From Desulfofustis sp. PB-SRB1 (GTDB lineage: Bacteria; Desulfobacterota; Desulfobulbia; Desulfobulbales; Desulfocapsaceae), in assembly GCA_016722945.1 (NCBI GenBank), contig JAEQMT010000038.1:124001-188000 (forward strand): a stretch of DNA of 64,000 bases, read 5' to 3'. The translations under genes were made by a program, and so were the position numbers. The notes beneath the pieces are model-generated. The model worked only from the letters and a program-made list of their open reading frames with translations, was not told where the DNA came from and searched no databases. Below are positions 1 to 64,000 of this stretch, in pieces (the stretch's first letter is position 1; every line of letters begins with the position of its first letter).

Positions 1-1048
1 GACCACTGGTTTCACCAACCGAGATCATCTGCAGAAAAAGTGGGGTAAACCAGGGCGAACCGGATAGCCCGTGAGCCAGAGTCCGTCCCTTACGCACATC
101 CTCGATAGCCTTATCGATCACCCGGCTGACCTGGACATTATCGATGATCCGCTTGGTGATCTCGAGGGCATCAATGAGCCCCACCCCGCTTACCAAAAGA
201 CTTTCCATGGTCGATGAAAAACGGGCCATAATCGATTTGCGCATGACAATGCCAAAGACCGGAGCACGCAGCATCAGCAGATCCCAGACCTCCCGGCCGG
301 GGCCGCGACGTATCGCCATGCGCACGCCAACCACCACACCGGCCACACCAACAAGCAGCACCCACCAATAATTCTCAAAAAAGGAACTGATCGAAAGCAG
401 CACCACGGTGGGCAGCGGCAGGGCCCGCTCCATGGTGTCGAACACCTGGGTTATCTTAGGTACCACATAAGTCACCAGTACGAAGAGAATGGCAACACCG
501 ATCAGCGCCATGAAGAACGGGTAAACCATGGCGGCACGCAGCCGATTTTTCAGTTCGGTCTGTTTCTCACCAAAATCGGCCAGCCGGGAAAGCACCCTGT
601 CCAAGGCACCGGAGGCCTCACCGGCCCGCACCATATTGACGAACATGTTGGAAAACAGCTTTGGAAAACGCTGTATGGCCCCGCTGAACGACTCACCCTC
701 TTTTACCGACTCCTTGATTTGGGCGACCACCCGCCGGTATGACTGGTTATCGGCCTGCTCGATGATTGACGCCAGGGCGGCATCCAACGGGATGCCGGCA
801 CCCAGCAGGGTAGACAGGTGTCTGGCAAACAGATGAATTTCAGAGCTCTTTACCCGTTCAAACACCACCTTCCGGCCCAGCCCGGAAGAGCCCGACCGTT
901 TTGCCTGCCGGGCGGCTACCCGGATAGAGACCGGATATTGACCTTCCGAGCGCAGACGGGCACGAAGCGCCGCTTCGCTCTCCGCTTCGACAACGCCTTT
1001 CTTTTTCCTGCCGCTTTTCAGCAGCGCTTCATATTCATAGACGGGCAC
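1..1048 (-). CDS. gspF: Type II secretion inner-membrane platform protein GspF (C-terminus beyond window)
   Basis: The minus-strand frame is open from 1048 through the left edge, about 349 codons, so the protein lacks only its last part. It begins with a GTG codon (1046-1048) giving VPVYEYEALLKSG, the usual GspF N-terminus; an in-frame TAG lies just upstream, so no earlier start is possible. Two T2SSF domains are visible: the first around residues 70-190 (ARHLSTLLGAGIPLDAAL, then NMVRAGEASGALD) and the second after a membrane segment and a long hydrophobic hairpin (RFSSTMESLLVSGVGLIDAL, MISVGETSG at the edge). GspF/PilC proteins sit in the inner membrane and couple the secretion ATPase to pseudopilus assembly. 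The full A-x-S rich N-terminal motif favours GspF over PilC. No partner gene is in view. Confidence 0.9.
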   Translation of the reverse strand, partial: MPVYEYEALLKSGRKKKGVVEAESEAALRARLRSEGQYPVSIRVAARQAKRSGSSGLGRKVVFERVKSSEIHLFARHLSTLLGAGIPLDAALASIIEQADNQSYRRVVAQIKESVKEGESFSGAIQRFPKLFSNMFVNMVRAGEASGALDRVLSRLADFGEKQTELKNRLRAAMVYPFFMALIGVAILFVLVTYVVPKITQVFDTMERALPLPTVVLLSISSFFENYWWVLLVGVAGVVVGVRMAIRRGPGREVWDLLMLRAPVFGIVMRKSIMARFSSTMESLLVSGVGLIDALEITKRIIDNVQVSRVIDKAIEDVRKGRTLAHGLSGSPWFTPLFLQMISVGETSG

Positions 1049-1827
1049 AACACCACCATGCTAGGCTAGACAATCGCCAGGGAGTGAGGGTTTCCAGCTA
1101 TTCTCACAACCACCGACTGTTTCTTTTATTGCAATAGCCGCCGCCATCCGTACACATCATTTCATTGCATTATAGCGTTTTTTTACCGTTGCATCATGAA
1201 AAGCTCGTCCCCCCTCTTGATGCCGGTGGTCTGCCACGGGCAGATGCGAGCGGAAACGGAACATTTAAAGACACCCCGTCAGGGTATTTAGTGACTTACT
1301 CCTGAGTCTCTGTCATAAAAAACTTGAAAATCAGGCAGCAATTTTCACTACATTTTAAATAGATACGTCCAAAATCATCTTCAACAGGGTGGTTAATCGT
1401 ACCCCCTTGACTCGACGCCGATCTCGGAATAGCTGAGAAACTGCACATGGACGGGGCCTTCAACAAATCGCCGATACAGGGGTATAGCCTACATCTATTC
1501 GACAAAAAGTTCATACTCCATTATAAATCCTCACTCAACACCAACAGAAATCAACATTCATACTCCACTACTCCCATCTCATGCACCGCTCGCCTACCAT
1601 CTTCGTCTGCTGTATGTCCTGGTAATTCTCAGCCATGACCGAAGAAAAGTTGTTCATTTCAATGTCACCGATCATCCGACCTGCCAATGGACGATACGGC
1701 AGGTGAAAGCGGCCTTTTAATGGGTGCCCCCCATACCCTCGCCTGGTTAACAATAAATCGCCACCAGAGGCTATAAATTTGATTTGTTTGCCCTGTCGGG
1801 TTATTTCTTGATCACGGAGGCACCACA
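1049..1827. other. Intergenic stretch without a recognisable gene
   Basis: About 780 bases between gspF and the TA remnants. The short ORFs here (both strands, under about 120 codons) have no recognisable motif and overlap each other. The stretch around 1130-1200 is AT-rich and could hold the gspF-side promoter of an upstream gene cluster, but no convincing -35/-10 pair, tRNA or riboswitch was seen. Confidence 0.4.
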
Positions 1828-1887
1828 ATGAAGCACTTCGGGCAAAATATAAAGCGGCTAAGAAAGGAAAGAGGCTTAATCTATTGA
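1828..1887 (+). pseudogene. Remnant of an Xre-family helix-turn-helix regulator
   Basis: After a good ribosome-binding site (GGAGG, 1816-1820) an ATG at 1828 starts MKHFGQNIKRLRKERGL, the typical first helix of an HTH_3/Xre domain, but the frame stops after 19 residues (TGA 1885-1887). Only the N-terminal tip of the regulator is present and the following sequence does not resume the domain. It directly precedes the antitoxin gene at 1917, so it may be left over from a neighbouring TA or restriction module. Confidence 0.5.
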
Positions 1888-1916
1888 GTGAAGATGCATA
1901 GAACAGCGAGGATGCC

Positions 1917-2138
1917 ATGACGACAGTCAGCTATGATCGGGTAGTCTCCGAAATAAAAGAGTTGAGCATGGCCGACCAGTTGCGGCTATTGGAAGAGATG
2001 GCCGGCTTAATTCGCCGGAGAACGACAGACGACCATTCGCGAAGTATTCTTGAACTTCGGGGTAAGGGGAAGCAACTCTGGCAGAGAATTGGTGTGCAGA
2101 AATATATCGATGAGGAAAGGGCGTCTTGGAATGGGTAA
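1917..2138 (+). CDS. VapB-like antitoxin of a PIN-toxin pair
   Basis: A 73-residue acidic protein. The N-terminal part (SYDRVVSEIKELSMADQLRLLEEMAGLIRR) is an amphipathic helical segment and the C-terminal part (SILELRGKGKQLWQRIG..YIDEERASWNG) matches the conserved tail of small antitoxins that precede PIN-domain toxins; I recall this LELRGxGKxxW...RxSW pattern from that family. The ATG follows GAGGATG. It overlaps the start of the toxin remnant at 2126 by 13 bases, the usual antitoxin-toxin coupling. Since the toxin frame is broken, the antitoxin is probably an orphan. Such proteins bind and block their cognate toxin and repress their own promoter; DNA binding is not evident from this sequence alone. 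Confidence 0.75.
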   Translation: MTTVSYDRVVSEIKELSMADQLRLLEEMAGLIRRRTTDDHSRSILELRGKGKQLWQRIGVQKYIDEERASWNG

Positions 2139-2578
2139 CAAATTTAAAGGGGAAGACCATCGGGCTTGATACAGCCCCCTTGATCTATTTTGTTCAGGAG
2201 CATCCCACCTATCTTGAGGCGATCTTAAGCTTTTTCGAAGCAGTCGAAAGAGGTGAAGTCACGGCGGTCACCTCCACGGTGACCTTGCTGTAAGTACTGG
2301 TTCACCCGTTTCGAAACAATAATGATACCCTTGCAGCGGAGTACCGGGATATCTTACTCCACTCAAAAGTGATCACCTCCGAGGTTTCAGCACCGATTGC
2401 GGAAGCAGCGGCGCAACTGAGATCACGCCATAATATTCGAACACCGGACGCCATCCAGATCGCCGCGGCAATGCAGGCCGGAGCAACGCATTTTCTTACC
2501 AACGACGCCCGATTGCCCGCCATCCCGTCGATTGAGATTATCATCCTTGACGATGTGGTCAGCATTGCAGAAATGTGA
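2126..2578 (+). pseudogene. PIN-domain (VapC-like) toxin with an in-frame nonsense codon
   Basis: The frame beginning at a TTG at 2126 reads ..KTIGLDTAPLIYFVQEHPTYL.., a PIN-domain start with the first metal-binding Asp, and continues through AVTSTVTLL to a TAA at 2291-2293. After that stop the same frame continues without a shift: VLVHPFRNN...RTPDAIQIAAAMQAGATHFLTNDARL, including the conserved D of PDAIQIAAA and the ND of the last motif, to a TGA at 2576-2578. Homologues usually read TLxEVLVxP at the stop position, so a single GAA-to-TAA change would explain the break. An internal restart at 2369 would lack the first acidic residues and should be inactive. The pair is therefore a decayed toxin-antitoxin module. 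Confidence 0.8.
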
Positions 2579-2811
2579 GTAAGATCGTTTAGAGGACAGT
2601 CTTTCTCGGCGGCAGCGGTATGCCTGAAGATGGGTTGAAGATGGAATTTTTCGACAGCAAAGTCGGACCGCTCCCCACCCACCACCAACCCGCCGACCCA
2701 CCCCGATCGGCTCGATTACCTCAAAGGCCGGATTATAGCCCAGCAGCACCACGTAGTGAACCGCGTCTTCAGGCATGTAGGCATAGCTGTCGTTGATCTT
2801 GGGCACGCGTT
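2579..2811. other. Short unexplained stretch after the restriction gene remnant
   Basis: On the minus strand an ATG at 2815 overlaps the stop of the interrupted endonuclease (ATGA-type overlap) and starts [29 protein letters not shown], which reads like genuine protein for about 45 residues and then becomes low-complexity around Gly-rich codons and loses plausibility. It may be the beginning of a third, now degraded gene of the restriction-modification locus. No family was recognised. Confidence 0.3.
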
Positions 2812-2958
2812 TCATTCTGCATAGGGCCCGAGGAACCGTTCGCCATTGAAATGAATTAAATGGGATGGAGCATCAGACACCCAGACTTCCGTTTCCCATG
2901 CGATATCGGCAAGGTACCGGGCCATAAGAGAGCGGTTCGGAAAAGCTGTAACATAAAC

Positions 2959-4715
2959 CCTGAATTCCCGAGTTATTGTAACGAGGCAGGCGGCTCGACG
3001 CCTAGCTTAGCATAGAGTTCTTTTTGCCGAATCGTCATCTCGCCAACTTCAAGTCGCTTACCAGGACGCTCAAAACATTCAATCACATCCAACTCATCCA
3101 GAACTTCATGCATGGTAAAGTCTTTGAACAATTTCTCATCCTGCATTTTTTTGGTGATATAAGACAGGTAAATAAGGGCGACAAACTGAACAAAAAGCTT
3201 GCCATCCAAGCTTTGCTCTGAAGACACAGCCAGCCTGCGCAGATTAAGTCGCTCCTTCAAATTCTCAAATGCTTTCTCCACCAGATCTTTGTTCCGATAA
3301 ATCTCAAGCGCCTCCACCGCGTTTTTAACATCGTTGCTCAACAGAGCAAAATAGCCATAGTACCGTTTTGCCTCTGCCAGTGTTTCCTCTTTGGCTATTA
3401 CTCGTGTTCCTCGTACCGGTGTCGTTTTTACCTCAAAATACTTGTCATACTGCTTCTCATGATCCGGGTGGCGCGTTCCACTGACGAGTTCTTCCTGCAA
3501 TTGAGCCAATCGGTTGTTAAAGGCTTTTTCATTTTCAAGTGCTAAGTCTGGAGAAAAATACAGGTGGAGATACATTCTACGATCCGCTCTGATAGTATCG
3601 CCCTTGTAGGGGCGGTCCTGAACATAGTTCCAGGTAATCGGCAAGCAATACGCGTACAGTTGGTATGTTTGATCGTAGTGAACCCAATTTCTCATCGTCT
3701 CCCGCACGCTATCCACATGCGTTCGCACCAGTTTCAACGACAGCTTGCCGGCAATGAGAAACTTCATATGGTGCTTGTACAACTCGTTCACGTTAGAGGC
3801 ACTGAAAAAGCCCCGATCCAAGACAACCTTGATCTTCTTGTATCCCAATGCATTCATGTCTCCCAGCAGCTTTTTTAGCGTTTTTACATCAACAATGTTC
3901 CCGGTGAGTTTCCGGTAATAAAACGGCAGACGCGACTGCTGCCCGAATACCATGCTCACGTTGATCTGGGGAAGATGTTCATGGTCCTTGTTCTTGCCAT
4001 AACGCACCTGCTTCAAACATTTTGAGTAGCTGGAAATAGAGGTGCTGTCATAGACCAGGTATTCCCGCTCCACCTGGCGCTTGCCTTGGAGTTTGAAAAA
4101 ACGTTGTCTCGCTTCCTCGCTGATAGAGGCAAAAAGCTCACTGCTCCTCTGGGAAGCAATAACTTCACCAGCGGGGTGATGATGCAGTGTCGCCCAGTGG
4201 GGAAAACGACTTAAGGGATTCCTGTCTTCAAGGATCAAGTAGTAAGCAATCGAGAGTAGGTGCTTGTAAGAATGCGGAAAACAGGTCTTCAAATCATCGG
4301 TTACTCCCATCAGTTTGCCAATGTGGTCAAACAAGTATGTTGCTCCGAAAAAGCTCCTTGTCGTCTTGATCGATGGCACGGGTCCTCGTTTACCTTTCGG
4401 CTCGACTGTCGGTGCCTTTCTTTTCCGGGTCGGAACAATCTTGTGGGTTTGCGGATCAACCCTGCCAATACATTTGCGCTTTGCCCGGGATTGTTGCTTT
4501 TGCTTATCCCAGTGAGAAACTGACTCGTAAGCGTAGGTGATACCTGTTTTCTTGTTCGTTTGATAGACGATGGCTGCCATGGCGATTTCCCCTCCTTGTT
4601 CCTCGTTACACTATTATACATGTAACGAGAATAATGGCAAGGGAAATCGTCCTTATTTATCACTTTTTCATAGGCTTAGTTGTACTTCCTCGTTATATCT
4701 TTCCGGGAACTCAGG
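2959..4715 (-). mobile_element. IS1634-family insertion sequence inside the restriction endonuclease gene
   Basis: A 1,757-bp element. The ends are imperfect inverted repeats: CCTGAATTCCCG...TAACGAGG at 2959-2986 and its partner CCTGAGTTCCCG...TAACGAGG read inward from 4715 to 4688. It is flanked by the 6-bp direct repeat ATAAAC at 2953-2958 and 4716-4721, a size normal for the IS1634 family. It carries one transposase gene on the minus strand. Its insertion is simple: the host gene is perfectly reconstituted in silico, indicating a relatively recent event. Confidence 0.9.
2973..4580 (-). CDS. IS1634-family transposase
   Basis: A 535-residue DDE transposase of the IS4-superfamily IS1634 group. 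Visible features are the N-terminal [28 protein letters not shown] motif common to the group, [13 protein letters not shown] with the first catalytic Asp, [13 protein letters not shown] with the second (the D-R-G-F pattern), and the C-terminal catalytic region [22 protein letters not shown], which is the YREK-like motif with the Glu. It starts at an ATG preceded by GAGG and spans almost the whole element, with a reading frame that looks intact. It is not closely related to the other IS1634-type transposases in this window (9463-14379 and 52684-54375), so this is a separate IS species. Confidence 0.9.
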
Positions 4716-5527
4716 ATAAACAAGACCGGCCGTGGAAGTAGCGAAAAGCCGTGACAGTTCCGCATGCCTCTTCCCGTCCACGGTGCCGTGGCTGGTTACG
4801 GATTCAACAAGTAAAAGCCAATTTCTGTGCGGGCAGAACAGGACCACATCAGGCATTTTCCCATGAGAATCGACCCTGACGCCAAGATTGGAAAGTAAAG
4901 CCGTATCAAAATATCCCCATTTGTCACCGGTATCACCGGCATAAATGAGGACACCACCGGGAACGAATCGGGCGCCGAACTCCTCAATGATATCTCGTAT
5001 CAGTTCGCTATGCTCTCCTGGACTCAGAGTAATTCTCTCGCCGGTAGGGACTTTCACGGGAACCAGGTTCTGCTCCCGCACCATTGCATAACGCGCCACA
5101 AGGGTCTCTCGGTCGACAAGGTAAGAAGTCACCTTGCCATGCCACGCCGAAGTACGGAAGGAACGCGGCAACTCCAAAGCGGTATCCTCAACCTGGTAAA
5201 CAGTCTTGGGGCTGTTTACCGGCCGGTCGGGTTTGTCTGGATTGCAGAGCGCGATCCCCGCCTCTACGAACTGATGCATGGTATGCCGCCTGATCGTTTC
5301 CCGAGTATTTGGGGCATAGTCCTTGTGATAGTGCTCACGCGCCCAATCCATGATGGGCGTTATTCCCATCAGCGGATTTTCAGACGATTTCCACTCCTTG
5401 CCGGGAGAAAGATTCAGCAAAGCCAGAAGACAGAGCGCCGAACGCTCGTTCTGCTGCGCCTTCGGCATCTCAAGAGCTGCCAGGATAGTGATTGCCTCAT
5501 TGATTTTCTTGTGGTTGTCAGGATGGC

Positions 5528-7066
5528 TCATTTCGCAATTTTTCTTATTTCTTCGTCGATCATTTCCTGAGTCACATCACCTGTCTTGATTGCCCAGTTT
5601 CCAAGTTTAATGAGGGTCTTACGGCTTGGGTACTTCATAAGTTTGAGGTCGGTTGCATTGACTTGTGTGTGGCCGCTGAACCGCCTGAAGTTGTCATCTA
5701 CAGCCGTCGAATTGAGAAAAACGCAAAGACCTCTTGCAAGCCTCTCCAAAAGCGGCTCTTTATTGTTGTGGAAAACATTGAGATGATTTTCCACGCCAAG
5801 CTTCTCCGTTGCACCAAACATGGAGGGGTCTACGACGCTCGCCACAATTCTCCGCCGCTCTTCCTTTGATGAAAAACGGCGTACCACGGTATAAAAGCCA
5901 TTTGGATAAAGCCACTTGTGCGTTTCCTTGTTGCAAAGCATCGCGTTGGGCTTTTTCCCTCCCTCTATCGGCCATTGCATGAGCGACCCCTTGAAGTGAC
6001 ATGGGTATAACAACGGCACGGTTCCCGCTTCAGGCATGGCCTTCAAGTGAGTCTTCATACGAAAATCTACCACGGGGCCGGTTGAAACCTGTATCCCAAG
6101 TTGCGAAAGTGAGTGGTTAAATGCTATCGCATCATCCAGAAAATCAGCTCCTGGTGTTGCCGGAATGTGAATGAAACGTTCTTTGTCATCCACACGGACA
6201 AGGTCGCTCAATTGATAATCAGATAGTGATATATCGGAAAATGTATCGTCCGTAGAAGTCGAGACAGTGACACCGTTAGGCAGACCGCCTTTTTCAAGCA
6301 CCACGATAATATTTTCCTGAAGAACCTTGTCTTCTTTAAACGCCTTGTCTCTGGAACCGAACAGGTGAATACGCCGAATAGCAGCGTGTTTCAACAGACA
6401 TTCCCGAAAAGGACGATAATACGGACCATTACAAAAACTCCGCGGGATGATTGCAACCAGATAGCCGCCCTTTTTCAGGAGCAGCAGGGACAGGGCCACG
6501 AAAGCCGAATACAGATTGACCGTTTCAATGCCGGCGGCGCGAAGGCATTTTCGGTGGCGTGAAGCACTGGAAATCTTTTTATATGGCGGATTCATAATGC
6601 AGTGCGTGTACCTATCCACATCTTCAGGCCACAGGCTATTGAGTGAGGCCGCTTTCCGTGATGCTTCGGTTATGAAGTCTTCAGCAACTACCCGCCACGC
6701 CACCGAACTGCCGCCTTTCGCCGCGGTTGTTTCGCACAGATTGAGGTTCTTCTCTAGATATGAACGCATTACCGGGTCTATTTCGTAAGCGTCCAACTCA
6801 ATATGATAGCCGGATGTGGAGCGGCAGAGATGTTCGACAAAAGCGGATGTCAGGCTACCGACACCTGCTCCGGGATCCAAAAGGCGGATATTTTCATATG
6901 ATGGGGTGGGAAATAACGACGCCATAAAAGAGGCAACCGACGCCGGGGTCATATATTGGCCAAAGGCGCTTTTGGTTTCAATCTCGAGCTTGCTGTTCGC
7001 AATTCTTCTCGTAGCATCCGCCCGAGATAAAAGATTGAGCGGTTCTTTCAACAAACCTTCAGGCAT
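5528..7066 (-). CDS. N6-adenine DNA methyltransferase of the BsuBI/PstI restriction-modification type
   Basis: 512 residues, close to M.PstI (507) and M.BsuBI (501). The N-terminal part carries GQYMTP (36-41) and the AdoMet-binding motif I DPGAGVG (64-70); motif IV NPPY (159-162) identifies it as an N6-adenine methylase; the C-terminal half (from about 300) is the target-recognition region. Its ATG overlaps the stop of the HTH gene by eight bases and its stop overlaps the endonuclease start by four, so the three genes form one operon. BsuBI and PstI recognise CTGCAG; that target is only a guess here. With the endonuclease disrupted, this enzyme would persist as an orphan methylase protecting or marking the genome. 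Confidence 0.92.
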   Translation of the reverse strand: MPEGLLKEPLNLLSRADATRRIANSKLEIETKSAFGQYMTPASVASFMASLFPTPSYENIRLLDPGAGVGSLTSAFVEHLCRSTSGYHIELDAYEIDPVMRSYLEKNLNLCETTAAKGGSSVAWRVVAEDFITEASRKAASLNSLWPEDVDRYTHCIMNPPYKKISSASRHRKCLRAAGIETVNLYSAFVALSLLLLKKGGYLVAIIPRSFCNGPYYRPFRECLLKHAAIRRIHLFGSRDKAFKEDKVLQENIIVVLEKGGLPNGVTVSTSTDDTFSDISLSDYQLSDLVRVDDKERFIHIPATPGADFLDDAIAFNHSLSQLGIQVSTGPVVDFRMKTHLKAMPEAGTVPLLYPCHFKGSLMQWPIEGGKKPNAMLCNKETHKWLYPNGFYTVVRRFSSKEERRRIVASVVDPSMFGATEKLGVENHLNVFHNNKEPLLERLARGLCVFLNSTAVDDNFRRFSGHTQVNATDLKLMKYPSRKTLIKLGNWAIKTGDVTQEMIDEEIRKIAK

Positions 7067-7271
7067 GGTGTGCCCCCGTTCTTCCTTGACAAGATGGGCT
7101 CATTTTTTCGTTCATCCACGCATCAATCCGGTCCCGGTCGAACCGCCACTGGGTTCCGATCTTGGAACCGGGCATCTCACCTTTTTGGGCCATCTGGTAG
7201 AGCTTACTGCGGCTCATTTTCAGATAGCCGGAAAGATCCCCGATGGTCAGCCATTTGTCTTGTGGGTTCAT
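7059..7271 (-). CDS. Small helix-turn-helix (excisionase/MerR-type) protein of the R-M operon
   Basis: A 70-residue protein from the ATG at 7269-7271: MNPQDKWLTIGDLSGYLKMSRSKLYQMAQKGEMPGSK.., followed by QWRFDRDRIDAWMNEK. This is the HTH_17 (excisionase family) fold, where the domain fills the whole protein. A longer frame upstream to 7337 exists but its residues are poor in coding character. The gene overlaps the methyltransferase start by eight bases and is the first gene of the restriction-modification operon, a position where such proteins can act as a control gene that times methylase and endonuclease expression. That role is inferred from position only. Confidence 0.75.
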   Translation of the reverse strand: MNPQDKWLTIGDLSGYLKMSRSKLYQMAQKGEMPGSKIGTQWRFDRDRIDAWMNEKMSPSCQGRTGAHHA

Positions 7272-7502
7272 ACAAAGCCCCATATACATACATTTCGTGA
7301 TAAAATATGATAACAGAAAATAACTAAAGTTTCCCATTTTTGAAGCGAGGACGACACAATCCTGACAATATCAGAGCAGTAATATGGTTTGGAAGATCCC
7401 AGGAAGGACATATTTATGTTTTAATATCAATAACTTATGAGGAGAAATTTTGAGACCGCTAACTACTTGATATTACTCGATAAAAATTAACAAAATTTTC
7501 AC

Positions 7503-8963
7503 CTGAATGTCAGAATAATAAACGATAACAGCAAGTTAGTAGTGAATGCGAGGCCCACTCATGGTATACTATGTTTTATCACCAACAAGAAACCGGAGGG
7601 ACCCCGCATGTCTATACTACACCGCCTGCTCACCGAACTCAAAGACCAATTTATTCAATCAGAAAAAGGCAAAGAACGCGGCGCCTGGTTTGTCTATACC
7701 CTGCTCGCCATTATCCTGCCCGGCACCTCGGCAAAAACCTCACATCTGTTTCGGGTACTCCACGTGCTCTTTGGTCTCACAACAGTTGGCAAGAAACCAT
7801 ACTATAGTTTTATCGCCTCGCCGAAGATTCCCTGGGGCAGGCTGTGGCCCACGCTCTGGAACATGATCCCGGATCCGTGCACCGACGGCCGCCTGCTGGT
7901 TGCCCTGGACGATTATGTCAATCCCAAGACCGGTAAGAATATCTTTGGCTGCGCGAAGGTCTTCGATAATGCCGCCAAGAAAAACCAGTCACGCTATCCA
8001 TGGGCGCAACTGGTTGTTGCCATCGGTCTGATTACGGTGATCAAGGGACGATGGGCCTGTCTTCCCCTCAGCCAGCGTTACTATTTCAGCACAAAACACA
8101 TCACCACCAGTAAGCCAACGTTCAAGGGCGAGCGCATCGTGTTTCAAAACAAATACCAGCAGGCGGTAGAGATGCTCGATGAGGTGGGAAGACATTTTCC
8201 CGAGCACCCGATCCTGGTGGTGGCCGACTCTTGGTTTGGTAATCAGGGGCTCTTCAAACCGCTGCGCCAATCGCTTGATTCACGAGGCCATCTGTTGTCT
8301 CGCCTGCGCGCCAACAATAATCTGTATGCCATGCCTGAACAGCCACAAGGCAGGCGGGTTGGCCGGCCAAAAAAGTATGGTGATTACCTCGGTACGACAA
8401 CCTCGCTTGCCATTGCTCACCAAGAGCATGCCACGGAGATAGCAGTGAATCTTTACGGCACAACGCGCACGGTACTGTTCGCTACATCCATTGTCATGCA
8501 GAAAACGCTCAAATGCCCTATTCGGGTGGTGTGGGTATATCGCCGGACACGGTGGGTTGCTCTGTTTACTACCGATCTCAGCTTGTCTGTTGCCCAGATC
8601 ATTGAGTATTATGGCGCCAGGTGGAAGATCGAGGCAAGCTTCAAAGAGCTCAAACAGGATATCGGCAGTGCCGAGGCCCAGAATCGGAAACCGGTGGCGG
8701 TTTACAATCATCTGAACTTATGCATGATGGCCGTCTCACTTGCGTGGGTGTATGCCATCCATCTAGACAAAACTCCCCACCGCCGACATGCGGTAAAAGG
8801 ACGTGCCCATTATGCCTTTTCCGATGTCCGCAGAGTGATTGCGCAACAGGTAGTGGATAAGGATTTTCATATGGGTTGCTCACCTCCACCCAAACCACGG
8901 GAAAATATCGTTGCCGCTCTGTTTATGAGGCTTGCGGCTTGAGGACTTTTCGGGAAACTTCAG
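7503..8963 (+). mobile_element. IS4/IS701-like insertion sequence
   Basis: The right end carries GGAAACTTCAG (8953-8963), which also follows the related truncated transposase at 15481 (around 15511-15521). A weakly matching CTGAATGTC at 7503 is the best candidate left end, giving about 1.46 kb. No convincing target duplication was found, so the left boundary is approximate. It carries one transposase gene and no other cargo. Confidence 0.6.
7608..8942 (+). CDS. DDE transposase, IS4/IS701-like
   Basis: 444 residues from the ATG at 7608, which has a strong GGAGG ribosome-binding site; the frame extends 22 codons further upstream but without support. Catalytic features: LLVALDDYVNPKTGKNIFG with the first Asp, ILVVADSWFGNQGL with the second, and EYYGARWKIEASFKELKQDIG, the Y-x2-R-x3-E motif with the catalytic Glu. 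The frame is intact. A homologue with the same order of motifs is truncated at 14475-15481. The element lies between the restriction-modification operon and the IS nest, with about 240 bases of empty sequence on its left. Confidence 0.85.
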   Translation: MSILHRLLTELKDQFIQSEKGKERGAWFVYTLLAIILPGTSAKTSHLFRVLHVLFGLTTVGKKPYYSFIASPKIPWGRLWPTLWNMIPDPCTDGRLLVALDDYVNPKTGKNIFGCAKVFDNAAKKNQSRYPWAQLVVAIGLITVIKGRWACLPLSQRYYFSTKHITTSKPTFKGERIVFQNKYQQAVEMLDEVGRHFPEHPILVVADSWFGNQGLFKPLRQSLDSRGHLLSRLRANNNLYAMPEQPQGRRVGRPKKYGDYLGTTTSLAIAHQEHATEIAVNLYGTTRTVLFATSIVMQKTLKCPIRVVWVYRRTRWVALFTTDLSLSVAQIIEYYGARWKIEASFKELKQDIGSAEAQNRKPVAVYNHLNLCMMAVSLAWVYAIHLDKTPHRRHAVKGRAHYAFSDVRRVIAQQVVDKDFHMGCSPPPKPRENIVAALFMRLAA

Positions 8964-9283
8964 TAATAAACAGCAGGGTTATTTCCAAGTCAAATCTCGG
9001 CTCCCGCCAAAAAGCTGAATAGAGCGGGATGACCACTACGGAATCTTTCTCTGAAGTGCTTTTATTGAGCCCGCGGCTACGTGGCTTTTTCCGGGAACAA
9101 TAATTGTCGTTGAAAAAAAGGGGCAGCGTTTTCAAAAAGATGGGCAGGAGTTTAAGAGATAAACGGCAATTTTTAGAATAAGTTGTGTAATATCATCACT
9201 CTAAGCACGTCAACGCTGTAAGCCCCTCCTTTTTTCACCCAATCTTTCCTCACAAATGATATAAAATCAGTAACATGCTTAAT
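8964..9283. other. Short spacer with a possible gene-end remnant
   Basis: About 320 bases between two IS elements. On the minus strand, from 9284 down to about 9173, the frame reads KHVTDFISFVRKDWVKKGGAYSVDVLRVMILHNLF then stops; it may be the C-terminus of a gene whose rest was removed by the IS1634-type element. No other feature was seen. Confidence 0.3.
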
Positions 9284-9732
9284 CTTGGGTTTGCGGTCAG
9301 TAGGCACAAAATCGGTCGAATTCACTCCATTAGATAAGTCAAAATCGCTAAATTTCAACAACATATATCGAGCCAAATGTCAGGTGTGAGCTGAAATATG
9401 TAGGCACACGAATTGTATTTATTTCCTTGCATTAGCTGTCTATACATGCTATTTACGTAAGCATGTACCTGAGAACAACAAAACGCACCAACAAAGATGG
9501 CTCGGTCGTCGAGTACTTTCAGATTGCCCACAACGAGCGCCATCCAAAGACTCGCAAACCGGTCGCCAAAATCATCCATAACTTTGGTAGAGCCGACCAA
9601 CTTGACTCTGTTGAATCCCAGATTATCTAAAATAAAACCAGCCTTTTTTGTCAGAATCTGTTAGCAGTGGGTGGTGACACTGCAGATTATCTTGAATTCT
9701 CGTAACGTTATTGTACACCCCTCGTGAGTGGT

Positions 9733-9766
9733 GGCTGCCGGGGCCGTGGACACGGCCCCGGCAGCC
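9733..9766. repeat. Perfect 16-bp GC-rich hairpin inside the left end of the transposon
   Basis: GGCTGCCGGGGCCGTG and its exact complement are separated by only two bases. It lies 40 bases before the ribosome-binding site of the zinc-ribbon gene, and may insulate the element's genes from outside transcription or cap a transcript coming from the left. Confidence 0.7.
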
Positions 9767-9805
9767 CTCCAGGCAGGAAACCTACTTCCTGAAAGGAGTT
9801 GCCTT

Positions 9806-10312
9806 GTGGTACTGTTTGTTGCCGCATCCGTCAAGGAAATTGCTCGTCTCGGCACCGCCTACCCCTGGAATAAACCATCGTGCTGTCCCCGGTGCGGTGG
9901 ACGGTTGTGGTGGCATGGATTTGTTGTCGCCTGGTTTAGCTGCTTTTCTCATTGTGTCTATCTTCGACGTCTGTTCTGTTCGCAGTGCCGCGCCGTTCAT
10001 CGGTTGAAACCACGGGGATATTGGCCCCGGTATCGCAGTTCCAGTGCTGAGATCCAGCAGGCAATTACCCACCGACAGAGCACAAAACGCTGGCGGCCCG
10101 ATCTGCCGCGTTCGCGCCAACGCCAGTGGTGGCGTCGGCTAGGTCGGATGATTCGGCTGGTCTTCGGGATGTCCGCTCAGCTTACCCACCGGGAAGGATT
10201 CACTCGACTCATTGCACGAAACATCATCCCGGTTACCCAAGCAATACACCATGACAATCGACACATCCATGACCCACCCTACCGTATTGTAGCTCTGCCC
10301 GGCGGCCTCTGA
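9806..10312 (+). CDS. Zinc-ribbon accessory protein of the transposon (DUF6431-like)
   Basis: 168 residues from a GTG (9806) with AAAGGAG seven bases upstream; the frame also extends upstream to 9728 but through the hairpin. Two Cys pairs (CCPRCGGRLWWHGF near residue 28 and FCSQCRAVHRLKPRGYWPRY near 58) form a zinc ribbon; the C-terminal half is basic (KRWRPDLPRSRQRQWWRRLGRM), probably contacting DNA. Proteins of this kind precede the DDE transposase and ATPase in related elements as I remember them; the family name DUF6431 is from memory. A role in target recognition, analogous to TniQ/TnsD zinc-finger proteins, is possible but not shown by sequence. Confidence 0.65.
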   Translation: MVLFVAASVKEIARLGTAYPWNKPSCCPRCGGRLWWHGFVVAWFSCFSHCVYLRRLFCSQCRAVHRLKPRGYWPRYRSSSAEIQQAITHRQSTKRWRPDLPRSRQRQWWRRLGRMIRLVFGMSAQLTHREGFTRLIARNIIPVTQAIHHDNRHIHDPPYRIVALPGGL

Positions 10313-10376
10313 GCATGGTATCGGCAGACAGACTCGGATAACCCGACTCTGATACCCCATACCCAGGAGGACGCCC

Positions 10377-11696
10377 ATGGAAGACGAAGCCTTGCGTACC
10401 GAAGTTGCCCTGTTTCGCTTCGGAGTCATCAGCGAGTTGGTTGCATCACGACTCGAACCCGGTGAGTTGACCGAACTCATCTATCAAAAAAGTGAGCAGC
10501 ACTGGAACATCCCCGGCTCTCATCGCACCCGGGTGTCGGCGGCCACCGTCAGGCGCTGGCTGCGACTCTATGAGCGGGGCGGCCGCGAGCTCAGTGCCTT
10601 GATGCCGGCCAGGCGGTGCGACCGGGGATGCTCTCGCACGGTCGATGATGAGACTCGCGGCGCCCTGATCCGGTTGCGCAAAGAACAACCAGGCTGGCCG
10701 GTCTGGCGGCTGGTGCAAGCACTTGCTGAAAAACAAGTAATCACACCCGGCACGACCCTGAGTCTCTCCACCGCCTATCGCATCCTCACCCAGGAAAAGC
10801 TTGACAGCGCCGCTCTGCACAAGCGAGCCCCGGTGGATCGACGGCGTTACGAGGCCGAATTTCCCAACGATATCTGGCAATCAGATATCATGCACGGCCC
10901 CTTGGTAAAAGGCACCGGCAAGCGGCGCAAAGCATATCTGATCGCCATTCTTGACGATCATTCCCGGCTCATTACCCACGGCGAGTTCTTCTGTTCGGAA
11001 AAACTCGAATCCTGGCTCCAGGTCTTTCGCCAGGCCCTGCTTACCAGAGGACTGCCGCGTAAACTCTACGTGGACAACGGCGCCGCCTTTCGCTCACGCC
11101 ATCTCGAACGAATCTGTGCCTCGCTCGGCATCGCCCTGATCCACAGCCGCCCCTATACCCCACAGGGGCGCGGCAAAATCGAGCGGTTCTTTCGCACCGT
11201 CAGATCCCGGTTTATCTCGCGCCTCGATGACCAACCCGACACCCTTGCTCAGCTCAATGACCGGTTCCAGCACTGGCTGGAAACGGACTATCTGCATCGG
11301 GTTCATTCGGTTACCGCGATGACCCCGTTCAACCGCTTTGCCGCTCATCTTGAAATGATTCGCGAAGCACCCGCTGAGCTTGCTGATCACTTCCGTAAAG
11401 AAGTGCGGCGCCGGGTCAGCAAAGACCGGGTCGTCACCATCGACGGACGACTCTTCGAAGCCCCGGTTCAATTGATCGGTGAACGGGTCACGCTCTTGTT
11501 CAACGATGATCGGCCGGAACGGGTCGAAATCTTCTGTAAGGGGCAGTCGTGTGGTCTGCTCAGGCCGGTTGATCTGGTGGTCAACACCCTGGTGAAACGA
11601 ACCAAAAACGGCGGTGAAGAGATGCTCGCCAAGACCACGACATGCCGGCCGGGACGGCTGCCCTTTGATCCTGGCGCCGACGGAGGTGGATCATGA
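10377..11696 (+). CDS. DDE integrase-type transposase of the three-gene element
   Basis: 439 residues. The N-terminal 130 residues contain two helix-turn-helix regions (TVRRWLRLYERGG; GWPVWRLVQALAEK) and the rve integrase core follows: FPNDIWQSDIMHGP (first Asp), KLYVDNGAAFRSRHLE (second Asp) and YTPQGRGKIERFFRTVR (Glu). The C-terminal region after about 350 is a small beta-barrel-like domain (DRVVTIDGRLFEAPVQLIGERV) as in TniA, TnsB and MuA. It starts after AGGAGG and its stop overlaps the ATPase start by four bases. The combination with an AAA+ ATPase sets it apart from single-gene IS481-like elements. Confidence 0.88.
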   Translation: MEDEALRTEVALFRFGVISELVASRLEPGELTELIYQKSEQHWNIPGSHRTRVSAATVRRWLRLYERGGRELSALMPARRCDRGCSRTVDDETRGALIRLRKEQPGWPVWRLVQALAEKQVITPGTTLSLSTAYRILTQEKLDSAALHKRAPVDRRRYEAEFPNDIWQSDIMHGPLVKGTGKRRKAYLIAILDDHSRLITHGEFFCSEKLESWLQVFRQALLTRGLPRKLYVDNGAAFRSRHLERICASLGIALIHSRPYTPQGRGKIERFFRTVRSRFISRLDDQPDTLAQLNDRFQHWLETDYLHRVHSVTAMTPFNRFAAHLEMIREAPAELADHFRKEVRRRVSKDRVVTIDGRLFEAPVQLIGERVTLLFNDDRPERVEIFCKGQSCGLLRPVDLVVNTLVKRTKNGGEEMLAKTTTCRPGRLPFDPGADGGGS

Positions 11697-12496
11697 GCTA
11701 TCGAAGTTTCTTCGGTCTCAGTGCGGAGCCCTTCAGGGCTGATCTCGCCCTTGAGCAGGTGCTCACCACCCCGGAATTGCTCGGCGTCCAGCAGCGCCTC
11801 GACTATGTCCTGCGCCTGGGCGCCATCATGCTCGTCACCGGCGAAGTCGGCGCCGGCAAATCAACCGCCGTGCGCTACAGCTGTGGAACGCTTCATCACT
11901 CTCGGTACAAGACCCTGTGGGTCACCGCTTCAGCCGGCTCTATTCTCGAACTCTACCGCCAGCTCCTGGCCGAGCTTGACATCGCTACCGCATCGTCCTC
12001 ACGGGCCGTATTGACCCGGCTGATCAGAGCACAGATCGACAGCCTGGTCGCCGGTAAAAAGCAGCAACCCCTGCTGATTATCGATGAGGCCTCACTGCTG
12101 CGCCTCGATGTCTTTGCCGAGCTCCATACCATCACCCAGTTCGAAGCCGACTCCAAACCGTGGCTGCCCATGGTGCTGGCCGGCCAGAATAACCTGGCGG
12201 AAAACCTGCTCTACCGTACCGCCATACCGCTGGCTTCTCGCATTGTTGCCAGAAGTCATCTGCCGGCGGTCACCCGCCAGGCGATGGGTGAGTATCTGGA
12301 CCATCATCTCACCATTGTCGGAATAAAAAACTCACCCTTTACCGAACAGGCGGTAACCGCCATTCATCAGGGCTCCGGCGGGCTCTTTCGCAAAGCCAAC
12401 CATCTTGCCCGCGGCGCCATGATCGCCGCTGCCGCCGAAAAAACACAAGAGGTAACAGCGGAGCATGTTCGGTGTGCCGACTCGGAGCTGCTGTAA
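11693..12496 (+). CDS. ExeA/TniB-like AAA+ ATPase of the transposon
   Basis: 267 residues. The N-terminus SYRSFFGLSAEPFRADL is the ExeA-type entry motif; Walker A is GEVGAGKS (about 51-58), Walker B is LLIIDEAS (about 125-132), and an Asn sensor follows in LAGQNNLAE. The C-terminal SGGLFRKANHLARGAMIAAA helix bundle is typical of TniB/TnsC/ExeA relatives. In Tn7, Mu and Tn5053 such ATPases bind target DNA, confer target immunity and activate the transposase. It overlaps the transposase stop by four bases (ATGA), supporting stoichiometric co-translation. Confidence 0.88.
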   Translation: MSYRSFFGLSAEPFRADLALEQVLTTPELLGVQQRLDYVLRLGAIMLVTGEVGAGKSTAVRYSCGTLHHSRYKTLWVTASAGSILELYRQLLAELDIATASSSRAVLTRLIRAQIDSLVAGKKQQPLLIIDEASLLRLDVFAELHTITQFEADSKPWLPMVLAGQNNLAENLLYRTAIPLASRIVARSHLPAVTRQAMGEYLDHHLTIVGIKNSPFTEQAVTAIHQGSGGLFRKANHLARGAMIAAAAEKTQEVTAEHVRCADSELL

Positions 12497-12524
12497 TTCA
12501 ACCATCAAACACAAGGAGCACATC

Positions 12525-12686
12525 ATGAAACCTGAACAGACCATCCAGTTTCTTGCCGAATTGCTTGAACTGGCTGAAGAACTAAACCGTATCGTCAAAC
12601 AGTATTGCCGACTCGTAACCACTGATCAATCTGGACACGGACACTACGCAGAGAAGAAGGACTCAGAATATGATGCATTGTTCTGA
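12525..12686 (+). CDS. Small coiled-coil protein at the end of the transposon operon
   Basis: 53 residues from ATG 12525 with AAGGAG eight bases upstream. The N-terminal 30 residues (EQTIQFLAELLELAEELNRIVKQY) form a strongly amphipathic Leu-rich helix; the rest is polar. It is 28 bases downstream of the ATPase gene and inside the element, so it is likely part of the operon. No family recognised. It might be a regulator or a partner of the ATPase, but nothing in the sequence decides that. Confidence 0.55.
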   Translation: MKPEQTIQFLAELLELAEELNRIVKQYCRLVTTDQSGHGHYAEKKDSEYDALF

Positions 12687-12718
12687 GTAAATCTGTACTC
12701 TAGTCGTGCCGAGATGCT

Positions 12719-12755
12719 CCCCCCGGGCGGCGCTACGCGACGCACGCCCGGGGGG
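12719..12755. terminator. GC-rich hairpin after the transposon operon
   Basis: CCCCCCGGGCG pairs with CGCCCGGGGGG across a 15-base loop that itself contains a small palindrome. It stands 33 bases after the last gene and mirrors the hairpin at 9733-9766 at the other end. No U-tract follows, so it may be a transcript stabiliser or barrier rather than a classic intrinsic terminator. Confidence 0.5.
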
Positions 12756-14474
12756 GACGCCTGCAAAATATTCTGATATCACTGGTAAGATATTCAGACA
12801 AATGCTGTGCATTTAATGTGAGAATCAACACCGTCTTGAACTGGTACGACTGTGTCGATCTATCGCCAGGGTCTGTGGGTTGCATATCTCTGATCCATTG
12901 GCTGAAGACGTGTTGCTACCAGAGGGAGAAGCAATAGGTATACCGCCTGATCTGAAGATCAAGCAAACGTTTGCTCTGGGGTGCCCGTTGGTCATTGAGA
13001 CCCTATGGGAACGGCTCGGTTTGAAAAAGACGCTCAATAGTATTGAACAGGCAACCGGTAGTCAAGTTCCTTACGAACGAGCAATTCTGGCCATGGTCAC
13101 TAACCGATTATGTGACCCCGAATCCAAACTCGGGGTATGGGACCGCTGGCTGTCCACCGTCTACCTGCCTTCTTGTGCAAGCCTCAGGCTCAGGCATATG
13201 TATGAAGCGATGGACCTGCTTCACGCCAATATCGATACCATTGAACAAACCGTGTTTTTCAACACGGCCAACCTTTTCAACCTGGAGGTCGATCTGATCT
13301 TTTACGATACGACGACCGCTTCTTTCCAGGTCGATGCTGAAGACCATTCTGAAGCCGACCCCAACGCCACATTACGTAAATTTGGCCGTTGTAAAGAAGG
13401 CGGTTGGGCACCGCAGGTCGTCGTTGCTCTGGCGGTGACCCGCGATGGTATCCCGGTGCGTAGTTGGGTGTTGCCGGGTAATACCGCCGATGTCACAACG
13501 GTAGAAAAAGTTCGCGCCGATCTCAGAGGCTGGAACTTGGGTCGGGCAATGTTTGTCGCCGATGCGGGGATGAACTCCGAAGATAACCGCGTTGAACTGG
13601 CCAAAGCTTGTGGGAAATATCTTCTGGCCTGTCGTATGGCCAGTATCTCTGAAATCAATTTGAAGGTTCTCAGTAAACGTGGCCGCTACACCAAATTTAA
13701 GGATAACCTCTATGCCAAGGAGATCATCGTCGGCGATGGTGAGAGGCGGAGGCGTTACATCCTCTGTTATAACCCCAAACAAGCGCAAAGGCAGCGGAGC
13801 CACAGACAGCTAATAATCGAGCTGCTTGAAGCTGAGTTGGCCACGCACAAGGATCACTCAGCAACTGCCCAGTGGGCTATTGAATTGTTGGCATCACGCC
13901 GTTTCAAGAAATATCTGCGAACCACCAAAGGTGGCCTCATTCGTATTGACCGGGCTGCCGTTGGTAAGGCGGCAAAGTATGATGGAAAATGGGTAATTGA
14001 AACCAACGACGATACCATTAGTCTCGAGGATGCGGCGTGCGGTTACAAGAGTCTGATGGTGATCGAGCGTTGTTTCCGCTCGTTGAAACGTACCCAGATA
14101 AAGATGGTGCCGATGTACCACTGGGCCTCCCGAAGGATTGTGAGTCATGTCAAAATTTGCGTACTGGCCTTGCTTATCGAACGGATCGCTGAAATGACCT
14201 GCGGCATGTCGTGGCACCATATCCAGCGAAATTTGGAGACACTGCAGATCACAGAATTTTTTGATTTAAAGTATCGTGTGCTTATGCGCAACGAAGTGAC
14301 AACAGAGGCAAGAAACATATTAAAATCATTAAAGATAAAGGTACCAAAGCAGCTCATACACGCGGAAAAAACAGCTTGAATTTGTAGACACACGCCGAAT
14401 CTTGCTATGCATCGCATAACCACCAACAGCAATGGTTTGCGGTGATTCATGTACTTACAGACCGCAAACCCAAG

Positions 14475-15481
14475 TCTTTGGCTGCGCCCATTTTCACGAT
14501 CATGCAGCACAGATAAATCAGAGCTCGTATCCATGGTCACAGTGCATTGTGGCAATCGGGTTGTTGAAACAAATACACTCACGATGGGCCTGGTTGCCCC
14601 TTGATTTTCGATTTTACCTGAAGCGAAAAGATATCGAGTTACGGTCGGCACCGGTCACGCGACCGGGCAAAGCGGTTCGTTTTGCAAGCAAGATGTCACA
14701 GGCAGCCGCGATGATCGCAGCTATTCGAGATCATTTTCAGCAACCGGTGGTGGTGGTGACGGATAGCTGGTTTGGCAACAATGGTCTGTGGTCCAGGATA
14801 GATGGTGGGGGCAACGGGGGTATCCATCTGCTTTCTCGGATGCGTTCAAATAATACGCTGTATGATTTTCCCCCTGCACCACCAGTACGGCGCAGGGCTG
14901 GTCGGCCACGAAAATATGGCACCTGTTTCGGTTCCGTGGGTGATTGTGCAGCCAGGTGGAAGGACAAAGCTCGAACCTATGGTGTTTTCCTGTATGGCAA
15001 GAACAGAGAGGTGCAGGCGTACTCCCAGGCCGTTATGGTAAAAACGATGAAGTGCCCGGTGCGAGTTGTGTGGGTGTATCGAAAGACTCGATATGTTGCT
15101 TTGATGACCACCGATATGACGCTTTCTGTTGAGCAGATTATTGAGTATTACGGGGCACGCTGGAAGATTGAAGCAGGATTCAAGGAGATCAAGCAGGAGA
15201 TCGGCAGTTCTCAATCTCAAGTGCGAAATGCTGATTCAGTAATTAATCATCTCAACTTCTGTATGATGGCCACAACCTTGACATGGATCTATGCCGACCG
15301 GTTGGCAAACGTCCCGGATCGCAGGCATAAAATTAGAGGGCGAGCCGGATTTGCATTCTCGGATGTGCGCAGGATAATTGCGGAAGCGGCATTGAGCCCG
15401 GATTTTCATAGAGTTTGCCCGGCGCCAGCGAAAACACCACAAAAATCTTTCGTCAAAACCCTGCTGCGCATGGTGGCGTAG
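14475..15481 (+). pseudogene. Truncated IS4/IS701-like transposase
   Basis: The frame entering from the IS1634-type element at 14475 reads VFGCAHFHDHAAQINQSSYPWSQ, equivalent to about residue 110 of the transposase at 7608-8942, and continues intact to the TAG at 15481. The second Asp (VVVTDSWFGNNGL) and the Glu region (EYYGARWKIEAGFKEIKQEIG) are present, but the N-terminal third with the first catalytic Asp is gone. The missing part is not found on the far side of the IS (before 9284), so sequence was lost. It is related but clearly divergent from the 7608-8942 protein, so it belongs to a different IS of the same family. Confidence 0.85.
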
Positions 15482-15862
15482 GATGATAAGTTGTCAATTT
15501 CTAGGAAACTTCAGCAAAGAAAGGGTCGGATATTTTATCAACAAGCCGTGAGATGAGGCCGAGTTGCGGCGAGTCATAAAGAGCGCGGTAGACGAATACA
15601 GAATACGGCTTTGGTCCAAAGAGGCACCTGATTCATTTTATTAGAAAGTGCTCGAGCTTGTTGAAACCAATCAGTCTTTGGAGATGAGAAATCAACGGTT
15701 GCCGGCGCGGATAAACCTTTCCGAACAGATGACCTCTTTGGCCAATAAGGTGTTGTACCTCACGCTGATGAAATGAAATCCTATGTATTGTTCAATAAAC
15801 TGGCAGGCGCTGCTGGAACAGTGCAGCAAGGATACATGAGTATTGTTGACCTGCACGTATGA
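15482..15862. other. Degraded coding debris
   Basis: GGAAACTTCAG near 15511 marks the likely right end of the truncated IS. From about 15585 to 15777 the plus strand reads VDEYRIRLWSKEAPDSFY, a stop, then KVLELVETNQSLEMRNQRLPARINLSEQMTSLANKVLYLTLMK, which looks like an old coding sequence with an internal stop; no family recognised. Confidence 0.3.
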
Positions 15863-16120
15863 TTGGCCTTTGAAGGGACCAGCGTCGAACTCCCGCGTAA
15901 CTTCGGCTTCGAGGTATATTACGGCGACGCCACCCGGCTGGACCTGCTGGAATCAGCCGGCGCCGCCGAGGCCACACTGATCATTATCTGCCTGGGCGAG
16001 CATGAAGCTGCCCGGGAACTCGTCACCCTGGCGCGCAAGCACTATCCCCATCTCAAGATCGCGGTGGCCGCCTCCGACGAAGGGTTCAACAGCCGGGCAC
16101 TGTTCGGCCAGCCGTTTTAA
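15863..16120 (+). pseudogene. Fragment of a TrkA-N/RCK domain from a KefB/KefC-type K+ efflux protein
   Basis: The 85-residue frame contains FEVYYGDATRLDLLESAGAAEATLIIICL..ARELVTLARKHYPHLKI, the part of the NAD-binding RCK_N domain found in KefB/KefC after the membrane region. No membrane segment precedes it and the frame ends shortly after, so only a small portion of what is normally a 600-residue protein remains. It is a remnant rather than a functional gene; the conserved glycine motif of the nucleotide fold (GxGxxG) is missing upstream. Confidence 0.65.
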
Positions 16121-16266
16121 AAAAGACCAACCTCTTACCACCGGACAGCTTACGTGCTTCAACACCGGACAGTTTGTTTGTTCCCTACAGTACGACTGAA
16201 GTGATTTGACAAGGCTCAATATGTTGGTTTATATAGCTATACTAATCAACATAGATGTGTTGTGAT

Positions 16267-16500
16267 ATGAGAACTATACAAATGACCCTTGATGAAGATC
16301 TTGTGCAAGCGGTTGATCGCGTTTCCAAGAAACTTCGAATAAGTCGCTCTGCTTTCACCAGAAAGGCTCTTCGTGAAGCACTTGCCCGCCATCACATAGA
16401 ACAGCTTGAGCGTGAACACCGCCAAGGCTATGAACGGAGCCCTGTTGGTGCCGCTGAATTTTCAGTTTGGGAATCTGAGCAGGTTTGGGAAGACGAATGA
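16267..16500 (+). CDS. Ribbon-helix-helix (CopG/MazE-type) antitoxin
   Basis: 77 residues from ATG 16267. MRTIQMTLDEDLVQAVDRVSKKLRISRSAFTRKALREAL is a complete ribbon-helix-helix DNA-binding domain (beta strand then two helices), and the acidic C-terminus (GAAEFSVWESEQVWEDE) is a toxin-binding tail. Its stop overlaps the start of a MazF-like toxin frame by two bases (ATGA), so this was a two-gene TA operon. The toxin is broken, so the antitoxin now stands alone, unless it regulates other loci. A palindromic promoter region may lie just upstream (TATAGCTATACTA near 16236), a plausible operator for self-repression. Confidence 0.8.
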   Translation: MRTIQMTLDEDLVQAVDRVSKKLRISRSAFTRKALREALARHHIEQLEREHRQGYERSPVGAAEFSVWESEQVWEDE

Positions 16501-16807
16501 AACGCGGCGAAATCCGTTGGTAAAAATTCGCAAGACCCGACAAAAAGAGACCGGTACTCATTCTAACACGTGATTCTGTATTGGAATATCTTGGTGAAGT
16601 AACCGTTGCCCCCATTACAAGTAGGATTCGCAGCATACATCGGAGGTATCCCTATCGAAAAACGACGGTATGCCCAGAGACTGCGCAATTAATTGTGACC
16701 ACTTGCAGACGGTTTCTAAGGGAAAAATGGGTGCCCTGATCACCTCCCTACCTCCGGCAAAGATGCACAAGGTCGGGTGGGCAATCCGGTTTGCCCTCGA
16801 AATATGA
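16497..16807 (+). pseudogene. MazF-like endoribonuclease toxin, inactivated twice
   Basis: Translation from the ATG at 16497 gives MKRGEIRW, then a TAA in place of a conserved Tyr, then KFARPDKKRPVLILTRDSVLEYLGEVTVAPIT, the PemK/MazF core. At about 16633-16640 the frame shifts and continues as SEVSLSKNDGMPRDCAINCD..LQTVSKGKMGALITSLPP to a TGA at 16805-16807. The family residues (R in KKRPVLIL, DCAINCDHLQTV) are all recognisable, so decay is recent. Both a nonsense codon and a frameshift have to be repaired to restore the toxin. Confidence 0.85.
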
Positions 16808-16950
16808 GACAGAACAAGCCTGAACGGGAAATGACGAAAGGTAAACCAGCCCTCCCCACAACACCCGGCGTGCGGGTCCGCACAGGGCGTTTCAATAAGG
16901 TTACCGGGCCTCAGCCGGGTAGTTTAAGGTAGACGGTTTCATCGATCGAC
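16808..16950. other. Spacer between the TA remnant and the racemase-fold operon end
   Basis: No gene. It includes a short GC-rich segment (CCCGGCGTGCGGGTCCGCAC near 16864) that resembles sequence often found beside group II intron reverse transcriptases; it is too short for a call. CCCGGCTGAGGCCCGG (near 16903-16918 on the minus strand) could form the operon terminator. Confidence 0.3.
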
Positions 16951-18054
16951 TCACCTACAGCATCCGCGCAGGTCTATGGGCCAGGTGCCGACCACTTCAT
17001 CGCCGCGGACCAGATTAAATTCATCAAAGAGGTTGACCGTCGGATCGCAATGCGACACGACGATTTCAAGAACTGAGTTGAGCGGCGGCACCGCTGAGCC
17101 GTTTTGAGCGGAAACCTTGCCGTACTCATCACCGAACCAGTCGTATACCAGATCAAAACCGGACGGGCCGACAACCTTGGGAACGGCGCCGTGTTGATAG
17201 AGGGCTTTCAAGCCCGCATCCACCGTCACAAATCCAGTCTGGTTGGCACTGACGACGCTGGTCAACAGCTTCAGGGCCGGGGCAAACTCCTCAAATCCCG
17301 GTGCGTCTGGTGCCGATTGGACGTGCAGGTATTCGGCATCCATCAGAACGTAGGAGCCTGTCTGCAATTCGGTAATCTCTTCGATATCGGTGTCGATGTT
17401 GAAGGTACCGGTACCTGATGCACTGAAAATCGTGCAGCCCGGCACCCGTTTGCGTACCCGTGTGAAGACGTCTACCGCCCCCTGAAGGGATGCCCGTGAG
17501 GCCTGTTTTCGTTCATCAAACGAGACAATATGTTGCACCTGGCCGGCGTAGGCCTGAATGCCTCGAAGGCGCAGGGATGTGCACCGATCGATATAATCAG
17601 CCAGTTCATAGGCGTGCTCACAACGAACACCGGTGCGCCCCAGCCCCACGTCAATATCGAGCAGGACATCCATGGCAGTGTTCCGGGCGGCAAGCAAAGT
17701 ATCGAGCCGATCGATGGAGACTCGGTGATCGACAGTCGCCATCAGCGAAGGTGATTTTTCCACCAGCTCGGCGAGAAGCTCCATTTTGCCGTGGCCCGCC
17801 ACCGGGCCGGTAATCAGGATATTGTCCAGGTCATTATCGATCAGCGACTGGGCTTCAGAGAGTTTTGCCACACAGAGACCAACCGCTCCCGCCTCGCGCT
17901 GGACTCTGGCCAGCGCCGAGCATTTGTGGGATTTGACGTGGGGGCGGAGCTGCTTGCCGGCGCCCATTACCGAAGCCTGCATTTTATTGATATTGCGCAT
18001 CAAAATGTCTAGATCAAGGACAAGGCATGGGGTTTGAAGTTCGGTTATTTTCAT
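16951..18054 (-). CDS. PLP-dependent D-threonine aldolase / D-serine dehydratase-like enzyme
   Basis: 367 residues of the DSD1/D-threonine aldolase family, an alanine-racemase-like TIM barrel plus a C-terminal metal-binding domain. The PLP lysine lies in LRPHVKSHK (about residue 43); GLGRTGV and SASGTGTF correspond to phosphate-binding loops; VVSHCDPTVNLFDEF near the C-terminus supplies the His-Cys zinc or manganese site. The enzyme should split or dehydrate a D-beta-hydroxy amino acid. It is the last gene downstream of a DctPQM transporter, 24 bases after dctM, so the transporter probably imports its substrate (for example a D-hydroxyamino acid). The specific substrate cannot be read from sequence. 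Confidence 0.85.
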   Translation of the reverse strand: MKITELQTPCLVLDLDILMRNINKMQASVMGAGKQLRPHVKSHKCSALARVQREAGAVGLCVAKLSEAQSLIDNDLDNILITGPVAGHGKMELLAELVEKSPSLMATVDHRVSIDRLDTLLAARNTAMDVLLDIDVGLGRTGVRCEHAYELADYIDRCTSLRLRGIQAYAGQVQHIVSFDERKQASRASLQGAVDVFTRVRKRVPGCTIFSASGTGTFNIDTDIEEITELQTGSYVLMDAEYLHVQSAPDAPGFEEFAPALKLLTSVVSANQTGFVTVDAGLKALYQHGAVPKVVGPSGFDLVYDWFGDEYGKVSAQNGSAVPPLNSVLEIVVSHCDPTVNLFDEFNLVRGDEVVGTWPIDLRGCCR

Positions 18055-18078
18055 GTGGATTTATGTGCCTGATTGACA

Positions 18079-19359
18079 TCAAAGGATGTTGGGGAGAAAC
18101 ATCACCACGGCAGGCATGTAGGTAACCACCCCGAGTACCAGGAGCAGAGCCAGGATAAACGGCCAGATCTCGCGGACGAACTGGCCCACGGTGGCGCCGG
18201 TGATTGCGCAGGTGGTAAACATCATCGAGCCAAATGGCGGGGTGATACCGCCGATCATGATATTGACGATCATGATCAGGCCGAAATGAATCAGATCGAT
18301 GTTCATGGTTTTGACCAGCGGCACCAAAAGCGGGGCAACGATAATCAACAGGGCGCCGCCCTCGAGAAACATGCCGAGTACCAGCAGAAGGATGTTGATG
18401 ACTATCAGGATAACCCAGGCGGAGTCGGAGATGGCCAAAATGCTTGTGGTGAGTTGGTGGGGGATTCGCTCCCAACTCATATATTGCCCGAAAACGGATG
18501 CCGCGATAATGATCAGCATCACCGCGCTGGTGGACAGCACGGTGTTTTTCAGGATGATCGGGACATGCGCCCATTTCAACTCCTTATAGAGGAACACCCC
18601 GATAACTATGCAGAACAGAACGGCCATTGCGCCCGCTTCGGTGGGCGTGAAGATACCGAAACGAATACCGAATATGATGCCAAGGGGCAGCAGCAGCCCC
18701 CAGATCGACTCTTTAAGTTGTTTTAATATCTCTTTCGGCGTCGCCTTTTTTTCCCGGGTCGGCTGATAGCCTCTTCGTCTGGCGATAAGGTGGACGGTGA
18801 GCATCAGCCCCACACACATTAGAATACCCGGCGTGTAGCCGCCGATAAACATCTTTGCCACCGAGACCTGGGCGATCAACGCATAGATAATCAGATTGAT
18901 GCCCGGCGGGATAACCGGGGCGATGGCCGAAGAGGCGGCCGTAATCGCGGTGGCAAAGGGGGCACTGTAGCCGCGTTTGGTCATCTGCGGCACGAGGATT
19001 TTTGACTGCATGGCCGCATCGGCATTGGCCGAGCCGGAGATGCCCCCCATCAGGGTCGAGAGCAAAACGTTTACCTGGGCCAGCCCGCCACGCAAATGGC
19101 CGGTGAGGACATCGGCCATCTTCATGAGGCTGGCACTGATGCCTGAATAATTCATGATCTCCCCGGCCATGATAAAAAATGGGATGGCCAACAGCGGAAA
19201 CGAGGCCGCCGAGGTGATGAATTTCTGCAGGATTAGATCCGGCGGCGTCCCCACGTCCGCGAAGGTAAAATAAGAGAGCCCGGCGGCAAGCAGGGCAAAG
19301 GCAATGGGGATACTGGTGAAATAGAGGGCCATCACAATGATAACGGGGAACGTCAGCAT
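18079..19359 (-). CDS. dctM: TRAP transporter large membrane subunit DctM
   Basis: 426 residues, almost entirely hydrophobic with about 12 membrane segments, the standard DctM length. Typical features include PFFIMAGEIMNYSG, GGISGSANADAAMQSKILVPQM and PVIPPGINLIIYA. It forms the transport channel, driven by the Na+ or H+ gradient, for the solute delivered by the periplasmic DctP. It is 24 bases downstream of dctQ and 24 bases upstream of the aldolase-like gene, in one minus-strand operon. Confidence 0.93.
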   Translation of the reverse strand: MLTFPVIIVMALYFTSIPIAFALLAAGLSYFTFADVGTPPDLILQKFITSAASFPLLAIPFFIMAGEIMNYSGISASLMKMADVLTGHLRGGLAQVNVLLSTLMGGISGSANADAAMQSKILVPQMTKRGYSAPFATAITAASSAIAPVIPPGINLIIYALIAQVSVAKMFIGGYTPGILMCVGLMLTVHLIARRRGYQPTREKKATPKEILKQLKESIWGLLLPLGIIFGIRFGIFTPTEAGAMAVLFCIVIGVFLYKELKWAHVPIILKNTVLSTSAVMLIIIAASVFGQYMSWERIPHQLTTSILAISDSAWVILIVINILLLVLGMFLEGGALLIIVAPLLVPLVKTMNIDLIHFGLIMIVNIMIGGITPPFGSMMFTTCAITGATVGQFVREIWPFILALLLVLGVVTYMPAVVMFLPNIL

Positions 19360-19383
19360 GCTTTTCCTCTTCGGTGCCCCTTA

Positions 19384-19869
19384 TCAGCCGTGCTGTCCGG
19401 AGAACAGTTTGCGGATATCCCGGTACAGGAACATCAGGGCATACAGGGTCATCAGGGTAAATCCGACGGTCAGTGCCAGGTTTACGTAGAACGCGGGAAT
19501 ATCCAGAACAGGCGTGCGCTTGAGCTTGTTTGACTGGATGAAAAAGATACTGAGATAGACGATATAGCCGTTGATGGCAAGCATCAGAGCATCGATGATC
19601 ACGGCAATCAAGGCGCGCCAGGGGTGCGGTCCGATCTTGGTGATGAAGTCGATACCGATATGCATCTTATAGCGGTAGGCAGCCGCGGCGCCCACGAAAA
19701 CAGACCAGATAAATGCGGTTGTCGCCACCTCCTCAGCCCAGTAGATACCACCGTGAAAGAGGTATCGCAGGGCAACGTTGACGATGACGACGAGGACGGT
19801 AATACAGAGGAAGAAGCCGGCGAGGATCAGGTCGAGATTGCTGATCAGCGTTTTGGAAGAAAAAGACAT
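19384..19869 (-). CDS. dctQ: TRAP transporter small membrane subunit DctQ
   Basis: 161 residues with four predicted membrane segments (around 12-34, 48-66, 88-108, 130-150). The motif NVALRYLFHGGIYWAEEVATTAFIW between the first two segments is the DctQ signature. It pairs with DctM in the inner membrane. It follows dctP across a short gap holding a strong hairpin, which could set the higher level of the binding protein. Confidence 0.9.
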   Translation of the reverse strand: MSFSSKTLISNLDLILAGFFLCITVLVVIVNVALRYLFHGGIYWAEEVATTAFIWSVFVGAAAAYRYKMHIGIDFITKIGPHPWRALIAVIIDALMLAINGYIVYLSIFFIQSNKLKRTPVLDIPAFYVNLALTVGFTLMTLYALMFLYRDIRKLFSGQHG

Positions 19870-19888
19870 CTGGTGCCGTTGCCAAACG

Positions 19889-19917
19889 GGTGCATGGGAG
19901 ACGGACTCCCATGCACC
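19889..19917 (-). promoter_or_regulatory. Stem-loop between dctP and dctQ
   Basis: GGTGCATGGGAG pairs perfectly with CTCCCATGCACC across a 5-base loop. No T-tract follows. A hairpin after a binding-protein gene usually protects the upstream mRNA, giving more DctP than membrane subunits. Confidence 0.6.
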
Positions 19918-19928
19918 ATTGGAGCACT

Positions 19929-20927
19929 TTACCGCATGGCGTCCAGTTCGGTGAAGATCGCCTCAAAAATACCCGGCGTCATCCCTTCCTGCTCGTTATA
20001 GAGCGGCGCCAGGGCCTGACGGAAGGCGTCGCCGTCAACTTCGTTGAACACAACACCATATGACTCAAGCTCTTCCACCACACCACCGTGTTGTGACTTC
20101 AACAGGGCCACCATCTCGTCCTCGCCCTTGCTGAACTCTTCCTGAATGATGACCTGATAGTTCTCGGGAATCTCAGCCCAGACCTGCGGGGAAATATAGA
20201 CGCCGCAGGTGCCCAGGATGTGGCGGGTGTTGGCGACATTCTTGGTGGGGCCTTCGTAGACCTTGGTGCCGATATTGGTGAACTCGGAGCCTTCAAGCCC
20301 GTCGACGACACCCTGCTGAACGGCGGAAAGCGTCTCGCCCCAGGGCAGTGGGGTAGCGACGGCGCCCATGGCGTTGAGGGTGTCAATGTAGGACTTTGAA
20401 CCGGGGGTTCTGATCTTCATGCCGCTGAGGTCGGCGGGGGTGGTGATGACTTTCTGGGTGATCAGATTTCTGAAACCGTAGATATAGTGCAGGGCGAGAA
20501 TCTTGATCCCCTGCTCCTCGGCCTGAGCTTTCATGTCCGCCACCAGTTGAGTTTCGGTGAGGGTGACATATTCATCGAAGCTGCGATAGAGCATCGGTGC
20601 GTAGAGGGCCTTGAAATCGGGCACATAATCGCCGATAAAAGAGGGATCCTCGACGGAGATGAATTTGGCGCCCCGAACCACCTGCTCAACCCCTTCCTTG
20701 TAGGCCGGTAACTGCGCCTGCGGGAAGGTCTGGATGACGATGGCCCCGTCAGTCCTCTCGAGAATCGCTTCAGCCACCGCATCCATGGACTTGGTAAGCT
20801 GCTCGGCGGGACTGAAAACGTGGCTCAGTTTCAGGGTAAGCTTATAGTCGTCGGCCGCGACCGCCTGACTGCCGATGGCCAAAAACGCACCCGCACAGAT
20901 GATGGAAAGGGTTTTCTTCACGTTCAT
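19929..20927 (-). CDS. dctP: TRAP transporter periplasmic solute-binding protein DctP
   Basis: 332 residues with a clear signal peptide (MNVKKTLSIICAGAFLAIGSQAVAA, cleavage near residue 25). The mature part shows DctP-family motifs: LKLSHVFSPAEQLTKSMDAVAEAI, the conserved Arg-containing GMKIRTPGSKSYIDTLNAMGA, and PLPWGETLSAVQQGVVDGLEG. It captures the solute, probably a carboxylate or an amino-acid-like compound given the linked PLP enzyme, and hands it to DctQM. It is the first gene of the four-gene operon; an AGGAGGACA ribosome-binding site precedes the ATG at 20927. Confidence 0.93.
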   Translation of the reverse strand: MNVKKTLSIICAGAFLAIGSQAVAADDYKLTLKLSHVFSPAEQLTKSMDAVAEAILERTDGAIVIQTFPQAQLPAYKEGVEQVVRGAKFISVEDPSFIGDYVPDFKALYAPMLYRSFDEYVTLTETQLVADMKAQAEEQGIKILALHYIYGFRNLITQKVITTPADLSGMKIRTPGSKSYIDTLNAMGAVATPLPWGETLSAVQQGVVDGLEGSEFTNIGTKVYEGPTKNVANTRHILGTCGVYISPQVWAEIPENYQVIIQEEFSKGEDEMVALLKSQHGGVVEELESYGVVFNEVDGDAFRQALAPLYNEQEGMTPGIFEAIFTELDAMR

Positions 20928-21223
20928 GCTGTCCTCCTTGTGGTGTTACCTCTGAATTGCGCCGGGCCGCATCAGCCAACAGGCGCCCGCGTTCGCTCAT
21001 GCCTCTTCTCGTCATGATCCCGCTGCGTTGGGCGCGGAAGCGGCAGTGAGCGGTGCCATTGTATTGCTGCCGATGATTTCGTATAGTAAACACCGACAGT
21101 TTAAAAAAGAAAGAGCTAATGTGATGGCGGTGGAAAAACCTCGTTCTTCAGCTCTCAAGATGTCTTGTCTTATCGACATACAGTGCCGGCCCGCGATCTG
21201 AAAAGGCCCGGCACGAGGTGAGG
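20928..21223. other. Upstream region of the TRAP operon
   Basis: About 300 bases between dctP and the IS3-family element. It should hold the operon promoter, but no operator or clear -35/-10 pair was identified. Confidence 0.35.
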
Positions 21224-21277
21224 TGGACCCCAAGTCAAGGACAATTTTCCCCTGAATTTAAGTTATTTCCCTTTCCT

Positions 21278-22252
21278 TTATTCGCAGCGGATTAGCGCTG
21301 CCCCAGTTCCTCTTTCCGGTACCATTTCGGTGGAGCGAAGCGGAGCCGAAATGGTACCGGAGCTATCCGTGTTGAAATGATCCTTTATTTCCGCACCCCC
21401 GCCCGTGCCCGCTCGATAGACTGATGCGGGCGTAAGGTAGCCCAACGCCTGATGGGGCCGCTCATCGTTATAAAAGGTGAAATACGCTCGGAGGCCACGG
21501 TACAACTCGGCAAAGAACTCGTACCCCTTAAGGTAAATATCCTCATATTTGACGCTACGCCACAACCGCTCGACGAAAATATTATCCAATGCCCTGCCCC
21601 GTCCATCCATGCTGATCGCAATCTTTGCATCCGTGAGTACCTTCGTAAAAGCCGTACTGGTAAATTGAGCCCCCTGGTCGGTGTTGAATATCTCCGGCGC
21701 ACTATACGTACGGAGCGCCTCTTCCAGACAGTCGATACAGAAACCTGAATCAAGTGTATTGGACAACCGCCAGGCCAAGACTCGACGCGAGTACCAGTCC
21801 ATGATCGCCACCAGATAGGCAAACCCGCGGGCCAACCGGATATAGGTGATATCGGCGCTCCACACCTGGTCTGGTCGAGTAATGGCCACACCACGCAGCA
21901 GGTAAGGATAGATCTTATGGGTGGGATGCGGTTTACTGGTATGAGGTCCGGGCAGCATGCCGGCAAGTCCGAGCACCTTCATCAAACGCTGTACCCGTTT
22001 ACGGTTGACCTGATACCCAGCATCACGTAACGATAAGACCATTCTCCTGCTGCCGTAAAAGGGACGGCGAGTGTACTCGGCATCAATTAACCTCAGCAGT
22101 TTCAGATCCAGCTCGCTGACCGGAGTGTCACCCTTCCAGCACCGATAGACCCCTGAGCGGGTTACTCCGGCCAGTTCACACTGGCGACTCAGCGATGGAG
22201 CTGAGGATTGGCCTGCTGGAGCAGGCTCTATCCAGGTTTGTCGAACGCTCAC
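21278..22252 (-). CDS. IS3-family transposase OrfB
   Basis: 324 residues containing an HTH_21 region (YTRRPFYGSRRMVLSLRDAGYQVNRKRVQRLMKVLGLAGM) followed by the rve integrase core with DDE residues at WSADITYIRLARG, EIFNTDQGAQFTS and DNIFVERLWRSVKYEDIY. It is made in nature as a fusion with OrfA via a -1 frameshift on a run of eight A at 22268-22275 (minus-strand reading). Its ATG also overlaps the OrfA stop by four bases. The frame is intact, so the IS may be active. Confidence 0.92.
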   Translation of the reverse strand: MSVRQTWIEPAPAGQSSAPSLSRQCELAGVTRSGVYRCWKGDTPVSELDLKLLRLIDAEYTRRPFYGSRRMVLSLRDAGYQVNRKRVQRLMKVLGLAGMLPGPHTSKPHPTHKIYPYLLRGVAITRPDQVWSADITYIRLARGFAYLVAIMDWYSRRVLAWRLSNTLDSGFCIDCLEEALRTYSAPEIFNTDQGAQFTSTAFTKVLTDAKIAISMDGRGRALDNIFVERLWRSVKYEDIYLKGYEFFAELYRGLRAYFTFYNDERPHQALGYLTPASVYRAGTGGGAEIKDHFNTDSSGTISAPLRSTEMVPERGTGAALIRCE

Positions 22253-22542
22253 CGGCTCAGTCCGGACTTTTTTTTCAACCAGTCCAGCTCCATGTTCAAC
22301 CGGCCGATTTCCGTGTATAATCTATCCGGCTCAGTGGCTTCGTCGCGTTTTTTGCGTCCCCGCTTGGTTTCAAACAGTGTCCCGGCTTGTTCGGTGATCG
22401 CCTTTTTCCAGTGGCCGACTTGCACCGGATGGACACCGTATGCCTGGGCAATTTCGTTAGTAGTCTGTACCCCACGGATCGCCTCCAAGCCAACCTTTGC
22501 CTTGAATGCCGCGGTGTAGGTCCTGCGCCTTTTTTCTGTCAT
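22249..22542 (-). CDS. IS3-family OrfA (helix-turn-helix)
   Basis: 97 residues: MTEKRRRTYTAAFKAKVGLEAIRGVQTTNEIAQAYGVHPVQVGHWKKAI is the HTH_8 DNA-binding domain, followed by a leucine zipper-like helix (DRLYTEIGRLNMELDWLKKK) used for oligomerisation. The slippery A8G run at codons WLKKK allows the -1 shift into OrfB. It binds the terminal inverted repeats. Confidence 0.92.
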   Translation of the reverse strand: MTEKRRRTYTAAFKAKVGLEAIRGVQTTNEIAQAYGVHPVQVGHWKKAITEQAGTLFETKRGRKKRDEATEPDRLYTEIGRLNMELDWLKKKSGLSR

Positions 22543-22621
22543 TTTTCAGTATCCCCGTTATGGTGAGGAAAATAACTTAATTTGCTGTCCCATTTTTGGG
22601 GTCCACTATAAGGTATCAATA

Positions 22622-23224
22622 ATGAACCAGAGAGGAATGATTCGGTTATTGTCTATTCAATTCGTTGTCCTGTTTGCACTGGTTGCCGCCAGTAAAAACG
22701 CACACACTGAAATACCGGAGCACACCATGTTATTTGATTTTCGATCCGCTGATGAGCTCGCCGATTGGGTTATCGTCAACGATGGAGTAATGGGCGGTCT
22801 TTCTCGCAGTGAGATGACTTGGAGTGATGACAACACGGCCGTTTTCAGCGGAGCCCTGTCGCTTGAAAACAACGGCGGATTTTCTTCTGTGCGGACAAGG
22901 CCGTCCCCCTACAATCTCGATGGCTATAGCGGAATTGTACTCAGAGTCAAAGGTGACGGGAGAACATATCAGTTCCGGCTGCGCACCGATGAACGGTTCG
23001 ACGGATACGCCTATCGCTCTTTATTTGAGACAACACTGGACCGGTGGATGGACGTCCGTATTCCATTTGCACAATGCGTCCCGGTGTTTCGCGGGCGGAT
23101 CTTATCTGACGTTGGCCCGCTTGTACCACAACAGATTCAACAGATTGGATTTTTGATAGCAGACAAACAGGAGGGTTCGTTTAGGCTGGAAATTGACTGG
23201 ATTAAGGCGTATCGGCACCAGTAA
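22622..23224 (+). CDS. Secreted CIA30-domain protein
   Basis: 200 residues with an N-terminal signal peptide (about 1-27) and a CIA30 domain (complex I intermediate-associated protein 30, a carbohydrate-binding-like jelly roll): FRSADELADWVIVNDGVMGGLSRS, GGFSSVRT, GYSGIVLRVKGDGRTYQFRLRT and IQQIGFLIADKQEGSFRLEIDWIKAY. Bacterial members often accompany NAD(P)-binding oxidoreductases, as here. The start follows the end of the IS3 element by 16 bases, so its natural promoter may have been displaced and its expression might depend on the IS. Confidence 0.85.
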   Translation: MNQRGMIRLLSIQFVVLFALVAASKNAHTEIPEHTMLFDFRSADELADWVIVNDGVMGGLSRSEMTWSDDNTAVFSGALSLENNGGFSSVRTRPSPYNLDGYSGIVLRVKGDGRTYQFRLRTDERFDGYAYRSLFETTLDRWMDVRIPFAQCVPVFRGRILSDVGPLVPQQIQQIGFLIADKQEGSFRLEIDWIKAYRHQ

Positions 23225-23254
23225 TTTTTGGGGTCAAGGGGGCTTGAAAAACCC

Positions 23255-24097
23255 ATGAGAAAAATTCTCTTAGCAGGTTCAACGGGTTACCTGGGGAACT
23301 ATATCGCCAAGGAACTTCAACATCGATCATGGTTTTTCAGAGCTATTGCTAGAAACCCGGAAAGACTTCGGGACAATGGCATTGAAGCCAGTGAAGTATT
23401 GCATGCGGAGGTTACCGATCCGGATTCAATCCGTGGTTGTTGCAGAGACATCGATGTAGTCATCTCAACCATCGGCATTACCCGGCAAAAAGATGGCCTG
23501 ACCTATATGGATGTAGATTATCAAGCCAATGTAAACCTTCTTAATGAAGCACTAAAAAGCGGCGTCAAAAAGTTTATTTACCTTTCAGTTCTCAATGGTG
23601 AGAAACTGCGGCATTTAAAAGGTTGTGACGCAAAAGAGATGTTTGTCGATCAGCTCAAGTCATCGGGCATGGAGTATAGTATCATCCGGCCAAATGGATT
23701 TTTCTCCGATATGACCGAGTTGTATACTATGGCAAAAAAAGGAAGGGTATATCTCTTCGGAAATGGCTCATTCAAATCAAACCCAATTCATGGTGCTGAT
23801 TTGGCCGCTTTTTGTGTCGATGCCATCGATGCATCTACTAAGGAAGTTGACATCGGTGGCCCTGAAACATTTACCCATAACGAGATTGCATCCATTGCCT
23901 TTGAAGTTCTGAACAAGAAGCCCAAAATCACCTATATTCCTGATCTTATCCGCGGCACAGCCCTTACATTGGTGAGGTTATGCACCAGCAGCAAGGTGTA
24001 TGGGCCGGTTGAGTTTTTCATGACGGTCATGGCGATGGACATGTGTGCACCTGAGCATGGTACGCATACATTGCGCAACTATTTTAGCACCTTATGA
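23255..24097 (+). CDS. Atypical SDR / NmrA-type NAD(P)-binding protein
   Basis: About 280 residues from the ATG at 23255 (the frame extends back to 23228 but family alignment favours MRKILLAGSTGYLGNYIAKEL). The Rossmann glycine motif GSTGYLG is at residues 7-13; DVVISTIGITRQKDGL and KFIYLSVLNGEKL follow the NDUFA9/NmrA-like SDR pattern; the classical YxxxK active site is absent. It is 30 bases after the CIA30 gene, suggesting a shared transcript; human complex I likewise involves CIA30 and NDUFA9-like SDR proteins, an interesting parallel though function is unknown. Confidence 0.8.
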   Translation: MRKILLAGSTGYLGNYIAKELQHRSWFFRAIARNPERLRDNGIEASEVLHAEVTDPDSIRGCCRDIDVVISTIGITRQKDGLTYMDVDYQANVNLLNEALKSGVKKFIYLSVLNGEKLRHLKGCDAKEMFVDQLKSSGMEYSIIRPNGFFSDMTELYTMAKKGRVYLFGNGSFKSNPIHGADLAAFCVDAIDASTKEVDIGGPETFTHNEIASIAFEVLNKKPKITYIPDLIRGTALTLVRLCTSSKVYGPVEFFMTVMAMDMCAPEHGTHTLRNYFSTL

Positions 24098-24134
24098 ATT
24101 TTTGGTGTTTGGGGTCGTGTTTGGGGTCATGTTT

Positions 24135-24224
24135 GGGGTCAGGTCTTTTATTTTGGTGTTTTTCTTTAGTTTTGATTAGCAGGTCATGAGATCGAAAAAA
24201 CACCAAAATAAAAGACCTGACCCC
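24135..24224. repeat. 90-bp perfect hairpin repeat, GGGGTCAGGTC family, copy 1
   Basis: The arms GGGGTCAGGTCTTTTATTTT... and its complement are at least 28 bp long and nearly perfect, joined by about 32 bases. Just upstream, TTTGGGGTC repeats three times. The same 90-bp structure occurs at 44348-44437. The right arm ends 13 bases before the MttB-family start codon, so the hairpin will lie in that gene's leader. Confidence 0.9.
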
Positions 24225-24237
24225 AAATGGTGAAGAG

Positions 24238-25686
24238 ATGATGGACAACCGGACGCATCATGCCTTCGATCGGGCTTTGGCACTGGAAAAACAGGCGCGG
24301 TTCAACACGGCCAAAGCTCTGTATGAAGACCTTCTGCGACATTGCCCGGAGAAGAGTGTCCTGCAGAGAGTTCAAGATCGGCTGGAAGATATGGACGAGC
24401 TGATCGCCGAAAAAGCCATATACCGGCGAATTGATGAAAACGCAAAAAGAGTACTCACCGATATCGGCGTAAATATCGTCGACAATCAGAGTATTCTCGA
24501 TCTTCTGGTCCAGGTGAACGCCGTTGATTTCGACAACCAGACGGCGCTGTTCATTCCACTTAAACGGCACTACATTGACGCCTGTCTGGAGCAAACACCC
24601 CGTACCTTAGGCGCGGATCCCGGTATGAACACCTTTGGCACCGGCGCCACCTCACCGTTTCTCGCCCGAACCGGTGATGACGAACTGCGCCCTGCTTCTC
24701 GCCGTGAGTACCAAGAGATTGTCCAGGTGGTCAGTGACAACAGCGATATCGTAGGAATTTTCAGTCTGCCGGTTGCCTGCGACAAGAGCGCCACGTTGTT
24801 TGACATCGCTCAGATGATGGAAGATCGGTATCACGGGCTGAAAATGATACCAACCAATACCATGCATGATGACGAGGTTTCGTTTCTCAGTGGAAAAGAA
24901 GAGTGGCTCGACGGCACCAGCCTGCTTACCTCGCTGACCCCCATGAACACTATGGTGGGTGCCTTTATGCGCAGCGCCCGCGCCGGCAATAACCTCTTAC
25001 TGGTCGACCAGAGCCTTGTGGGGCTGTCAGGCCCCGGCAGCCCGGAGGCCATCCTTACCCTAGTCCATGCCCACATCATCTTCATGATCGTCGTCGCCCA
25101 GACTGTCACTCCCGGCATATCCTGCGTGCACTGCGGAATTCCAAGCATCGTCGGAGGTGACGGCACGCTGGCCTACTCCTCCGCTCACCAGAGCATGATA
25201 AACGCCGCCATGGCCAGGCTTAACACCTGGATTACCGGCCTGCCCACCGCCCAGACCGGCGGCAGCACCAGCATGACCGAAGTAGCAGAGCAGGCGCTGG
25301 TTGATTCGGAACTCAGCCGTAACCTTTTGCGCAAATATGGAGTGCATATCGTGCGCCATGCCCTGGGCGCGCTGGACAGCCTCAATTTCTTCAGCCTGGA
25401 AAAGTTTGTCCAGGACTGCGAACGGGAACGGCGCGATCAAACGATCTTTGCATCGGTGATAGAACGCAAGGGCATCATACCGCTCTATTTTCCAACCGAT
25501 GATCATGCTCTTGAGGGAATCCGGGAAATAGCCGAAAAAGGCAACCCCAAAAGTGCCGATCACACCCTAAGGAACGTGGATTCGTTTTCCCTTTGGGAAG
25601 AGCGCATTAAAGACGCCGCAACCAGAAAGCTATACTACCCGCAGCTCAACGATATGGTTATTGATGCAATCGGGAAGAGGAAATAG
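24238..25686 (+). CDS. MttB-family (trimethylamine methyltransferase-like) corrinoid methyltransferase
   Basis: 482 residues. After an N-terminal 55-residue helical extension (RALALEKQARFNTAKALYEDLLRHCPEK, TPR-like) comes the MTTB TIM barrel: NAKRVLTDIGVNIVDNQSILDLL, TFGTGATSPFLAR, PITALTPLN-like SLTPMNTMVGAFMRSARAG and CVHCGIPSIVGG. No in-frame UAG is present, so this is the non-pyrrolysine subgroup, members of which demethylate quaternary amines such as glycine betaine or proline betaine and pass the methyl group to a corrinoid protein. No corrinoid-protein gene is adjacent. It starts after GAAGAG, 13 bases past the hairpin repeat. Confidence 0.87.
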   Translation: MMDNRTHHAFDRALALEKQARFNTAKALYEDLLRHCPEKSVLQRVQDRLEDMDELIAEKAIYRRIDENAKRVLTDIGVNIVDNQSILDLLVQVNAVDFDNQTALFIPLKRHYIDACLEQTPRTLGADPGMNTFGTGATSPFLARTGDDELRPASRREYQEIVQVVSDNSDIVGIFSLPVACDKSATLFDIAQMMEDRYHGLKMIPTNTMHDDEVSFLSGKEEWLDGTSLLTSLTPMNTMVGAFMRSARAGNNLLLVDQSLVGLSGPGSPEAILTLVHAHIIFMIVVAQTVTPGISCVHCGIPSIVGGDGTLAYSSAHQSMINAAMARLNTWITGLPTAQTGGSTSMTEVAEQALVDSELSRNLLRKYGVHIVRHALGALDSLNFFSLEKFVQDCERERRDQTIFASVIERKGIIPLYFPTDDHALEGIREIAEKGNPKSADHTLRNVDSFSLWEERIKDAATRKLYYPQLNDMVIDAIGKRK

Positions 25687-25883
25687 TTTTTTGCTGGAGG
25701 CCAAAACCGCTGCAAAGAATTGTCTGCACGAACGGGACATTTTTCTTGCCGGTTGCAACCGGGATAGGCGCGACAATAGTGCTGGGTGGGGTTTGCACCC
25801 GAGTATTTGTTTGTCATCGAAGAACAGTCTGGCAAACGGGCGGAGGCGAAGCTAACTTTGCCGGTTTTACGCCTGTTTTTACT

Positions 25884-26120
25884 TTAACACCCGCCTGCTT
25901 TTACGATACGATCCGTCGATGCCGGATGAACTCTCAACTCGGATACGGGGCGAATCGGGCGCTCAACCAGGTTACCACCACAGTTGGGACAAACCCAGTT
26001 CAATAGCTCAGCTGCGCAGGTAGTGCAAAATGTACACTCAAAAGTGCAAATCACTGCCTCTGTTGAATTAGGCGGCAGATCTTTATCACAACACTCACAG
26101 CCTGGTCGTAATTCCAGCAT
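25884..26120 (-). CDS. DUF1272 zinc-binding protein
   Basis: 78 residues from the ATG at 26120 with AGAGGTG upstream (a GTG at 26129 is in frame but overlaps that site). MLELRPGCECCDKDLPPNSTEAVICTFECTFCTTCAAELLNWVCPNCGG is the DUF1272 signature with four Cys pairs that probably bind two zinc ions. Function of the family is unknown. It stands alone, followed by about 200 empty bases. Confidence 0.88.
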   Translation of the reverse strand: MLELRPGCECCDKDLPPNSTEAVICTFECTFCTTCAAELLNWVCPNCGGNLVERPIRPVSELRVHPASTDRIVKAGGC

Positions 26121-26204
26121 TATCGTCACCTCTGCTCAATCTATTCGGTACATTACGGGAACCTTTAAACAGAATGTACTCGTGAAAAGTCTGCCAAGCA
26201 ATGT

Positions 26205-26326
26205 AAGATGGCTACGCAAAAAACAGCTCCTGGAAGTGGTGTCCGTTTCGACTCGCAAGCTTCTGTGAGGTCGAAAAGTCAAAACGATCCCACGACCATA
26301 TAGAGCGAAGTTTTTGCAACGCCACC
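26205..26326. repeat. Dispersed palindromic repeat (second copy split around 52505)
   Basis: AAGATGGCTACGCAAAAA at the left and GAAGTTTTTGCAACGCCACC at the right are imperfect inverted arms about 120 bases apart, with an internal GAGGTCGAAAAGTCAAAACGATCC segment. Closely similar sequence is found at 52470-52504 joined to 54471-54568. Confidence 0.65.
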
Positions 26327-26365
26327 AAAGGTGACTGATCTCTTTTTGTTTCAGGTCAGAGGCAC

Positions 26366-26887
26366 TCATAAATTCGTATCGGCAGCACAATCGGACAGCC
26401 CCAAAAATGCAAGCTCTCGCTTGCGATAGGACTGCACCGGTTCCCATATGGTAGTGCGCCCTAACAGAGAAACCCCAACATAGCCGCGTACGTGCAGGGT
26501 GCCGTCTTCGGCCAGAGAGATCTTGCAGCTGTAGGTGCTGCCGTTTTCCGGATCATATATCTCCCCATCCACCCATTCTCCTTCACTGAACCTGAAACCA
26601 GACATCAGCTCCATTCCCATCAGTGGCCGAGAGCGCAGTGATTCCGATTGATTGTTTAAATCAAGTCGCGGCGTACCCGCCAGTTCTTCTCTTTCAGACG
26701 GCAGATAGTTGGGCTCTTTGAGCGCCACGATCGCCCCGAAATAGCGATCATCCTTTTTGGCGATCTCAATGATTGCAAGCCCTCCCTCGACCACCCATTC
26801 ACCGAGGATGTCATCGCCCTGCACTCCATGCCCCATTGTCGGAAGGATCAACAAAACCACTGACAGATAAAAACACAAGCTCTTCAT
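26366..26887 (-). CDS. DUF2147 secreted protein
   Basis: 173 residues with a signal peptide (MKSLCFYLSVVLLILPTMGHGVQG). The mature domain shows DUF2147 motifs: ILGEWVVEGGLAIIEIAKKDDRYFGAIVAL, then RPLMGMELMSGFRFSEGEWVDGEIYDPENGSTYSCKISL, and GTLHVRGYVGVSLLGRTTIWEPV. The fold is a small beta-barrel related to lipocalin-like proteins; function unknown, thought to act in the periplasm. It is monocistronic. Confidence 0.88.
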   Translation of the reverse strand: MKSLCFYLSVVLLILPTMGHGVQGDDILGEWVVEGGLAIIEIAKKDDRYFGAIVALKEPNYLPSEREELAGTPRLDLNNQSESLRSRPLMGMELMSGFRFSEGEWVDGEIYDPENGSTYSCKISLAEDGTLHVRGYVGVSLLGRTTIWEPVQSYRKRELAFLGLSDCAADTNL

Positions 26888-27053
26888 AACCTCTCGTTTC
26901 CCCCTATGTGAAAGAGACGATCACGACACGAATGGTGGCAACGAATGACCTCACCTCTCACTCGCTTAAAAACAGGCAATTCTTACATCAGTTATCCGAA
27001 AAGTCCATTGGCAAGCAGAAAAAATTTGGAGTGAAAGAAGGACGGGCAACAGC

Positions 27054-27083
27054 AAAAACCCCGCCGGGCGGGCCAGCGGGGTT
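27054..27083 (-). terminator. Intrinsic terminator of the small zinc-ribbon gene
   Basis: On the minus strand AACCCCGC pairs with GCGGGGTT followed by TTT, eight bases after the stop codon at 27092. The loop is GGCCCGCCCG-like. Good classical terminator. Confidence 0.75.
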
Positions 27084-27091
27084 GGGTGAAA

Positions 27092-27262
27092 TCAGCTCAT
27101 TTTTCGCGGGTTGCAGACATTTTCGGCTTTGGCGACGCTGCGTCCGCAATTCTGGCAATAGTGGGTGGCTGGTTCAATCAGAGCTATATAGGCCGGCGGA
27201 TTTTTTACATGTAGTTCGTCCGCGACGTGAGCGCATAAGGTTTTCTGTTCGGTGTCACTCAT
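27092..27262 (-). CDS. Small zinc-ribbon-like protein
   Basis: 56 residues from the ATG at 27262. It contains CxxC in HYCQNCGRSVAK and a following ENVCNPRKM, the pattern of small single-knuckle proteins common in sulfate reducers as I recall. The longer frame to 27460 runs through the TIR element and is not credible. It precedes a good terminator. Function unknown; the Cys arrangement suggests metal binding. Confidence 0.65.
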   Translation of the reverse strand: MSDTEQKTLCAHVADELHVKNPPAYIALIEPATHYCQNCGRSVAKAENVCNPRKMS

Positions 27263-27286
27263 AATGGATAGCTCGTTACATGTTAT

Positions 27287-27425
27287 GGGAACCTTGAAAA
27301 ATGGCCTTTTCCCCCAATCTCCGCGTTGCTCAAAAAATTTTATCCTGGCAATATCAGCCCTGCCTGCGGTAGAATTTTCCTCGCGCCTTGACCTTGAACC
27401 AAAAATCTCATTTTTCAAGGCTCCC
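27287..27425. repeat. 139-bp MITE-like element with 17-bp terminal inverted repeats
   Basis: Left end GGGAACCTTGAAAAATG (27287-27303), right end the inverse of GGGAGCCTTGAAAAATG (27409-27425), one mismatch. TTAT flanks both sides (27283-27286 and 27426-27429), a likely target duplication. It abuts the stop codon of the HAD gene and contains no coding sequence. Confidence 0.75.
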
Positions 27426-28094
27426 TTATGTTTTGACCGCGCCGACACCATCGTCAACACGAGCTCTGTAAGAGATGGTAGCTATCTGTCCATAAGTGTC
27501 AAGCAAACTGGATATATCCGTTTCAAGCTCTGCCGCCCCGGTAAATACCAGTCCATGCATGCCCACCGCCCGGGCGGCGGCAACGTGGCCGGCCGTGTCA
27601 TCGATAAAAATCGCTTCTGCCGCGCGGACGCCAAGTCTTTCAAGGGTTAGTCGGTAGATGCGTGGGTCCGGCTTGGCACGCCCCACTTCAGCGGAACAGA
27701 TAATTACATCAAAAAGTGAATCGATTTCCCACTCCACAAGCCAGCCCCTCAGTCCCGGCGGGTGATTGGAAAGCAGCGCCAGCATCAGTCGGCCATGATA
27801 TACGTGAAGCAACTCACGAACCGCCTCGTTGATGCGTTCGGCCTCGTAGTAGCGTTTCTGAAAATTCTCGATCTCAGCCGCTGTACGCAGGTTGAGAGCA
27901 GGGCCGACCGCCTGCCAGTATTGATCCATACTGAGCTCTCCCACCAATGCGCGGTGCCAGTGGGGAGAGTCGAACATAATGGCGTTGATGGTGTCCGGCG
28001 CCAGCCCCAGATCGCGCTCATAGGCGCGAAACAGCTCCGGCGGCTTCCAGGCGGAGATTACCCGGCCAAAGTCGAAGATCAGCGCCTTGATCAC
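27426..28094 (-). CDS. HAD-superfamily hydrolase
   Basis: About 222 residues from a GTG at 28094, preceded by CAGGAG; an upstream GTG at 28106 is less well placed. Motif I is LIFDFGRVIS (D-x-G), motif II ALLSNHPP, motif III KPDPRIY, motif IV FIDDTAGHV, so the active site is complete apart from the second motif I Asp being replaced by Gly, as in the DFGGV subgroup of Cof/HAD-IA relatives. It may be a small-molecule phosphatase. It is 12 bases after the inositol-1-phosphate synthase gene, the last in the 11-gene operon, and could remove the phosphate from an inositol-phosphate conjugate, the role of the still unidentified phosphatase step in mycothiol synthesis. That role is inference. Confidence 0.8.
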   Translation of the reverse strand: MIKALIFDFGRVISAWKPPELFRAYERDLGLAPDTINAIMFDSPHWHRALVGELSMDQYWQAVGPALNLRTAAEIENFQKRYYEAERINEAVRELLHVYHGRLMLALLSNHPPGLRGWLVEWEIDSLFDVIICSAEVGRAKPDPRIYRLTLERLGVRAAEAIFIDDTAGHVAAARAVGMHGLVFTGAAELETDISSLLDTYGQIATISYRARVDDGVGAVKT

Positions 28095-28118
28095 AACTCC
28101 TGGCACAGGGCAGGCCGC

Positions 28119-29225
28119 TTAATTGCGCATGGTGCCGTCGATGAAACGATCCACCATACGATGCGCTTCGTCGTCCGGCACCTGGCGAGGCGGATGTTTG
28201 CAGAAATAAGCTGATGGTCCTTCCAGGACTCCTGATAAACCACGATCCAGGGCCAGTTGGGCGCAGCGGATGGCATCTATCACCACGCCGGCGGAGTTGG
28301 GTGAATCCTCCACCGAAAGGCGCAGTTCCAGGTTCATGGCAACGTCACCAAAGAGTCTTCCCTCCATGCGGATAAAGCCGATCTTGTTGTCTCCCTGCCA
28401 GGGTACGTAGTCACTGGGGCCGATGTGAATGTCGGCTGCATTGAGACGTTTTTTCGCCACCGCCTGCACCGCCTCGGTTTTGGACTCTTTTTTAGAAGAG
28501 AGACGGCCTCTGTCCAGCATGTTGAGAAAATCGGTGTTGCCGCCGGTGTTGAGCTGATAGGTACGGTCCAGTTTGACGCCGCGCCGTCTGAATAGATCGG
28601 TAAGGGCGCGATGGACAATGGTGGCGCCCAGCTGCGACTTGACATCATCACCGATCAGCGGCAGCCCCCGCTCGCTGAACCTGGCCGCCCACTGTTCATC
28701 ACTGGCGATGAACACGGGAATACAGTTTACCACCGCAAGGCCCGCCGCCAGCGCGCATTCCATGTAGAACTCGGTGGCCCGCTGGGCGCCTACCGGCAGA
28801 AAATTGACCATAACGCGGGCGCCGCTTCGCCGCAGCTCATCGATAATTGCCTCTTGTTCCCGATCATCGCTCAGAGCCGGATCAAATCGTCGCTCCACAT
28901 CATAGTCGCTCATGTGTGCGGCAACCCCATCCAGAGTAGCTCCCATACTCACCGCAACTCCGGATGCAGGCAGGTACCTCTGAAACACCGTTGTGCAATT
29001 GGGCGGCTGGAAAATCGCCTCGCTTAGATCTCTGCCAACCTTGCGCCGATCCACATCAAAGGCCGCCGCCACCTCGATATCGCCGGGCCGGTAGTCGCCA
29101 ATCCGCCAATGCATCAGGCCGATGGCCTCATTCTCAGACTGATTGCGATAGTAGTGAATTCCCTGGATCAAGGCGCTGGCGCAATTGCCGACCCCGACAA
29201 CGGCGATTTTAACGGTATTCATCAT
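28119..29225 (-). CDS. ino1: Myo-inositol-1-phosphate synthase
   Basis: 368 residues, the length of the actinobacterial/archaeal type. NAD-binding motif VGVGNCASALIQGI is at residues 8-21; SMGATLDGVAAHMSDYDVERRFDP, NFLPVGAQRATEFY, GDDVKSQLGATIVHRAL, LNTGGNTDFLNMLDRGRLSSKKESK and GPSDYVPWQGDNKIGFIRMEG are conserved family blocks including the catalytic Lys residues. It converts glucose-6-phosphate to 1L-myo-inositol-1-phosphate. Immediate neighbours are a PIG-L deacetylase and a GT4 glycosyltransferase, the same partnership as in mycothiol synthesis, and it lies in a closely coupled operon. Confidence 0.94.
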   Translation of the reverse strand: MMNTVKIAVVGVGNCASALIQGIHYYRNQSENEAIGLMHWRIGDYRPGDIEVAAAFDVDRRKVGRDLSEAIFQPPNCTTVFQRYLPASGVAVSMGATLDGVAAHMSDYDVERRFDPALSDDREQEAIIDELRRSGARVMVNFLPVGAQRATEFYMECALAAGLAVVNCIPVFIASDEQWAARFSERGLPLIGDDVKSQLGATIVHRALTDLFRRRGVKLDRTYQLNTGGNTDFLNMLDRGRLSSKKESKTEAVQAVAKKRLNAADIHIGPSDYVPWQGDNKIGFIRMEGRLFGDVAMNLELRLSVEDSPNSAGVVIDAIRCAQLALDRGLSGVLEGPSAYFCKHPPRQVPDDEAHRMVDRFIDGTMRN

Positions 29226-29237
29226 GTGCTCCCTGCT

Positions 29238-29936
29238 TCATCCCGGCATCACCACGGTATGGAAGGCCTCGGCCAGCTCGAACGAACTGCCCTGGGCATG
29301 TTTCCGGCATCGCTGGCGCAGCCACTCTTCCAGATTGCCGCCGCCAATCCCTTCTATCTGGCTTACATGACAGCGCAGGGCGGCAAGCTTGAGATCGAAG
29401 GTTTCGGCGATGTCAACCTGATGATTGACATCCTCAGTGCCAAAGAAATAGAGCTCCTTTACCTTGTGCGGCTCGAGCCCCTCGGCCAGCATATCCGGAT
29501 ATGCCAGGTGATCGCGGGCATAGGGGAAACTTGCATCCACCACCACCTGGCCAAGGATACGATGGTCACGATGCCAGACATAGCGACGATAGGGGTCAGT
29601 GCTCACCACGATATCGGGACGATAGGTGCGAATCTGGCGCACGATCAACTCACGAAATTCAGCTGTCTCTTCAAGCTGCTGATCCGGCAATCCGAGAAAA
29701 TCGACGAATGACACCCCCAAGGTGCGGGCGGCGGCCCGTTGTTCCTCCTGGCGGATGCGGGCAAGTTCGACCGGATCGACGGAGCGGTCGCCACTGCCCT
29801 TGTCGCCGTTGGTGCAGACCACGTACCCTACCGATCTACCCTCCTCTATCCAGCCGCCGATGGTTCCCGCCGCGCCAAATTCGGCGTCATCAGGGTGGGC
29901 GATTATTACCAATACATCGATGCTATGGGTGGTCAT
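29238..29936 (-). CDS. PIG-L family N-acetylglucosaminyl deacetylase (MshB/BshB-like)
   Basis: 232 residues. The family signature AHPDDAEFGAAGTI holds the zinc ligands His-Asp-Asp, and the third ligand His is in RRYVWHRDHRILGQ (HxxH). CTNGDKGSGD and FLGLPDQQL are typical. These enzymes remove the acetyl group from GlcNAc attached to inositol (MshB), malate (BshB) or phosphatidylinositol. Given the adjacent inositol-phosphate synthase and GT4 gene, GlcNAc-inositol is the natural candidate substrate. The gene starts 18 bases after the glycosyltransferase stop. Confidence 0.9.
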   Translation of the reverse strand: MTTHSIDVLVIIAHPDDAEFGAAGTIGGWIEEGRSVGYVVCTNGDKGSGDRSVDPVELARIRQEEQRAAARTLGVSFVDFLGLPDQQLEETAEFRELIVRQIRTYRPDIVVSTDPYRRYVWHRDHRILGQVVVDASFPYARDHLAYPDMLAEGLEPHKVKELYFFGTEDVNHQVDIAETFDLKLAALRCHVSQIEGIGGGNLEEWLRQRCRKHAQGSSFELAEAFHTVVMPG

Positions 29937-29954
29937 GGTTTCGAGCTCGCTTTC

Positions 29955-31172
29955 TTATGTTTCTTGGTTTCCTTCACGTTGTTGTAAGGCCTGAAGATAA
30001 GCATCCAGGAGCCGCTCAGCCACCACCGGCCAGGCAAAGCCCGTCACCGTGGCACGAATCGTGGCGGGCTCAGCCCGTTGTGCGATCGCAAGACACTGGT
30101 CAACGGCCTCGGCTAGACCATCATGGTCACCAGGTTCGGCAAGCCAGCCATTGCGGCCGGGCGCAAGTATCTCGGCACTGATGCCAACCCGGGTGGCCGC
30201 CACCGGCACTCCACAGGCCAAAGCCTCGAGCACGGTCAGGCCAAAGCTCTCGTAGTGCGAGGAGATCACCAGACAATCAGCCCGCCCGTAGTGATCGGCC
30301 ATGGATTCGTGAGGTACCGGCCCGAGATACCGAAGCGACTCATGCACACCGAATTCTTCCGCCATGTTTTGCAGCCGCCAGTGCGATGCGCTGTCGATGC
30401 CGTCGCCACCGATCAGGGTCAGACGGGCCGGCCGCCGCTTCAAGAGGGTGCGCAGCGCCGCCAGCAGCACCTCCACGCCCTTCATACCATCGAACCTGCC
30501 GACGAACAGCAGCTCCGCCGTCTCTTTCTTTTTTCTATCGGTCGCCGGTATAAAGTGCGCGATATCAACCCCACACGGCACCCGCACGATATTTGTGGCG
30601 CCAAGCTGCCGGTATCGAGCCTCCTCGGCAGCGGTCGGGGCCAGCAGCAGATCACCGCCGGTCATCAGCCGGTGCTCGGCAGCAAGCCGCACCTCTGATT
30701 CGCGGTGATTCTTTACAACCGCTGTTTTAGCCGCCGCCAGAGTATGAAAACTCACCACATGGGGGCAGCGCCAGCGCCTTGCGAGCAGGTTTCCCAGCAG
30801 AGCTGAGATCCAGTAATTGCTGTGAATTACCTGGTACTCACGGCCGTTTTGCTGCCGATAGCTGTCAATTTCATGGGCACAGCCATTACCATAATGCCAC
30901 AACTGCTCCTTTTCCGGTTTATCGTGCACCCCGAGAGGCTGGATCAGCACTAGCAGGACGTTTTTACTCACCACCTGTACGGTGGGTTCATCCGGACTCG
31001 GTCGCCAGGTGAAGATATCCACCTGGTGGCCGCTCTCACCCAATTGCTTTGCCATCTCTCGCACGTACACACTCATTCCGCCGGTGTCTTGTGTACCCAG
31101 CCGGCCGAACGGGCTTGAGTGGACGCTGAGCATCGCCACGTTGCAGGTAGCGCCACACTGTTCTACCGCCAT
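29955..31172 (-). CDS. GT4-family glycosyltransferase, MshA-like
   Basis: 405 residues with the two Rossmann domains of GT-B enzymes. N-terminal domain: VAMLSVHSSPFGRLGTQDTGGMSVYVREMAKQLGESGHQVDIFTW, strikingly close to MshA's pattern HTSPLxQPGTGDAGGMNVYV; nucleotide-sugar domain: LLFVGRFDGMKGVEVLLAAL, and the E-x7-E catalytic motif in YESFGLTVLEALACGVPVAATRVG. The family uses UDP-GlcNAc and inositol-1-phosphate in actinobacteria. It overlaps the acyltransferase stop by ten bases and is followed by the deacetylase and inositol-phosphate synthase. Confidence 0.88.
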   Translation of the reverse strand: MAVEQCGATCNVAMLSVHSSPFGRLGTQDTGGMSVYVREMAKQLGESGHQVDIFTWRPSPDEPTVQVVSKNVLLVLIQPLGVHDKPEKEQLWHYGNGCAHEIDSYRQQNGREYQVIHSNYWISALLGNLLARRWRCPHVVSFHTLAAAKTAVVKNHRESEVRLAAEHRLMTGGDLLLAPTAAEEARYRQLGATNIVRVPCGVDIAHFIPATDRKKKETAELLFVGRFDGMKGVEVLLAALRTLLKRRPARLTLIGGDGIDSASHWRLQNMAEEFGVHESLRYLGPVPHESMADHYGRADCLVISSHYESFGLTVLEALACGVPVAATRVGISAEILAPGRNGWLAEPGDHDGLAEAVDQCLAIAQRAEPATIRATVTGFAWPVVAERLLDAYLQALQQREGNQET

Positions 31173-32173
31173 TTAATCACGACCTTTGCCAATGCCACCG
31201 TACCGGCGCCAAGCCGAAATTTGTATGGCTCAGCACCATTGAGAAAATCAAATACCGTGCACCCGGATTCAATGGCGTGGTCAATCATCATTACCTTACT
31301 AATGGTGCCGATGGAGAGCACTTTGAAATCGACATTAAAGCCATTGTTGTAGAGATAGAGGGTAGTGCCGTCCTTCATGCAGAAGGTGGTGGCAGCAGGC
31401 ACGCCGTCAATCTCCACCACCTGCAGAACCAGCATCCCCGCCGTCGCCAGGTTATGGGCAAGGCGCCTGAAAAAAATTTCCCGGGCGGGAGTCATAAAGC
31501 CCTGCTTATCGGTACGGCTCGCCCTGAACTGCATGAAAAACAGATCAAGCGCCGTGTCCACCTCAGCGCCGCCGTCAATCAGCCGCCGGCTCACCACGCC
31601 GGCCTCGTGAAGCCGCCTGAATTTGCGGCGAACCTCGTGGCGCTGCTTGGTGCTGAGCATCCCCAGATACTCATCCCAACTGCGCGGCAGGGCAAGGGGC
31701 GCGGCCACCCCGGCGGACTCCACCGCCACTGTAGCGCCAGCTGCTTTGGCAGTTGGCACCAGGTGGTTCAACAGCACTGAGCCGGGCCGCACCGCATGTG
31801 CACTAAACTCTTGCAGTTCCCGCTCACCCAGAAAATTCAGGACTGCCTCGGCTGCATCTTTTTCATAACCGGTCGCCACGGCAATATCCACATGATCACA
31901 CAGATCGTCGGAACCGATCATTGCGGCGGTATCTCCCCGCACCATCAGCGGCACCACGGCAACCGGTTCAGCGCCCTTATCGACCCGCACAACCAACCAG
32001 GAGTACGGCTCCCCGAGACTATCCCACCAGGCCCGCAGCCACGGCTCACTTACAAACGGTCCGCTCCCTTGCCACAGGTGCTGATTCGTGTGGTACAGCC
32101 GGGCAAGTTCAGCGGCGTCAAGCGCGGTAAGATTCAGATGCCTGTCCCGATTTTTTCGCGTTGACCCCATCAA
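31163..32173 (-). CDS. GNAT/FemAB-fold acyltransferase (Acetyltransf_6, CelD-like)
   Basis: 336 residues. It shows features of the CelD/FemAB-like GNAT family: LWQGSGPFVSEPWLRAWWDSLGEPYSWLVV.., the basic pattern WDEYLGMLSTKQRHEVRRKFRRLHEAG and LYLYNNGFNVDFKVLSIGTISKVMMIDHAIESGCTVFDFLNGAEPYK near the C-terminus. Members transfer acyl groups from acyl-CoA or aminoacyl groups from tRNA. In the operon it is the only candidate for an MshD-like N-acylation step, or alternatively for an aminoacyl transfer that would replace MshC. It overlaps both neighbours' reading frames, indicating translational coupling. Confidence 0.75.
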   Translation of the reverse strand: MMGSTRKNRDRHLNLTALDAAELARLYHTNQHLWQGSGPFVSEPWLRAWWDSLGEPYSWLVVRVDKGAEPVAVVPLMVRGDTAAMIGSDDLCDHVDIAVATGYEKDAAEAVLNFLGERELQEFSAHAVRPGSVLLNHLVPTAKAAGATVAVESAGVAAPLALPRSWDEYLGMLSTKQRHEVRRKFRRLHEAGVVSRRLIDGGAEVDTALDLFFMQFRASRTDKQGFMTPAREIFFRRLAHNLATAGMLVLQVVEIDGVPAATTFCMKDGTTLYLYNNGFNVDFKVLSIGTISKVMMIDHAIESGCTVFDFLNGAEPYKFRLGAGTVALAKVVIKWR

Positions 32174-33204
32174 CCACCCGTACGTGGTACCAGCACCGAC
32201 GTCATGGTCCGGGCGGCCTTATCCATCGCATCCAGTACCAGCAGATTGGCAATGGATTCGGACACGGGCTGCTCGTTGATCGCCCCATCACAAACCACAT
32301 CACGAAAATGCTCGACAAGCAGCTGATATTCATCCGCCCCCGGTATACGAAGCCGTTCCCCCTCTTCCTGATCACCACGGCGGATCGTCAGGTATGCGTC
32401 CTGCTCCCAGGGAATAAAGGTGTTGTGCGGCAGTTCAATGGCGCCCTTGCCGCCGACCACGGTAAAACTCTGTTGCAGTCCGGCGCCAAAACTCACCTCT
32501 ATGGAGGCCAGTGCATCGCTGCCGAATCGCAGGTTGCCCACCAGGTGAATATCAGCCCCACCGACATTATGATACAAGGCGGCCGCCTGGACGATATCGG
32601 GTTCCGCACCCAGCAGCCAGCGGGCCGCGCTGACACAATAGCACCCCACATCGAGCAGCGCGCCGCCGCCCTGTTCCCGAATCAGCCGGTAATTATCGGT
32701 GCTATCCAGCAGATGCTCATCCATGCTGAAACAAAAGGCGGCCCGCACCAGTTTTGCCGCACCGATTGCCCCCTCATCAACCAGCGCCTTGACGCGCCGG
32801 GAACGGGGGTGAAAGCGGTACATCATCGCCTCCATGAGCACCACCTCCGCTGCCGCCGCCGCATCGGCCATGGTACGCGCCTGGGAGGCATTGCCGGCCA
32901 GCGGTTTTTCACACAATACATGCTTGCCCGCCGCCACAGCGGCCAGGGTGACGGGAAGATGCAGATGGTTGGGTAGCGGCAGATACACTGCATCTACCTC
33001 GGGATCGACCAGAAGATCGCGGTAATCCTCATAAAGACGCGCGATACCATACTGGGTGACCAGTTCGGCGGCCTCGTGGGGGCGGCTGGTGGCCAGCGCA
33101 TGAATGATGCAGCCGGGCGTCTTGGCGATGGCCGGCAACATGCATTTGCGGCCAATCAGCGCATTGCCGATGATCCCCCAGCGTAGCTCAGATGCCATCG
33201 TCAT
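32170..33204 (-). CDS. Gfo/Idh/MocA-family oxidoreductase
   Basis: 344 residues. The N-terminal Rossmann fold has RWGIIGNALIGRKCMLPAIAKTPG (GxGxxG-like with Asn-Ala replacing Gly), and EKPLAGNASQARTM corresponds to the conserved EKP motif that carries the catalytic Lys. The C-terminal alpha/beta domain begins near residue 130. These enzymes oxidise or reduce hydroxyl groups of sugars or inositols with NAD(P). The linkage to inositol-phosphate synthase suggests action on inositol or an inositol glycoside. It overlaps the acyltransferase start by four bases. Confidence 0.87.
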   Translation of the reverse strand: MTMASELRWGIIGNALIGRKCMLPAIAKTPGCIIHALATSRPHEAAELVTQYGIARLYEDYRDLLVDPEVDAVYLPLPNHLHLPVTLAAVAAGKHVLCEKPLAGNASQARTMADAAAAAEVVLMEAMMYRFHPRSRRVKALVDEGAIGAAKLVRAAFCFSMDEHLLDSTDNYRLIREQGGGALLDVGCYCVSAARWLLGAEPDIVQAAALYHNVGGADIHLVGNLRFGSDALASIEVSFGAGLQQSFTVVGGKGAIELPHNTFIPWEQDAYLTIRRGDQEEGERLRIPGADEYQLLVEHFRDVVCDGAINEQPVSESIANLLVLDAMDKAARTMTSVLVPRTGG

Positions 33205-33237
33205 GCTCCCGGCACCGGTTTGGAGATTGATAATTGG

Positions 33238-34527
33238 TCATGACAGCTCAGCTGGTTCGGTAAACCGCCAGGTGGTCTCCCCCACCGTATCTTCCACCAC
33301 GATACCCGCATCACTGAGGATGTCGCGCAGACTATCGGCCATTGCATAATCCCCATCGTTACGGCACCGCTGTCTGATTGCCAGCATCTCTTCTACCAGG
33401 GGTTTCACCAGCTCAGCACGAACAGCCTGAGTCAAGACCGGGCGCATCGCCAATGAAACCAGCAGCTCGCGGAACAGATCCCGGGCCTGGGCGATGCTCT
33501 GCGCATCCACGCCCTGCTCTTGTCCCTGCCAGAGTAAACGGTCAATCTCCAGCAGGGCGGCTGCCGCCGGCTCCATCTCGGCGGCTGCAGAGCGGTCATT
33601 GAAGTCACGTTCTAAGCGGTGAAAAACGGTCCAGAAATCCTCTCTCTCCTGAGGTTCTATAACTTCGGTATTTGCCGGTGCAACGGGCAGCGCTGTCGCC
33701 CTTTCACCCCGCAACAATCCCAGAGGATACGATGTTCCCGGGTTGAACACTGCCGTTTCACCGCCGGTCACCAGACTCACCGTGCCGACGCCGCGCACGC
33801 TGAAACAATCCCGATCCAGATCGATAAGGCAGGCGGTGTGTTCATCCAGGCCGAGAACGGCAAGCGGCTGGGCAAGGCCAGCAACCATCCCAGCAAAACG
33901 AATAGTCCCCATATAGCAACGGCGGGTGTCGTGGGTGCCGCCCTCGGCATTGTTCCAGTGTGGGACAACGATGAGATCAAGGCCGAACTCGCCAAGAATG
34001 TCAAGCCCGTCTATCCAGTGAGGTTTTTGGCCGACCTTGTATATCTCATACACCGGCAGGGTGTATCGTCCCATGGTAATGGCGGCGGCACTGGCGGCGG
34101 CAAGGCAACCGCCGCGCTTCACCAGGTCGGTGATAATGGCGGGAATGGCGGTTGGCCGGAGCTGTTCCACCGTATAGGTAGGGCTGCCCGGCCCCAGCAA
34201 GAGATAATCCGCCTGGCGCAACTGGGCGTAGGCGGCATGGCGGTTGGTTTCGGAGATGGATTCATTGGATTTGAAGGAGGCGACGTGTAGCGGGTAGCCA
34301 ACCCGGTTACGGAAATAGTCAACGGCAGTGGCGCCAATCTGATCGGCATTGAGTTGAAACCCCGCCGGCGTATCGAGAAAAGTGGCCATCGGCCGCTCTC
34401 CAAGACCACGCAAAAGTCCCTTATGGACCTCCACCATGGAAGCGGTGAGTTCGCCGGAGCCCATCAGGGCGATAGTGCCGGGCCGGTGCTGGTTATCAGT
34501 GGCAGCTACATCCATCAACGCTTTCAT
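33238..34527 (-). CDS. Peptidase-S51-like domain fused to a cysteinyl-tRNA-synthetase-type C-terminal domain
   Basis: 429 residues. The N-terminal 270 resemble the type 1 glutamine amidotransferase-like/peptidase S51 fold: TIALMGSGELTASMVEVHKGLL, LLLGPGSPTYTVEQLR and the nucleophile-elbow equivalent GCLAAASAAAITMG (Ser kept but GxSAG replaced). The C-terminal 130 residues look like the DALR/C-terminal end of cysteinyl-tRNA synthetase: RLERDFNDRSAAAEMEPAAAALLEIDRLL and, at the end, MLAIRQRCRNDGDYAMADSLRD then AGIVVEDTVGETTWRF. No CysS catalytic HIGH/KMSKS motif is present. CysS-type enzymes include MshC, the ligase that adds cysteine in mycothiol synthesis, so this fusion is notable in an operon with MshA-, MshB- and Ino1-like genes. 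Confidence 0.82.
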   Translation of the reverse strand: MKALMDVAATDNQHRPGTIALMGSGELTASMVEVHKGLLRGLGERPMATFLDTPAGFQLNADQIGATAVDYFRNRVGYPLHVASFKSNESISETNRHAAYAQLRQADYLLLGPGSPTYTVEQLRPTAIPAIITDLVKRGGCLAAASAAAITMGRYTLPVYEIYKVGQKPHWIDGLDILGEFGLDLIVVPHWNNAEGGTHDTRRCYMGTIRFAGMVAGLAQPLAVLGLDEHTACLIDLDRDCFSVRGVGTVSLVTGGETAVFNPGTSYPLGLLRGERATALPVAPANTEVIEPQEREDFWTVFHRLERDFNDRSAAAEMEPAAAALLEIDRLLWQGQEQGVDAQSIAQARDLFRELLVSLAMRPVLTQAVRAELVKPLVEEMLAIRQRCRNDGDYAMADSLRDILSDAGIVVEDTVGETTWRFTEPAELS

Positions 34528-35246
34528 CCGTGGCCGAGGTTAACCCGGAGCCAGGCCGCCGGGATAGTCTCACCGGAGGATGCCGTAATCAGGCCCGATT
34601 CATCCTCAAGCAGTACGCCGCCACCGCCGTATACCCGCCAGTCGCCGGTATCGCCGTCGTTGATCAGTGCCGTCTCTTCGTCAACCCCAAGTAAGGTAGT
34701 GTTCGGCAGGGCCTTGCGCAGCGGCGCCCGCCATCTATTGCCGAAGGTGTTGAGGTGAGGGATGAAGCAGGTTCCGGCAACCAGTGCCAGGCCGGGCCTT
34801 ACCGAATCGGTTCGGGGGTCGAAGAGATGCTCGCACAGCACCATCGCCCCGGCGCTGCTGCCGCCGATTACCGCCCCGCCCGACCAGGCCGCCAGTATCG
34901 CCCGCCATACCAGAGATTTTTGTAATACATCCAATAAATAACCGGGAAACCCTCCCAGCAGATAGATAAGCGTACCCTCGGCAACGCCTGTGGCAAGGCG
35001 CTCATCGTTGGCCGAGGATTGATCGATCACCGGTGAACACCGCACCTCTTTTGCACCCACCGACTTGAACCAGGCCACTGCCCGGGCGCCGGCCCGTTCA
35101 TGGTTATTGTCCGGGGCCGCCGCCGCAACAATAATAACAACCCGCGCCTCAGCGCCACCGGCCAATAAGACGGCCCGCTCATCAGCCGCCGCCATGGCGC
35201 CGCCGAACTCGGCGCCGCCGGCCAGAAGAACACAACCTCTACTCAT
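34524..35246 (-). CDS. Peptidase-S51-like (cyanophycinase/DppE-like) protein
   Basis: 240 residues with the S51 fold: VLLAGGAEFGGAMAAADERAVLLAGG at the N-terminus, LIYLLGGFPGYLLDVL, and the nucleophile elbow IGGSSAGAMVLCEHLFDPRT with an intact GxSAGA serine. The His could be in FIPHLNTFGNRWRAPLR. Family members hydrolyse alpha-aspartyl dipeptides or cyanophycin; some are of unknown role. It overlaps the fused S51/CysS-tail gene start by four bases and the aldo/keto reductase-like gene by four, so the two S51-like proteins may form a heteromeric enzyme. Confidence 0.82.
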   Translation of the reverse strand: MSRGCVLLAGGAEFGGAMAAADERAVLLAGGAEARVVIIVAAAAPDNNHERAGARAVAWFKSVGAKEVRCSPVIDQSSANDERLATGVAEGTLIYLLGGFPGYLLDVLQKSLVWRAILAAWSGGAVIGGSSAGAMVLCEHLFDPRTDSVRPGLALVAGTCFIPHLNTFGNRWRAPLRKALPNTTLLGVDEETALINDGDTGDWRVYGGGGVLLEDESGLITASSGETIPAAWLRVNLGHG

Positions 35247-36052
35247 GCGCCGCGCAGATGATCACCCAGCGCGCACATGCGTCTGCGCTCCGGTTCACTC
35301 ATCTCACCCTTGTCGAGTTCGTCCAGGTTCTCGTTGAGCATGGCGAGGTTTTTCACCCCCATCATACAGCAATCTATCTCGGGACGGCTCAACACAAAGC
35401 GATAACAATCGCCGGCGCTGGCGGGAGGAGTATCAGGTTTTGCCTTGCCAGACCTTACCAGTTTACCCCAGCAGGTGGCGGTAAAAGAAATCAACCCGAT
35501 ATCTGTATCGGCAACATAAGGGAAAATATCCTGCTCGGCGCCCCGATGCACCGCGTTGTAGCGGAAATGGATCACGTCTACCAGCGGATCAAGGGCCAGT
35601 TCGGCGACCAAAGCCCGGTTGTGGGTGGTTAGCCCCACCGCCCGGATAAGACCGCGCTGTTTGGCCTCCGCGGCCCAATCCAAAATCCGCTTGGGCGGGC
35701 GTTTCGGATAGTAGCCCAGCAGCAGGACATCGATATATTCGGTGCCCAGGCGGCGCAGGGCGGTGTGGAGAAAATAGTTGCTCCACAGCTTCAGATGCGA
35801 GTAGCTCAAGAGCCCGACCACAATGTCCTGCCGCCGGTCAGCGGTTATGGTGTTTTTGAAAAAGTCCACAAAAGGGCGTGATCTGCCGCGAATGAAGGTG
35901 CCCCAGGTAAAATAGTTGCAACCCCGCTCAAACGCCGCTGAAAAGACCCGTTCATCGGCGCCGAAACTGGAAGAGATGCCGATTCGGCTGACCGCAACAC
36001 CGGTTGCGCCAAGCGGGCGGCGAATAGCTGCAAATGATGCGGAGTCAGGCAT
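35243..36052 (-). CDS. Aldo/keto-reductase-like protein with degraded catalytic tetrad
   Basis: 269 residues from the ATG at 36052 (MPDSASFAAIRRPLGATGVAVSRIG); the open frame extends to 36157 but overlaps the upstream gene deeply. The AKR barrel is evident: ALRRLGTEYIDVLLLGYYPKRPPKRILDWAAEAKQRGLIRAVGLTTHNRALV and RFVLSRPEIDCCMMGVKNLAMLNENLD. However the usual catalytic residues are not where expected: the DxxxxYG motif reads NYFTWGTF, the active-site His position reads GYY. The protein may bind NADP(H) without normal reductase activity, or use different residues. It overlaps the IscU-like gene stop by eight bases. Confidence 0.8.
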   Translation of the reverse strand: MPDSASFAAIRRPLGATGVAVSRIGISSSFGADERVFSAAFERGCNYFTWGTFIRGRSRPFVDFFKNTITADRRQDIVVGLLSYSHLKLWSNYFLHTALRRLGTEYIDVLLLGYYPKRPPKRILDWAAEAKQRGLIRAVGLTTHNRALVAELALDPLVDVIHFRYNAVHRGAEQDIFPYVADTDIGLISFTATCWGKLVRSGKAKPDTPPASAGDCYRFVLSRPEIDCCMMGVKNLAMLNENLDELDKGEMSEPERRRMCALGDHLRGA

Positions 36053-36467
36053 GAGCTCCGGTCGCGGCGGGATTTTTGTAATACTCACGTACCGCCTGAT
36101 GCAGGGTGGTCTCGGCAAGCTGGGCACAGTGCAGATGACTGTCCGGTAGTGACCCAATGTGGTCGATAATATCCATCATGCTGATGGCTTTGAGTTCCGC
36201 CGCGGTTTTCCCATACGCCAGCAGAGCCGCCGCCTCGATACAGGTGCGGCTGGTGGCGCAGCCGTCGGTCCAGAAATGGGTGCGGGCCACCCGGTCACCC
36301 TCCATTTTGAACGACAATTCCATGGTATCCCCGCAGTTGCCGGTGACCCGTGCATGGCCGTCAGCGCCGACCACAGATGAGCCGCCGAGCAGATAGCTCA
36401 ACAGAAACCAGATAAGGCCAAAGCCGAGCATTACCACGACGACAACGAGGATTGACACTGCACTCAT
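36045..36467 (-). CDS. Membrane-anchored IscU/NifU-N-like protein
   Basis: 140 residues. One N-terminal transmembrane segment (VSILVVVVVMLGFGLIWFLLSYLLGG, about 4-29) is followed by an IscU-like domain with all three cysteine regions: GNCGDTMEL (Cys about 44), GCATSRTCIEAAA (Cys about 69 and 75) and HLHCAQLAETTLHQAV (Cys about 112). Ordinary IscU and NifU are soluble scaffolds for Fe-S clusters; an N-terminal membrane anchor is unusual. It is translationally coupled to the AKR-like gene. It could provide a cluster or a sulfur-binding site at the membrane; the orientation is not clear from sequence. Confidence 0.82.
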   Translation of the reverse strand: MSAVSILVVVVVMLGFGLIWFLLSYLLGGSSVVGADGHARVTGNCGDTMELSFKMEGDRVARTHFWTDGCATSRTCIEAAALLAYGKTAAELKAISMMDIIDHIGSLPDSHLHCAQLAETTLHQAVREYYKNPAATGAHA

Positions 36468-36485
36468 AGCGATAATTGCGGTAGC

Positions 36486-36902
36486 TCAGACGCTTCCGGC
36501 AGCCTGACACGCCTCATCGATGCGTGCGATGACATAGTCGAGCAGCATCTGGTTGTCGTCCTCCACATCAAAACAGAGGCCGTTTTCACCAAGCAGACCG
36601 CCGGGGACAAAATCACCGCGCTCCTCCGGATCGCTGATCATGTCCTGATAAAAACAGACGGAAAGCCAGCGCGGCTCATCGACAATGATATCGATCATCA
36701 CAAAGAGGGGACGGTCATCCGCGCTTTTTTGCGAGATTCCCCGCAGAGAATATGAAATACCCGGTCGGGCTTGAAATTCCGTCAAGACCTCAGGGATTCC
36801 GCCAAGATGATCTTTCAGCGTTGTGAAGGCCCGCAGGGCCTGCCCGGAATCAGCCGGCCACCGGGCGATAACGTCTTCGACAGTAGGTGAATCTGCAGCC
36901 AT
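36486..36902 (-). CDS. Unknown soluble protein, first gene of the operon
   Basis: 138 residues, acidic, without membrane segments or signal peptide. I do not recognise the family; notable blocks are RPLFVMIDIIVDEPRWLSVCFYQDMISDPEERGDFVPGGLLGENGLCFDVE, well structured and with two Cys. It starts at an ATG 36902 facing the divergent regulatory region and is 18 bases before the IscU-like gene, so it belongs to the operon. It may be a specific component of that pathway. Confidence 0.7.
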   Translation of the reverse strand: MAADSPTVEDVIARWPADSGQALRAFTTLKDHLGGIPEVLTEFQARPGISYSLRGISQKSADDRPLFVMIDIIVDEPRWLSVCFYQDMISDPEERGDFVPGGLLGENGLCFDVEDDNQMLLDYVIARIDEACQAAGSV

Positions 36903-36958
36903 ATGAACCCTTTCATCAATCGCGGAAACCGTTCAATCACTTGATTTTCGCGGGCGAT

Positions 36959-37122
36959 AGCTACCCTCATGCCCGCTACCCAAATTTCTTAATACTTACG
37001 GCTTCACCGCCTGCCTGTCAACCAGACCTGAATGTGTCGTCAGCAAATTCGCCTTACAGATTATGAGAGAAACGGGTAAAAGCTACCCATGTAGTTTCCG
37101 GTTCCGGGTAATTTCTACCCGG
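36959..37122. promoter_or_regulatory. Divergent regulatory region with GGGTAA-N3-CTACCC palindromes
   Basis: Two 15-bp inverted repeats, GGGTAAAAGCTACCC (37074-37088) and GGGTAATTTCTACCC (37106-37120, extended to CCGGGTAATTTCTACCCGG at 37104-37122), have centres 32 bases apart, three helical turns. Two half-sites GCTACCC lie at 36960-36966 and 36975-36981 near the other gene. The region separates the 11-gene operon (36902 leftward) from the DUF4405 gene (37288 rightward), so one dimeric regulator could control both. The regulator is not in the window. Confidence 0.6.
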
Positions 37123-37287
37123 CTCCCCCTCTCGCTCCTTGCCCGCCAACGCATAGTGATTATCAGAATGCCTCCATCAACACGGGCCTGTACGATACAT
37201 TAAGAAATTTACATTTTAGGCACATTTTTTGCCTTTTCTCGGACTCATGGTTTTTATATCTCATCATACACCATACGGAGTAAGCCA

Positions 37288-38142
37288 ATGAACATGCGTA
37301 AAATTACCTCGATGACCATGCTGCTGTCGCTGATTGTGCTGATCATCAACTCCATTGTCCTCTACGTGGTGCCCGAAGGACGGGTGGCGTACTGGGCTGA
37401 CTGGCGTTTTCTGGGCCTGACCAAGGAGGACTGGGGGGCACAGCACACCACCGTCGGCTTTCTCTTCGTCTTTGCCGGTCTGCTGCATCTTTATTACAAC
37501 TGGAATCCTATCCTCGCCTATATGAAAAACAAGGCACGCCAGATCAAGGTCTTTACCGGCCCTTTCAACGTCGCTCTGGCGATCACCGTGATCTTCGTGG
37601 TGGGTACCTATTTTCATATCCCACCGATGAGCACCATACTGGAAATCTCCGGACATTTTAAAAACGCCGCCTCTGAAAAATACGGCGAGCCACCCTATGG
37701 CCACGCCGAATCTTCATCACTTGCGATGTTCACCAAACGCGAGGGGCTCGACCTTGAAACATCTCTGGTTTTGCTGAAATCGGCCGGGTTTCAATTTGGT
37801 GATGAAAAAGACACTATCAAGGAAATAGCAGCTACCAACGAGGTGGCGCCACAGGTGATCTATGAAGCGATCAAACCCGCCACCATCCAGGCTGCTGCAC
37901 CAGCACCCGGTGAACCGATCCCTTTCCCGGACGCCCCGCAAGCCGGCTGGGGCAAGAAAATTCTCGCTGATGTGTGCGCCGAATATGACCTTGATGTAAA
38001 CGAGATAGTCGCCGCGTTTGCCGCCCGCAACATTGATGCTAACGCCGACATGGCCATTAAAGACATCGCCGCCGGCGCCGAAATGGAACCCATGCAACTC
38101 TTTGAGGTGTTGCACGAAATTGTCAACAACTCCGATCAGTGA
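37288..38142 (+). CDS. DUF4405 membrane protein with C-terminal helical extension
   Basis: 284 residues. The first 110 residues contain three membrane segments in the DUF4405 pattern with histidines that could ligate haem (AQHTTVGFLFVFAGLLHLYYNW), as in cytochrome-b-like proteins; the remaining 170 residues are soluble, with repeated helical units such as TIKEIAATNEVAPQVIYEAIKP and GWGKKILADVCAEYDLDVNEIVAAF. The start has GGAG seven bases upstream and downstream of the palindromic region, so it may be co-regulated with the divergent operon. The 3' end overlaps the convergent EamA gene by 20 bases. Confidence 0.8.
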   Translation: MNMRKITSMTMLLSLIVLIINSIVLYVVPEGRVAYWADWRFLGLTKEDWGAQHTTVGFLFVFAGLLHLYYNWNPILAYMKNKARQIKVFTGPFNVALAITVIFVVGTYFHIPPMSTILEISGHFKNAASEKYGEPPYGHAESSSLAMFTKREGLDLETSLVLLKSAGFQFGDEKDTIKEIAATNEVAPQVIYEAIKPATIQAAAPAPGEPIPFPDAPQAGWGKKILADVCAEYDLDVNEIVAAFAARNIDANADMAIKDIAAGAEMEPMQLFEVLHEIVNNSDQ

Positions 38143-39031
38143 GAGCACCGGCGTCGCCCGACTCGGTGGTGCTGAGCAAGGTCTTGGCAATCCCGCTGAT
38201 AATGATCAGCGCGCAGCCGGCCGCCTGCATGGTGTTCAGATGCTGGCCGAACAGGGTCCAGCCAAAGACAACCACCGCCACCGGTTCGGTGTAGGCGATG
38301 GTGCCGAAGGTGGCGGCGGACAACCGGCTCAGGGCAACAACCGCCAGCAGGATGGCGAGAAAGCCGGGAAACAGGCCGATTCCGAACAGCCAGGGAATCT
38401 CATCAGTGCCAATTGTGGAAAACGAACCGGCGGCCCACGGCAGCATCAGGCAGGCACCGGCCAGCATCGCATAAAAGGTCCGGTTGTAGACATGCACCGA
38501 GGCTGAGATGAGACGGTTGTTGAGAATAAACCCGGCATAGCAGGTCATGGCCGCAAGACCGAGGCCTACCCCGATAAACTCGCGGCTCTTGCTGGAAATC
38601 TCAATATTGAATTCCATCATCATGCCAAACCCCAGCAGAGCGAGCAGAATCAGAGAGACCGATAGAGGCGTCAGTCGCTCTCCCATAAAAAAATGGGCCA
38701 CCACCGAGGCCACCGGTGGCGCCAGGTAGATGAGCATGATGGCGTTGGCCATGGTGGTATGATTCATCGCCTGCACGTAGAAGATGATAAATCCGGCCAG
38801 AAAGGCACCGTTTATCAGCACCGCCGCACACGGCCATCCCTTCAATGAGCTGCCGGCGCCGGTGGCCGCCGCAAAGGCGCCCATGAAGGCGGCACCCAGA
38901 AAGAGCCGGAAAAAGGTGATTATTTCCGCCGGCAACCCGGTAAGCTTTGAAAACACGCCGATGGTTGCCATCAGCACGGCGGAAAAAAATGCGCAGAGCA
39001 AGGCGGAATATGGTGGTGCGTTTGACGGCAT
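38123..39031 (-). CDS. EamA-family (DMT superfamily) transporter
   Basis: 302 residues with ten predicted membrane segments organised as two EamA repeats: FFRLFLGAAFMGAFAA, AMNHTTMANAIMLIYLAPPVASVVAHFFMGERLTPL (first repeat end) and LSRLSAATFGTIAYTEPVAVVVFGWTLFGQHLNTMQAAGCALIIISGI (second). Such proteins export amino acids or other metabolites. It is monocistronic and convergent with the DUF4405 gene. Confidence 0.9.
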   Translation of the reverse strand: MPSNAPPYSALLCAFFSAVLMATIGVFSKLTGLPAEIITFFRLFLGAAFMGAFAAATGAGSSLKGWPCAAVLINGAFLAGFIIFYVQAMNHTTMANAIMLIYLAPPVASVVAHFFMGERLTPLSVSLILLALLGFGMMMEFNIEISSKSREFIGVGLGLAAMTCYAGFILNNRLISASVHVYNRTFYAMLAGACLMLPWAAGSFSTIGTDEIPWLFGIGLFPGFLAILLAVVALSRLSAATFGTIAYTEPVAVVVFGWTLFGQHLNTMQAAGCALIIISGIAKTLLSTTESGDAGALTDRSC

Positions 39032-39046
39032 GGTAATCTGAGCCGG

Positions 39047-40260
39047 CTAGATCTCAGCGGGCATTTTCGAGACCGGCGGTGCATTCAATGAATTGACCGC
39101 CGCCGCAAGCCCTTCCAGCGTGCAGGCAAACATTGGAAACAAAGAAGAAATATGGGAGATGGTGGGGCTGGCCGCCCACCGCCAGGCGGGTAGCGGATTG
39201 AGCCAGACCCGCCGGGGAAAACGTTCGGCGAGCAGACGTAGGCGCATGGTGCTGGGCTGACCGCTACGCTCCCCGGCATGGATGGAACCTTCGCTGATCA
39301 TCAGCTCATACGGCGCCATGTGGGCATCGCCGACGATAAGCAGTCTGCTATCGCGGCTATGGTCATGCATATCCTCGATGCGCACGGGATGACGACGCCG
39401 GGCGGGATCGCGCCACACCACATCGTAGATAGTGTTGTGAAAGTAGTAGGTGGTGAGTCGCTTGAAACGGGCGCCGGCCTGATCGAAGAGGGCCTGCACA
39501 AGTTCAACGTAAGGATCCATCGACCAGCCACCGTTGTCAATGGCAAGCACTACCTCCAGCCGGTCAACCGGGCGCGGCGGAAGACCACCTCGATATCGCC
39601 GCCGTTGTTGACGGTGGCCGCTACCGACGCCTCCACGTCGAGACGGGTAGCCGCACCGGCGGCAACCAGATGGCGCAGACGGGTAAGCCCCTCACTCCAG
39701 GTTGCGGTGTTCAACGGAGAATCGATATCGTAATCTTTATACCGACGATCACGCGCCACCAGCAGGGCCGACTGATTGAGTCCGCCTCCGCCGACCCGCA
39801 AACCGCCGTAATAGCGACCGGAATGACCGGTGGGCGAAGTGCCGCCGGTGCCGATCCAGGTGTTGCCGCCGTGATGCGCGCCCTGCTGCTCCTCCAGCCG
39901 GGCCTTGAAATATGCCAATAACTCTTCTCTGCTCATCCGGCTCAACTCATCCTCATCAATTCCCAACAGGGCGGCCGCCGTCTCAGGCTCAAGCAGCCAC
40001 TGTTCCAGCAGTGCATGAGCAAAGAGATCGTCCTCATCTTCGCAAAGCACCATCTCAACGCCTGCAAAGAGATGAGCGAAGACCTGGTCGTAACGATCAA
40101 AATAGAGCTCAGATTTTACCAGGATAGTCCGGGCCGCCACATAGAGTTCATCGAGACTGGCGATCTGGCCGACCGCCAGGGCCTGCTGAAGACGCAGAAA
40201 TGAGGTTGGCGTAACGGGGACGCCATGCTCCCGCAGCAGATAGAAAAAGCGGACGAACAC
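39047..40260 (-). pseudogene. CoxE-like VWA-domain protein with a frameshift
   Basis: The upstream frame (40260 to 39550) encodes MFVRFFYLLREHGVPVTPTSFLRLQQAL... through ASVAATVNNGGDIEVVFRR and ends after an odd tail. The downstream frame (to 39047) begins RPVDRLEVVLAIDNGGWSMDPYVELVQALF and ends after LAAAVNSL. Homologues are single proteins of about 390-400 residues in which NGGDIEVVFRR and RLEVVLAIDNGG are continuous, so a one-base change near 39560-39575, a C-rich run, split the gene. The MIDAS motif DNGGWSM has Gly instead of Ser. It partners with the MoxR ATPase five bases upstream. A sequencing error is possible. Confidence 0.8.
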
Positions 40261-40264
40261 CGAT

Positions 40265-41089
40265 TCAGCGGCGCCGCTGGAGGCGCTGCAGGTCCCCGCC
40301 CTTTTTAAACAACACCCCAGGATAGGGGATCTGCTCCGCCATCAGCGCATCCGCCGTGAAATCGGGATCGGCTGAAAGGGCGCGAATCCAGTTGAGTAAC
40401 TCCCGGGTCGCCGGTTTTTTCTCGACGCCGTCCACTCTGCGTAGCCGGTAAAATGCAGATATCACCTGCTCGGCCAGGATTTTGTCCAGATCTGGGAAAT
40501 GAGCGGCAACGATATCACCCATCAGATGAGGTTCGGGGAAGGCAATATAGTGGAAATTACAGCGCCCCAGAAAGGGGTCGGAAAGGTCGCGTTTGGCGTT
40601 GGAGGTAATGATTATTACCGGGCGTACCCTGGCCCTGATCGTCTCATCCGTTTCACTGATGTCAAACTGCATCTGATCGAGCACGTCCAGCATGTCGTCC
40701 TGAAAGTCTGTGTCCGCCTTGTCGATTTCGTCAATGAGCAGCACGCAGCGCTCAGGCGAGACAAAGGCCTGACCGATCTTGCCCATACGGATGTAGTCGC
40801 CGATAGTGCCGACGTCGCGGCCGGAATCGCCGAAACGGCTGTCGTTGAGGCGGGTCAGGGCATCATAATGATAGAGCGCGTCCACCAGCTTCATGCTTGA
40901 TTTGACGTTGAGCACAATCAGCTTCATGGCGAGGCTCTCGGCAATGGCGTGGGCGAGCATAGTCTTGCCGGTACCCGGCTCCCCCTTAAGCAGCAGGGGC
41001 ATCTCCAGAGCCATGGAAATATTGACGATCTTCGCCAGTTCCGCATCCAGTACATAACGCTCGGCCCCGGTAAATGGTGCTGCTTTCAT
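40265..41089 (-). CDS. MoxR-type AAA+ ATPase
   Basis: 274 residues from the ATG at 41089 (MKAAPFTGAERYVLDAELAKIVNISMAL); the frame extends to 41215 without support. Walker A is GEPGTGKTMLAHAIAE, Walker B LLIDEIDKADTDFQDDML, sensor IITSNAKRDLSDPFLGRCNFHYIAFP. MoxR ATPases act with VWA-domain proteins as chaperone pairs that insert cofactors or assemble complexes; the VWA partner is immediately downstream but frameshifted. Confidence 0.92.
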   Translation of the reverse strand: MKAAPFTGAERYVLDAELAKIVNISMALEMPLLLKGEPGTGKTMLAHAIAESLAMKLIVLNVKSSMKLVDALYHYDALTRLNDSRFGDSGRDVGTIGDYIRMGKIGQAFVSPERCVLLIDEIDKADTDFQDDMLDVLDQMQFDISETDETIRARVRPVIIITSNAKRDLSDPFLGRCNFHYIAFPEPHLMGDIVAAHFPDLDKILAEQVISAFYRLRRVDGVEKKPATRELLNWIRALSADPDFTADALMAEQIPYPGVLFKKGGDLQRLQRRR

Positions 41090-41126
41090 AATGGAATCAT
41101 CCTCTTCATATCTTCTCATCTTACGA

Positions 41127-41753
41127 TTACGCTGATCGTACCAGCCTGATTCCCAGCCAGATAAACAATAACCCGGCGCTGTAATTGAGCATACCCATAA
41201 TGCGCCGGGAACCATGCAACCTCCGCACCATCAGGCCGGACAGCCAGACCAGGACGAAACACCAGATCGTACCGGTAGTGACAAATACCAGGCCAAGGGT
41301 TATAAACGCCCAAAACGGCGCGGTGCTGTCGGCGCCAATAAACTGCGGCATGAAGGCGAGAAAAAAGAGTGCGACCTTTGGGTTGAGCAGATTGGTGAGC
41401 ACCCCTTGCCGGTAGATGGTAACAAATCGCGGCGCCTCAATCCCATGAACGGAAGCCGGCACCGCCGGCGCCCCCACCAGCAGGCGAAGACCAAGATAGA
41501 TAAGATAGATGGCTCCCCCTGCCTTGAGATAGAAAAAGGCCGCCGCTGAATGGGCAAGAACCGCTGATATTCCCGCCGCGGCGAGCAGGGTGTGGATAAG
41601 GCATCCGCTGGATATCCCCAGCACCGAGGCAATCCCCGCGCCTCTGCCTTGGGCCATGGTGCGCCCGGTGATGTATAGGGTGTCCTGGCCCGGGGTCAGA
41701 TTGAGGACAATCGCCGCCACTACAAAGACGCCAAAATCATGAATGCCGAGCAT
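41127..41753 (-). CDS. LysE/RhtB-family amino acid exporter
   Basis: 208 residues with six predicted membrane segments. Family features: FVVAAIVLNLTPGQDTLYITGRTMAQGRGAGIASVLGISSGCLIHTLLAAAGISAVL, and GVLTNLLNPKVALFFLAFMPQFI. The substrate is presumably an amino acid such as threonine or homoserine; not resolvable here. Monocistronic. Confidence 0.92.
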   Translation of the reverse strand: MLGIHDFGVFVVAAIVLNLTPGQDTLYITGRTMAQGRGAGIASVLGISSGCLIHTLLAAAGISAVLAHSAAAFFYLKAGGAIYLIYLGLRLLVGAPAVPASVHGIEAPRFVTIYRQGVLTNLLNPKVALFFLAFMPQFIGADSTAPFWAFITLGLVFVTTGTIWCFVLVWLSGLMVRRLHGSRRIMGMLNYSAGLLFIWLGIRLVRSA

Positions 41754-41870
41754 CGGGATAAAGGGGTATATTTTTTGCTGCTCAAGCTGGTTGATTGTCT
41801 ATTCTTGCGCCTAAAGCCGATCCACTGGTATACAGTTTATCTCTTAACATATGTACCGAAAGAAACCATC

Positions 41871-42205
41871 AAGATGGAACCGTAAAAACCCCAATTACCG
41901 TCATAGTGGGGTTGACTCAAAGCAATAATCATCTGAAATTACTGGATTCACGCTGAAGCCTGCCCTTGAAGGGTGTAATCGAGGGCGGGAATGACGTTAG
42001 TGTCATGTCAAGTTTCAGATGTTCTAACATTGCGCCGTAATTTTGGTTTCCCGCAAGGCGCGAAAGAGGGCGCATAGCAGCGCTATGTAACCGACTGAGC
42101 AACGAATTCGGGTAGCCAAAAGGACAAGCAAGATTGAACAGATGAGGCTTGACAGGACACTAGCACACAAATTCAAGGTTTCTCCGATTTCATCAATCAA
42201 GGGCG
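41871..42205. repeat. Dispersed intergenic repeat (R1) carrying an inserted MITE
   Basis: AAGATGGAACCGTAAAAACCCC... through GAGGGCGGGAATGACG, interrupted by the 165-bp MITE (41998-42162) and resuming as GCACACAAATTCAAGG. It matches 55811-55970, which has the two parts joined as GACGGTAGCAAGCAAATTCAAGG. Partial copies are at 52385-52465 and 54580-54655. Confidence 0.8.
41998..42162. repeat. 165-bp TA-flanked MITE, copy A
   Basis: Terminal inverted repeats TAGTGTCATGTCAAG and, inverted, TAGTGTCCTGTCAAG. Comparison with the empty site in 55811-55970 shows that TA is duplicated, as in Tc1/mariner/IS630-type insertions. Inside is a GCGCATAGCAGCGCTATG palindrome. Copy B at 51496-51660 is the same length, in inverse orientation, about 93% identical by eye. 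Confidence 0.88.
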
Positions 42206-42260
42206 TGACGTTACCCTGACAAAAACTTAAAAGCAACCAGAACAGATCACCCCTTTTCCA

Positions 42261-42821
42261 ATGCCCACCCCCATCGCTCACACCTTGTGCGGCTATGCCT
42301 GCTACCGAACCGCCGGTCCAGGCAGCAGCAGATTTGACTGGAAACTGGCCCTGTGGGTTATGGTATTTGCCAATCTCGCCGATCTTGACTATCTGCCCGG
42401 GTTTTTCATCGGTGCCCCGAATGCGTTTCATCATGGGATGACGCACAGCATTGTTTTTGCCCTGGTTGCCGGGCTGGTCGGTGGTTTTTTGTTCAGTCGG
42501 CGCACAACTGCCGACCGGATCACATTCATAGCGCTGTTCACGGCGGTGTATTTCTCCCACATTGTGCTCGATTTCTTTACCATGGATCCCACCCCACCCT
42601 ACGGCGTGCAGCTCTTATGGCCCTTCTCTCATGACTATTTCATCTCGCCGGTATCGATCTTTCGCGACATTCATAAAGGACAGACCACCGACTCCTTTAT
42701 CGCCGGACTGACCGACGGTTACAACTTCGTCACAGCTATGATCGAGATTCTTATTCTCGTTCCGGTGATCGCGCTGATCGCCTACTGGAAAAAAAGGTGT
42801 TCCAGAATACCGACCAGGTAA
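42261..42821 (+). CDS. Membrane metal-dependent hydrolase (YdjM/DUF457-like)
   Basis: 186 residues with four to five membrane segments. MPTPIAHTLCGYACYR, FANLADLDYLPGFF and FHHGMTHSIVFALVAG carry the conserved H..D.D..H..H residues of the DUF457 family. Function uncertain, possibly phospholipid or stress related. It is followed by a palindrome (GAGAAATGGC...GCCATTTCTC, 42839-42870) shared with the convergent neighbour, which looks like a bidirectional terminator. Confidence 0.88.
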   Translation: MPTPIAHTLCGYACYRTAGPGSSRFDWKLALWVMVFANLADLDYLPGFFIGAPNAFHHGMTHSIVFALVAGLVGGFLFSRRTTADRITFIALFTAVYFSHIVLDFFTMDPTPPYGVQLLWPFSHDYFISPVSIFRDIHKGQTTDSFIAGLTDGYNFVTAMIEILILVPVIALIAYWKKRCSRIPTR

Positions 42822-42837
42822 AAAAGGAAGGAAGCCT

Positions 42838-42872
42838 TGAGAAATGGCATATTCGATACGGCCATTTCTCAA
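42838..42872. terminator. Bidirectional terminator hairpin
   Basis: CTTGAGAAATGGC pairs with GCCATTTCTCAAG around ATATTCGATACG; it lies between convergent genes and is followed by a short T-run on the plus strand and preceded by A-rich sequence. Confidence 0.75.
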
Positions 42873-42885
42873 GGTTTCTAAAAAA

Positions 42886-43545
42886 TCAGTGGGGCTTATC
42901 ACTGACCGCCTGGCGGGCGGCCACGCTGAGGCTCAGAAGCCCGCGCAAGAGTTCGGCCCGCTCGTCAAGGCCGACGGTCTCTATGAGGGCCTGCTTTTCC
43001 TCCGGTTCAAGCGGCAGATGGGTGCACAGCAGATTGACCAGATCGGTTTCACCAAGTTTATTCAGATCTTTCCAGGAAATATCCAGTTGCCGCAGCTCCG
43101 TGTAGGTTCGCAGGGTATCGAGAAAGGTTTCACGGTTGGACAACTCGCCCCCGGTTTCATCATAGTCGGTGGCAAATCGTCCCCAATCGGCGGCAACGCG
43201 GCGGTACCCCCTCTGTCCTTCGACCTCTTCGGAAACGGTAAAGCGACACACTCCGGTCAGCACCATAACGATTCGCCCATCGTTTGACTCACTGTATGAG
43301 GTGATGCGGCCGGCACTGCCCACCCGCTGCAGCTCCGGCTCAAACTCCTCATCATTGCGAACCGGCTGGATCATGCCGATGATGTGATTGCTGGCCAGCG
43401 CATCTTCAACCATGTTGAGATAGCGCGGTTCGAAAATGTTGAGCGGCAACTGCGTGCCCGGCATAACCACCACCCCGGCCAGTGGAAATACGGGAAGTGA
43501 GTCGGGCAAGGACGCGAAATCTGGAAAAAACGGTGAGCGGGACAT
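42886..43545 (-). CDS. Lon protease substrate-binding-domain (LonB_N-like) protein
   Basis: 219 residues: LPVFPLAGVVVMPGTQLPLNIFEPRYLNMVEDALASNHIIGMIQP is the LON_substr_bdg domain, followed by GRITSYSESNDGRIVMVLTGVCRFTV and a helical C-terminus. No ATPase or protease domain is present; these short proteins are common and of uncertain function. Monocistronic, divergent from the GyrI-like gene. Confidence 0.92.
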   Translation of the reverse strand: MSRSPFFPDFASLPDSLPVFPLAGVVVMPGTQLPLNIFEPRYLNMVEDALASNHIIGMIQPVRNDEEFEPELQRVGSAGRITSYSESNDGRIVMVLTGVCRFTVSEEVEGQRGYRRVAADWGRFATDYDETGGELSNRETFLDTLRTYTELRQLDISWKDLNKLGETDLVNLLCTHLPLEPEEKQALIETVGLDERAELLRGLLSLSVAARQAVSDKPH

Positions 43546-43714
43546 CTTTTATAACTCCATGGAAAAAGGGAAATATAACAGGTAATACGTTTACCTTGAT
43601 AAAGTTATATTTGATTTACAACATTAAAATAAGCAGCAATTGATCCGAAATCAGCAATACCGATCGTAAAACCGATGAACAGGCCGAGAACCTTAAAAAA
43701 ACCTCTTATACACG

Positions 43715-44320
43715 ATGGAAAAACGTGACCTGAAGAAGGAACTTAAGCATCTGTACAAGCCGTCCGCCAGGGAGGTTTCGGTGGTGGAGGTGCCTCCAAT
43801 GAATTTTCTGATGATCGATGGAGCCGGTGATCCAAACAATTCAGAGACCTTTTCCGAAGCGGTCACCATGCTCTTCTCGGTGTCGTATGCAGTCAAGTTC
43901 ATGATCAAAAAGGGGTCGCTTGCCATCGACTACGGGGTGATGCCGCTGGAGGGATTATGGTGGGCTGATGATATGTCTGCCTTTACGGTTGAGGACAAAT
44001 CGGCGTGGTATTGGACGCTGATGATCATGCAGCCTGAATTCGTCACCAGTGAACTGATTGACGAGGCCATGGCGGAGGTTGAGAAAAAGAAGAAGCTTGT
44101 CCTTGATGGGCTGCGTTTTGAGACATTTACCCAGGGCCAATGCGCCCAGATTCTGCACATCGGGCCTTTCTCGGAAGAGGGGCCTACCATTGATAAGGTG
44201 CACCGGTTTATCGATGCGCGTGGGGTGCGGCGCGGCAAACATCATGAGATATACCTCAGCGATATCAGAAAGGCGGCACCCGCCAACTGGAAAACGGTGA
44301 TCAGACAGCCGTTTAAGTGA
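43715..44320 (+). CDS. GyrI-like small-molecule-binding protein
   Basis: 201 residues: EKRDLKKELKHLYKPSAREVSVVEVPPMNFLMIDGAGDPNNSETFSEAVTMLF and FTQGQCAQILHIGPFSEEGPTIDKVHRFI fit the GyrI-like/SOUL-type family (two SHS2 modules). Related proteins bind or hydrolyse small hydrophobic molecules. Monocistronic. Confidence 0.88.
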   Translation: MEKRDLKKELKHLYKPSAREVSVVEVPPMNFLMIDGAGDPNNSETFSEAVTMLFSVSYAVKFMIKKGSLAIDYGVMPLEGLWWADDMSAFTVEDKSAWYWTLMIMQPEFVTSELIDEAMAEVEKKKKLVLDGLRFETFTQGQCAQILHIGPFSEEGPTIDKVHRFIDARGVRRGKHHEIYLSDIRKAAPANWKTVIRQPFK

Positions 44321-44347
44321 ACCTGGATCTGGGGTCAACCTGGAACT

Positions 44348-44437
44348 GGGGTCAGGTCTTTTATTTTGGTGTTTTCCTATAGTTTTGATTAGTAGTTCAT
44401 GAGATTGAAAAAACACCAAAATAAAAGACCTGACCCC
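44348..44437. repeat. 90-bp perfect hairpin repeat, GGGGTCAGGTC family, copy 2
   Basis: Same arms and almost the same loop (TTTTGATTAGTAGTTCATGAGATTG) as at 24135-24224. Both copies are 90 bp. Only the loop differs, which indicates selection on, or recent spread of, the paired arms. Confidence 0.9.
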
Positions 44438-44561
44438 AGGCGTAGCCCATGTAGTGCTTGACATTTGGTTATGACAGACATAAGAAATGCTGATTATTGG
44501 GTTGTCCGTGGGTCCATGCAACCCATTTCTCATCAATAATATCCTTCAGGGAGGGGTTCTC

Positions 44562-45809
44562 ATGAAAGCTCGTGTTCTGGCACTGATTTTTTGTCTGACG
44601 CTGTCGCCGGCGATGCTTATTGCCGGCGAGGTCGAAGTTCTGCACTGGTGGACCTCGGGCGGCGAGGCCAAATCGGTGGCTGTACTCAAGCAATTGCTTG
44701 AGGAAGAAGGCCACACCTGGAAGGATTTTGCCGTGGCCGGCGGTGGTGGTGACACGGCCATGACGGTGCTGCGTTCCCGGGCTGTTTCCGGCAATCCGCC
44801 CACCGCGGCGCAGGTGAAAGGCCCCCAGATTCAACAATGGGGTGACGAAGGCGTGCTCGCCAATCTCGACGAGGTGGCCGCCGCCGGTTCGTGGGACGAC
44901 CTGCTGCCCAAGGTGGTTGCTGATGTCATGAAGTATGACGGCTCCTATGTTGCCGTACCGGTCAACGTGCACCGGGTGAACTGGATGTGGGTCAACCCTG
45001 AGGTCTTTCGTCAGGCTGGGGCGATGATTCCCACTACCTGGGAGGAATTCACCGTTGCCGCTGAAAAAATCAAGGAAGCGGGCTTTATCCCGGTTGCATT
45101 CGGTGGGCAGGACTGGCAGGAAGCGACGGTATTTGAGATTGTCGTGCTCGGCGTCGGCGGCCCCGATTTTTACGAGCAGGCGCTGGTCAAGGCCGATCCC
45201 GCCGCGCTCAACAGCCCCACCATGATCAAGTGTCTGGAAACATTCAAGGCGATCAAACCCTACACCGACGCAAATGCCCCGGGGCGTGACTGGAACCTCG
45301 CCACCGCCATGGTCATCCAGGGTAAAGCCGCCATGCAATTCATGGGCGACTGGGCCAAGGGTGAATTCACCGCCGCCGGCAAACGCCCGGGCGTTGACTA
45401 CGTAGCCGTGCCCGCCCCGCAGACCAGTGGCGCGTTTTTGTTCAACGTGGACAGTTTCATCATGTTCGACGTAAAAGATGAGGACGCCCAGGAAGCCCAG
45501 CAGGCCATGGCCCGGCTCATCATGGGTGAGCAGTTCCAGCAGGTTTTCAACGTCAACAAAGGTTCCATCCCCTGTCGACTCGGGATGGTGCGCGGCGCCT
45601 TCGATGACCCCGCCCTGCGCTCCATGGACGAGTTTTCCTCGGCCGCGGCCAGCGGCAATCTGCTGCCCAGCATGGCCCATGAGATGGCGGTTTTTCCGGC
45701 CGTGCGCGGCGCCATTTTCGACGTTGTCACCAACTTCTACAATTCAGATGTGAGCGCCACCAAGGCAGCCGAGCAACTGGCACAGGAAGTACAGGCAGCG
45801 GCGTACTGA
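44562..45809 (+). CDS. CUT1-type ABC transporter sugar-binding protein
   Basis: 415 residues from the ATG at 44562 with GGGAGGGG upstream. A signal peptide (MKARVLALIFCLTLSPAMLIAG) is followed by EVEVLHWWTSGGEAKSVAVL, the SBP_bac_1/8 start, and ANLDEVAAAGSWDDLLP, GGQDWQEATVFE, MGDWAKGEFTAAG. It is close in design to glucose/mannose-binding proteins of the GtsA type. Tandem downstream genes encode the permeases and ATPase. Confidence 0.92.
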   Translation: MKARVLALIFCLTLSPAMLIAGEVEVLHWWTSGGEAKSVAVLKQLLEEEGHTWKDFAVAGGGGDTAMTVLRSRAVSGNPPTAAQVKGPQIQQWGDEGVLANLDEVAAAGSWDDLLPKVVADVMKYDGSYVAVPVNVHRVNWMWVNPEVFRQAGAMIPTTWEEFTVAAEKIKEAGFIPVAFGGQDWQEATVFEIVVLGVGGPDFYEQALVKADPAALNSPTMIKCLETFKAIKPYTDANAPGRDWNLATAMVIQGKAAMQFMGDWAKGEFTAAGKRPGVDYVAVPAPQTSGAFLFNVDSFIMFDVKDEDAQEAQQAMARLIMGEQFQQVFNVNKGSIPCRLGMVRGAFDDPALRSMDEFSSAAASGNLLPSMAHEMAVFPAVRGAIFDVVTNFYNSDVSATKAAEQLAQEVQAAAY

Positions 45810-45822
45810 TAACCACTAGATG

Positions 45823-45851
45823 GGCGGCGCCGTCCACCTGACGGCGCCGCC
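45823..45851 (+). promoter_or_regulatory. Stem-loop after the sugar-binding-protein gene
   Basis: GGCGGCGCCGTC pairs perfectly with GACGGCGCCGCC across a five-base loop. A second hairpin GATAAACGG...CCGTTTATC follows at 45860-45893. No T-tract. They should stabilise the binding-protein mRNA and lower permease expression. Confidence 0.65.
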
Positions 45852-45912
45852 TCAGTCGCGATAAACGGTTCTCAGTCGCCCACGCCGTTTATCACCATTC
45901 GGAGGAGGACTT

Positions 45913-46797
45913 TTGTCAGCAGTGCTTGATCGTCTGCAGAGGTTTCTGCCGCAACTGGTTCTGGCCCCCACCACGGTGGCCATACTGGTGTTCGTCTACG
46001 GCTTTATCTTCTGGACCGGATGGATTTCGCTGACCCGCTCAAAACTGCTGCCGCGCTACGATCTGGCCGGTTTTCAACAATATATTACCCTGTTTCAAAA
46101 CGATCGCTGGTGGGTAGCCTGCAAGAACCTGGTTATCTTCGGTAGCCTGTTCATCTTCTTCTGCACGGTAATCGGGCTGCTTCTCGCCATTTTGCTGGAT
46201 CAGCGAATCCGGCTGGAAGGCGCCATCCGGGCCGTCTACCTGTATCCCATGGCGCTCTCCTTCATCGTTACCGGTACCGCCTGGAAATGGATGCTCAATC
46301 CCAGTCTCGGCCTGGAGCGGCTGGTGCAGCAATGGGGGTTTGAAAACTTCACCTTCGACTGGCTGGTGAACTCGGAGATGGCTATCTATACCATTGTCAT
46401 CGCCGGGGTCTGGCAATCATCGGGGTTTGTCATGGCCCTGTTCCTGGCCGGACTGCGCGGCATCGACGACTCGATCATCCACGCCGCCCAGGTGGACGGC
46501 GCCGGTCTGCCCCGCATCTACCGGCGGATCATCATCCCCAGCCTGCGCCCGGTGTTCTTCAGCGCCATAATCCTGCTTTCCCACGTGGCCATCAAGAGCT
46601 TCGATCTGGTGGTCGCGCTCACCAGCGGCGGGCCGGGCTATTCATCGGATCTGCCGGCCACCTTTATGTACGCCTTTTCGTTCAACCGTAACCGGCTGGG
46701 TTTCGGCGCCGCTTCGGCGATGATGATGTTTTTCGGGGTGATGGCGATTATCGTCCCCTATCTCTATTCCGAGCTGCGGAGCAAACGGCATGGCTAA
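45913..46797 (+). CDS. Sugar ABC transporter permease 1
   Basis: 294 residues from a TTG start (45913) with GGAGGAGG upstream. Six membrane segments, and the EAA loop in GLRGIDDSIIHAAQVDGAGLPRIYRRIIIPSLRPVF. CUT1 family MalF-like (GtsB). It overlaps the next gene by eight bases. Confidence 0.92.
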   Translation: MSAVLDRLQRFLPQLVLAPTTVAILVFVYGFIFWTGWISLTRSKLLPRYDLAGFQQYITLFQNDRWWVACKNLVIFGSLFIFFCTVIGLLLAILLDQRIRLEGAIRAVYLYPMALSFIVTGTAWKWMLNPSLGLERLVQQWGFENFTFDWLVNSEMAIYTIVIAGVWQSSGFVMALFLAGLRGIDDSIIHAAQVDGAGLPRIYRRIIIPSLRPVFFSAIILLSHVAIKSFDLVVALTSGGPGYSSDLPATFMYAFSFNRNRLGFGAASAMMMFFGVMAIIVPYLYSELRSKRHG

Positions 46798-47677
46798 TCG
46801 TGACGGTATCGTAGCCGCCAGCGGCAGAAGCGCGATTGCCGGACGCATCTTCATCTATGCGCTGCTGGCTATTTTCGTGATCTACTACCTGCTGCCGTTT
46901 TTTGTGATGCTGTCCACTTCGCTGAAAACGATGGATGATATCCGCACCGGCAACCTGATCTCACTGCCCCGCCAGATTACCCTGGAAGCGTGGTCAACGG
47001 CCTGGGACAGCGCCTGCATCGGGGTGTCCTGCGAGGGAATCAAACCCTATTTCTGGAACTCCATAAAGATGGTGGTGCCGGCCGTGCTCATCTCCACCAT
47101 TATCGGTGCGGCCAACGGTTACGTCTTTTCCAAGTGGCGTTTTAAGGGCAGCGAGGTGCTCTTTTCGCTGCTGCTGATCGGCTGTTTCATCCCCTTTCAG
47201 GTAGTCCTGCTACCAATGGCACGCACCCTTGGCCAATTCGGTCTGGCCCAGAGCCTGCCCGGCCTCATCATGGTGCATGTGGTGTACGGTCTGGCCTTTA
47301 CCACGCTTTTTTTCAGAAATTTCTACGTGACCATCCCGGACGAACTGGTTAAGGCGGCACGCATTGACGGCGCCGGTTTTTTCCGCATTTTCTGGCGCAT
47401 CATGCTGCCGGTCTCTACGCCGATCTTCGTGGTCTGCGTCATCTGGCAGACAACCATGATCTGGAACGATTTTCTCTTCGGCGTGGCCTTTACCGGCGGC
47501 GCCACCCAACCGGTTACGGTGGCTTTGAACAACCTGGTCAACACCTCCACCGGGGTGAAGGCCTATAACGTCGATATGGCGGCGGCGATCATTGCCGCCC
47601 TGCCGACCCTGATCGTCTACGTGGTGGCCGGTAAATACTTTGTCCGCGGGCTCACCGCGGGAGCGGTGAAGGGGTAG
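46790..47677 (+). CDS. Sugar ABC transporter permease 2
   Basis: 295 residues with six membrane segments and the EAA loop in [28 protein letters not shown]; MalG-like (GtsC). An insertion near [23 protein letters not shown] is typical of the glucose-type group. Followed five bases later by the ATPase gene. Confidence 0.92.
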
Positions 47678-47682
47678 ATATC

Positions 47683-48798
47683 ATGGCTTCGTTACGAGTA
47701 GAACAGGCCCGCAAGGCTTTTGGTTCGGTTGAGATTCTCAAGGGCATCGACCTGGCCATCGATTCCGGTGAATTCCTCGTCCTGGTGGGTCCGTCCGGCT
47801 GCGGCAAGTCTACCCTGCTAAACCTGATCGCGGGACTTGAAACCATCACCTCCGGACAGATCCTTATCGACGACAAGGTGGTTAACGATATCAGCCCGAA
47901 GGATCGTGATATCGCCATGGTATTTCAGTCCTACGCACTCTATCCGAACATGAACGTGCGCAAGAATCTCTCCTTTGGCCTGGAGACCCGCAAGGTACCA
48001 AAGCAGGAGATTGCCGAGATTATCGAAAAAGTCGCCGCCATGCTGCAGATCGAGAACCTGCTGGATCGCAAGCCCTCGCAGCTTTCCGGCGGCCAGCGGC
48101 AGCGCGTGGCCATGGGCCGGGCCCTGGCGAGAAATCCCAAGGTATTTCTTTTCGATGAACCACTCAGCAACCTGGACGCCAAGCTGCGGGTGGAGATGCG
48201 CACCGAGATCAAGCTGCTCCATCAGCGCATCAAGACCACCATCGTCTACGTGACCCATGACCAGATCGAGGCCATGACCCTGGCCGATCGCATCGCCATC
48301 ATGAAAGACGGCGAATTGCAGCAATTCGATACCCCGCGCGAGGTGTACCGTAACCCGGCCAACCAATTCGTGGCGGGTTTTATCGGCTCACCCGCGATGA
48401 ATTTTATTCCCACCGCCATTGCCCGTCACAACGATGCACCGGTGGTGGTGCTCGATACCGGCGCCGGGGAGAAACAATTGGTGCCTCTGCCACAGACATC
48501 CACCGATTTTGGCGCCTACCTCGATCAGCGGGTAATTCTCGGCATCCGCCCCGAACAAATCACCGACACTGCCCAGCCGTCCGTCGAAAACCAGTGGCTG
48601 TCGCCGGTACCCTGCGGCGTCAAGTTAAGCGAACCCACCGGCCCCGACACCCATGTGGTGGTCACCATCAACGACACCGAAGTCACCTGTCGCCTCCATC
48701 CAGATATTGCCGCCCGCCCCGGTGAGACGGTTGAGCTGCTTATGGACATGGAAAAGGCACTCTTTTTTGATCCGGACACCGGCTTGCGACTGCGCTGA
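47683..48798 (+). CDS. Sugar ABC transporter ATPase (MsmK/UgpC-like)
   Basis: 371 residues. Walker [11 protein letters not shown]-loop [10 protein letters not shown], signature [15 protein letters not shown], Walker [17 protein letters not shown]-loop [10 protein letters not shown]; a C-terminal TOBE/OB domain follows ([10 protein letters not shown]). It energises uptake by the two permeases. After the stop, the sequence ATGGCAGTGCTCTGGCCA-like is repeated twice (48798-48840), possibly a recent slippage. Confidence 0.95.
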
Positions 48799-49004
48799 TG
48801 GCAGTGCTCTGGCCAGCGCTGATGGCAGGGCTCTGGCCAACCGCACCGCCTTTCATATGTTTCCACTGCCGGCTATGACCACACAACACCTGCCGTCGCC
48901 GGTGACGCCACCGTTCTCATCCAGGGCGAGAGCGGCACCGCCATCTGGAAACAGATGAAAAAACATGCGATCCCCCTTACCCGGCCGCCGGCGAACCAGC
49001 CCAG
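48799..49004. other. Region with a tandem repeat and an unassigned coding-like tail
   Basis: A roughly 18-base unit (CAGTGCTCTGGCCAGCGC / CAGGGCTCTGGCCAACCG) is repeated directly. From about 48870 the plus strand reads YDHTTPAVAGDATVLIQGESGTAIWKQMKKH, then a stop at 49006. This looks like the end of an old gene; no family recognised. Confidence 0.35.
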
Positions 49005-49496
49005 CTAAACGGAGATCTTCGCAACCGCCGCGGCGAGCTGTTCGGAAAGTGATTGCAGATCGGCCGCATCAGGATGGCCGACGGCAGTAACCGCATCCGC
49101 CGCCCATGGCGGCGGGGTGGGCCGCGTGCTCACCTCGGCAAGAAACTCCGGATCAACCTCGCCCTGGCAACTGAAAACACCCACCACCTCGTTGCCTTTG
49201 GCAAGATCACGGGCCGCCTGCATCGCCTGTTCGGCATGGGTTGAGTGTACCGCCGCGCCATGGCTGGCAAACAAAAAGAGCTTGTGTCCCTGTAATTTTT
49301 CCAGATAGGCGGCGGCAGCGGCATCAGGCGCTCCTTTTTGCAGCCAGAAACCGACACAGATCAGAGCGAAGCCGGATGGATCAGGATCGTCCTGAACCAG
49401 AGCCAGATGTGTTTTGCCGGGCAAAGCATCACGAACGGTTTCTGCCAGTTTTTCGGTATTGCCGCCCTTGCTTGAATAGACGATCAGTGAGCGCAT
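49005..49496 (-). CDS. Flavodoxin-family protein
   Basis: 163 residues from ATG 49496 with AAGGATG upstream. MRSLIVYSSKGGNTEKLAETVRDAL is the FMN phosphate-binding loop ((T/S)xGNT), IICVGFWLQKG follows the flavodoxin pattern and LFLFASHGAAVHS the later loop. It is likely an electron carrier or a small FMN oxidoreductase. Monocistronic. Confidence 0.88.
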   Translation of the reverse strand: MRSLIVYSSKGGNTEKLAETVRDALPGKTHLALVQDDPDPSGFALICVGFWLQKGAPDAAAAAYLEKLQGHKLFLFASHGAAVHSTHAEQAMQAARDLAKGNEVVGVFSCQGEVDPEFLAEVSTRPTPPPWAADAVTAVGHPDAADLQSLSEQLAAAVAKISV

Positions 49497-49857
49497 AATA
49501 ACATCCTTTTTATAGTTGTGGTTGAGGGTTGTCATTCAGTGAAGCCGCCGTTTGGCGGGTTTGCTTCTAATCTATCCATCTGCTCATGTTCCAAACGGAT
49601 AGTGTCAACACTTGATAGTATAAGCATATCCCGTGCCGACGCTGAGACAGTTGATGTTTTGACGTGGTTGCCCACCCCTAAACCCATCGCCAAACGGGAA
49701 ACAATGACCATGGCCTATGTGTTCCAGATTCAGTCGGCGGCCTGGTACATCAAACTGGTGCCGTGGTATTTGGCGAGGCAACGGTGGTGAAGCCGCCGGC
49801 ACCGGCCAGGGCGGGAGAAATAAAATAGGACGGCTACTACCTAAAACAGCCAGCCGA
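49497..49857. other. Intergenic stretch, no gene recognised
   Basis: About 360 bases between flavodoxin and the VapC gene. Short ORFs in several frames overlap with no coding character; no repeat family was seen. Confidence 0.4.
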
Positions 49858-50280
49858 TCAGGCCGGCTCCCATGGATTGAATATGGTGACGCCTGTTCTT
49901 TCGAAATCAAGTCTATTGCGAGTGACAACGACCATTTTGTGAACAAGCGCCGTGGCCGCGATCAGCCCATCGCGGATCGGTTGAGGATCAGGGACGTGTA
50001 ATGTTGCACTCTGCCGCGCAACCGCCTGGTCAACGGGCAGGATGCGACCCGCAAAGGCGGGCAGGACTTGGTTATTCATCCACTGCCTGAACATTGCCCC
50101 TTGTTCAGCGTCTTGTCTTTCGGCAAGAAGTACCCCGATTTCCAGTTCCTGAAGGGTAATCACCGAAAGAAAAAGCTCTGCTGTCTCCGTGCTATCCGCC
50201 CACGCCGCCACATTCTTGTCGGCCCTGCCGAGACGGACTTTTCTCAGCTCGGAAACCACATTAGTATCGAGAAGAAACAT
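49858..50280 (-). CDS. vapC: PIN-domain toxin VapC
   Basis: 140 residues. MFLLDTNVVSELRK (first Asp), LQELEIGVLLAERQDAEQG (Glu), and PIRDGLIAATALVHKMVVVTRNRLDF (Asp and Arg) give the full acidic site of a PIN ribonuclease. It overlaps the antitoxin stop by one base (TGATG). Intact, unlike the other toxin genes in this window. VapC-type enzymes usually cleave tRNA. Confidence 0.9.
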   Translation of the reverse strand: MFLLDTNVVSELRKVRLGRADKNVAAWADSTETAELFLSVITLQELEIGVLLAERQDAEQGAMFRQWMNNQVLPAFAGRILPVDQAVARQSATLHVPDPQPIRDGLIAATALVHKMVVVTRNRLDFERTGVTIFNPWEPA

Positions 50281-50534
50281 CAGCTCAGCTGAGCGGGACG
50301 GGCGAGATCAGCCATCCGGGGAATTTCCAGTTCAATATCTTCCGTACCGGGCATGGCGAGAAGATCGGCAATCTTACCGCTGTTATCAAAAAGCTGCTGA
50401 TAGTCTCTGATGCTCAGCAGGACATGGGCCGGCTGACCTCGATCGGTAATGAATACCGGGCCGTTCTTTGCCGCCCGTTTAGCCTTGCTGACATTTTGAT
50501 TAAATTCCCGGCTTGATATTGTGTTGATTGACAT
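50280..50534 (-). CDS. Phd/YefM-type antitoxin
   Basis: 84 residues from the ATG at 50534: MSINTISSREFNQNVSKAKRAAKNGPVFITDRGQPAHVLLSIRDYQQLF is the Phd domain; the C-terminal part (AMPGTEDIELEIPRMADLA) is the toxin-binding tail. The gene starts just after CGGAAAGAGGTGCGAG, with a good RBS. It represses its own promoter with VapC as co-repressor in such pairs. Confidence 0.9.
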   Translation of the reverse strand: MSINTISSREFNQNVSKAKRAAKNGPVFITDRGQPAHVLLSIRDYQQLFDNSGKIADLLAMPGTEDIELEIPRMADLARPAQLS

Positions 50535-50699
50535 CTCGCACCTCTTTCCGTGATGGCCTCGTAACAACCCCGCTATCCAGAATGACGACGACAAGCAATA
50601 TCTGGTATGTACCGGTTGTTACTCTGCACCCGCACACCATGTAGCAACTTTACTACAAAAGGCGCTCTTGGGCAAGTAAAAAGTATGCAGGTAAGACAA

Positions 50700-51167
50700 T
50701 CAAACAAACCGGTCGTCGGCGCGGGTGGTGCGGATTTGCTCTTCTTTGGCGGTGAGCCAGCCTGAGCGGCTCTTATCAACATGGTCAAAGGCGGCGATAT
50801 AGGGCTTTATGTCGAGCAATGGGGTGGAATTGAGAATATCTAGGTTACGGACGGTGAGGATGTTTCCCGCAACCCCCACCAACTCGACGATGGAGAGCCC
50901 GATATGGCTGGGCCGCAGCGGTGAACGAGTGGCGAACACGCCACGTTCTTCGCTGTCCATAAACGGCACCACGGTAAGCTCCACCCGCCGGGCCCGATGA
51001 AAGAGGTAGATCAGGTAAATGTGGCTGAACCCTTCCAGGTCTTGTAGTCCTTCCACATAGTCGGGGTCGATCACAACCGTCCCCTCTACACCCTCGCCGC
51101 CACCGGGCTGGATGGGCATGTCTTGGAGATTGCTGAATGGGGTAAGGATGATGCCGATGGGTTCCAT
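50700..51167 (-). CDS. trmO: TrmO-like tRNA (t6A37) N6-methyltransferase
   Basis: 155 residues from the ATG at 51167 with GGAG seven bases upstream (the frame extends seven codons further). MEPIGIILTPFSNLQDMPIQPGG, LEGFSHIYLIYLFHRAR and RGVFATRSPLRPSHIGLSIVELVG are the UPF0066/TrmO signature, and the final DVKPYIP-like LDIKPYIAAFDHV. It is short (E. coli TrmO has an extra domain), as in the VirR-type compact members. Substrate is inferred from the family. Confidence 0.88.
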   Translation of the reverse strand: MEPIGIILTPFSNLQDMPIQPGGGEGVEGTVVIDPDYVEGLQDLEGFSHIYLIYLFHRARRVELTVVPFMDSEERGVFATRSPLRPSHIGLSIVELVGVAGNILTVRNLDILNSTPLLDIKPYIAAFDHVDKSRSGWLTAKEEQIRTTRADDRFV

Positions 51168-51188
51168 ATCGTAACTCCGCACTGCCAA

Positions 51189-51672
51189 TTATCTGGTGAG
51201 TGTTTGCAAAAGGGCCGGCAAATCATTTTTGACCGTATGCCAAACAATTTCCATGTCAATACCATCGTACACATGAACAATGTGGTTTCGCATACCAATG
51301 ATTTCCTGCCACGGAATAGTTTCATATTCAGTTCGGGTTTGCTCAGAAATACGCCGAGCCGCTTCACCAATGATTTCCAAGCGGCGAATTACCGCATCTT
51401 GTAGTTGAACGTCTGCCAGCAACGCTGACTTGTCTACATGATCCAGATAGGAGATTGCCAATGTAGCTGCTTCCACCATATCTCTCAAGTAAGCCTAGTG
51501 TCCTGTCAAGCCTCATCTCTTCAATCTTGCTTGTCCTTTTGGCTTCCCGACTTCGTTACTCAGTCAGTTACATAGCGCTGCTATGCGCCCTCTTTCGCGC
51601 CTTGCGGGAAACCAAAATTACGGCGCAATTTTTAAACATCTGAAACTTGACAGGACACTAGTCACGCTGCAT
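51189..51672 (-). pseudogene. hepT: HepT-like toxin, start codon cut off by a MITE
   Basis: The residues YLRDMVEAATLAISYLDHVDKSAL..DAVIRRLEIIGEAARRIS..IPWQEIIGMRNHIVHVYDGID, with the HEPN RNase motif RNHIVH, are read from 51497 down to 51189. On the far side of the 165-bp MITE, an ATG at 51672 (MQRD) overlaps the mntA stop, as HepT starts normally do. Excision leaving one TA gives MQRD, a TAG codon, then AYLRD; a precise join without TA is in frame. Translation now would need the TTG at 51488, yielding a protein short of its first helix. Confidence 0.75.
51496..51660. repeat. 165-bp TA-flanked MITE, copy B
   Basis: TAGTGTCCTGTCAAG at 51496 and its inverse at 51646-51660. Same element as 41998-42162 but inverted. 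It sits between the hepT start codon and the body of the gene. Confidence 0.9.
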
Positions 51673-51973
51673 AAATCACCTTCGCCGAGGCAAGAATTGC
51701 ATCTCTTCGTAGAGGATTCCGGCTCGCCTCAATACCCCCACGACTGACGATATCCACTTTTCTTCCAATCAATTCGGATAGTTCATCCTCCATACGAACT
51801 AAATCAAACAATGAATGAGCGGCCTCAGGATCAAATTTTACCAAAACATCAATATCACTATCAGGCCCGAAATCATCACGCAGTACCGAGCCGAACAAGG
51901 CAAATTCCGCTATCCCCCAACGGCCGCAAAACTCTGCGATTGTCTCTTTTGATATATCCATCAATGTCTCCAT
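51662..51973 (-). CDS. mntA: MntA-like nucleotidyltransferase antitoxin
   Basis: 103 residues with the minimal nucleotidyltransferase core GSVLRDDFGPDSDIDVLV (GS-x10-DxD) and KVDIVSRGGIEAS. MntA inactivates HepT by adding nucleotides (AMPylation) to its active-site tyrosine. The hepT start overlaps its stop by 11 bases. Confidence 0.9.
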   Translation of the reverse strand: METLMDISKETIAEFCGRWGIAEFALFGSVLRDDFGPDSDIDVLVKFDPEAAHSLFDLVRMEDELSELIGRKVDIVSRGGIEASRNPLRRDAILASAKVIYAA

Positions 51974-52013
51974 GCCATCACCTCACTATACCACTCACAT
52001 GATCTTCCACCAA

Positions 52014-52340
52014 TCATGAGACCGATGCAAGTTTTAGTCCCAGGATGCCGGTAATGATAAGCCCCACAAAGAAAAAGCGCATAAAGGTGGCCGGTTCGCT
52101 GAATACCGCAATACCGATCAGAAAGGTGCCCACCGCCCCGGTCCCGGTCCAGACTGCATAGGCGGTGCCCATGGGAATGGTGCGCTGGGCGATGAGCAGC
52201 AGGGCGCCGCTGGCGGCCATACTGAAGATGCCGACGGCAAGCCAGCCAAAATGAGCACCTTTATCGGTCCAGCCCAGTTTGAGGCCAAGGGGCCAGCCCC
52301 ATTCAAACATTCCCGCAACGATCAGATATACCCATGCCAT
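52014..52340 (-). CDS. SMR-family small multidrug/guanidinium transporter
   Basis: 108 residues, four membrane segments. MAWVYLIVAGMFEWGWPLGLKLG holds the conserved Glu of SMR proteins (GxFEW), and TIPMGTAYAVWTGTGAVGTFLIGI is the SugE/EmrE signature. The FEWxW form and the YxVWTGxGAVG pattern favour the Gdx/SugE subgroup (guanidinium) although a quaternary amine exporter is possible. Monocistronic. Confidence 0.88.
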   Translation of the reverse strand: MAWVYLIVAGMFEWGWPLGLKLGWTDKGAHFGWLAVGIFSMAASGALLLIAQRTIPMGTAYAVWTGTGAVGTFLIGIAVFSEPATFMRFFFVGLIITGILGLKLASVS

Positions 52341-52384
52341 GGTTCACTCATCCTTAAAAGAAATAACCGCTTATTAACATCTTG

Positions 52385-52504
52385 ATCGCGTCGAAAAAAC
52401 CCATATTCCCGTCATACCGGAGTTGACCAAACATCCATGATGAACTCGTAAAAACTCAATCTAGCAGTTTAAGATGGCTAAGTAAAAACAAAGCTCTACT
52501 AGGA
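52385..52504. repeat. Dispersed repeat remnants (R1 then left half of R2) before IS copy 2
   Basis: 52385-52465 (CGTCGAAAAAACCC...GTCATACC..GAGTTGACC) resembles the left part of R1; 52470-52504 (AAGATGGCTAAGTAAAAAC..TCTACTAGGA) is the left arm of the R2 palindrome, whose right half continues after the IS at 54471. Confidence 0.65.
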
Positions 52505-54470
52505 CTTGGGTTTGCGGTCAGTAGGCACAAAATCGGTCGAATTCACTCCATTAGATAAGTCAAAATCGCTAAATTTCAACAACATATATCGAGCCAAATG
52601 TCAGGTGTGAGCTGAAATATGTAGGCACACGAATTGTATTTATTTCCTTGCATTAGCTGTCTATACATGCTATTTACGTAAGCATGTACCTGAGAACAAC
52701 AAAACGCACCAACAAAGATGGCTCGGTCGTCGAGTACTTTCAGATTGCCCACAACGAGCGCCATCCAAAGACTCGCAAACCGGTCGCCAAAATCATCCAT
52801 AACTTTGGTAGAGCCGACCAACTTGACCGTCTTGAACTGGTACGACTGTGTCGATCTATCGCCAGGGTCTGTGGGTTGCATATCTCTGATCCATTGGCTG
52901 AAGACGTGTTGCTACCAGAGGGAGAAGCAATAGGTATACCGCCTGATCTGAAGATCAAGCAAACGTTTGCTCTGGGGTGCCCGTTGGTCATTGAGACCCT
53001 ATGGGAACGGCTCGGTTTGAAAAAGACGCTCAATAGTATTGAACAGGCAACCGGTAGTCAAGTTCCTTACGAACGAGCAATTCTGGCCATGGTCGCTAAC
53101 CGATTATGTGACCCCGAATCCAAACTCGGGGTATGGGACCGCTGGCTGTCCACCGTCTACCTGCCTTCTTGTGCAAGCCTCAGGCTCAGGCATATGTATG
53201 AAGCGATGGACCTGCTTCACGCCAATATCGATACCATTGAACAAACCGTGTTTTTCAACACGGCCAACCTTTTCAACCTGGAGGTCGATCTGATCTTTTA
53301 CGATACGACGACCGCTTCTTTCCAGGTCGATGCTGAAGACCATTCTGAAGCCGACCCCAACGCCACATTACGTAAATTTGGCCGTTGTAAAGAAGGCGGT
53401 TGGGCACCGCAGGTCGTCGTTGCTCTGGCGGTGACCCGCGATGGTATCCCGGTGCGTAGTTGGGTGTTGCCGGGTAATACCGCCGATGTCACAACGGTAG
53501 AAAAAGTTCGCGCCGATCTCAGAGGCTGGAACTTGGGTCGGGCAATGTTTGTCGCCGATGCGGGGATGAACTCCGAAGATAACCGCGTTGAACTGGCCAA
53601 AGCTTGTGGGAAATATCTTCTGGCCTGTCGTATGGCCAGTATCTCTGAAATCAATTTGAAGGTTCTCAGTAAACGTGGCCGCTACACCAAATTTAAGGAT
53701 AACCTCTATGCCAAGGAGATCATCGTCGGCGATGGTGAGAGGCGGAGGCGTTACATCCTCTGTTATAACCCCAAACAAGCGCAAAGGCAGCGGAGCCACA
53801 GACAGCTAATAATCGAGCTGCTTGAAGCTGAGTTGGCCACGCACAAGGATCACTCAGCAACTGCCCAGTGGGCTATTGAATTGTTGGCATCACGCCGTTT
53901 CAAGAAATATCTGCGAACCACCAAAGGTGGCCTCATTCGTATTGACCGGGCTGCCGTTGGTAAGGCGGCAAAGTATGATGGAAAATGGGTAATTGAAACC
54001 AACGACGATACCATTAGTCTCGAGGATGCGGCGTGCGGTTACAAGAGTCTGATGGTGATCGAGCGTTGTTTCCGCTCGTTGAAACGTACCCAGATAAAGA
54101 TGGTGCCGATGTACCACTGGGCCTCCCGAAGGATTGTGAGTCATGTCAAAATTTGCGTACTGGCCTTGCTTATCGAACGGATCGCTGAAATGACCTGCGG
54201 CATGTCGTGGCACCATATCCAGCGAAATTTGGAGACACTGCAGATCACAGAATTTTTTGATTTAAAGTATCGTGTGCTTATGCGCAACGAAGTGACAACA
54301 GAGGCAAGAAACATATTAAAATCATTAAAGATAAAGGTACCAAAGCAGCTCATACACGCGGAAAAAACAGCTTGAATTTGTAGACACACGCCGAATCTTG
54401 CTATGCATCGCATAACCACCAACAGCAATGGTTTGCGGTGATTCATGTACTTACAGACCGCAAACCCAAG
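52505..54470 (+). mobile_element. IS1634-type element copy 2 (intact)
   Basis: 1,966 bp with inverted repeats CTTGGGTTTGCGGTC at both ends and the 5-bp direct repeat TAGGA at 52500-52504 and 54471-54475. Inserted into an R2 palindromic repeat. Practically identical to copy 1 at 9284-14474 outside its inner transposon, so both are recent. Confidence 0.93.
52684..54375 (+). CDS. IS1634-family transposase (intact copy)
   Basis: 563 residues. N-terminal MYLRTTKRTNKDGSVVEYFQIAHNERH is a typical start for the group; catalytic regions LIFYDTTTASFQVD, MFVADAGMNSEDNR, and the C-terminal KSLMVIERCFRSLKRTQIKM with the Glu. Complete and probably active; it can supply transposase to the broken copy 1. 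Confidence 0.95.
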   Translation: MYLRTTKRTNKDGSVVEYFQIAHNERHPKTRKPVAKIIHNFGRADQLDRLELVRLCRSIARVCGLHISDPLAEDVLLPEGEAIGIPPDLKIKQTFALGCPLVIETLWERLGLKKTLNSIEQATGSQVPYERAILAMVANRLCDPESKLGVWDRWLSTVYLPSCASLRLRHMYEAMDLLHANIDTIEQTVFFNTANLFNLEVDLIFYDTTTASFQVDAEDHSEADPNATLRKFGRCKEGGWAPQVVVALAVTRDGIPVRSWVLPGNTADVTTVEKVRADLRGWNLGRAMFVADAGMNSEDNRVELAKACGKYLLACRMASISEINLKVLSKRGRYTKFKDNLYAKEIIVGDGERRRRYILCYNPKQAQRQRSHRQLIIELLEAELATHKDHSATAQWAIELLASRRFKKYLRTTKGGLIRIDRAAVGKAAKYDGKWVIETNDDTISLEDAACGYKSLMVIERCFRSLKRTQIKMVPMYHWASRRIVSHVKICVLALLIERIAEMTCGMSWHHIQRNLETLQITEFFDLKYRVLMRNEVTTEARNILKSLKIKVPKQLIHAEKTA

Positions 54471-54655
54471 TAGGAGTGGTGGTCATTTTGACCTCGCAGG
54501 CGTACAGGTGGTACGTCGAGAAGTCAAAATGATCCTACGACGACGTAGTGCGAAGTTTTTACGACGCCATCATCCATAATCATTTGAAATTACTGGATTC
54601 CCGCTTTCGCGGGAATGACGGCAGCAAGAAATTTGGAGGTTGTTACGAGCCCATC
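54471..54655. repeat. Right half of R2 palindrome and partial R1 repeat
   Basis: TAGGAGTGGTGGTCATTTTGACC to GAAGTTTTTACGACGCCATC (54471-54569) completes the R2 copy interrupted by the IS; from 54570 to 54655 ATCCATAATCATTTGAAATTACTGGATTCCCGC..GGGAATGACGGCAGCAAG belongs to R1. Both families also stand alone elsewhere. Confidence 0.7.
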
Positions 54656-54744
54656 AACATTATGAAAATCTAACATTAGTCATGAAATGGTATATAGTGA
54701 TGAAATAATGAAAAAAGCAGGAACAAGCATCCCCTCCCCATCCT

Positions 54745-55773
54745 ATGGTTAGCAAGAAAGCGCTGCTGGACAATGCATTGATGCGTGAGATTATCCGCAT
54801 CCGCTACGATACCCTGCAGCGTATGCTGACGCGCCGTACCATGGGGCTGCTGCCCGGCACCACCGAAGAGGGCGCCACCGGCAAGTACGACAACAAAGGG
54901 GCCATTCTCATCCCCGGCGGCCTGATTTACCAGGACGTGGATGAAAAATTCATCCGCTATCAGTCGCACGGCCAGCTCAGCTCAGCCATGTTTCGCGAGC
55001 AGTTGCTTGGTGCCATGCAGACCGACAACGCCACCCTGCTTTATCCCGACGGGGTTGCCGCCGGCATCAACCTCGACGGCGGCTTTTTCTCCAAGGCGGC
55101 ACGCCGCATCCTCACCTACAAGCGGGCGGCATATCGGCGGGTAAAAAAGATCGGCAACCATATCCCCATCGAAATCAGCTCCGAGGCAATCATCAAAAGC
55201 CATTGCCCAACCTACATGAAGCCGCCCTACGGGGCACGCACCAGGATCAGCAGCTGCATTGCGGTGGGGCTTATCGACCCGCCCATGTTTTACGCCTATA
55301 ACCGGATGGAACTCAACCTCACCACCAAACAGGCAAAACGACTCACCCTTGATATCGATTGCGCCCGCGAACCGGTTCGCGCCTCCGACGGCCCGACTCT
55401 CTACCCCCCGTACATCGTAGTATGCCATACCACCCGGCACCGGGAAAACGCCTATGCGGGACTGACGAGGATTTTAGGCATCGGCGCCTTTGGCGAGTTT
55501 GCCACCTTCTCGTTCGAGGAGCTCAACCGCCAGCTACACAACGAACTCAAACGAAGAAAAATAACGATCAAGCCGGATGACTGTTTCGCCCAGTGCCGCG
55601 ATCACCCTATCCTTGGCATTTTGCGCATTTATCACCGCACCAATCCCGGCAAACGCTCGATCAATTATACTCTGCATCTGGTTTCACCGGTTGAAGACGC
55701 CGGATTTGATCCCCACCACTGCGAGGAATGCCCGGCCGAACCTGCCCCCTATGAGGCAGCCTTCATGAATTGA
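54745..55773 (+). CDS. Unrecognised 342-residue protein
   Basis: The frame is long, has normal codon use and conserved-looking blocks, so it is probably real: GATGKYDNKGAILIPGGLIYQDVDEKFIRYQSHGQLSSAMF, ATLLYPDGVAAGINLDGGFFSKAARRILTYKRAAYRRVKKIGNHIPIEISSEAI, GARTRISSCIAVGLIDPPMFYAYNRMELNLT and CEECPAEPAP at the end. It has several Cys pairs late in the sequence but no signal peptide or membrane segment. Some features recall nucleotide-binding regulators (a GAR..R motif after a KxxA region) but I cannot place it. No clear ribosome-binding site precedes the ATG at 54745. It stands alone before apbE. Confidence 0.65.
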   Translation: MVSKKALLDNALMREIIRIRYDTLQRMLTRRTMGLLPGTTEEGATGKYDNKGAILIPGGLIYQDVDEKFIRYQSHGQLSSAMFREQLLGAMQTDNATLLYPDGVAAGINLDGGFFSKAARRILTYKRAAYRRVKKIGNHIPIEISSEAIIKSHCPTYMKPPYGARTRISSCIAVGLIDPPMFYAYNRMELNLTTKQAKRLTLDIDCAREPVRASDGPTLYPPYIVVCHTTRHRENAYAGLTRILGIGAFGEFATFSFEELNRQLHNELKRRKITIKPDDCFAQCRDHPILGILRIYHRTNPGKRSINYTLHLVSPVEDAGFDPHHCEECPAEPAPYEAAFMN

Positions 55774-55810
55774 GAAAGTGTTTTGATCGTCCGAGTCAGG
55801 GATCAACTTT

Positions 55811-55970
55811 GATGGCGTCGTAAAAACCCCAATTACGGTCATTGTGGAGTTGAATCGAAATCCATAATCATTCGAAATTACTGGATTCCCGCTGAAGCCT
55901 GCCCTTGAGTGTTGTTATCGAGGGCGGGAATGACGGTAGCAAGCAAATTCAAGGTTTTTAAGGGCTCATC
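55811..55970. repeat. R1 dispersed repeat, complete copy
   Basis: GATGGCGTCGTAAAAACCCC.. to ..GGGCTCATC, with outward arms GATGGCGTCGTAAAAA and TTTTTAAGGGCTCATC roughly complementary. It gives the empty target site of the MITE in 41871-42205. Confidence 0.8.
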
Positions 55971-56080
55971 AACTTTATTTGCCCTTCCATTGGAAAACTG
56001 TTACAGTGGAAAAGTTTTAGAATAATAGATCGCTACGTGACCCACTACCCATTATTTGATTCGTCCCAGACTCCCCCGCT

Positions 56081-57133
56081 TTGCCCCCACAGTCACCAAC
56101 CAGTTCGCCCGAGCAGTCGCCAACGAAGCAATCCGTCCTGAGCAGGCGACGGCTTCTGCAATTAGGCGCCGGCGCCGCCCTGCTCGGAGCGGGCTTTTAT
56201 TTCGGGATCATTCCATGGCGGCAGACCCGAACCATCAAGCTCAGTCGGCCGCTGATGGGCACCATTGTCAACGTGATCGTCGTGACGGACCATGAAGATA
56301 ATGCCCACACCGCCATTGACACGGCATTTGTAAAAATGGGCGCGCTCGCCGACGAGCTCTCCACCTACGATGAGAACAGTCCGATTTCGATGCTCAATCG
56401 AGAAGGGATACTGCGCAATGCACCACAATCTTTGCTGGATGTATTCACCCGGTCGCGCCGCCTCAGTGAACTGACCGACGGCGCCTTCGATCCCACCGTC
56501 ATGCCGCTGCTTCATCTGTATCAAAGCTATCGTGAAACGGCTACGCTGCCCCCGCAATCGATGATCGATAAGGCCCTCAAATTGGTTGATTACCGCAAGA
56601 TTGTTGTTGAGAATCAGACCACAATCAGGTACACCCTGCCGGGTATGCAGGTAACTCTTGATGGGTTGGCCAAGGGATACATCGTCGATGCCGGGGTTGG
56701 TGCCATGGAAGCGGCTGGACTTACCGACTTTTACCTGGAGGCGGGTGGTGACCTGATGGTACGCGGCCACCGCCAGGACGGCACCGATTGGCGCATCGGC
56801 ATCCGTAATCCCCGGAGCGACAATCTTACCCAGATGAAAAGCATCGGGCTTAGTGACAAGGCCATCGCCACATCGGGGGATTACCTGCGTTATTTCAGCG
56901 ATGACAAGACCGTCCATCACATCATCGATCCACGGTCAGGTTTTTCACCCATTGAGCTGGCCAGCAGCTCAATCGTTGCACCTTCAGTGGTACAGGCCGA
57001 CGGTATGGCCACCGCAACCATGGTGATGGGGGCCGCCAAATCGCTGGAACTGATCGGCTCATTGCCTGACTGCGAGGGCTATTTTATCGATAAATCAATG
57101 AACACTCACCACACTGAGGGTTTTTTCACCTAA
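56081..57133 (+). CDS. apbE: FAD:protein FMN transferase ApbE
   Basis: About 350 residues. The ApbE domain shows RPLMGTIVNVIVVTD, ADELSTYDENSPISMLNREG, FDPTVMPLL, LDGLAKGYIVDAGVGAMEAAGLTDFYLEAGGDLMVRGHRQDGTDWRIGIRNPR and SGDYLRYFSDDKTVHHIIDPRSG; the Mg-binding residues are intact. The start is uncertain: the TTG at 56081 has no ribosome-binding site, but it precedes a twin-arginine-like motif SRRRLLQLGAGAALLGAG, so the protein is probably exported. ApbE attaches FMN to NqrB and NqrC threonines, which fits its position just upstream of nqrA (one base between stop and start). Confidence 0.92.
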   Translation: MPPQSPTSSPEQSPTKQSVLSRRRLLQLGAGAALLGAGFYFGIIPWRQTRTIKLSRPLMGTIVNVIVVTDHEDNAHTAIDTAFVKMGALADELSTYDENSPISMLNREGILRNAPQSLLDVFTRSRRLSELTDGAFDPTVMPLLHLYQSYRETATLPPQSMIDKALKLVDYRKIVVENQTTIRYTLPGMQVTLDGLAKGYIVDAGVGAMEAAGLTDFYLEAGGDLMVRGHRQDGTDWRIGIRNPRSDNLTQMKSIGLSDKAIATSGDYLRYFSDDKTVHHIIDPRSGFSPIELASSSIVAPSVVQADGMATATMVMGAAKSLELIGSLPDCEGYFIDKSMNTHHTEGFFT

Positions 57134-57134
57134 A

Positions 57135-58478
57135 ATGAAACACATCACCATCTCCAAAGGGCTTGATCTGCCCCTCGGCGGCGTTGCCGAGCGCACCATT
57201 GACGATAAAGCGGTAAAAAACGTCGGCATCATCGGCGACGACTATCCCGGCATGAAACCAACCATGCTGGTCAACGTGGGCGACCGCGTCATCCGCGGCC
57301 AAGCGCTGTTTACCGACAAGAAAAACGAAGGCGTCACCTTCACCTCACCCGGCTGCGGCGAAGTGACCTCCATTGTCCGGGGCGCCAAGCGCAAATTTGA
57401 ATCACTTTCCATCAGGCTCGACGGCGATGAGGCAGAACACTTCTGTGAGGCCGGCAGCAGCCCGGCGAGTTTCGATGCCCAGGCACTGCGGGAGCTGCTC
57501 ATAAAATCAGGACTCTGGTGCGCCCTGCGCACCCGTCCCTACGGCAAAATACCAGCCATTGACACCAGCCCGCGGGCGCTCTTTATCACCGCCATCGACA
57601 CCAACCCGCTAGGCGCCGACATGGCGCTCATCATCGATGGTGGCCGCGAGGATTTTCTGGCGGGTCTTACCGCCCTGCAAACCTTGATTGATTGTCCCGT
57701 CTATCTCTGTGTTGCCGCCGACCAGACCCTGTTTGACCAGGCCCCGCAAGGCGTCGAGATGGTTGGCTTCAGCGGCCCGCATCCAGCCGGCCTGCCCTCC
57801 ACCCACATCCATTTCCTCGACCCGGTGGGTGAGGGCAAAACGGTATGGCATATCGGCGCCCAGGACGTTATCGCGGTGGGCACGCTGCTACGCACCGGCA
57901 CCCTGCCGGTTAATCGAATTGTCGCCCTGGCCGGGCCGGGTATTGCCACACCGCGTCATATCCGCACCCAGGTGGGAGCATCGCTGGTTGATCTGAGCGA
58001 CGGCGAACGCCATGAAGGCGAGTTTCGCGTCATCTCCGGCTCCGTGCTTGATGGGCGCAAACTCAGTGAGACGCATCAGTTTCTCGGCAGATATCATCAA
58101 CAAGTAAGTGTCATTCACGAAGATACCGGCCGGCAGTTTTTCGGCTGGCTGATGCCGGGGGGCGACCGGTTTTCGGTAACCAGGGCGTTTCTCTCGGCCT
58201 TCACCAAACCGGCCACCCTGCCGCTGAACACGGCGGTGTGGGGTGGTGATCGGGCGATCTACCCGGCTTTCACCTATGAAAAGGTAATGCCGCTGGATAT
58301 TATCCCGGTCTATCTGCTGCGCAGTCTGATGTCCGGCAATACCGAAAAAGCAAAAGATCTGGGCTGTCTGGAACTGATCGAAGAAGACATCGCACTCTGT
58401 TCCTACGTGTGCCCGGGAAAAAACGAATTCGGCCCGAAATTACGGGAAGTTTTGACCTCAATAGAACTGGAGGGCTAA
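57135..58478 (+). CDS. nqrA: Na+-translocating NADH:quinone reductase subunit A
   Basis: 447 residues, usual NqrA length. KGLDLPLGGVAERTIDD, VGIIGDDYPGMKPTMLVNVGDRVIRGQALFTDKKN and GLWCALRTRPYGKIPAIDTSPRALFITAIDTNPLG are the RnfC/NqrA barrel-sandwich and core motifs. NqrA is the peripheral cytoplasmic subunit and binds ubiquinone. First of the six nqr genes. Confidence 0.96.
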   Translation: MKHITISKGLDLPLGGVAERTIDDKAVKNVGIIGDDYPGMKPTMLVNVGDRVIRGQALFTDKKNEGVTFTSPGCGEVTSIVRGAKRKFESLSIRLDGDEAEHFCEAGSSPASFDAQALRELLIKSGLWCALRTRPYGKIPAIDTSPRALFITAIDTNPLGADMALIIDGGREDFLAGLTALQTLIDCPVYLCVAADQTLFDQAPQGVEMVGFSGPHPAGLPSTHIHFLDPVGEGKTVWHIGAQDVIAVGTLLRTGTLPVNRIVALAGPGIATPRHIRTQVGASLVDLSDGERHEGEFRVISGSVLDGRKLSETHQFLGRYHQQVSVIHEDTGRQFFGWLMPGGDRFSVTRAFLSAFTKPATLPLNTAVWGGDRAIYPAFTYEKVMPLDIIPVYLLRSLMSGNTEKAKDLGCLELIEEDIALCSYVCPGKNEFGPKLREVLTSIELEG

Positions 58479-58497
58479 CTAACAACAGTTTTTCGCC

Positions 58498-59706
58498 ATG
58501 CTAAAAAAACTCGACAAATATTTTCTCGACATAAAACCGCTCTTTGACAAGGGAGGCAAGTTCGAGCGCTGGTATCCGCTGTACGAGGCTACCGACTCGT
58601 TTCTGTTCTCCACCACGAAAAGCGCCCCGATTGCGCCACACAGCCGCGACGCCATCGATTACAAGCGGATCATGATCACCGTGATCATCGCGCTCATCCC
58701 CTGTACCGTCATGGCCCTGTGGAACACCGGCTACCAGGCAAACAGCGCCCTGGCTGATCTGGGCGCCGTACCGGACGGCTGGCGGGGCGCGGTGATGCAG
58801 ATCATCGGCATCAATCCATCCTCGCTGATCTCCAACATGATGCACGGGGCGCTCTACTTCATGCCGATCTATATCGTTACCGTGGTGGTGGGCTCCATCT
58901 GGGAGACGCTGTTCAACCTGCTTCGCGGTCATGAATTTTCCGAGGCCTTTCTGGTCACTTCCCTGCTTCTGCCATTGACCCTGCCGCCCACCATCCCGCT
59001 CTGGCAGGTAGCGGTGGGCGTCAGTTTCGGGGTTGTTCTGGCCAAAGAGGTGTTTGGCGGGGTGGGCCGCAACTTCATGAATCCGGCCCTCTCATCGCGT
59101 GCCTTCATCTATTTTGCCTATCCCGCCCAGATGAGCGGTGACTCCATCTGGACGGCGGTGGACGGCCTCTCCAGCGCCACCCCGCTCACCGCCATGGTAA
59201 GTTCCTCCGCCCCCAACCCAATCAGCCAGATCGATGTAAGTTGGGGTAATGCCTTCTTGGGCGTCATGCCCGGCTCCATGGGAGAAACTTCAACCCTTGC
59301 CTGTCTGTTTGGCGCCGGACTACTGCTCATCACCGGGGTGGCATCCTGGCGGATCATGGCCGCCATGCTGCTGGGCGCGGTGGTTACGACATTGCTGTTC
59401 AACACCATGGCCGACGCCAGTCATCCCCTCTACTCCATTCCCATTCACTGGCACCTGGTCCTGGGAGGTTTTGCCTTCGGCCTGGTCTTCATGGCCACCG
59501 ACCCGGTCTCCGCCGCCCACACCAAAACCGGACAATGGATGTATGGGCTGCTGATCGGCTTTATCGTCATTCTTATCCGGGTGGCCAATCCCGCCTACCC
59601 CGAGGGGGTAATGCTTGCCATCCTGCTCGGCAATGTTTTTGCACCGCTGTTTGACTATTTTGTGCTGCGGGCCAACGTCAGAAGGAGGGTGCTGCGCCAT
59701 GGCTGA
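58498..59706 (+). CDS. nqrB: Na+-translocating NADH:quinone reductase subunit B
   Basis: 402 residues, about ten membrane segments. DGLSSATPLTAM contains the S-x-A-T flavinylation motif whose Thr takes FMN from ApbE; FNLLRGHEFSEAFLVTSLLLPLTLPPTIPLWQVAVGVSFGVVLAKEVFGGVGRNFMNPAL is the central conserved region. It carries the Na+ channel and riboflavin/quinone sites. Overlaps nqrC by eight bases. Confidence 0.96.
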   Translation: MLKKLDKYFLDIKPLFDKGGKFERWYPLYEATDSFLFSTTKSAPIAPHSRDAIDYKRIMITVIIALIPCTVMALWNTGYQANSALADLGAVPDGWRGAVMQIIGINPSSLISNMMHGALYFMPIYIVTVVVGSIWETLFNLLRGHEFSEAFLVTSLLLPLTLPPTIPLWQVAVGVSFGVVLAKEVFGGVGRNFMNPALSSRAFIYFAYPAQMSGDSIWTAVDGLSSATPLTAMVSSSAPNPISQIDVSWGNAFLGVMPGSMGETSTLACLFGAGLLLITGVASWRIMAAMLLGAVVTTLLFNTMADASHPLYSIPIHWHLVLGGFAFGLVFMATDPVSAAHTKTGQWMYGLLIGFIVILIRVANPAYPEGVMLAILLGNVFAPLFDYFVLRANVRRRVLRHG

Positions 59707-60484
59707 AGAACATCCATTGAGACCCTTTTATACGGTACTTGTTCTGGCCTTCGGTTGTTCCCTCTTGGTGGCCTCCGCCGCCATCGGGTTGCGTCCTCAG
59801 CAGGATGCCAACCGGCTGCTTGATCAGAAAAGAAATATCCTCCGGGCCGCCGGCGTATATGAGGCGGGCATACCGGTAGACGAGCAGTTCGGCGCCGTCC
59901 AGACCCGCCTGGTGGACCTGCAAAGCGGCGCCTATGTCGCCGATGAAAAGATCGATCCCAACTCCTACGACCAACAGGCCGCGCTGCTCTCCCCTGAACT
60001 GAGCAGAGAGCTGAGCAGCGAGGAAAACATTGCCGGCCTGCGCGGGCTGGAAAACTATGCGAAAATTTATCTCTTCTCGGATCAGGACAGGATAGACAAA
60101 GTGGTGCTGCCGGTACGCGGCAAAGGTCTCTGGTCCACCATGTACGCCTATGTCGCACTGGACAGCGATCTGTCCACCATTGAAGGCATCTCCTTTTATG
60201 AACATGGTGAGACTCCCGGCCTGGGGGGTGAGATAGAAAATCCCCGCTGGCAGGCCGGCTGGCAGGGGAAAAAGCTGTTCGGCCCGGACGGCGAGATGGA
60301 GCTTTCCGTGGTAAAAGGCGGCGCCCAGGTGAGCGAGGAGCAACAGCCCTACAGCGTCGATGGTCTATCGGGGGCCACCCTTACCACCCAGGGCGTCGAT
60401 AATCTGATGCGTTTCTGGTTCGGTGAGCATGGCTACGAACCCTTTATCGCACGCATCAAGCAAGAAGGAGGATTTAATGGCTGA
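59699..60484 (+). CDS. nqrC: Na+-translocating NADH:quinone reductase subunit C
   Basis: 261 residues from the ATG at 59699 (AGGAGG upstream); a longer frame to 59615 would lie inside nqrB. A single N-terminal membrane segment, then the FMN-binding domain; [12 protein letters not shown] near residue 222 holds the covalent FMN Thr. Periplasmic flavin subunit. Confidence 0.95.
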
Positions 60485-61100
60485 ATCGGCTAAGGAGTTG
60501 CTCTTCAACTCCGTTTTCAAACGCAATCCCATTGCCCTGCTGGTGCTGGGCATCTGCTCGGCCCTGGCGGTCACCGGCCAGATGGCCACCGCCTTTGTTA
60601 TGTGCGTGTGCGTCACCCTGGTGACCGGTTTTTCCAATCTGACCATCTCCCTCGTGCGTAAACGCATCCCCAACTCGGTACGTATCGGCCTGCAGATCAT
60701 GGTGATCGCCACCCTGGTTATTCTGGTAGATCAGATTCTCAAGGCCTTTTATTTTGAGCTTTCCAAGCAGCTTTCCATCTTCGTGGGGCTGATCATCACC
60801 AATTGCATCATCATGGGACGGGCCGAGGGGTTCGCCATGTCCAACCCGCCGATCCCCAGCTTTGTCGACGGCATTGCCAACGGGTTGGGATACAGCCTGA
60901 TCTTGATGCTAGTGGCCTTTGTCCGCGAACTGTTCGGATCGGGCTCGGTGTTTGGCTATGAGGTGCTCAAGCTCACCACCAACGGCGGCTGGTACACGGC
61001 AAACGGCATGCTCATCCTGCCGGCCAGCGCCTTTTTTCTGATCGCCATCATCATCTGGGTGATGCGCACCATCGATCCCGAGCAACAGGAGAAAGACTGA
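60477..61100 (+). CDS. nqrD: Na+-translocating NADH:quinone reductase subunit D
   Basis: 207 residues from the ATG at 60477 (AGGAGGATT upstream); six membrane segments. [19 protein letters not shown] and [24 protein letters not shown] (with the Cys that forms the intramembrane Fe-S site with NqrE). Overlaps nqrC by eight bases. Confidence 0.95.
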
Positions 61101-61705
61101 TGCATTATCTCGATATCATTTATCGCTCGGTTTTTATCGAGAACCTTCCCCTCGCCTTTTTCCTGGGGATGTGCACCTTTCTGGCGATCTCCAAGAAGGT
61201 GCAGGCGGCCATCGGGCTGGGGCTGGCGGTTCTGGTGCTGACCTCGATCACGGTGCCGCTCAACAACTTCATCCTCGCCACCATGCTGGAACCCGGCGCG
61301 CTGGCCTGGCTGGGCGCGCCCAATGTGGATCTCACCTTTCTGGGGCTGCTTATCTATATCGCCACCATTGCCACCGTTGTGCAGATTCTGGAGATGGTGC
61401 TGGATCGGTTCGTACCGACCCTGTACAACACCCTGGGCATCTTCCTGCCGCTGCTCACGGTAAACTGCGCGATTCTCGGCGCCACCCTGTTTATGGTGGA
61501 GCGCGACTATAACTTTACCGAGTCGGCGGCCTATGGATTCGGCGCCGGACTCGGCTTTTTCCTGGCGGTGGTTGCCCTGGCCGGTATCCGTGAACGGATG
61601 GAATATGCCGATCCGCCCGGCGGCCTGCGCGGTCTTGGCCTTACCTTCGTCACCGCCGGTCTGATGGCCGTGGCCTTTATGGGGTTGGCGGGAATGGATC
61701 TGTAA
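61100..61705 (+). CDS. nqrE: Na+-translocating NADH:quinone reductase subunit E
   Basis: 201 residues, six membrane segments. [21 protein letters not shown] and [21 protein letters not shown] contain the two conserved cysteines facing NqrD. Its ATG overlaps the nqrD stop by one base (TGATG). Confidence 0.95.
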
Positions 61706-61780
61706 CGGAGGCCGTTTCCTAATACGCCGGAAATGCTTACCATATGGACATAAAAGATTTATCAACATAGCGGTGTAATC

Positions 61781-63001
61781 ATGGGCGAAATTTATTACGG
61801 GGTGGGCATTTTTCTGGCCATCCAGTTTGTGCTTGTTTCCCTAATTGTTCTGGCAAAGCGCTCGCTGCTGCCCAGCGGCGACATCACCATCACGGTTAAT
61901 GATGACAAACAGGTGTCGGCAAAACCGGGTGGCAAACTGCTCACCAAACTTGCCGACGATGGGATTATCTTGTCTTCCGCCTGCGGCGGCGGCGGCAGCT
62001 GCGCCCAGTGCAAATGTATCGTCAATGACGGGGGTGGTTCTATTCTGCCCACCGAGATATCAGCCTTTACCAGGCGGGAAATCAAGCAGGGTTATCGCCT
62101 CTCCTGCCAGGTGCCGGTGAAGCGCGATATGGATATCGTGGTACCGCAGGAGGCCCTGGAGACGAAAAAATGGCAGTGCATGGTCAAATCAAACGAGAAC
62201 GTCGCCACCTTCATCAAAGAGCTGGTGCTTGAACTTCCGGCCGATGAGGATGTGGGATTTGAGGCGGGCGAGTATATCCAGATCGAGGTGCCACCGCACG
62301 AACTCGATTACAAGAGTTTTGATATCGACAACCGGTTTCTGGCGGACTGGCGCAAGTTCAAGATGTTTCAATTCAAATCCCACGTCTACGTGCCGGTCAC
62401 CCGGGCCTACTCCATGGCCAACTACCCCAATGAAAAGGGGCTGATCATGCTCAACGTGCGGATTGCCCCGCCGCCGCCCGGCAAAGAGGCCGCCCCTCCC
62501 GGTCAGGCATCATCCTACATCTTCAATCTGAAAGCAGGAGATGAGGTAACCATATCCGGTCCGTTCGGCGACTTTCTCATCCACGAAAGTGATGCCGAGA
62601 TGATCTATATCGGCGGCGGCGCCGGCATGGCCCCGCTGCGCAGCCATATCTTCGATCTCTTCAAAAGACGCCACACCAAACGCAAGGTGTCATTCTGGTA
62701 CGGCGGCCGCTCCCTCAAGGAAATCTTTTACCAGGACGATTTCGAACAACTGGCCGCCGAACACGACAACTTCACCTTTCACCTGGCGCTGTCGGCGCCG
62801 CTGCCCGAGGACAATTGGGAGGGATATACCGGCTTTATCCACCTGGTGCTCTATGAGCAGTACCTGAAGGATCATCCGGCCCCGGAGGATATCGAGTATT
62901 ACGTGTGCGGCCCGCCGATGATGCTCGCATCGGTGCGGGAATTGCTGGACAACCTGGGCGTAGAGCCGGAAAACGTGCGCTACGACGACTTTGGCGGCTA
63001 G
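61781..63001 (+). CDS. nqrF: Na+-translocating NADH:quinone reductase subunit F
   Basis: 406 residues. An N-terminal membrane anchor, a [2Fe-2S] ferredoxin domain [20 protein letters not shown]...YRLSCQ with four Cys, a flavin domain ([12 protein letters not shown] for FAD) and an NADH domain ([23 protein letters not shown]). The start is preceded by a weak ribosome-binding site and a 75-base gap after nqrE. Takes electrons from NADH into the complex. Confidence 0.96.
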
Positions 63002-63013
63002 GAGCAGCCTGCC

Positions 63014-63334
63014 ATGATCAACTCCCTTCTGCTTACCCTGCTGTTCACCGCGCCGCTTTTTATCGGCGCGGTGCTGCTGGTAAATTTCGCCCGCATACGA
63101 ATGGAAAAGGTGCGCCACACCCGGGGTATCTCCTGTGCCTCCCACGGAACGGAAGCCGGGTGCGGCTGCGCCCCCGCCTGCAGCAAGATATTCCCAGCCT
63201 CTCCAACACCTCTTAGACGCATAGACAAAAGCCACTTATCGGCCAGAACTCCACGGCACAGTCTCCTCGAGAACATCCCCCTGATCTTTCCCAGCCGGCA
63301 ACCGGCGCCAGGCAGTCGTTTGCTCCAGGCATAG
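63014..63334 (+). CDS. nqrM: NqrM-like small Cys-rich membrane protein (DUF539)
   Basis: 106 residues starting 12 bases after nqrF. One membrane segment (SLLLTLLFTAPLFIGAVLLVNFARI) and a Cys cluster (GISCASHGTEAGCGCAPACSK) match the NqrM pattern, thought to deliver iron to the NqrDE site. However the family usually ends after the Cys cluster at about 75 residues; here a further 45 unrelated residues follow, so the real stop may have been lost or the reading frame changed. Confidence 0.7.
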   Translation: MINSLLLTLLFTAPLFIGAVLLVNFARIRMEKVRHTRGISCASHGTEAGCGCAPACSKIFPASPTPLRRIDKSHLSARTPRHSLLENIPLIFPSRQPAPGSRLLQA

Positions 63335-63878
63335 TCGGTTTCCCTGCCTATCGTGAAAAGTACGCCTCCCGCATGTCGGCCGGCACATCACGTGCACCAA
63401 GCACCTGAGCCCCTAAATCAGGAGCGCTTAAATATCTGTATTTATTCACTTTTTTACAAATACAACCAATAAATTGCAGTTATACAGTCGTCCGTATAAG
63501 GTGTGATATTTCGCAAAAAGACGCATGCAGACCTACTGCCACGCACGAAAACAGCCCTTCGTTGTAAGCACTGGAGAACTGAATTCCCAAGTTATACGGC
63601 AGTGTATGACATGGGTATTTCCGAAAAAAGCCGCGCCGCGACCGCTGGATTTTTAATCTTGTCAAGAATCTGTTGGTCATTTACAATGTCACAGGCTCCC
63701 AACTTTCACACGACATTTCGGCTAGTTGTAAACTAGAAGGGCAATAAAGCTCTCGTGATTACAGCAGTAGACGGAAAAGAACACGTTCAGGCTTATATGG
63801 GAAGCCACAGGTAAATTCCCAAGAAAAACCTCTGCGTGATATTATACGTTATCATCTTAAATTGAGTAACTGAATCTT
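63335..63878. other. Intergenic stretch without a recognisable gene
   Basis: About 540 bases. Short ORFs (up to 77 codons) overlap on both strands without domain features. AT-rich sequence at 63430-63490 could hold promoters. No repeat family detected. Confidence 0.4.
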
Positions 63879-64000
63879 ATGAAAATAATCGGATTGATTT
63901 TAATGTTTGGTGGATTTATTTTTGCTGTTCTTAGTCAAATTTACATTATATTCAGTGCCTTTAGGCTTAGATTCTCAGCAGGATTATTTTGTTTACTTGT
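63879..64000 (+). CDS. N-terminus of a small membrane protein (runs off the window)
   Basis: ATG at 63879 opens a frame MKIIGLILMFGGFIFAVLSQIYIIFSAFR... that stays open to the window end and is strongly hydrophobic for the first 27 residues. Only about 40 residues are visible. A true gene start is plausible but no strong ribosome-binding site is present. Confidence 0.5.
   Translation, partial: MKIIGLILMFGGFIFAVLSQIYIIFSAFRLRFSAGLFCLL

Follow-up and report, generated by a model that had tools for sequence, protein, structure and literature searches.

Which function is served by a protein joining a peptidase-like domain to the C-terminal end of a cysteinyl-tRNA synthetase, and why should it be encoded among genes reminiscent of mycothiol synthesis? 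The question is raised by a reading frame encoding 429 residues, located at positions 33238..34527 on the (-) strand of the window, the stretch of 64,000 nucleotides of Desulfofustis sp. PB-SRB1 DNA analysed in this work. The product, hereafter S51C, consists of an S51-like fold (approximately residues 17-275), followed by a CysS-type C-terminal region including a helical bundle and a CysS_C domain. Pfam and NCBIfam profile searches matched no aminoacyl-tRNA synthetase catalytic domain in S51C, the class I HIGH/KMSKS domain found in MshC included, and cysS models align with the tail only (residues 295-421 and 321-421). In the AlphaFold2 model (mean pLDDT 86.3, pTM 0.71) the S51-like domain is followed by a bundle of four helices (298-390), and then by a small domain made of one helix and two strands (394-422). 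Full-length homologues, 43-55% identical, share this architecture, and the fusion is therefore not a chance product. The preliminary description of the locus had claimed that an S51-like domain is fused to the end of CysS in the absence of a HIGH/KMSKS catalytic part. Both statements are borne out, as the CysS_C domain scores above its cut-off, the S51 fold is recovered by modelling, and the arrangement is kept in homologues.

The fusion is old and widespread. By using two conserved peptides, 314 stretches were retrieved from a collection of 84,980 genomes, one per species, and 261 of them encode a relative of S51C. Only the best 80 of the 261 were retained as study loci, hence remote relatives, and phyla other than that of the window, are poorly represented. 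The titles of the 80 are mostly of the Desulfobacterota type (Desulfofustis, Desulfosarcina, Desulfobacterales, Deltaproteobacteria), the remaining ones including some Nitrospirae and one labelled Bacillota. Within a sample of 395 genomes of the phylum to which the window belongs, the fusion was found in 41 (E<=1e-60). Conservation was evaluated on 76 full-length sequences, the window protein and 75 homologues from the 80 loci; L074, L102 and L105 were missed by the start motif, and the incomplete proteins of L093 and L101 were excluded from the counts. Alignment A2 comprises 52 sequences, the window protein included. A distant form, in which the S51 part is joined to CysS_C with a spacing that leaves no room for the bundle, occurs in genomes G083 and G256, and its CysS_C domain was confirmed by Pfam in G083. 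A short variant having the S51-like part directly on CysS_C, apparently devoid of both bundle and operon neighbours, was noticed at L118 and L119; these fusions, and those at L121 and L122, reside away from the operon.

The S51-like domain (residues 17-275; 33703..34479, (-) strand) does not reach the cut-off of Pfam Peptidase S51 (PF03575; 17.2 vs 23.9 bits). The fold is recognized in the model, which matches 6nqc with Z 25.8 and rmsd 2.7 over 236 residues, cyanophycinase 3en0 with Z 23.2, and PepE 1fy2 with Z 21.0. A Ser-His-Glu/Asp triad and a GxSAG motif have been defined for S51 enzymes (PMC11078827). Residues S146, H190 and E229, assigned by position, are the Ser-His-Glu candidates of S51C, and are invariant in 76/76 sequences, while the motif is replaced by ASAAA. 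In the model S146 lies at a strand-turn-helix elbow (strand 141-145, helix 147-150). The invariance of the candidates, and the location of S146 at the strand-helix turn, suggest that the predicted serine site is probably active in spite of the altered motif. S51C resembles PepE and cyanophycinase in fold and triad candidates, but differs from Peptidase S51 in its sub-threshold score, in the ASAAA sequence, and in having distinctive motifs, strongly conserved, near residues 52-60, 112-118, 156-171 and 189-207.

The CysS-type region (residues 298-423; 33259..33636, (-) strand) combines the four-helix bundle with CysS_C, a small alpha/beta domain spanning residues 378-421 which matches the Pfam profile PF23493 at 33.7 bits, over a cut-off of 23 (E 3.9e-8). 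A profile made from 5 relatives matched the solved CysRS chains 8qhp (E 2.8e-7), 3tqo (5.8e-7) and 1li5/1u0b (1.3e-6), and the match, extending over profile positions 298/300-414, covers both bundle and CysS_C. Structural similarity is modest. The tail matches 1u0b, the complex of E. coli CysRS and tRNA-Cys, with a Foldseek E-value of 1.8e-3; by VIA-align, the comparison with CysRS gives Z 8.2, with an rmsd of 16.3 over 117 residues, within the interval 299-423. The assignment is thus carried by the sequence evidence. Indeed, the alpha chain of GlyRS (5f5w) matches the bundle as well (VIA-align Z 10.6, residues 297-365), and the bundle alone is accordingly not diagnostic; it is the sequence profile, together with the CysS_C part, that identifies the tail.

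In E. coli CysRS, residues Arg423, Arg427, Trp432 and Asp436 are reported to contact the anticodon G34 (1u0b; PMC12684709). They correspond, in an ungapped alignment, to R385, R389, Y394 and D398 of S51C. R385 and D398 are found in 76/76 sequences, R389 in 75/76, and position 394, equivalent to Trp432, hosts an aromatic residue in all 76 (W 60, F 10, Y 6). The four positions are less variable than the others of the tail (Mann-Whitney p 0.003, a value obtained with only four positions), and R401, D413 and W420 are likewise invariant in the 76 sequences. S51C resembles the anticodon-binding C-terminal region of CysRS in sequence, in predicted fold and in the four G34-contact positions; this region is joined to a class I catalytic domain in CysRS, to an S51-like hydrolase domain in S51C. 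Judging from conservation, the tail has kept the appearance of a module reading tRNA-Cys, and we propose that it may bind tRNA(Cys). The similarity noted at first inspection withstood both profile search and structure prediction, and exceeds a few coincident residues. The accompanying idea, that S51 chemistry may be coupled to a Cys/tRNA-binding module, is made plausible by the predicted S51 site and by the retention of the anticodon-contact positions.

S51C belongs to a tight operon, all on the (-) strand, which extends from a second S51 gene to a HAD gene with intergenic distances between -10 and 33 bases. The upstream gene (34524..35246), overlapping the start of S51C by 4 bases, encodes a second S51-like protein with a classical GSSAGA motif, H164 and E190. 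S51C is followed by a GFO/IDH/MocA oxidoreductase (32170..33204, identified by Pfam), a tandem-GNAT Acetyltransf_6 protein with a FemX/Sbb17-like predicted fold, called GNAT6 (31163..32173), an MshA-like GT4 glycosyltransferase (29955..31172; TIGR03449, 1.5e-71), a PIG-L deacetylase of MshB/BshB type (29238..29936, from profile matches), an inositol-1-phosphate synthase, Ino1 (28119..29225; TIGR03450 mycothiol_INO1, 4e-124), and a HAD-type hydrolase, a candidate phosphatase (27426..28106). Glycosyltransferase, PIG-L and Ino1 remain below the curated mycothiol cut-offs (241.5/462.5 bits for MshA, 38.3/224.35 for MshB, 414.4/638 for Ino1), and the product may hence differ from mycothiol. The best PDB matches of the glycosyltransferase are MshA chains (5.9e-106 and 2.2e-105), but Tll1590 is almost equally close (2.2e-102), so that the acceptor is not proven, and the gene was discarded as a mycothiol marker. 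Beyond the operon end, the window encodes a protein of the MTTB (trimethylamine methyltransferase) family (24238-25686, (+) strand). A segment of 1619 bases occurs in two 99.9% identical copies (12843-14461 and 52839-54457), which hold an ORF at the same place, the first one matching a DDE transposase (PF01609). The segment is probably a recently duplicated IS, and the operon lies between its copies.

Analysis of the best 80 of the 261 loci by BLAST detected GNAT6 in 66, the glycosyltransferase in 61, PIG-L in 47 and the GFO gene in 41. Across the 36 loci flanked by 6 kb or more in either direction, HMM searches identified GNAT6 in 33, the glycosyltransferase in 32 and PIG-L in 29, the three being found all together in 27/36, and the second S51 gene in 17. 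GFO (24/36), Ino1, a metallo-hydrolase and a histidine phosphatase (8/36 each), HAD (6/36) and a glutaredoxin-thioredoxin-reductase-type gene (5/36) were counted with single-sequence models, which possibly include looser relatives. Gene order is rearranged in L044, L057 and L098, yet linkage persists. The metallo-hydrolase of L128 is GloB-like. A glutaredoxin-thioredoxin-reductase fusion is encoded near the operon at L098:7839-9110 and L100:7814-9181 (domains were checked for L100), and is a candidate reductase for the putative thiol of the pathway. Neighbours of the metallo-hydrolase and thioredoxin-reductase types would fit a thiol. At L031:7218-8918 and other loci, a GFO/IDH/MocA protein of about 550 residues, absent from the operon of the window, is encoded between the fusion and the 340-residue GFO protein; its N-terminal part of about 200 residues had no Pfam match in the L031 protein.

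In the 395 genomes of the phylum, GNAT6 was found in 37/41 genomes hosting the fusion and in 25/354 genomes lacking it (Fisher p 7e-31, a statistic which ignores phylogeny). The four fusion genomes devoid of GNAT6 are G082, G163, G252 and G405; the fusion is likewise not accompanied by GNAT6 in G450. GNAT6 is absent at E<=1e-40 from G082, and at E<=1e-30 from G450; the glycosyltransferase is also absent, at E<=1e-60, from G163, G252, G405 and G450. Since G163, G252 and G405 are MAGs 82-90% complete, and G450 is a MAG titled as a chromosome, with at least one N stretch, located in the fusion locus L037, absences in these four genomes are weak evidence. In turn, 25 of the 62 genomes with GNAT6 do not host the fusion, 22 of them having matches to the CysS-type tail region only, and 3 having none, and GNAT6, glycosyltransferase and PIG-L genes are kept together without the fusion at several loci, as L128, L129 and L131. 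The fusion is thus not indispensable to GNAT6 in these genomes.

The neighbour GNAT6 is also of relevance. Its predicted model has a pLDDT of 94.3, and its sequence matches PF04339 FemAB_like (37.6 vs 27 bits). The top 23 rows obtained by VIA-align include Sbb17/Sba18, FemX/FemA and MprF/aminoacyl-PG-synthase entries (Z 18.1-21.9), along with 2hqy, a protein of unknown function. FemX entries score Z 20.5-21.8, as expected for a tandem GNAT fold like that of FemX, in comparison with 14.6 and 13.4 for MshD, and no more than 15.1 for other GNAT proteins. The titles of the Sbb17 and Sba18 entries describe aminoacyl-tRNA-dependent peptide synthases, two of the three entries being complexes with streptothrisamine. 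According to a study of the FemX-like protein Orf11, this amino-sugar intermediate is converted by using Gly-tRNA (PMC12945691). GNAT6 shares with FemX and the Sbb17-Orf11 transferases the tandem-GNAT fold (Z 20.5-21.9). Near its C-terminus an aromatic-Lys pair is conserved (Y317 in 64/64 sequences, K318 in 63/64), K318 being a putative counterpart of the catalytic FemX Lys305, as judged only by the ends of the aligned ranges. At the sequence level, GNAT6 retrieved no PDB chain at E<=1, those of FemX included. Acetyltransf_6 proteins may in general adopt the FemX-like fold. In Foldseek, the tandem GNAT acetyl-CoA binder 2wpw, involved in clavulanic-acid biosynthesis, ranks ninth, between MprF entries, with an E-value similar to that of FemX. 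An MshD-like acetyltransferase role for GNAT6 is less favoured, because by VIA-align the fold is better matched by aminoacyl-tRNA transferases. GNAT6 is at least as good a candidate as the fusion for the actual transfer of cysteine.

In mycothiol synthesis, cysteine is ligated to GlcN-Ins with ATP by MshC, a paralogue of CysRS (PMC9736012), described as aminoacylating an amino sugar, apparently without tRNA (PMC2922099). The operon of the window shares MshA-like, PIG-L (MshB-like) and Ino1 genes with this pathway, but no protein over the MshC cut-off was identified in the sets of genomes searched (0/6; 0/41, the fusion genomes; 0/8; 0/395, the phylum), nor was BshC (E<=1e-10) in the 41 fusion genomes. 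The parallel with MshC drawn in the preliminary description holds in that the operon is mycothiol-like. The analogy itself is inverted, because MshC resembles the catalytic domain of CysRS, S51C the C-terminal part only. The sub-threshold MshC matches that were inspected are cross-hits to CysS-like proteins, either full-length CysS (L107, L110, L112, L175), a cysteine synthase-CysS fusion (L116), cut or shortened CysS (L172, L169), or pieces (L173/L174). The MshC-like proteins of G082 and G190 are devoid of the anticodon domain, and the cysS model gives them a slightly better score than the MshC one; the two strongest MshC-like matches of the 395 genomes are both in fusion genomes. One of these, the G082 protein without anticodon domain (L145:6108-9455), adjoins an MshA-like glycosyltransferase (TIGR03449, 357 bits).

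Other unusual CysS-like proteins were encountered. Three fusion genomes (G405, G328, G443) encode a short CysS paralogue of 410-425 residues, without the anticodon domain and below the cysS cut-off, the copies being located at L168:327-1604, L170:601-1863 and L171:450-1682. Relatives (E<=1e-75) occur in 12/395 genomes of the phylum, 3 with the fusion (Fisher p 0.12), and no operon gene was found within 12-15 kb around the three copies; the short paralogue was thus rejected as the missing partner of the fusion. At L116:675-2999 (G011) a cysteine synthase is fused to CysS (PALP, tRNA-synt_1e, DALR_2 and CysS_C, by Pfam for L116 only), and similar frames of about 780-840 residues occur in G000, G025, G031 and G045. 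In such proteins, one half could produce the cysteine that the other loads onto tRNA.

The explanation we tentatively prefer, quite possible but short of probable, is that S51C recognizes tRNA-Cys for a step attaching cysteine from Cys-tRNA, which would replace MshC in a mycothiol-like thiol pathway. The predicted fold, the domain fusion, the conserved anticodon-contact positions and triad candidates, and the operon have all been computed for S51C; the binding of tRNA, the use of Cys-tRNA, the division of labour, the nature of the product as a thiol, the role of the serine and the handling of cysteine by the fusion are what we infer. According to this scenario, Ino1 would supply inositol phosphate, the MshA-like enzyme would add GlcNAc, and PIG-L would free the amine, to which the FemX-like GNAT6 would transfer cysteine from Cys-tRNA(Cys). 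The S51-CysS_C protein would dock tRNA(Cys) through the anticodon, and either pass the charged tRNA on, or hydrolyse wrong or surplus aminoacyl esters at its Ser-His-Glu site. In the simplest account, the transfer would most likely be performed by GNAT6, and the S51 site would act as a relay or in proofreading. Since 25 genomes carry GNAT6 without the fusion, the latter is less likely to be the sole transferase than a partner.

The same genomes weigh against the alternative in which cysteine is transferred by the fusion itself, Ser146 forming an acyl-enzyme from Cys-tRNA(Cys) and delivering cysteine to the glucosamine amine, with GNAT6 confined to an MshD-like acylation. Invariant Ser-His-Glu candidates, the elbow position predicted for Ser146, the presence on S51C of a putative tRNA-reading domain, and the lack of MshC over cut-off and of BshC in the 41 fusion genomes are all in line with such a role. 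Cyclodipeptide synthases form an acyl-enzyme from other aminoacyl-tRNAs, and offer an analogy for the route through Ser146. Yet, by VIA-align the GNAT6 model resembles aminoacyl-tRNA transferases more than MshD, G082 also has an MshC-like gene, and we regard this alternative as unlikely. We are similarly doubtful about the broad proposal that in Desulfobacterota, Nitrospirae and related bacteria the cysteine of a mycothiol-like thiol is provided by Cys-tRNA(Cys), and not by free cysteine activated with ATP, with the S51-CysRS-domain fusion acting on the charged tRNA, and the S51 fold being a new aminoacyl-tRNA-dependent acyltransferase.

Alternatively, the fusion could be a trans-acting deacylase or editor of tRNA(Cys), or tune the pool of Cys-tRNA or cysteine, and be linked to the operon since thiol synthesis drains cysteine. 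The association of a hydrolase fold and a tRNA-Cys domain on one protein, and the existence of fusion copies standing alone, are compatible with this notion. Its linkage to sugar-thiol-like genes, however, is strong and outlasts rearrangement, and CysRS is described as choosing its amino acid without editing, which makes the need for a tRNA(Cys) editor less obvious; the hypothesis appears quite improbable. That the fusion is an ordinary S51-type peptidase or amidase acting on a cysteine conjugate, in a Mca-like manner, with the CysS tail as a protein-protein or dimer module with no tRNA function, is very improbable, because few positions of the tail are as well conserved as those of anticodon contact, even if the S51 fold and the triad candidates, the second S51 protein often adjoining the fusion, and the match of the bundle helices to other helical proteins, as the GlyRS alpha chain, would suit it.

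Cys-tRNA-dependent attachment would be unusual, as we know of no low-molecular-weight thiol drawing its cysteine from tRNA. No instance was found among the matches listed in searches of the open-licence literature, and no paper describing an S51-CysS_C fusion among those listed in open-licence full texts, a collection that leaves most subscription journals outside. A minireview went no further than the speculation that tRNA-Cys could serve as a cysteine reserve in the synthesis of bacillithiol (PMC5372718). Mycothiol genes were assigned to Actinobacteria only in a 2018 survey, and neither Deltaproteobacteria nor Desulfo- is a word used in its main text (PMC6282198). The present work names a candidate thiol pathway for sulfate-reducing and related bacteria. 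With 261 stretches encoding the fusion, and a FemX-like transferase residing nearby in 33/36 well-covered loci, the idea of tRNA-derived cysteine is directly testable. The occurrence of the fusion in many bacteria of the sulfur cycle, and in a mycothiol-like operon, hints that these organisms may form a protective thiol by using tRNA-derived cysteine.
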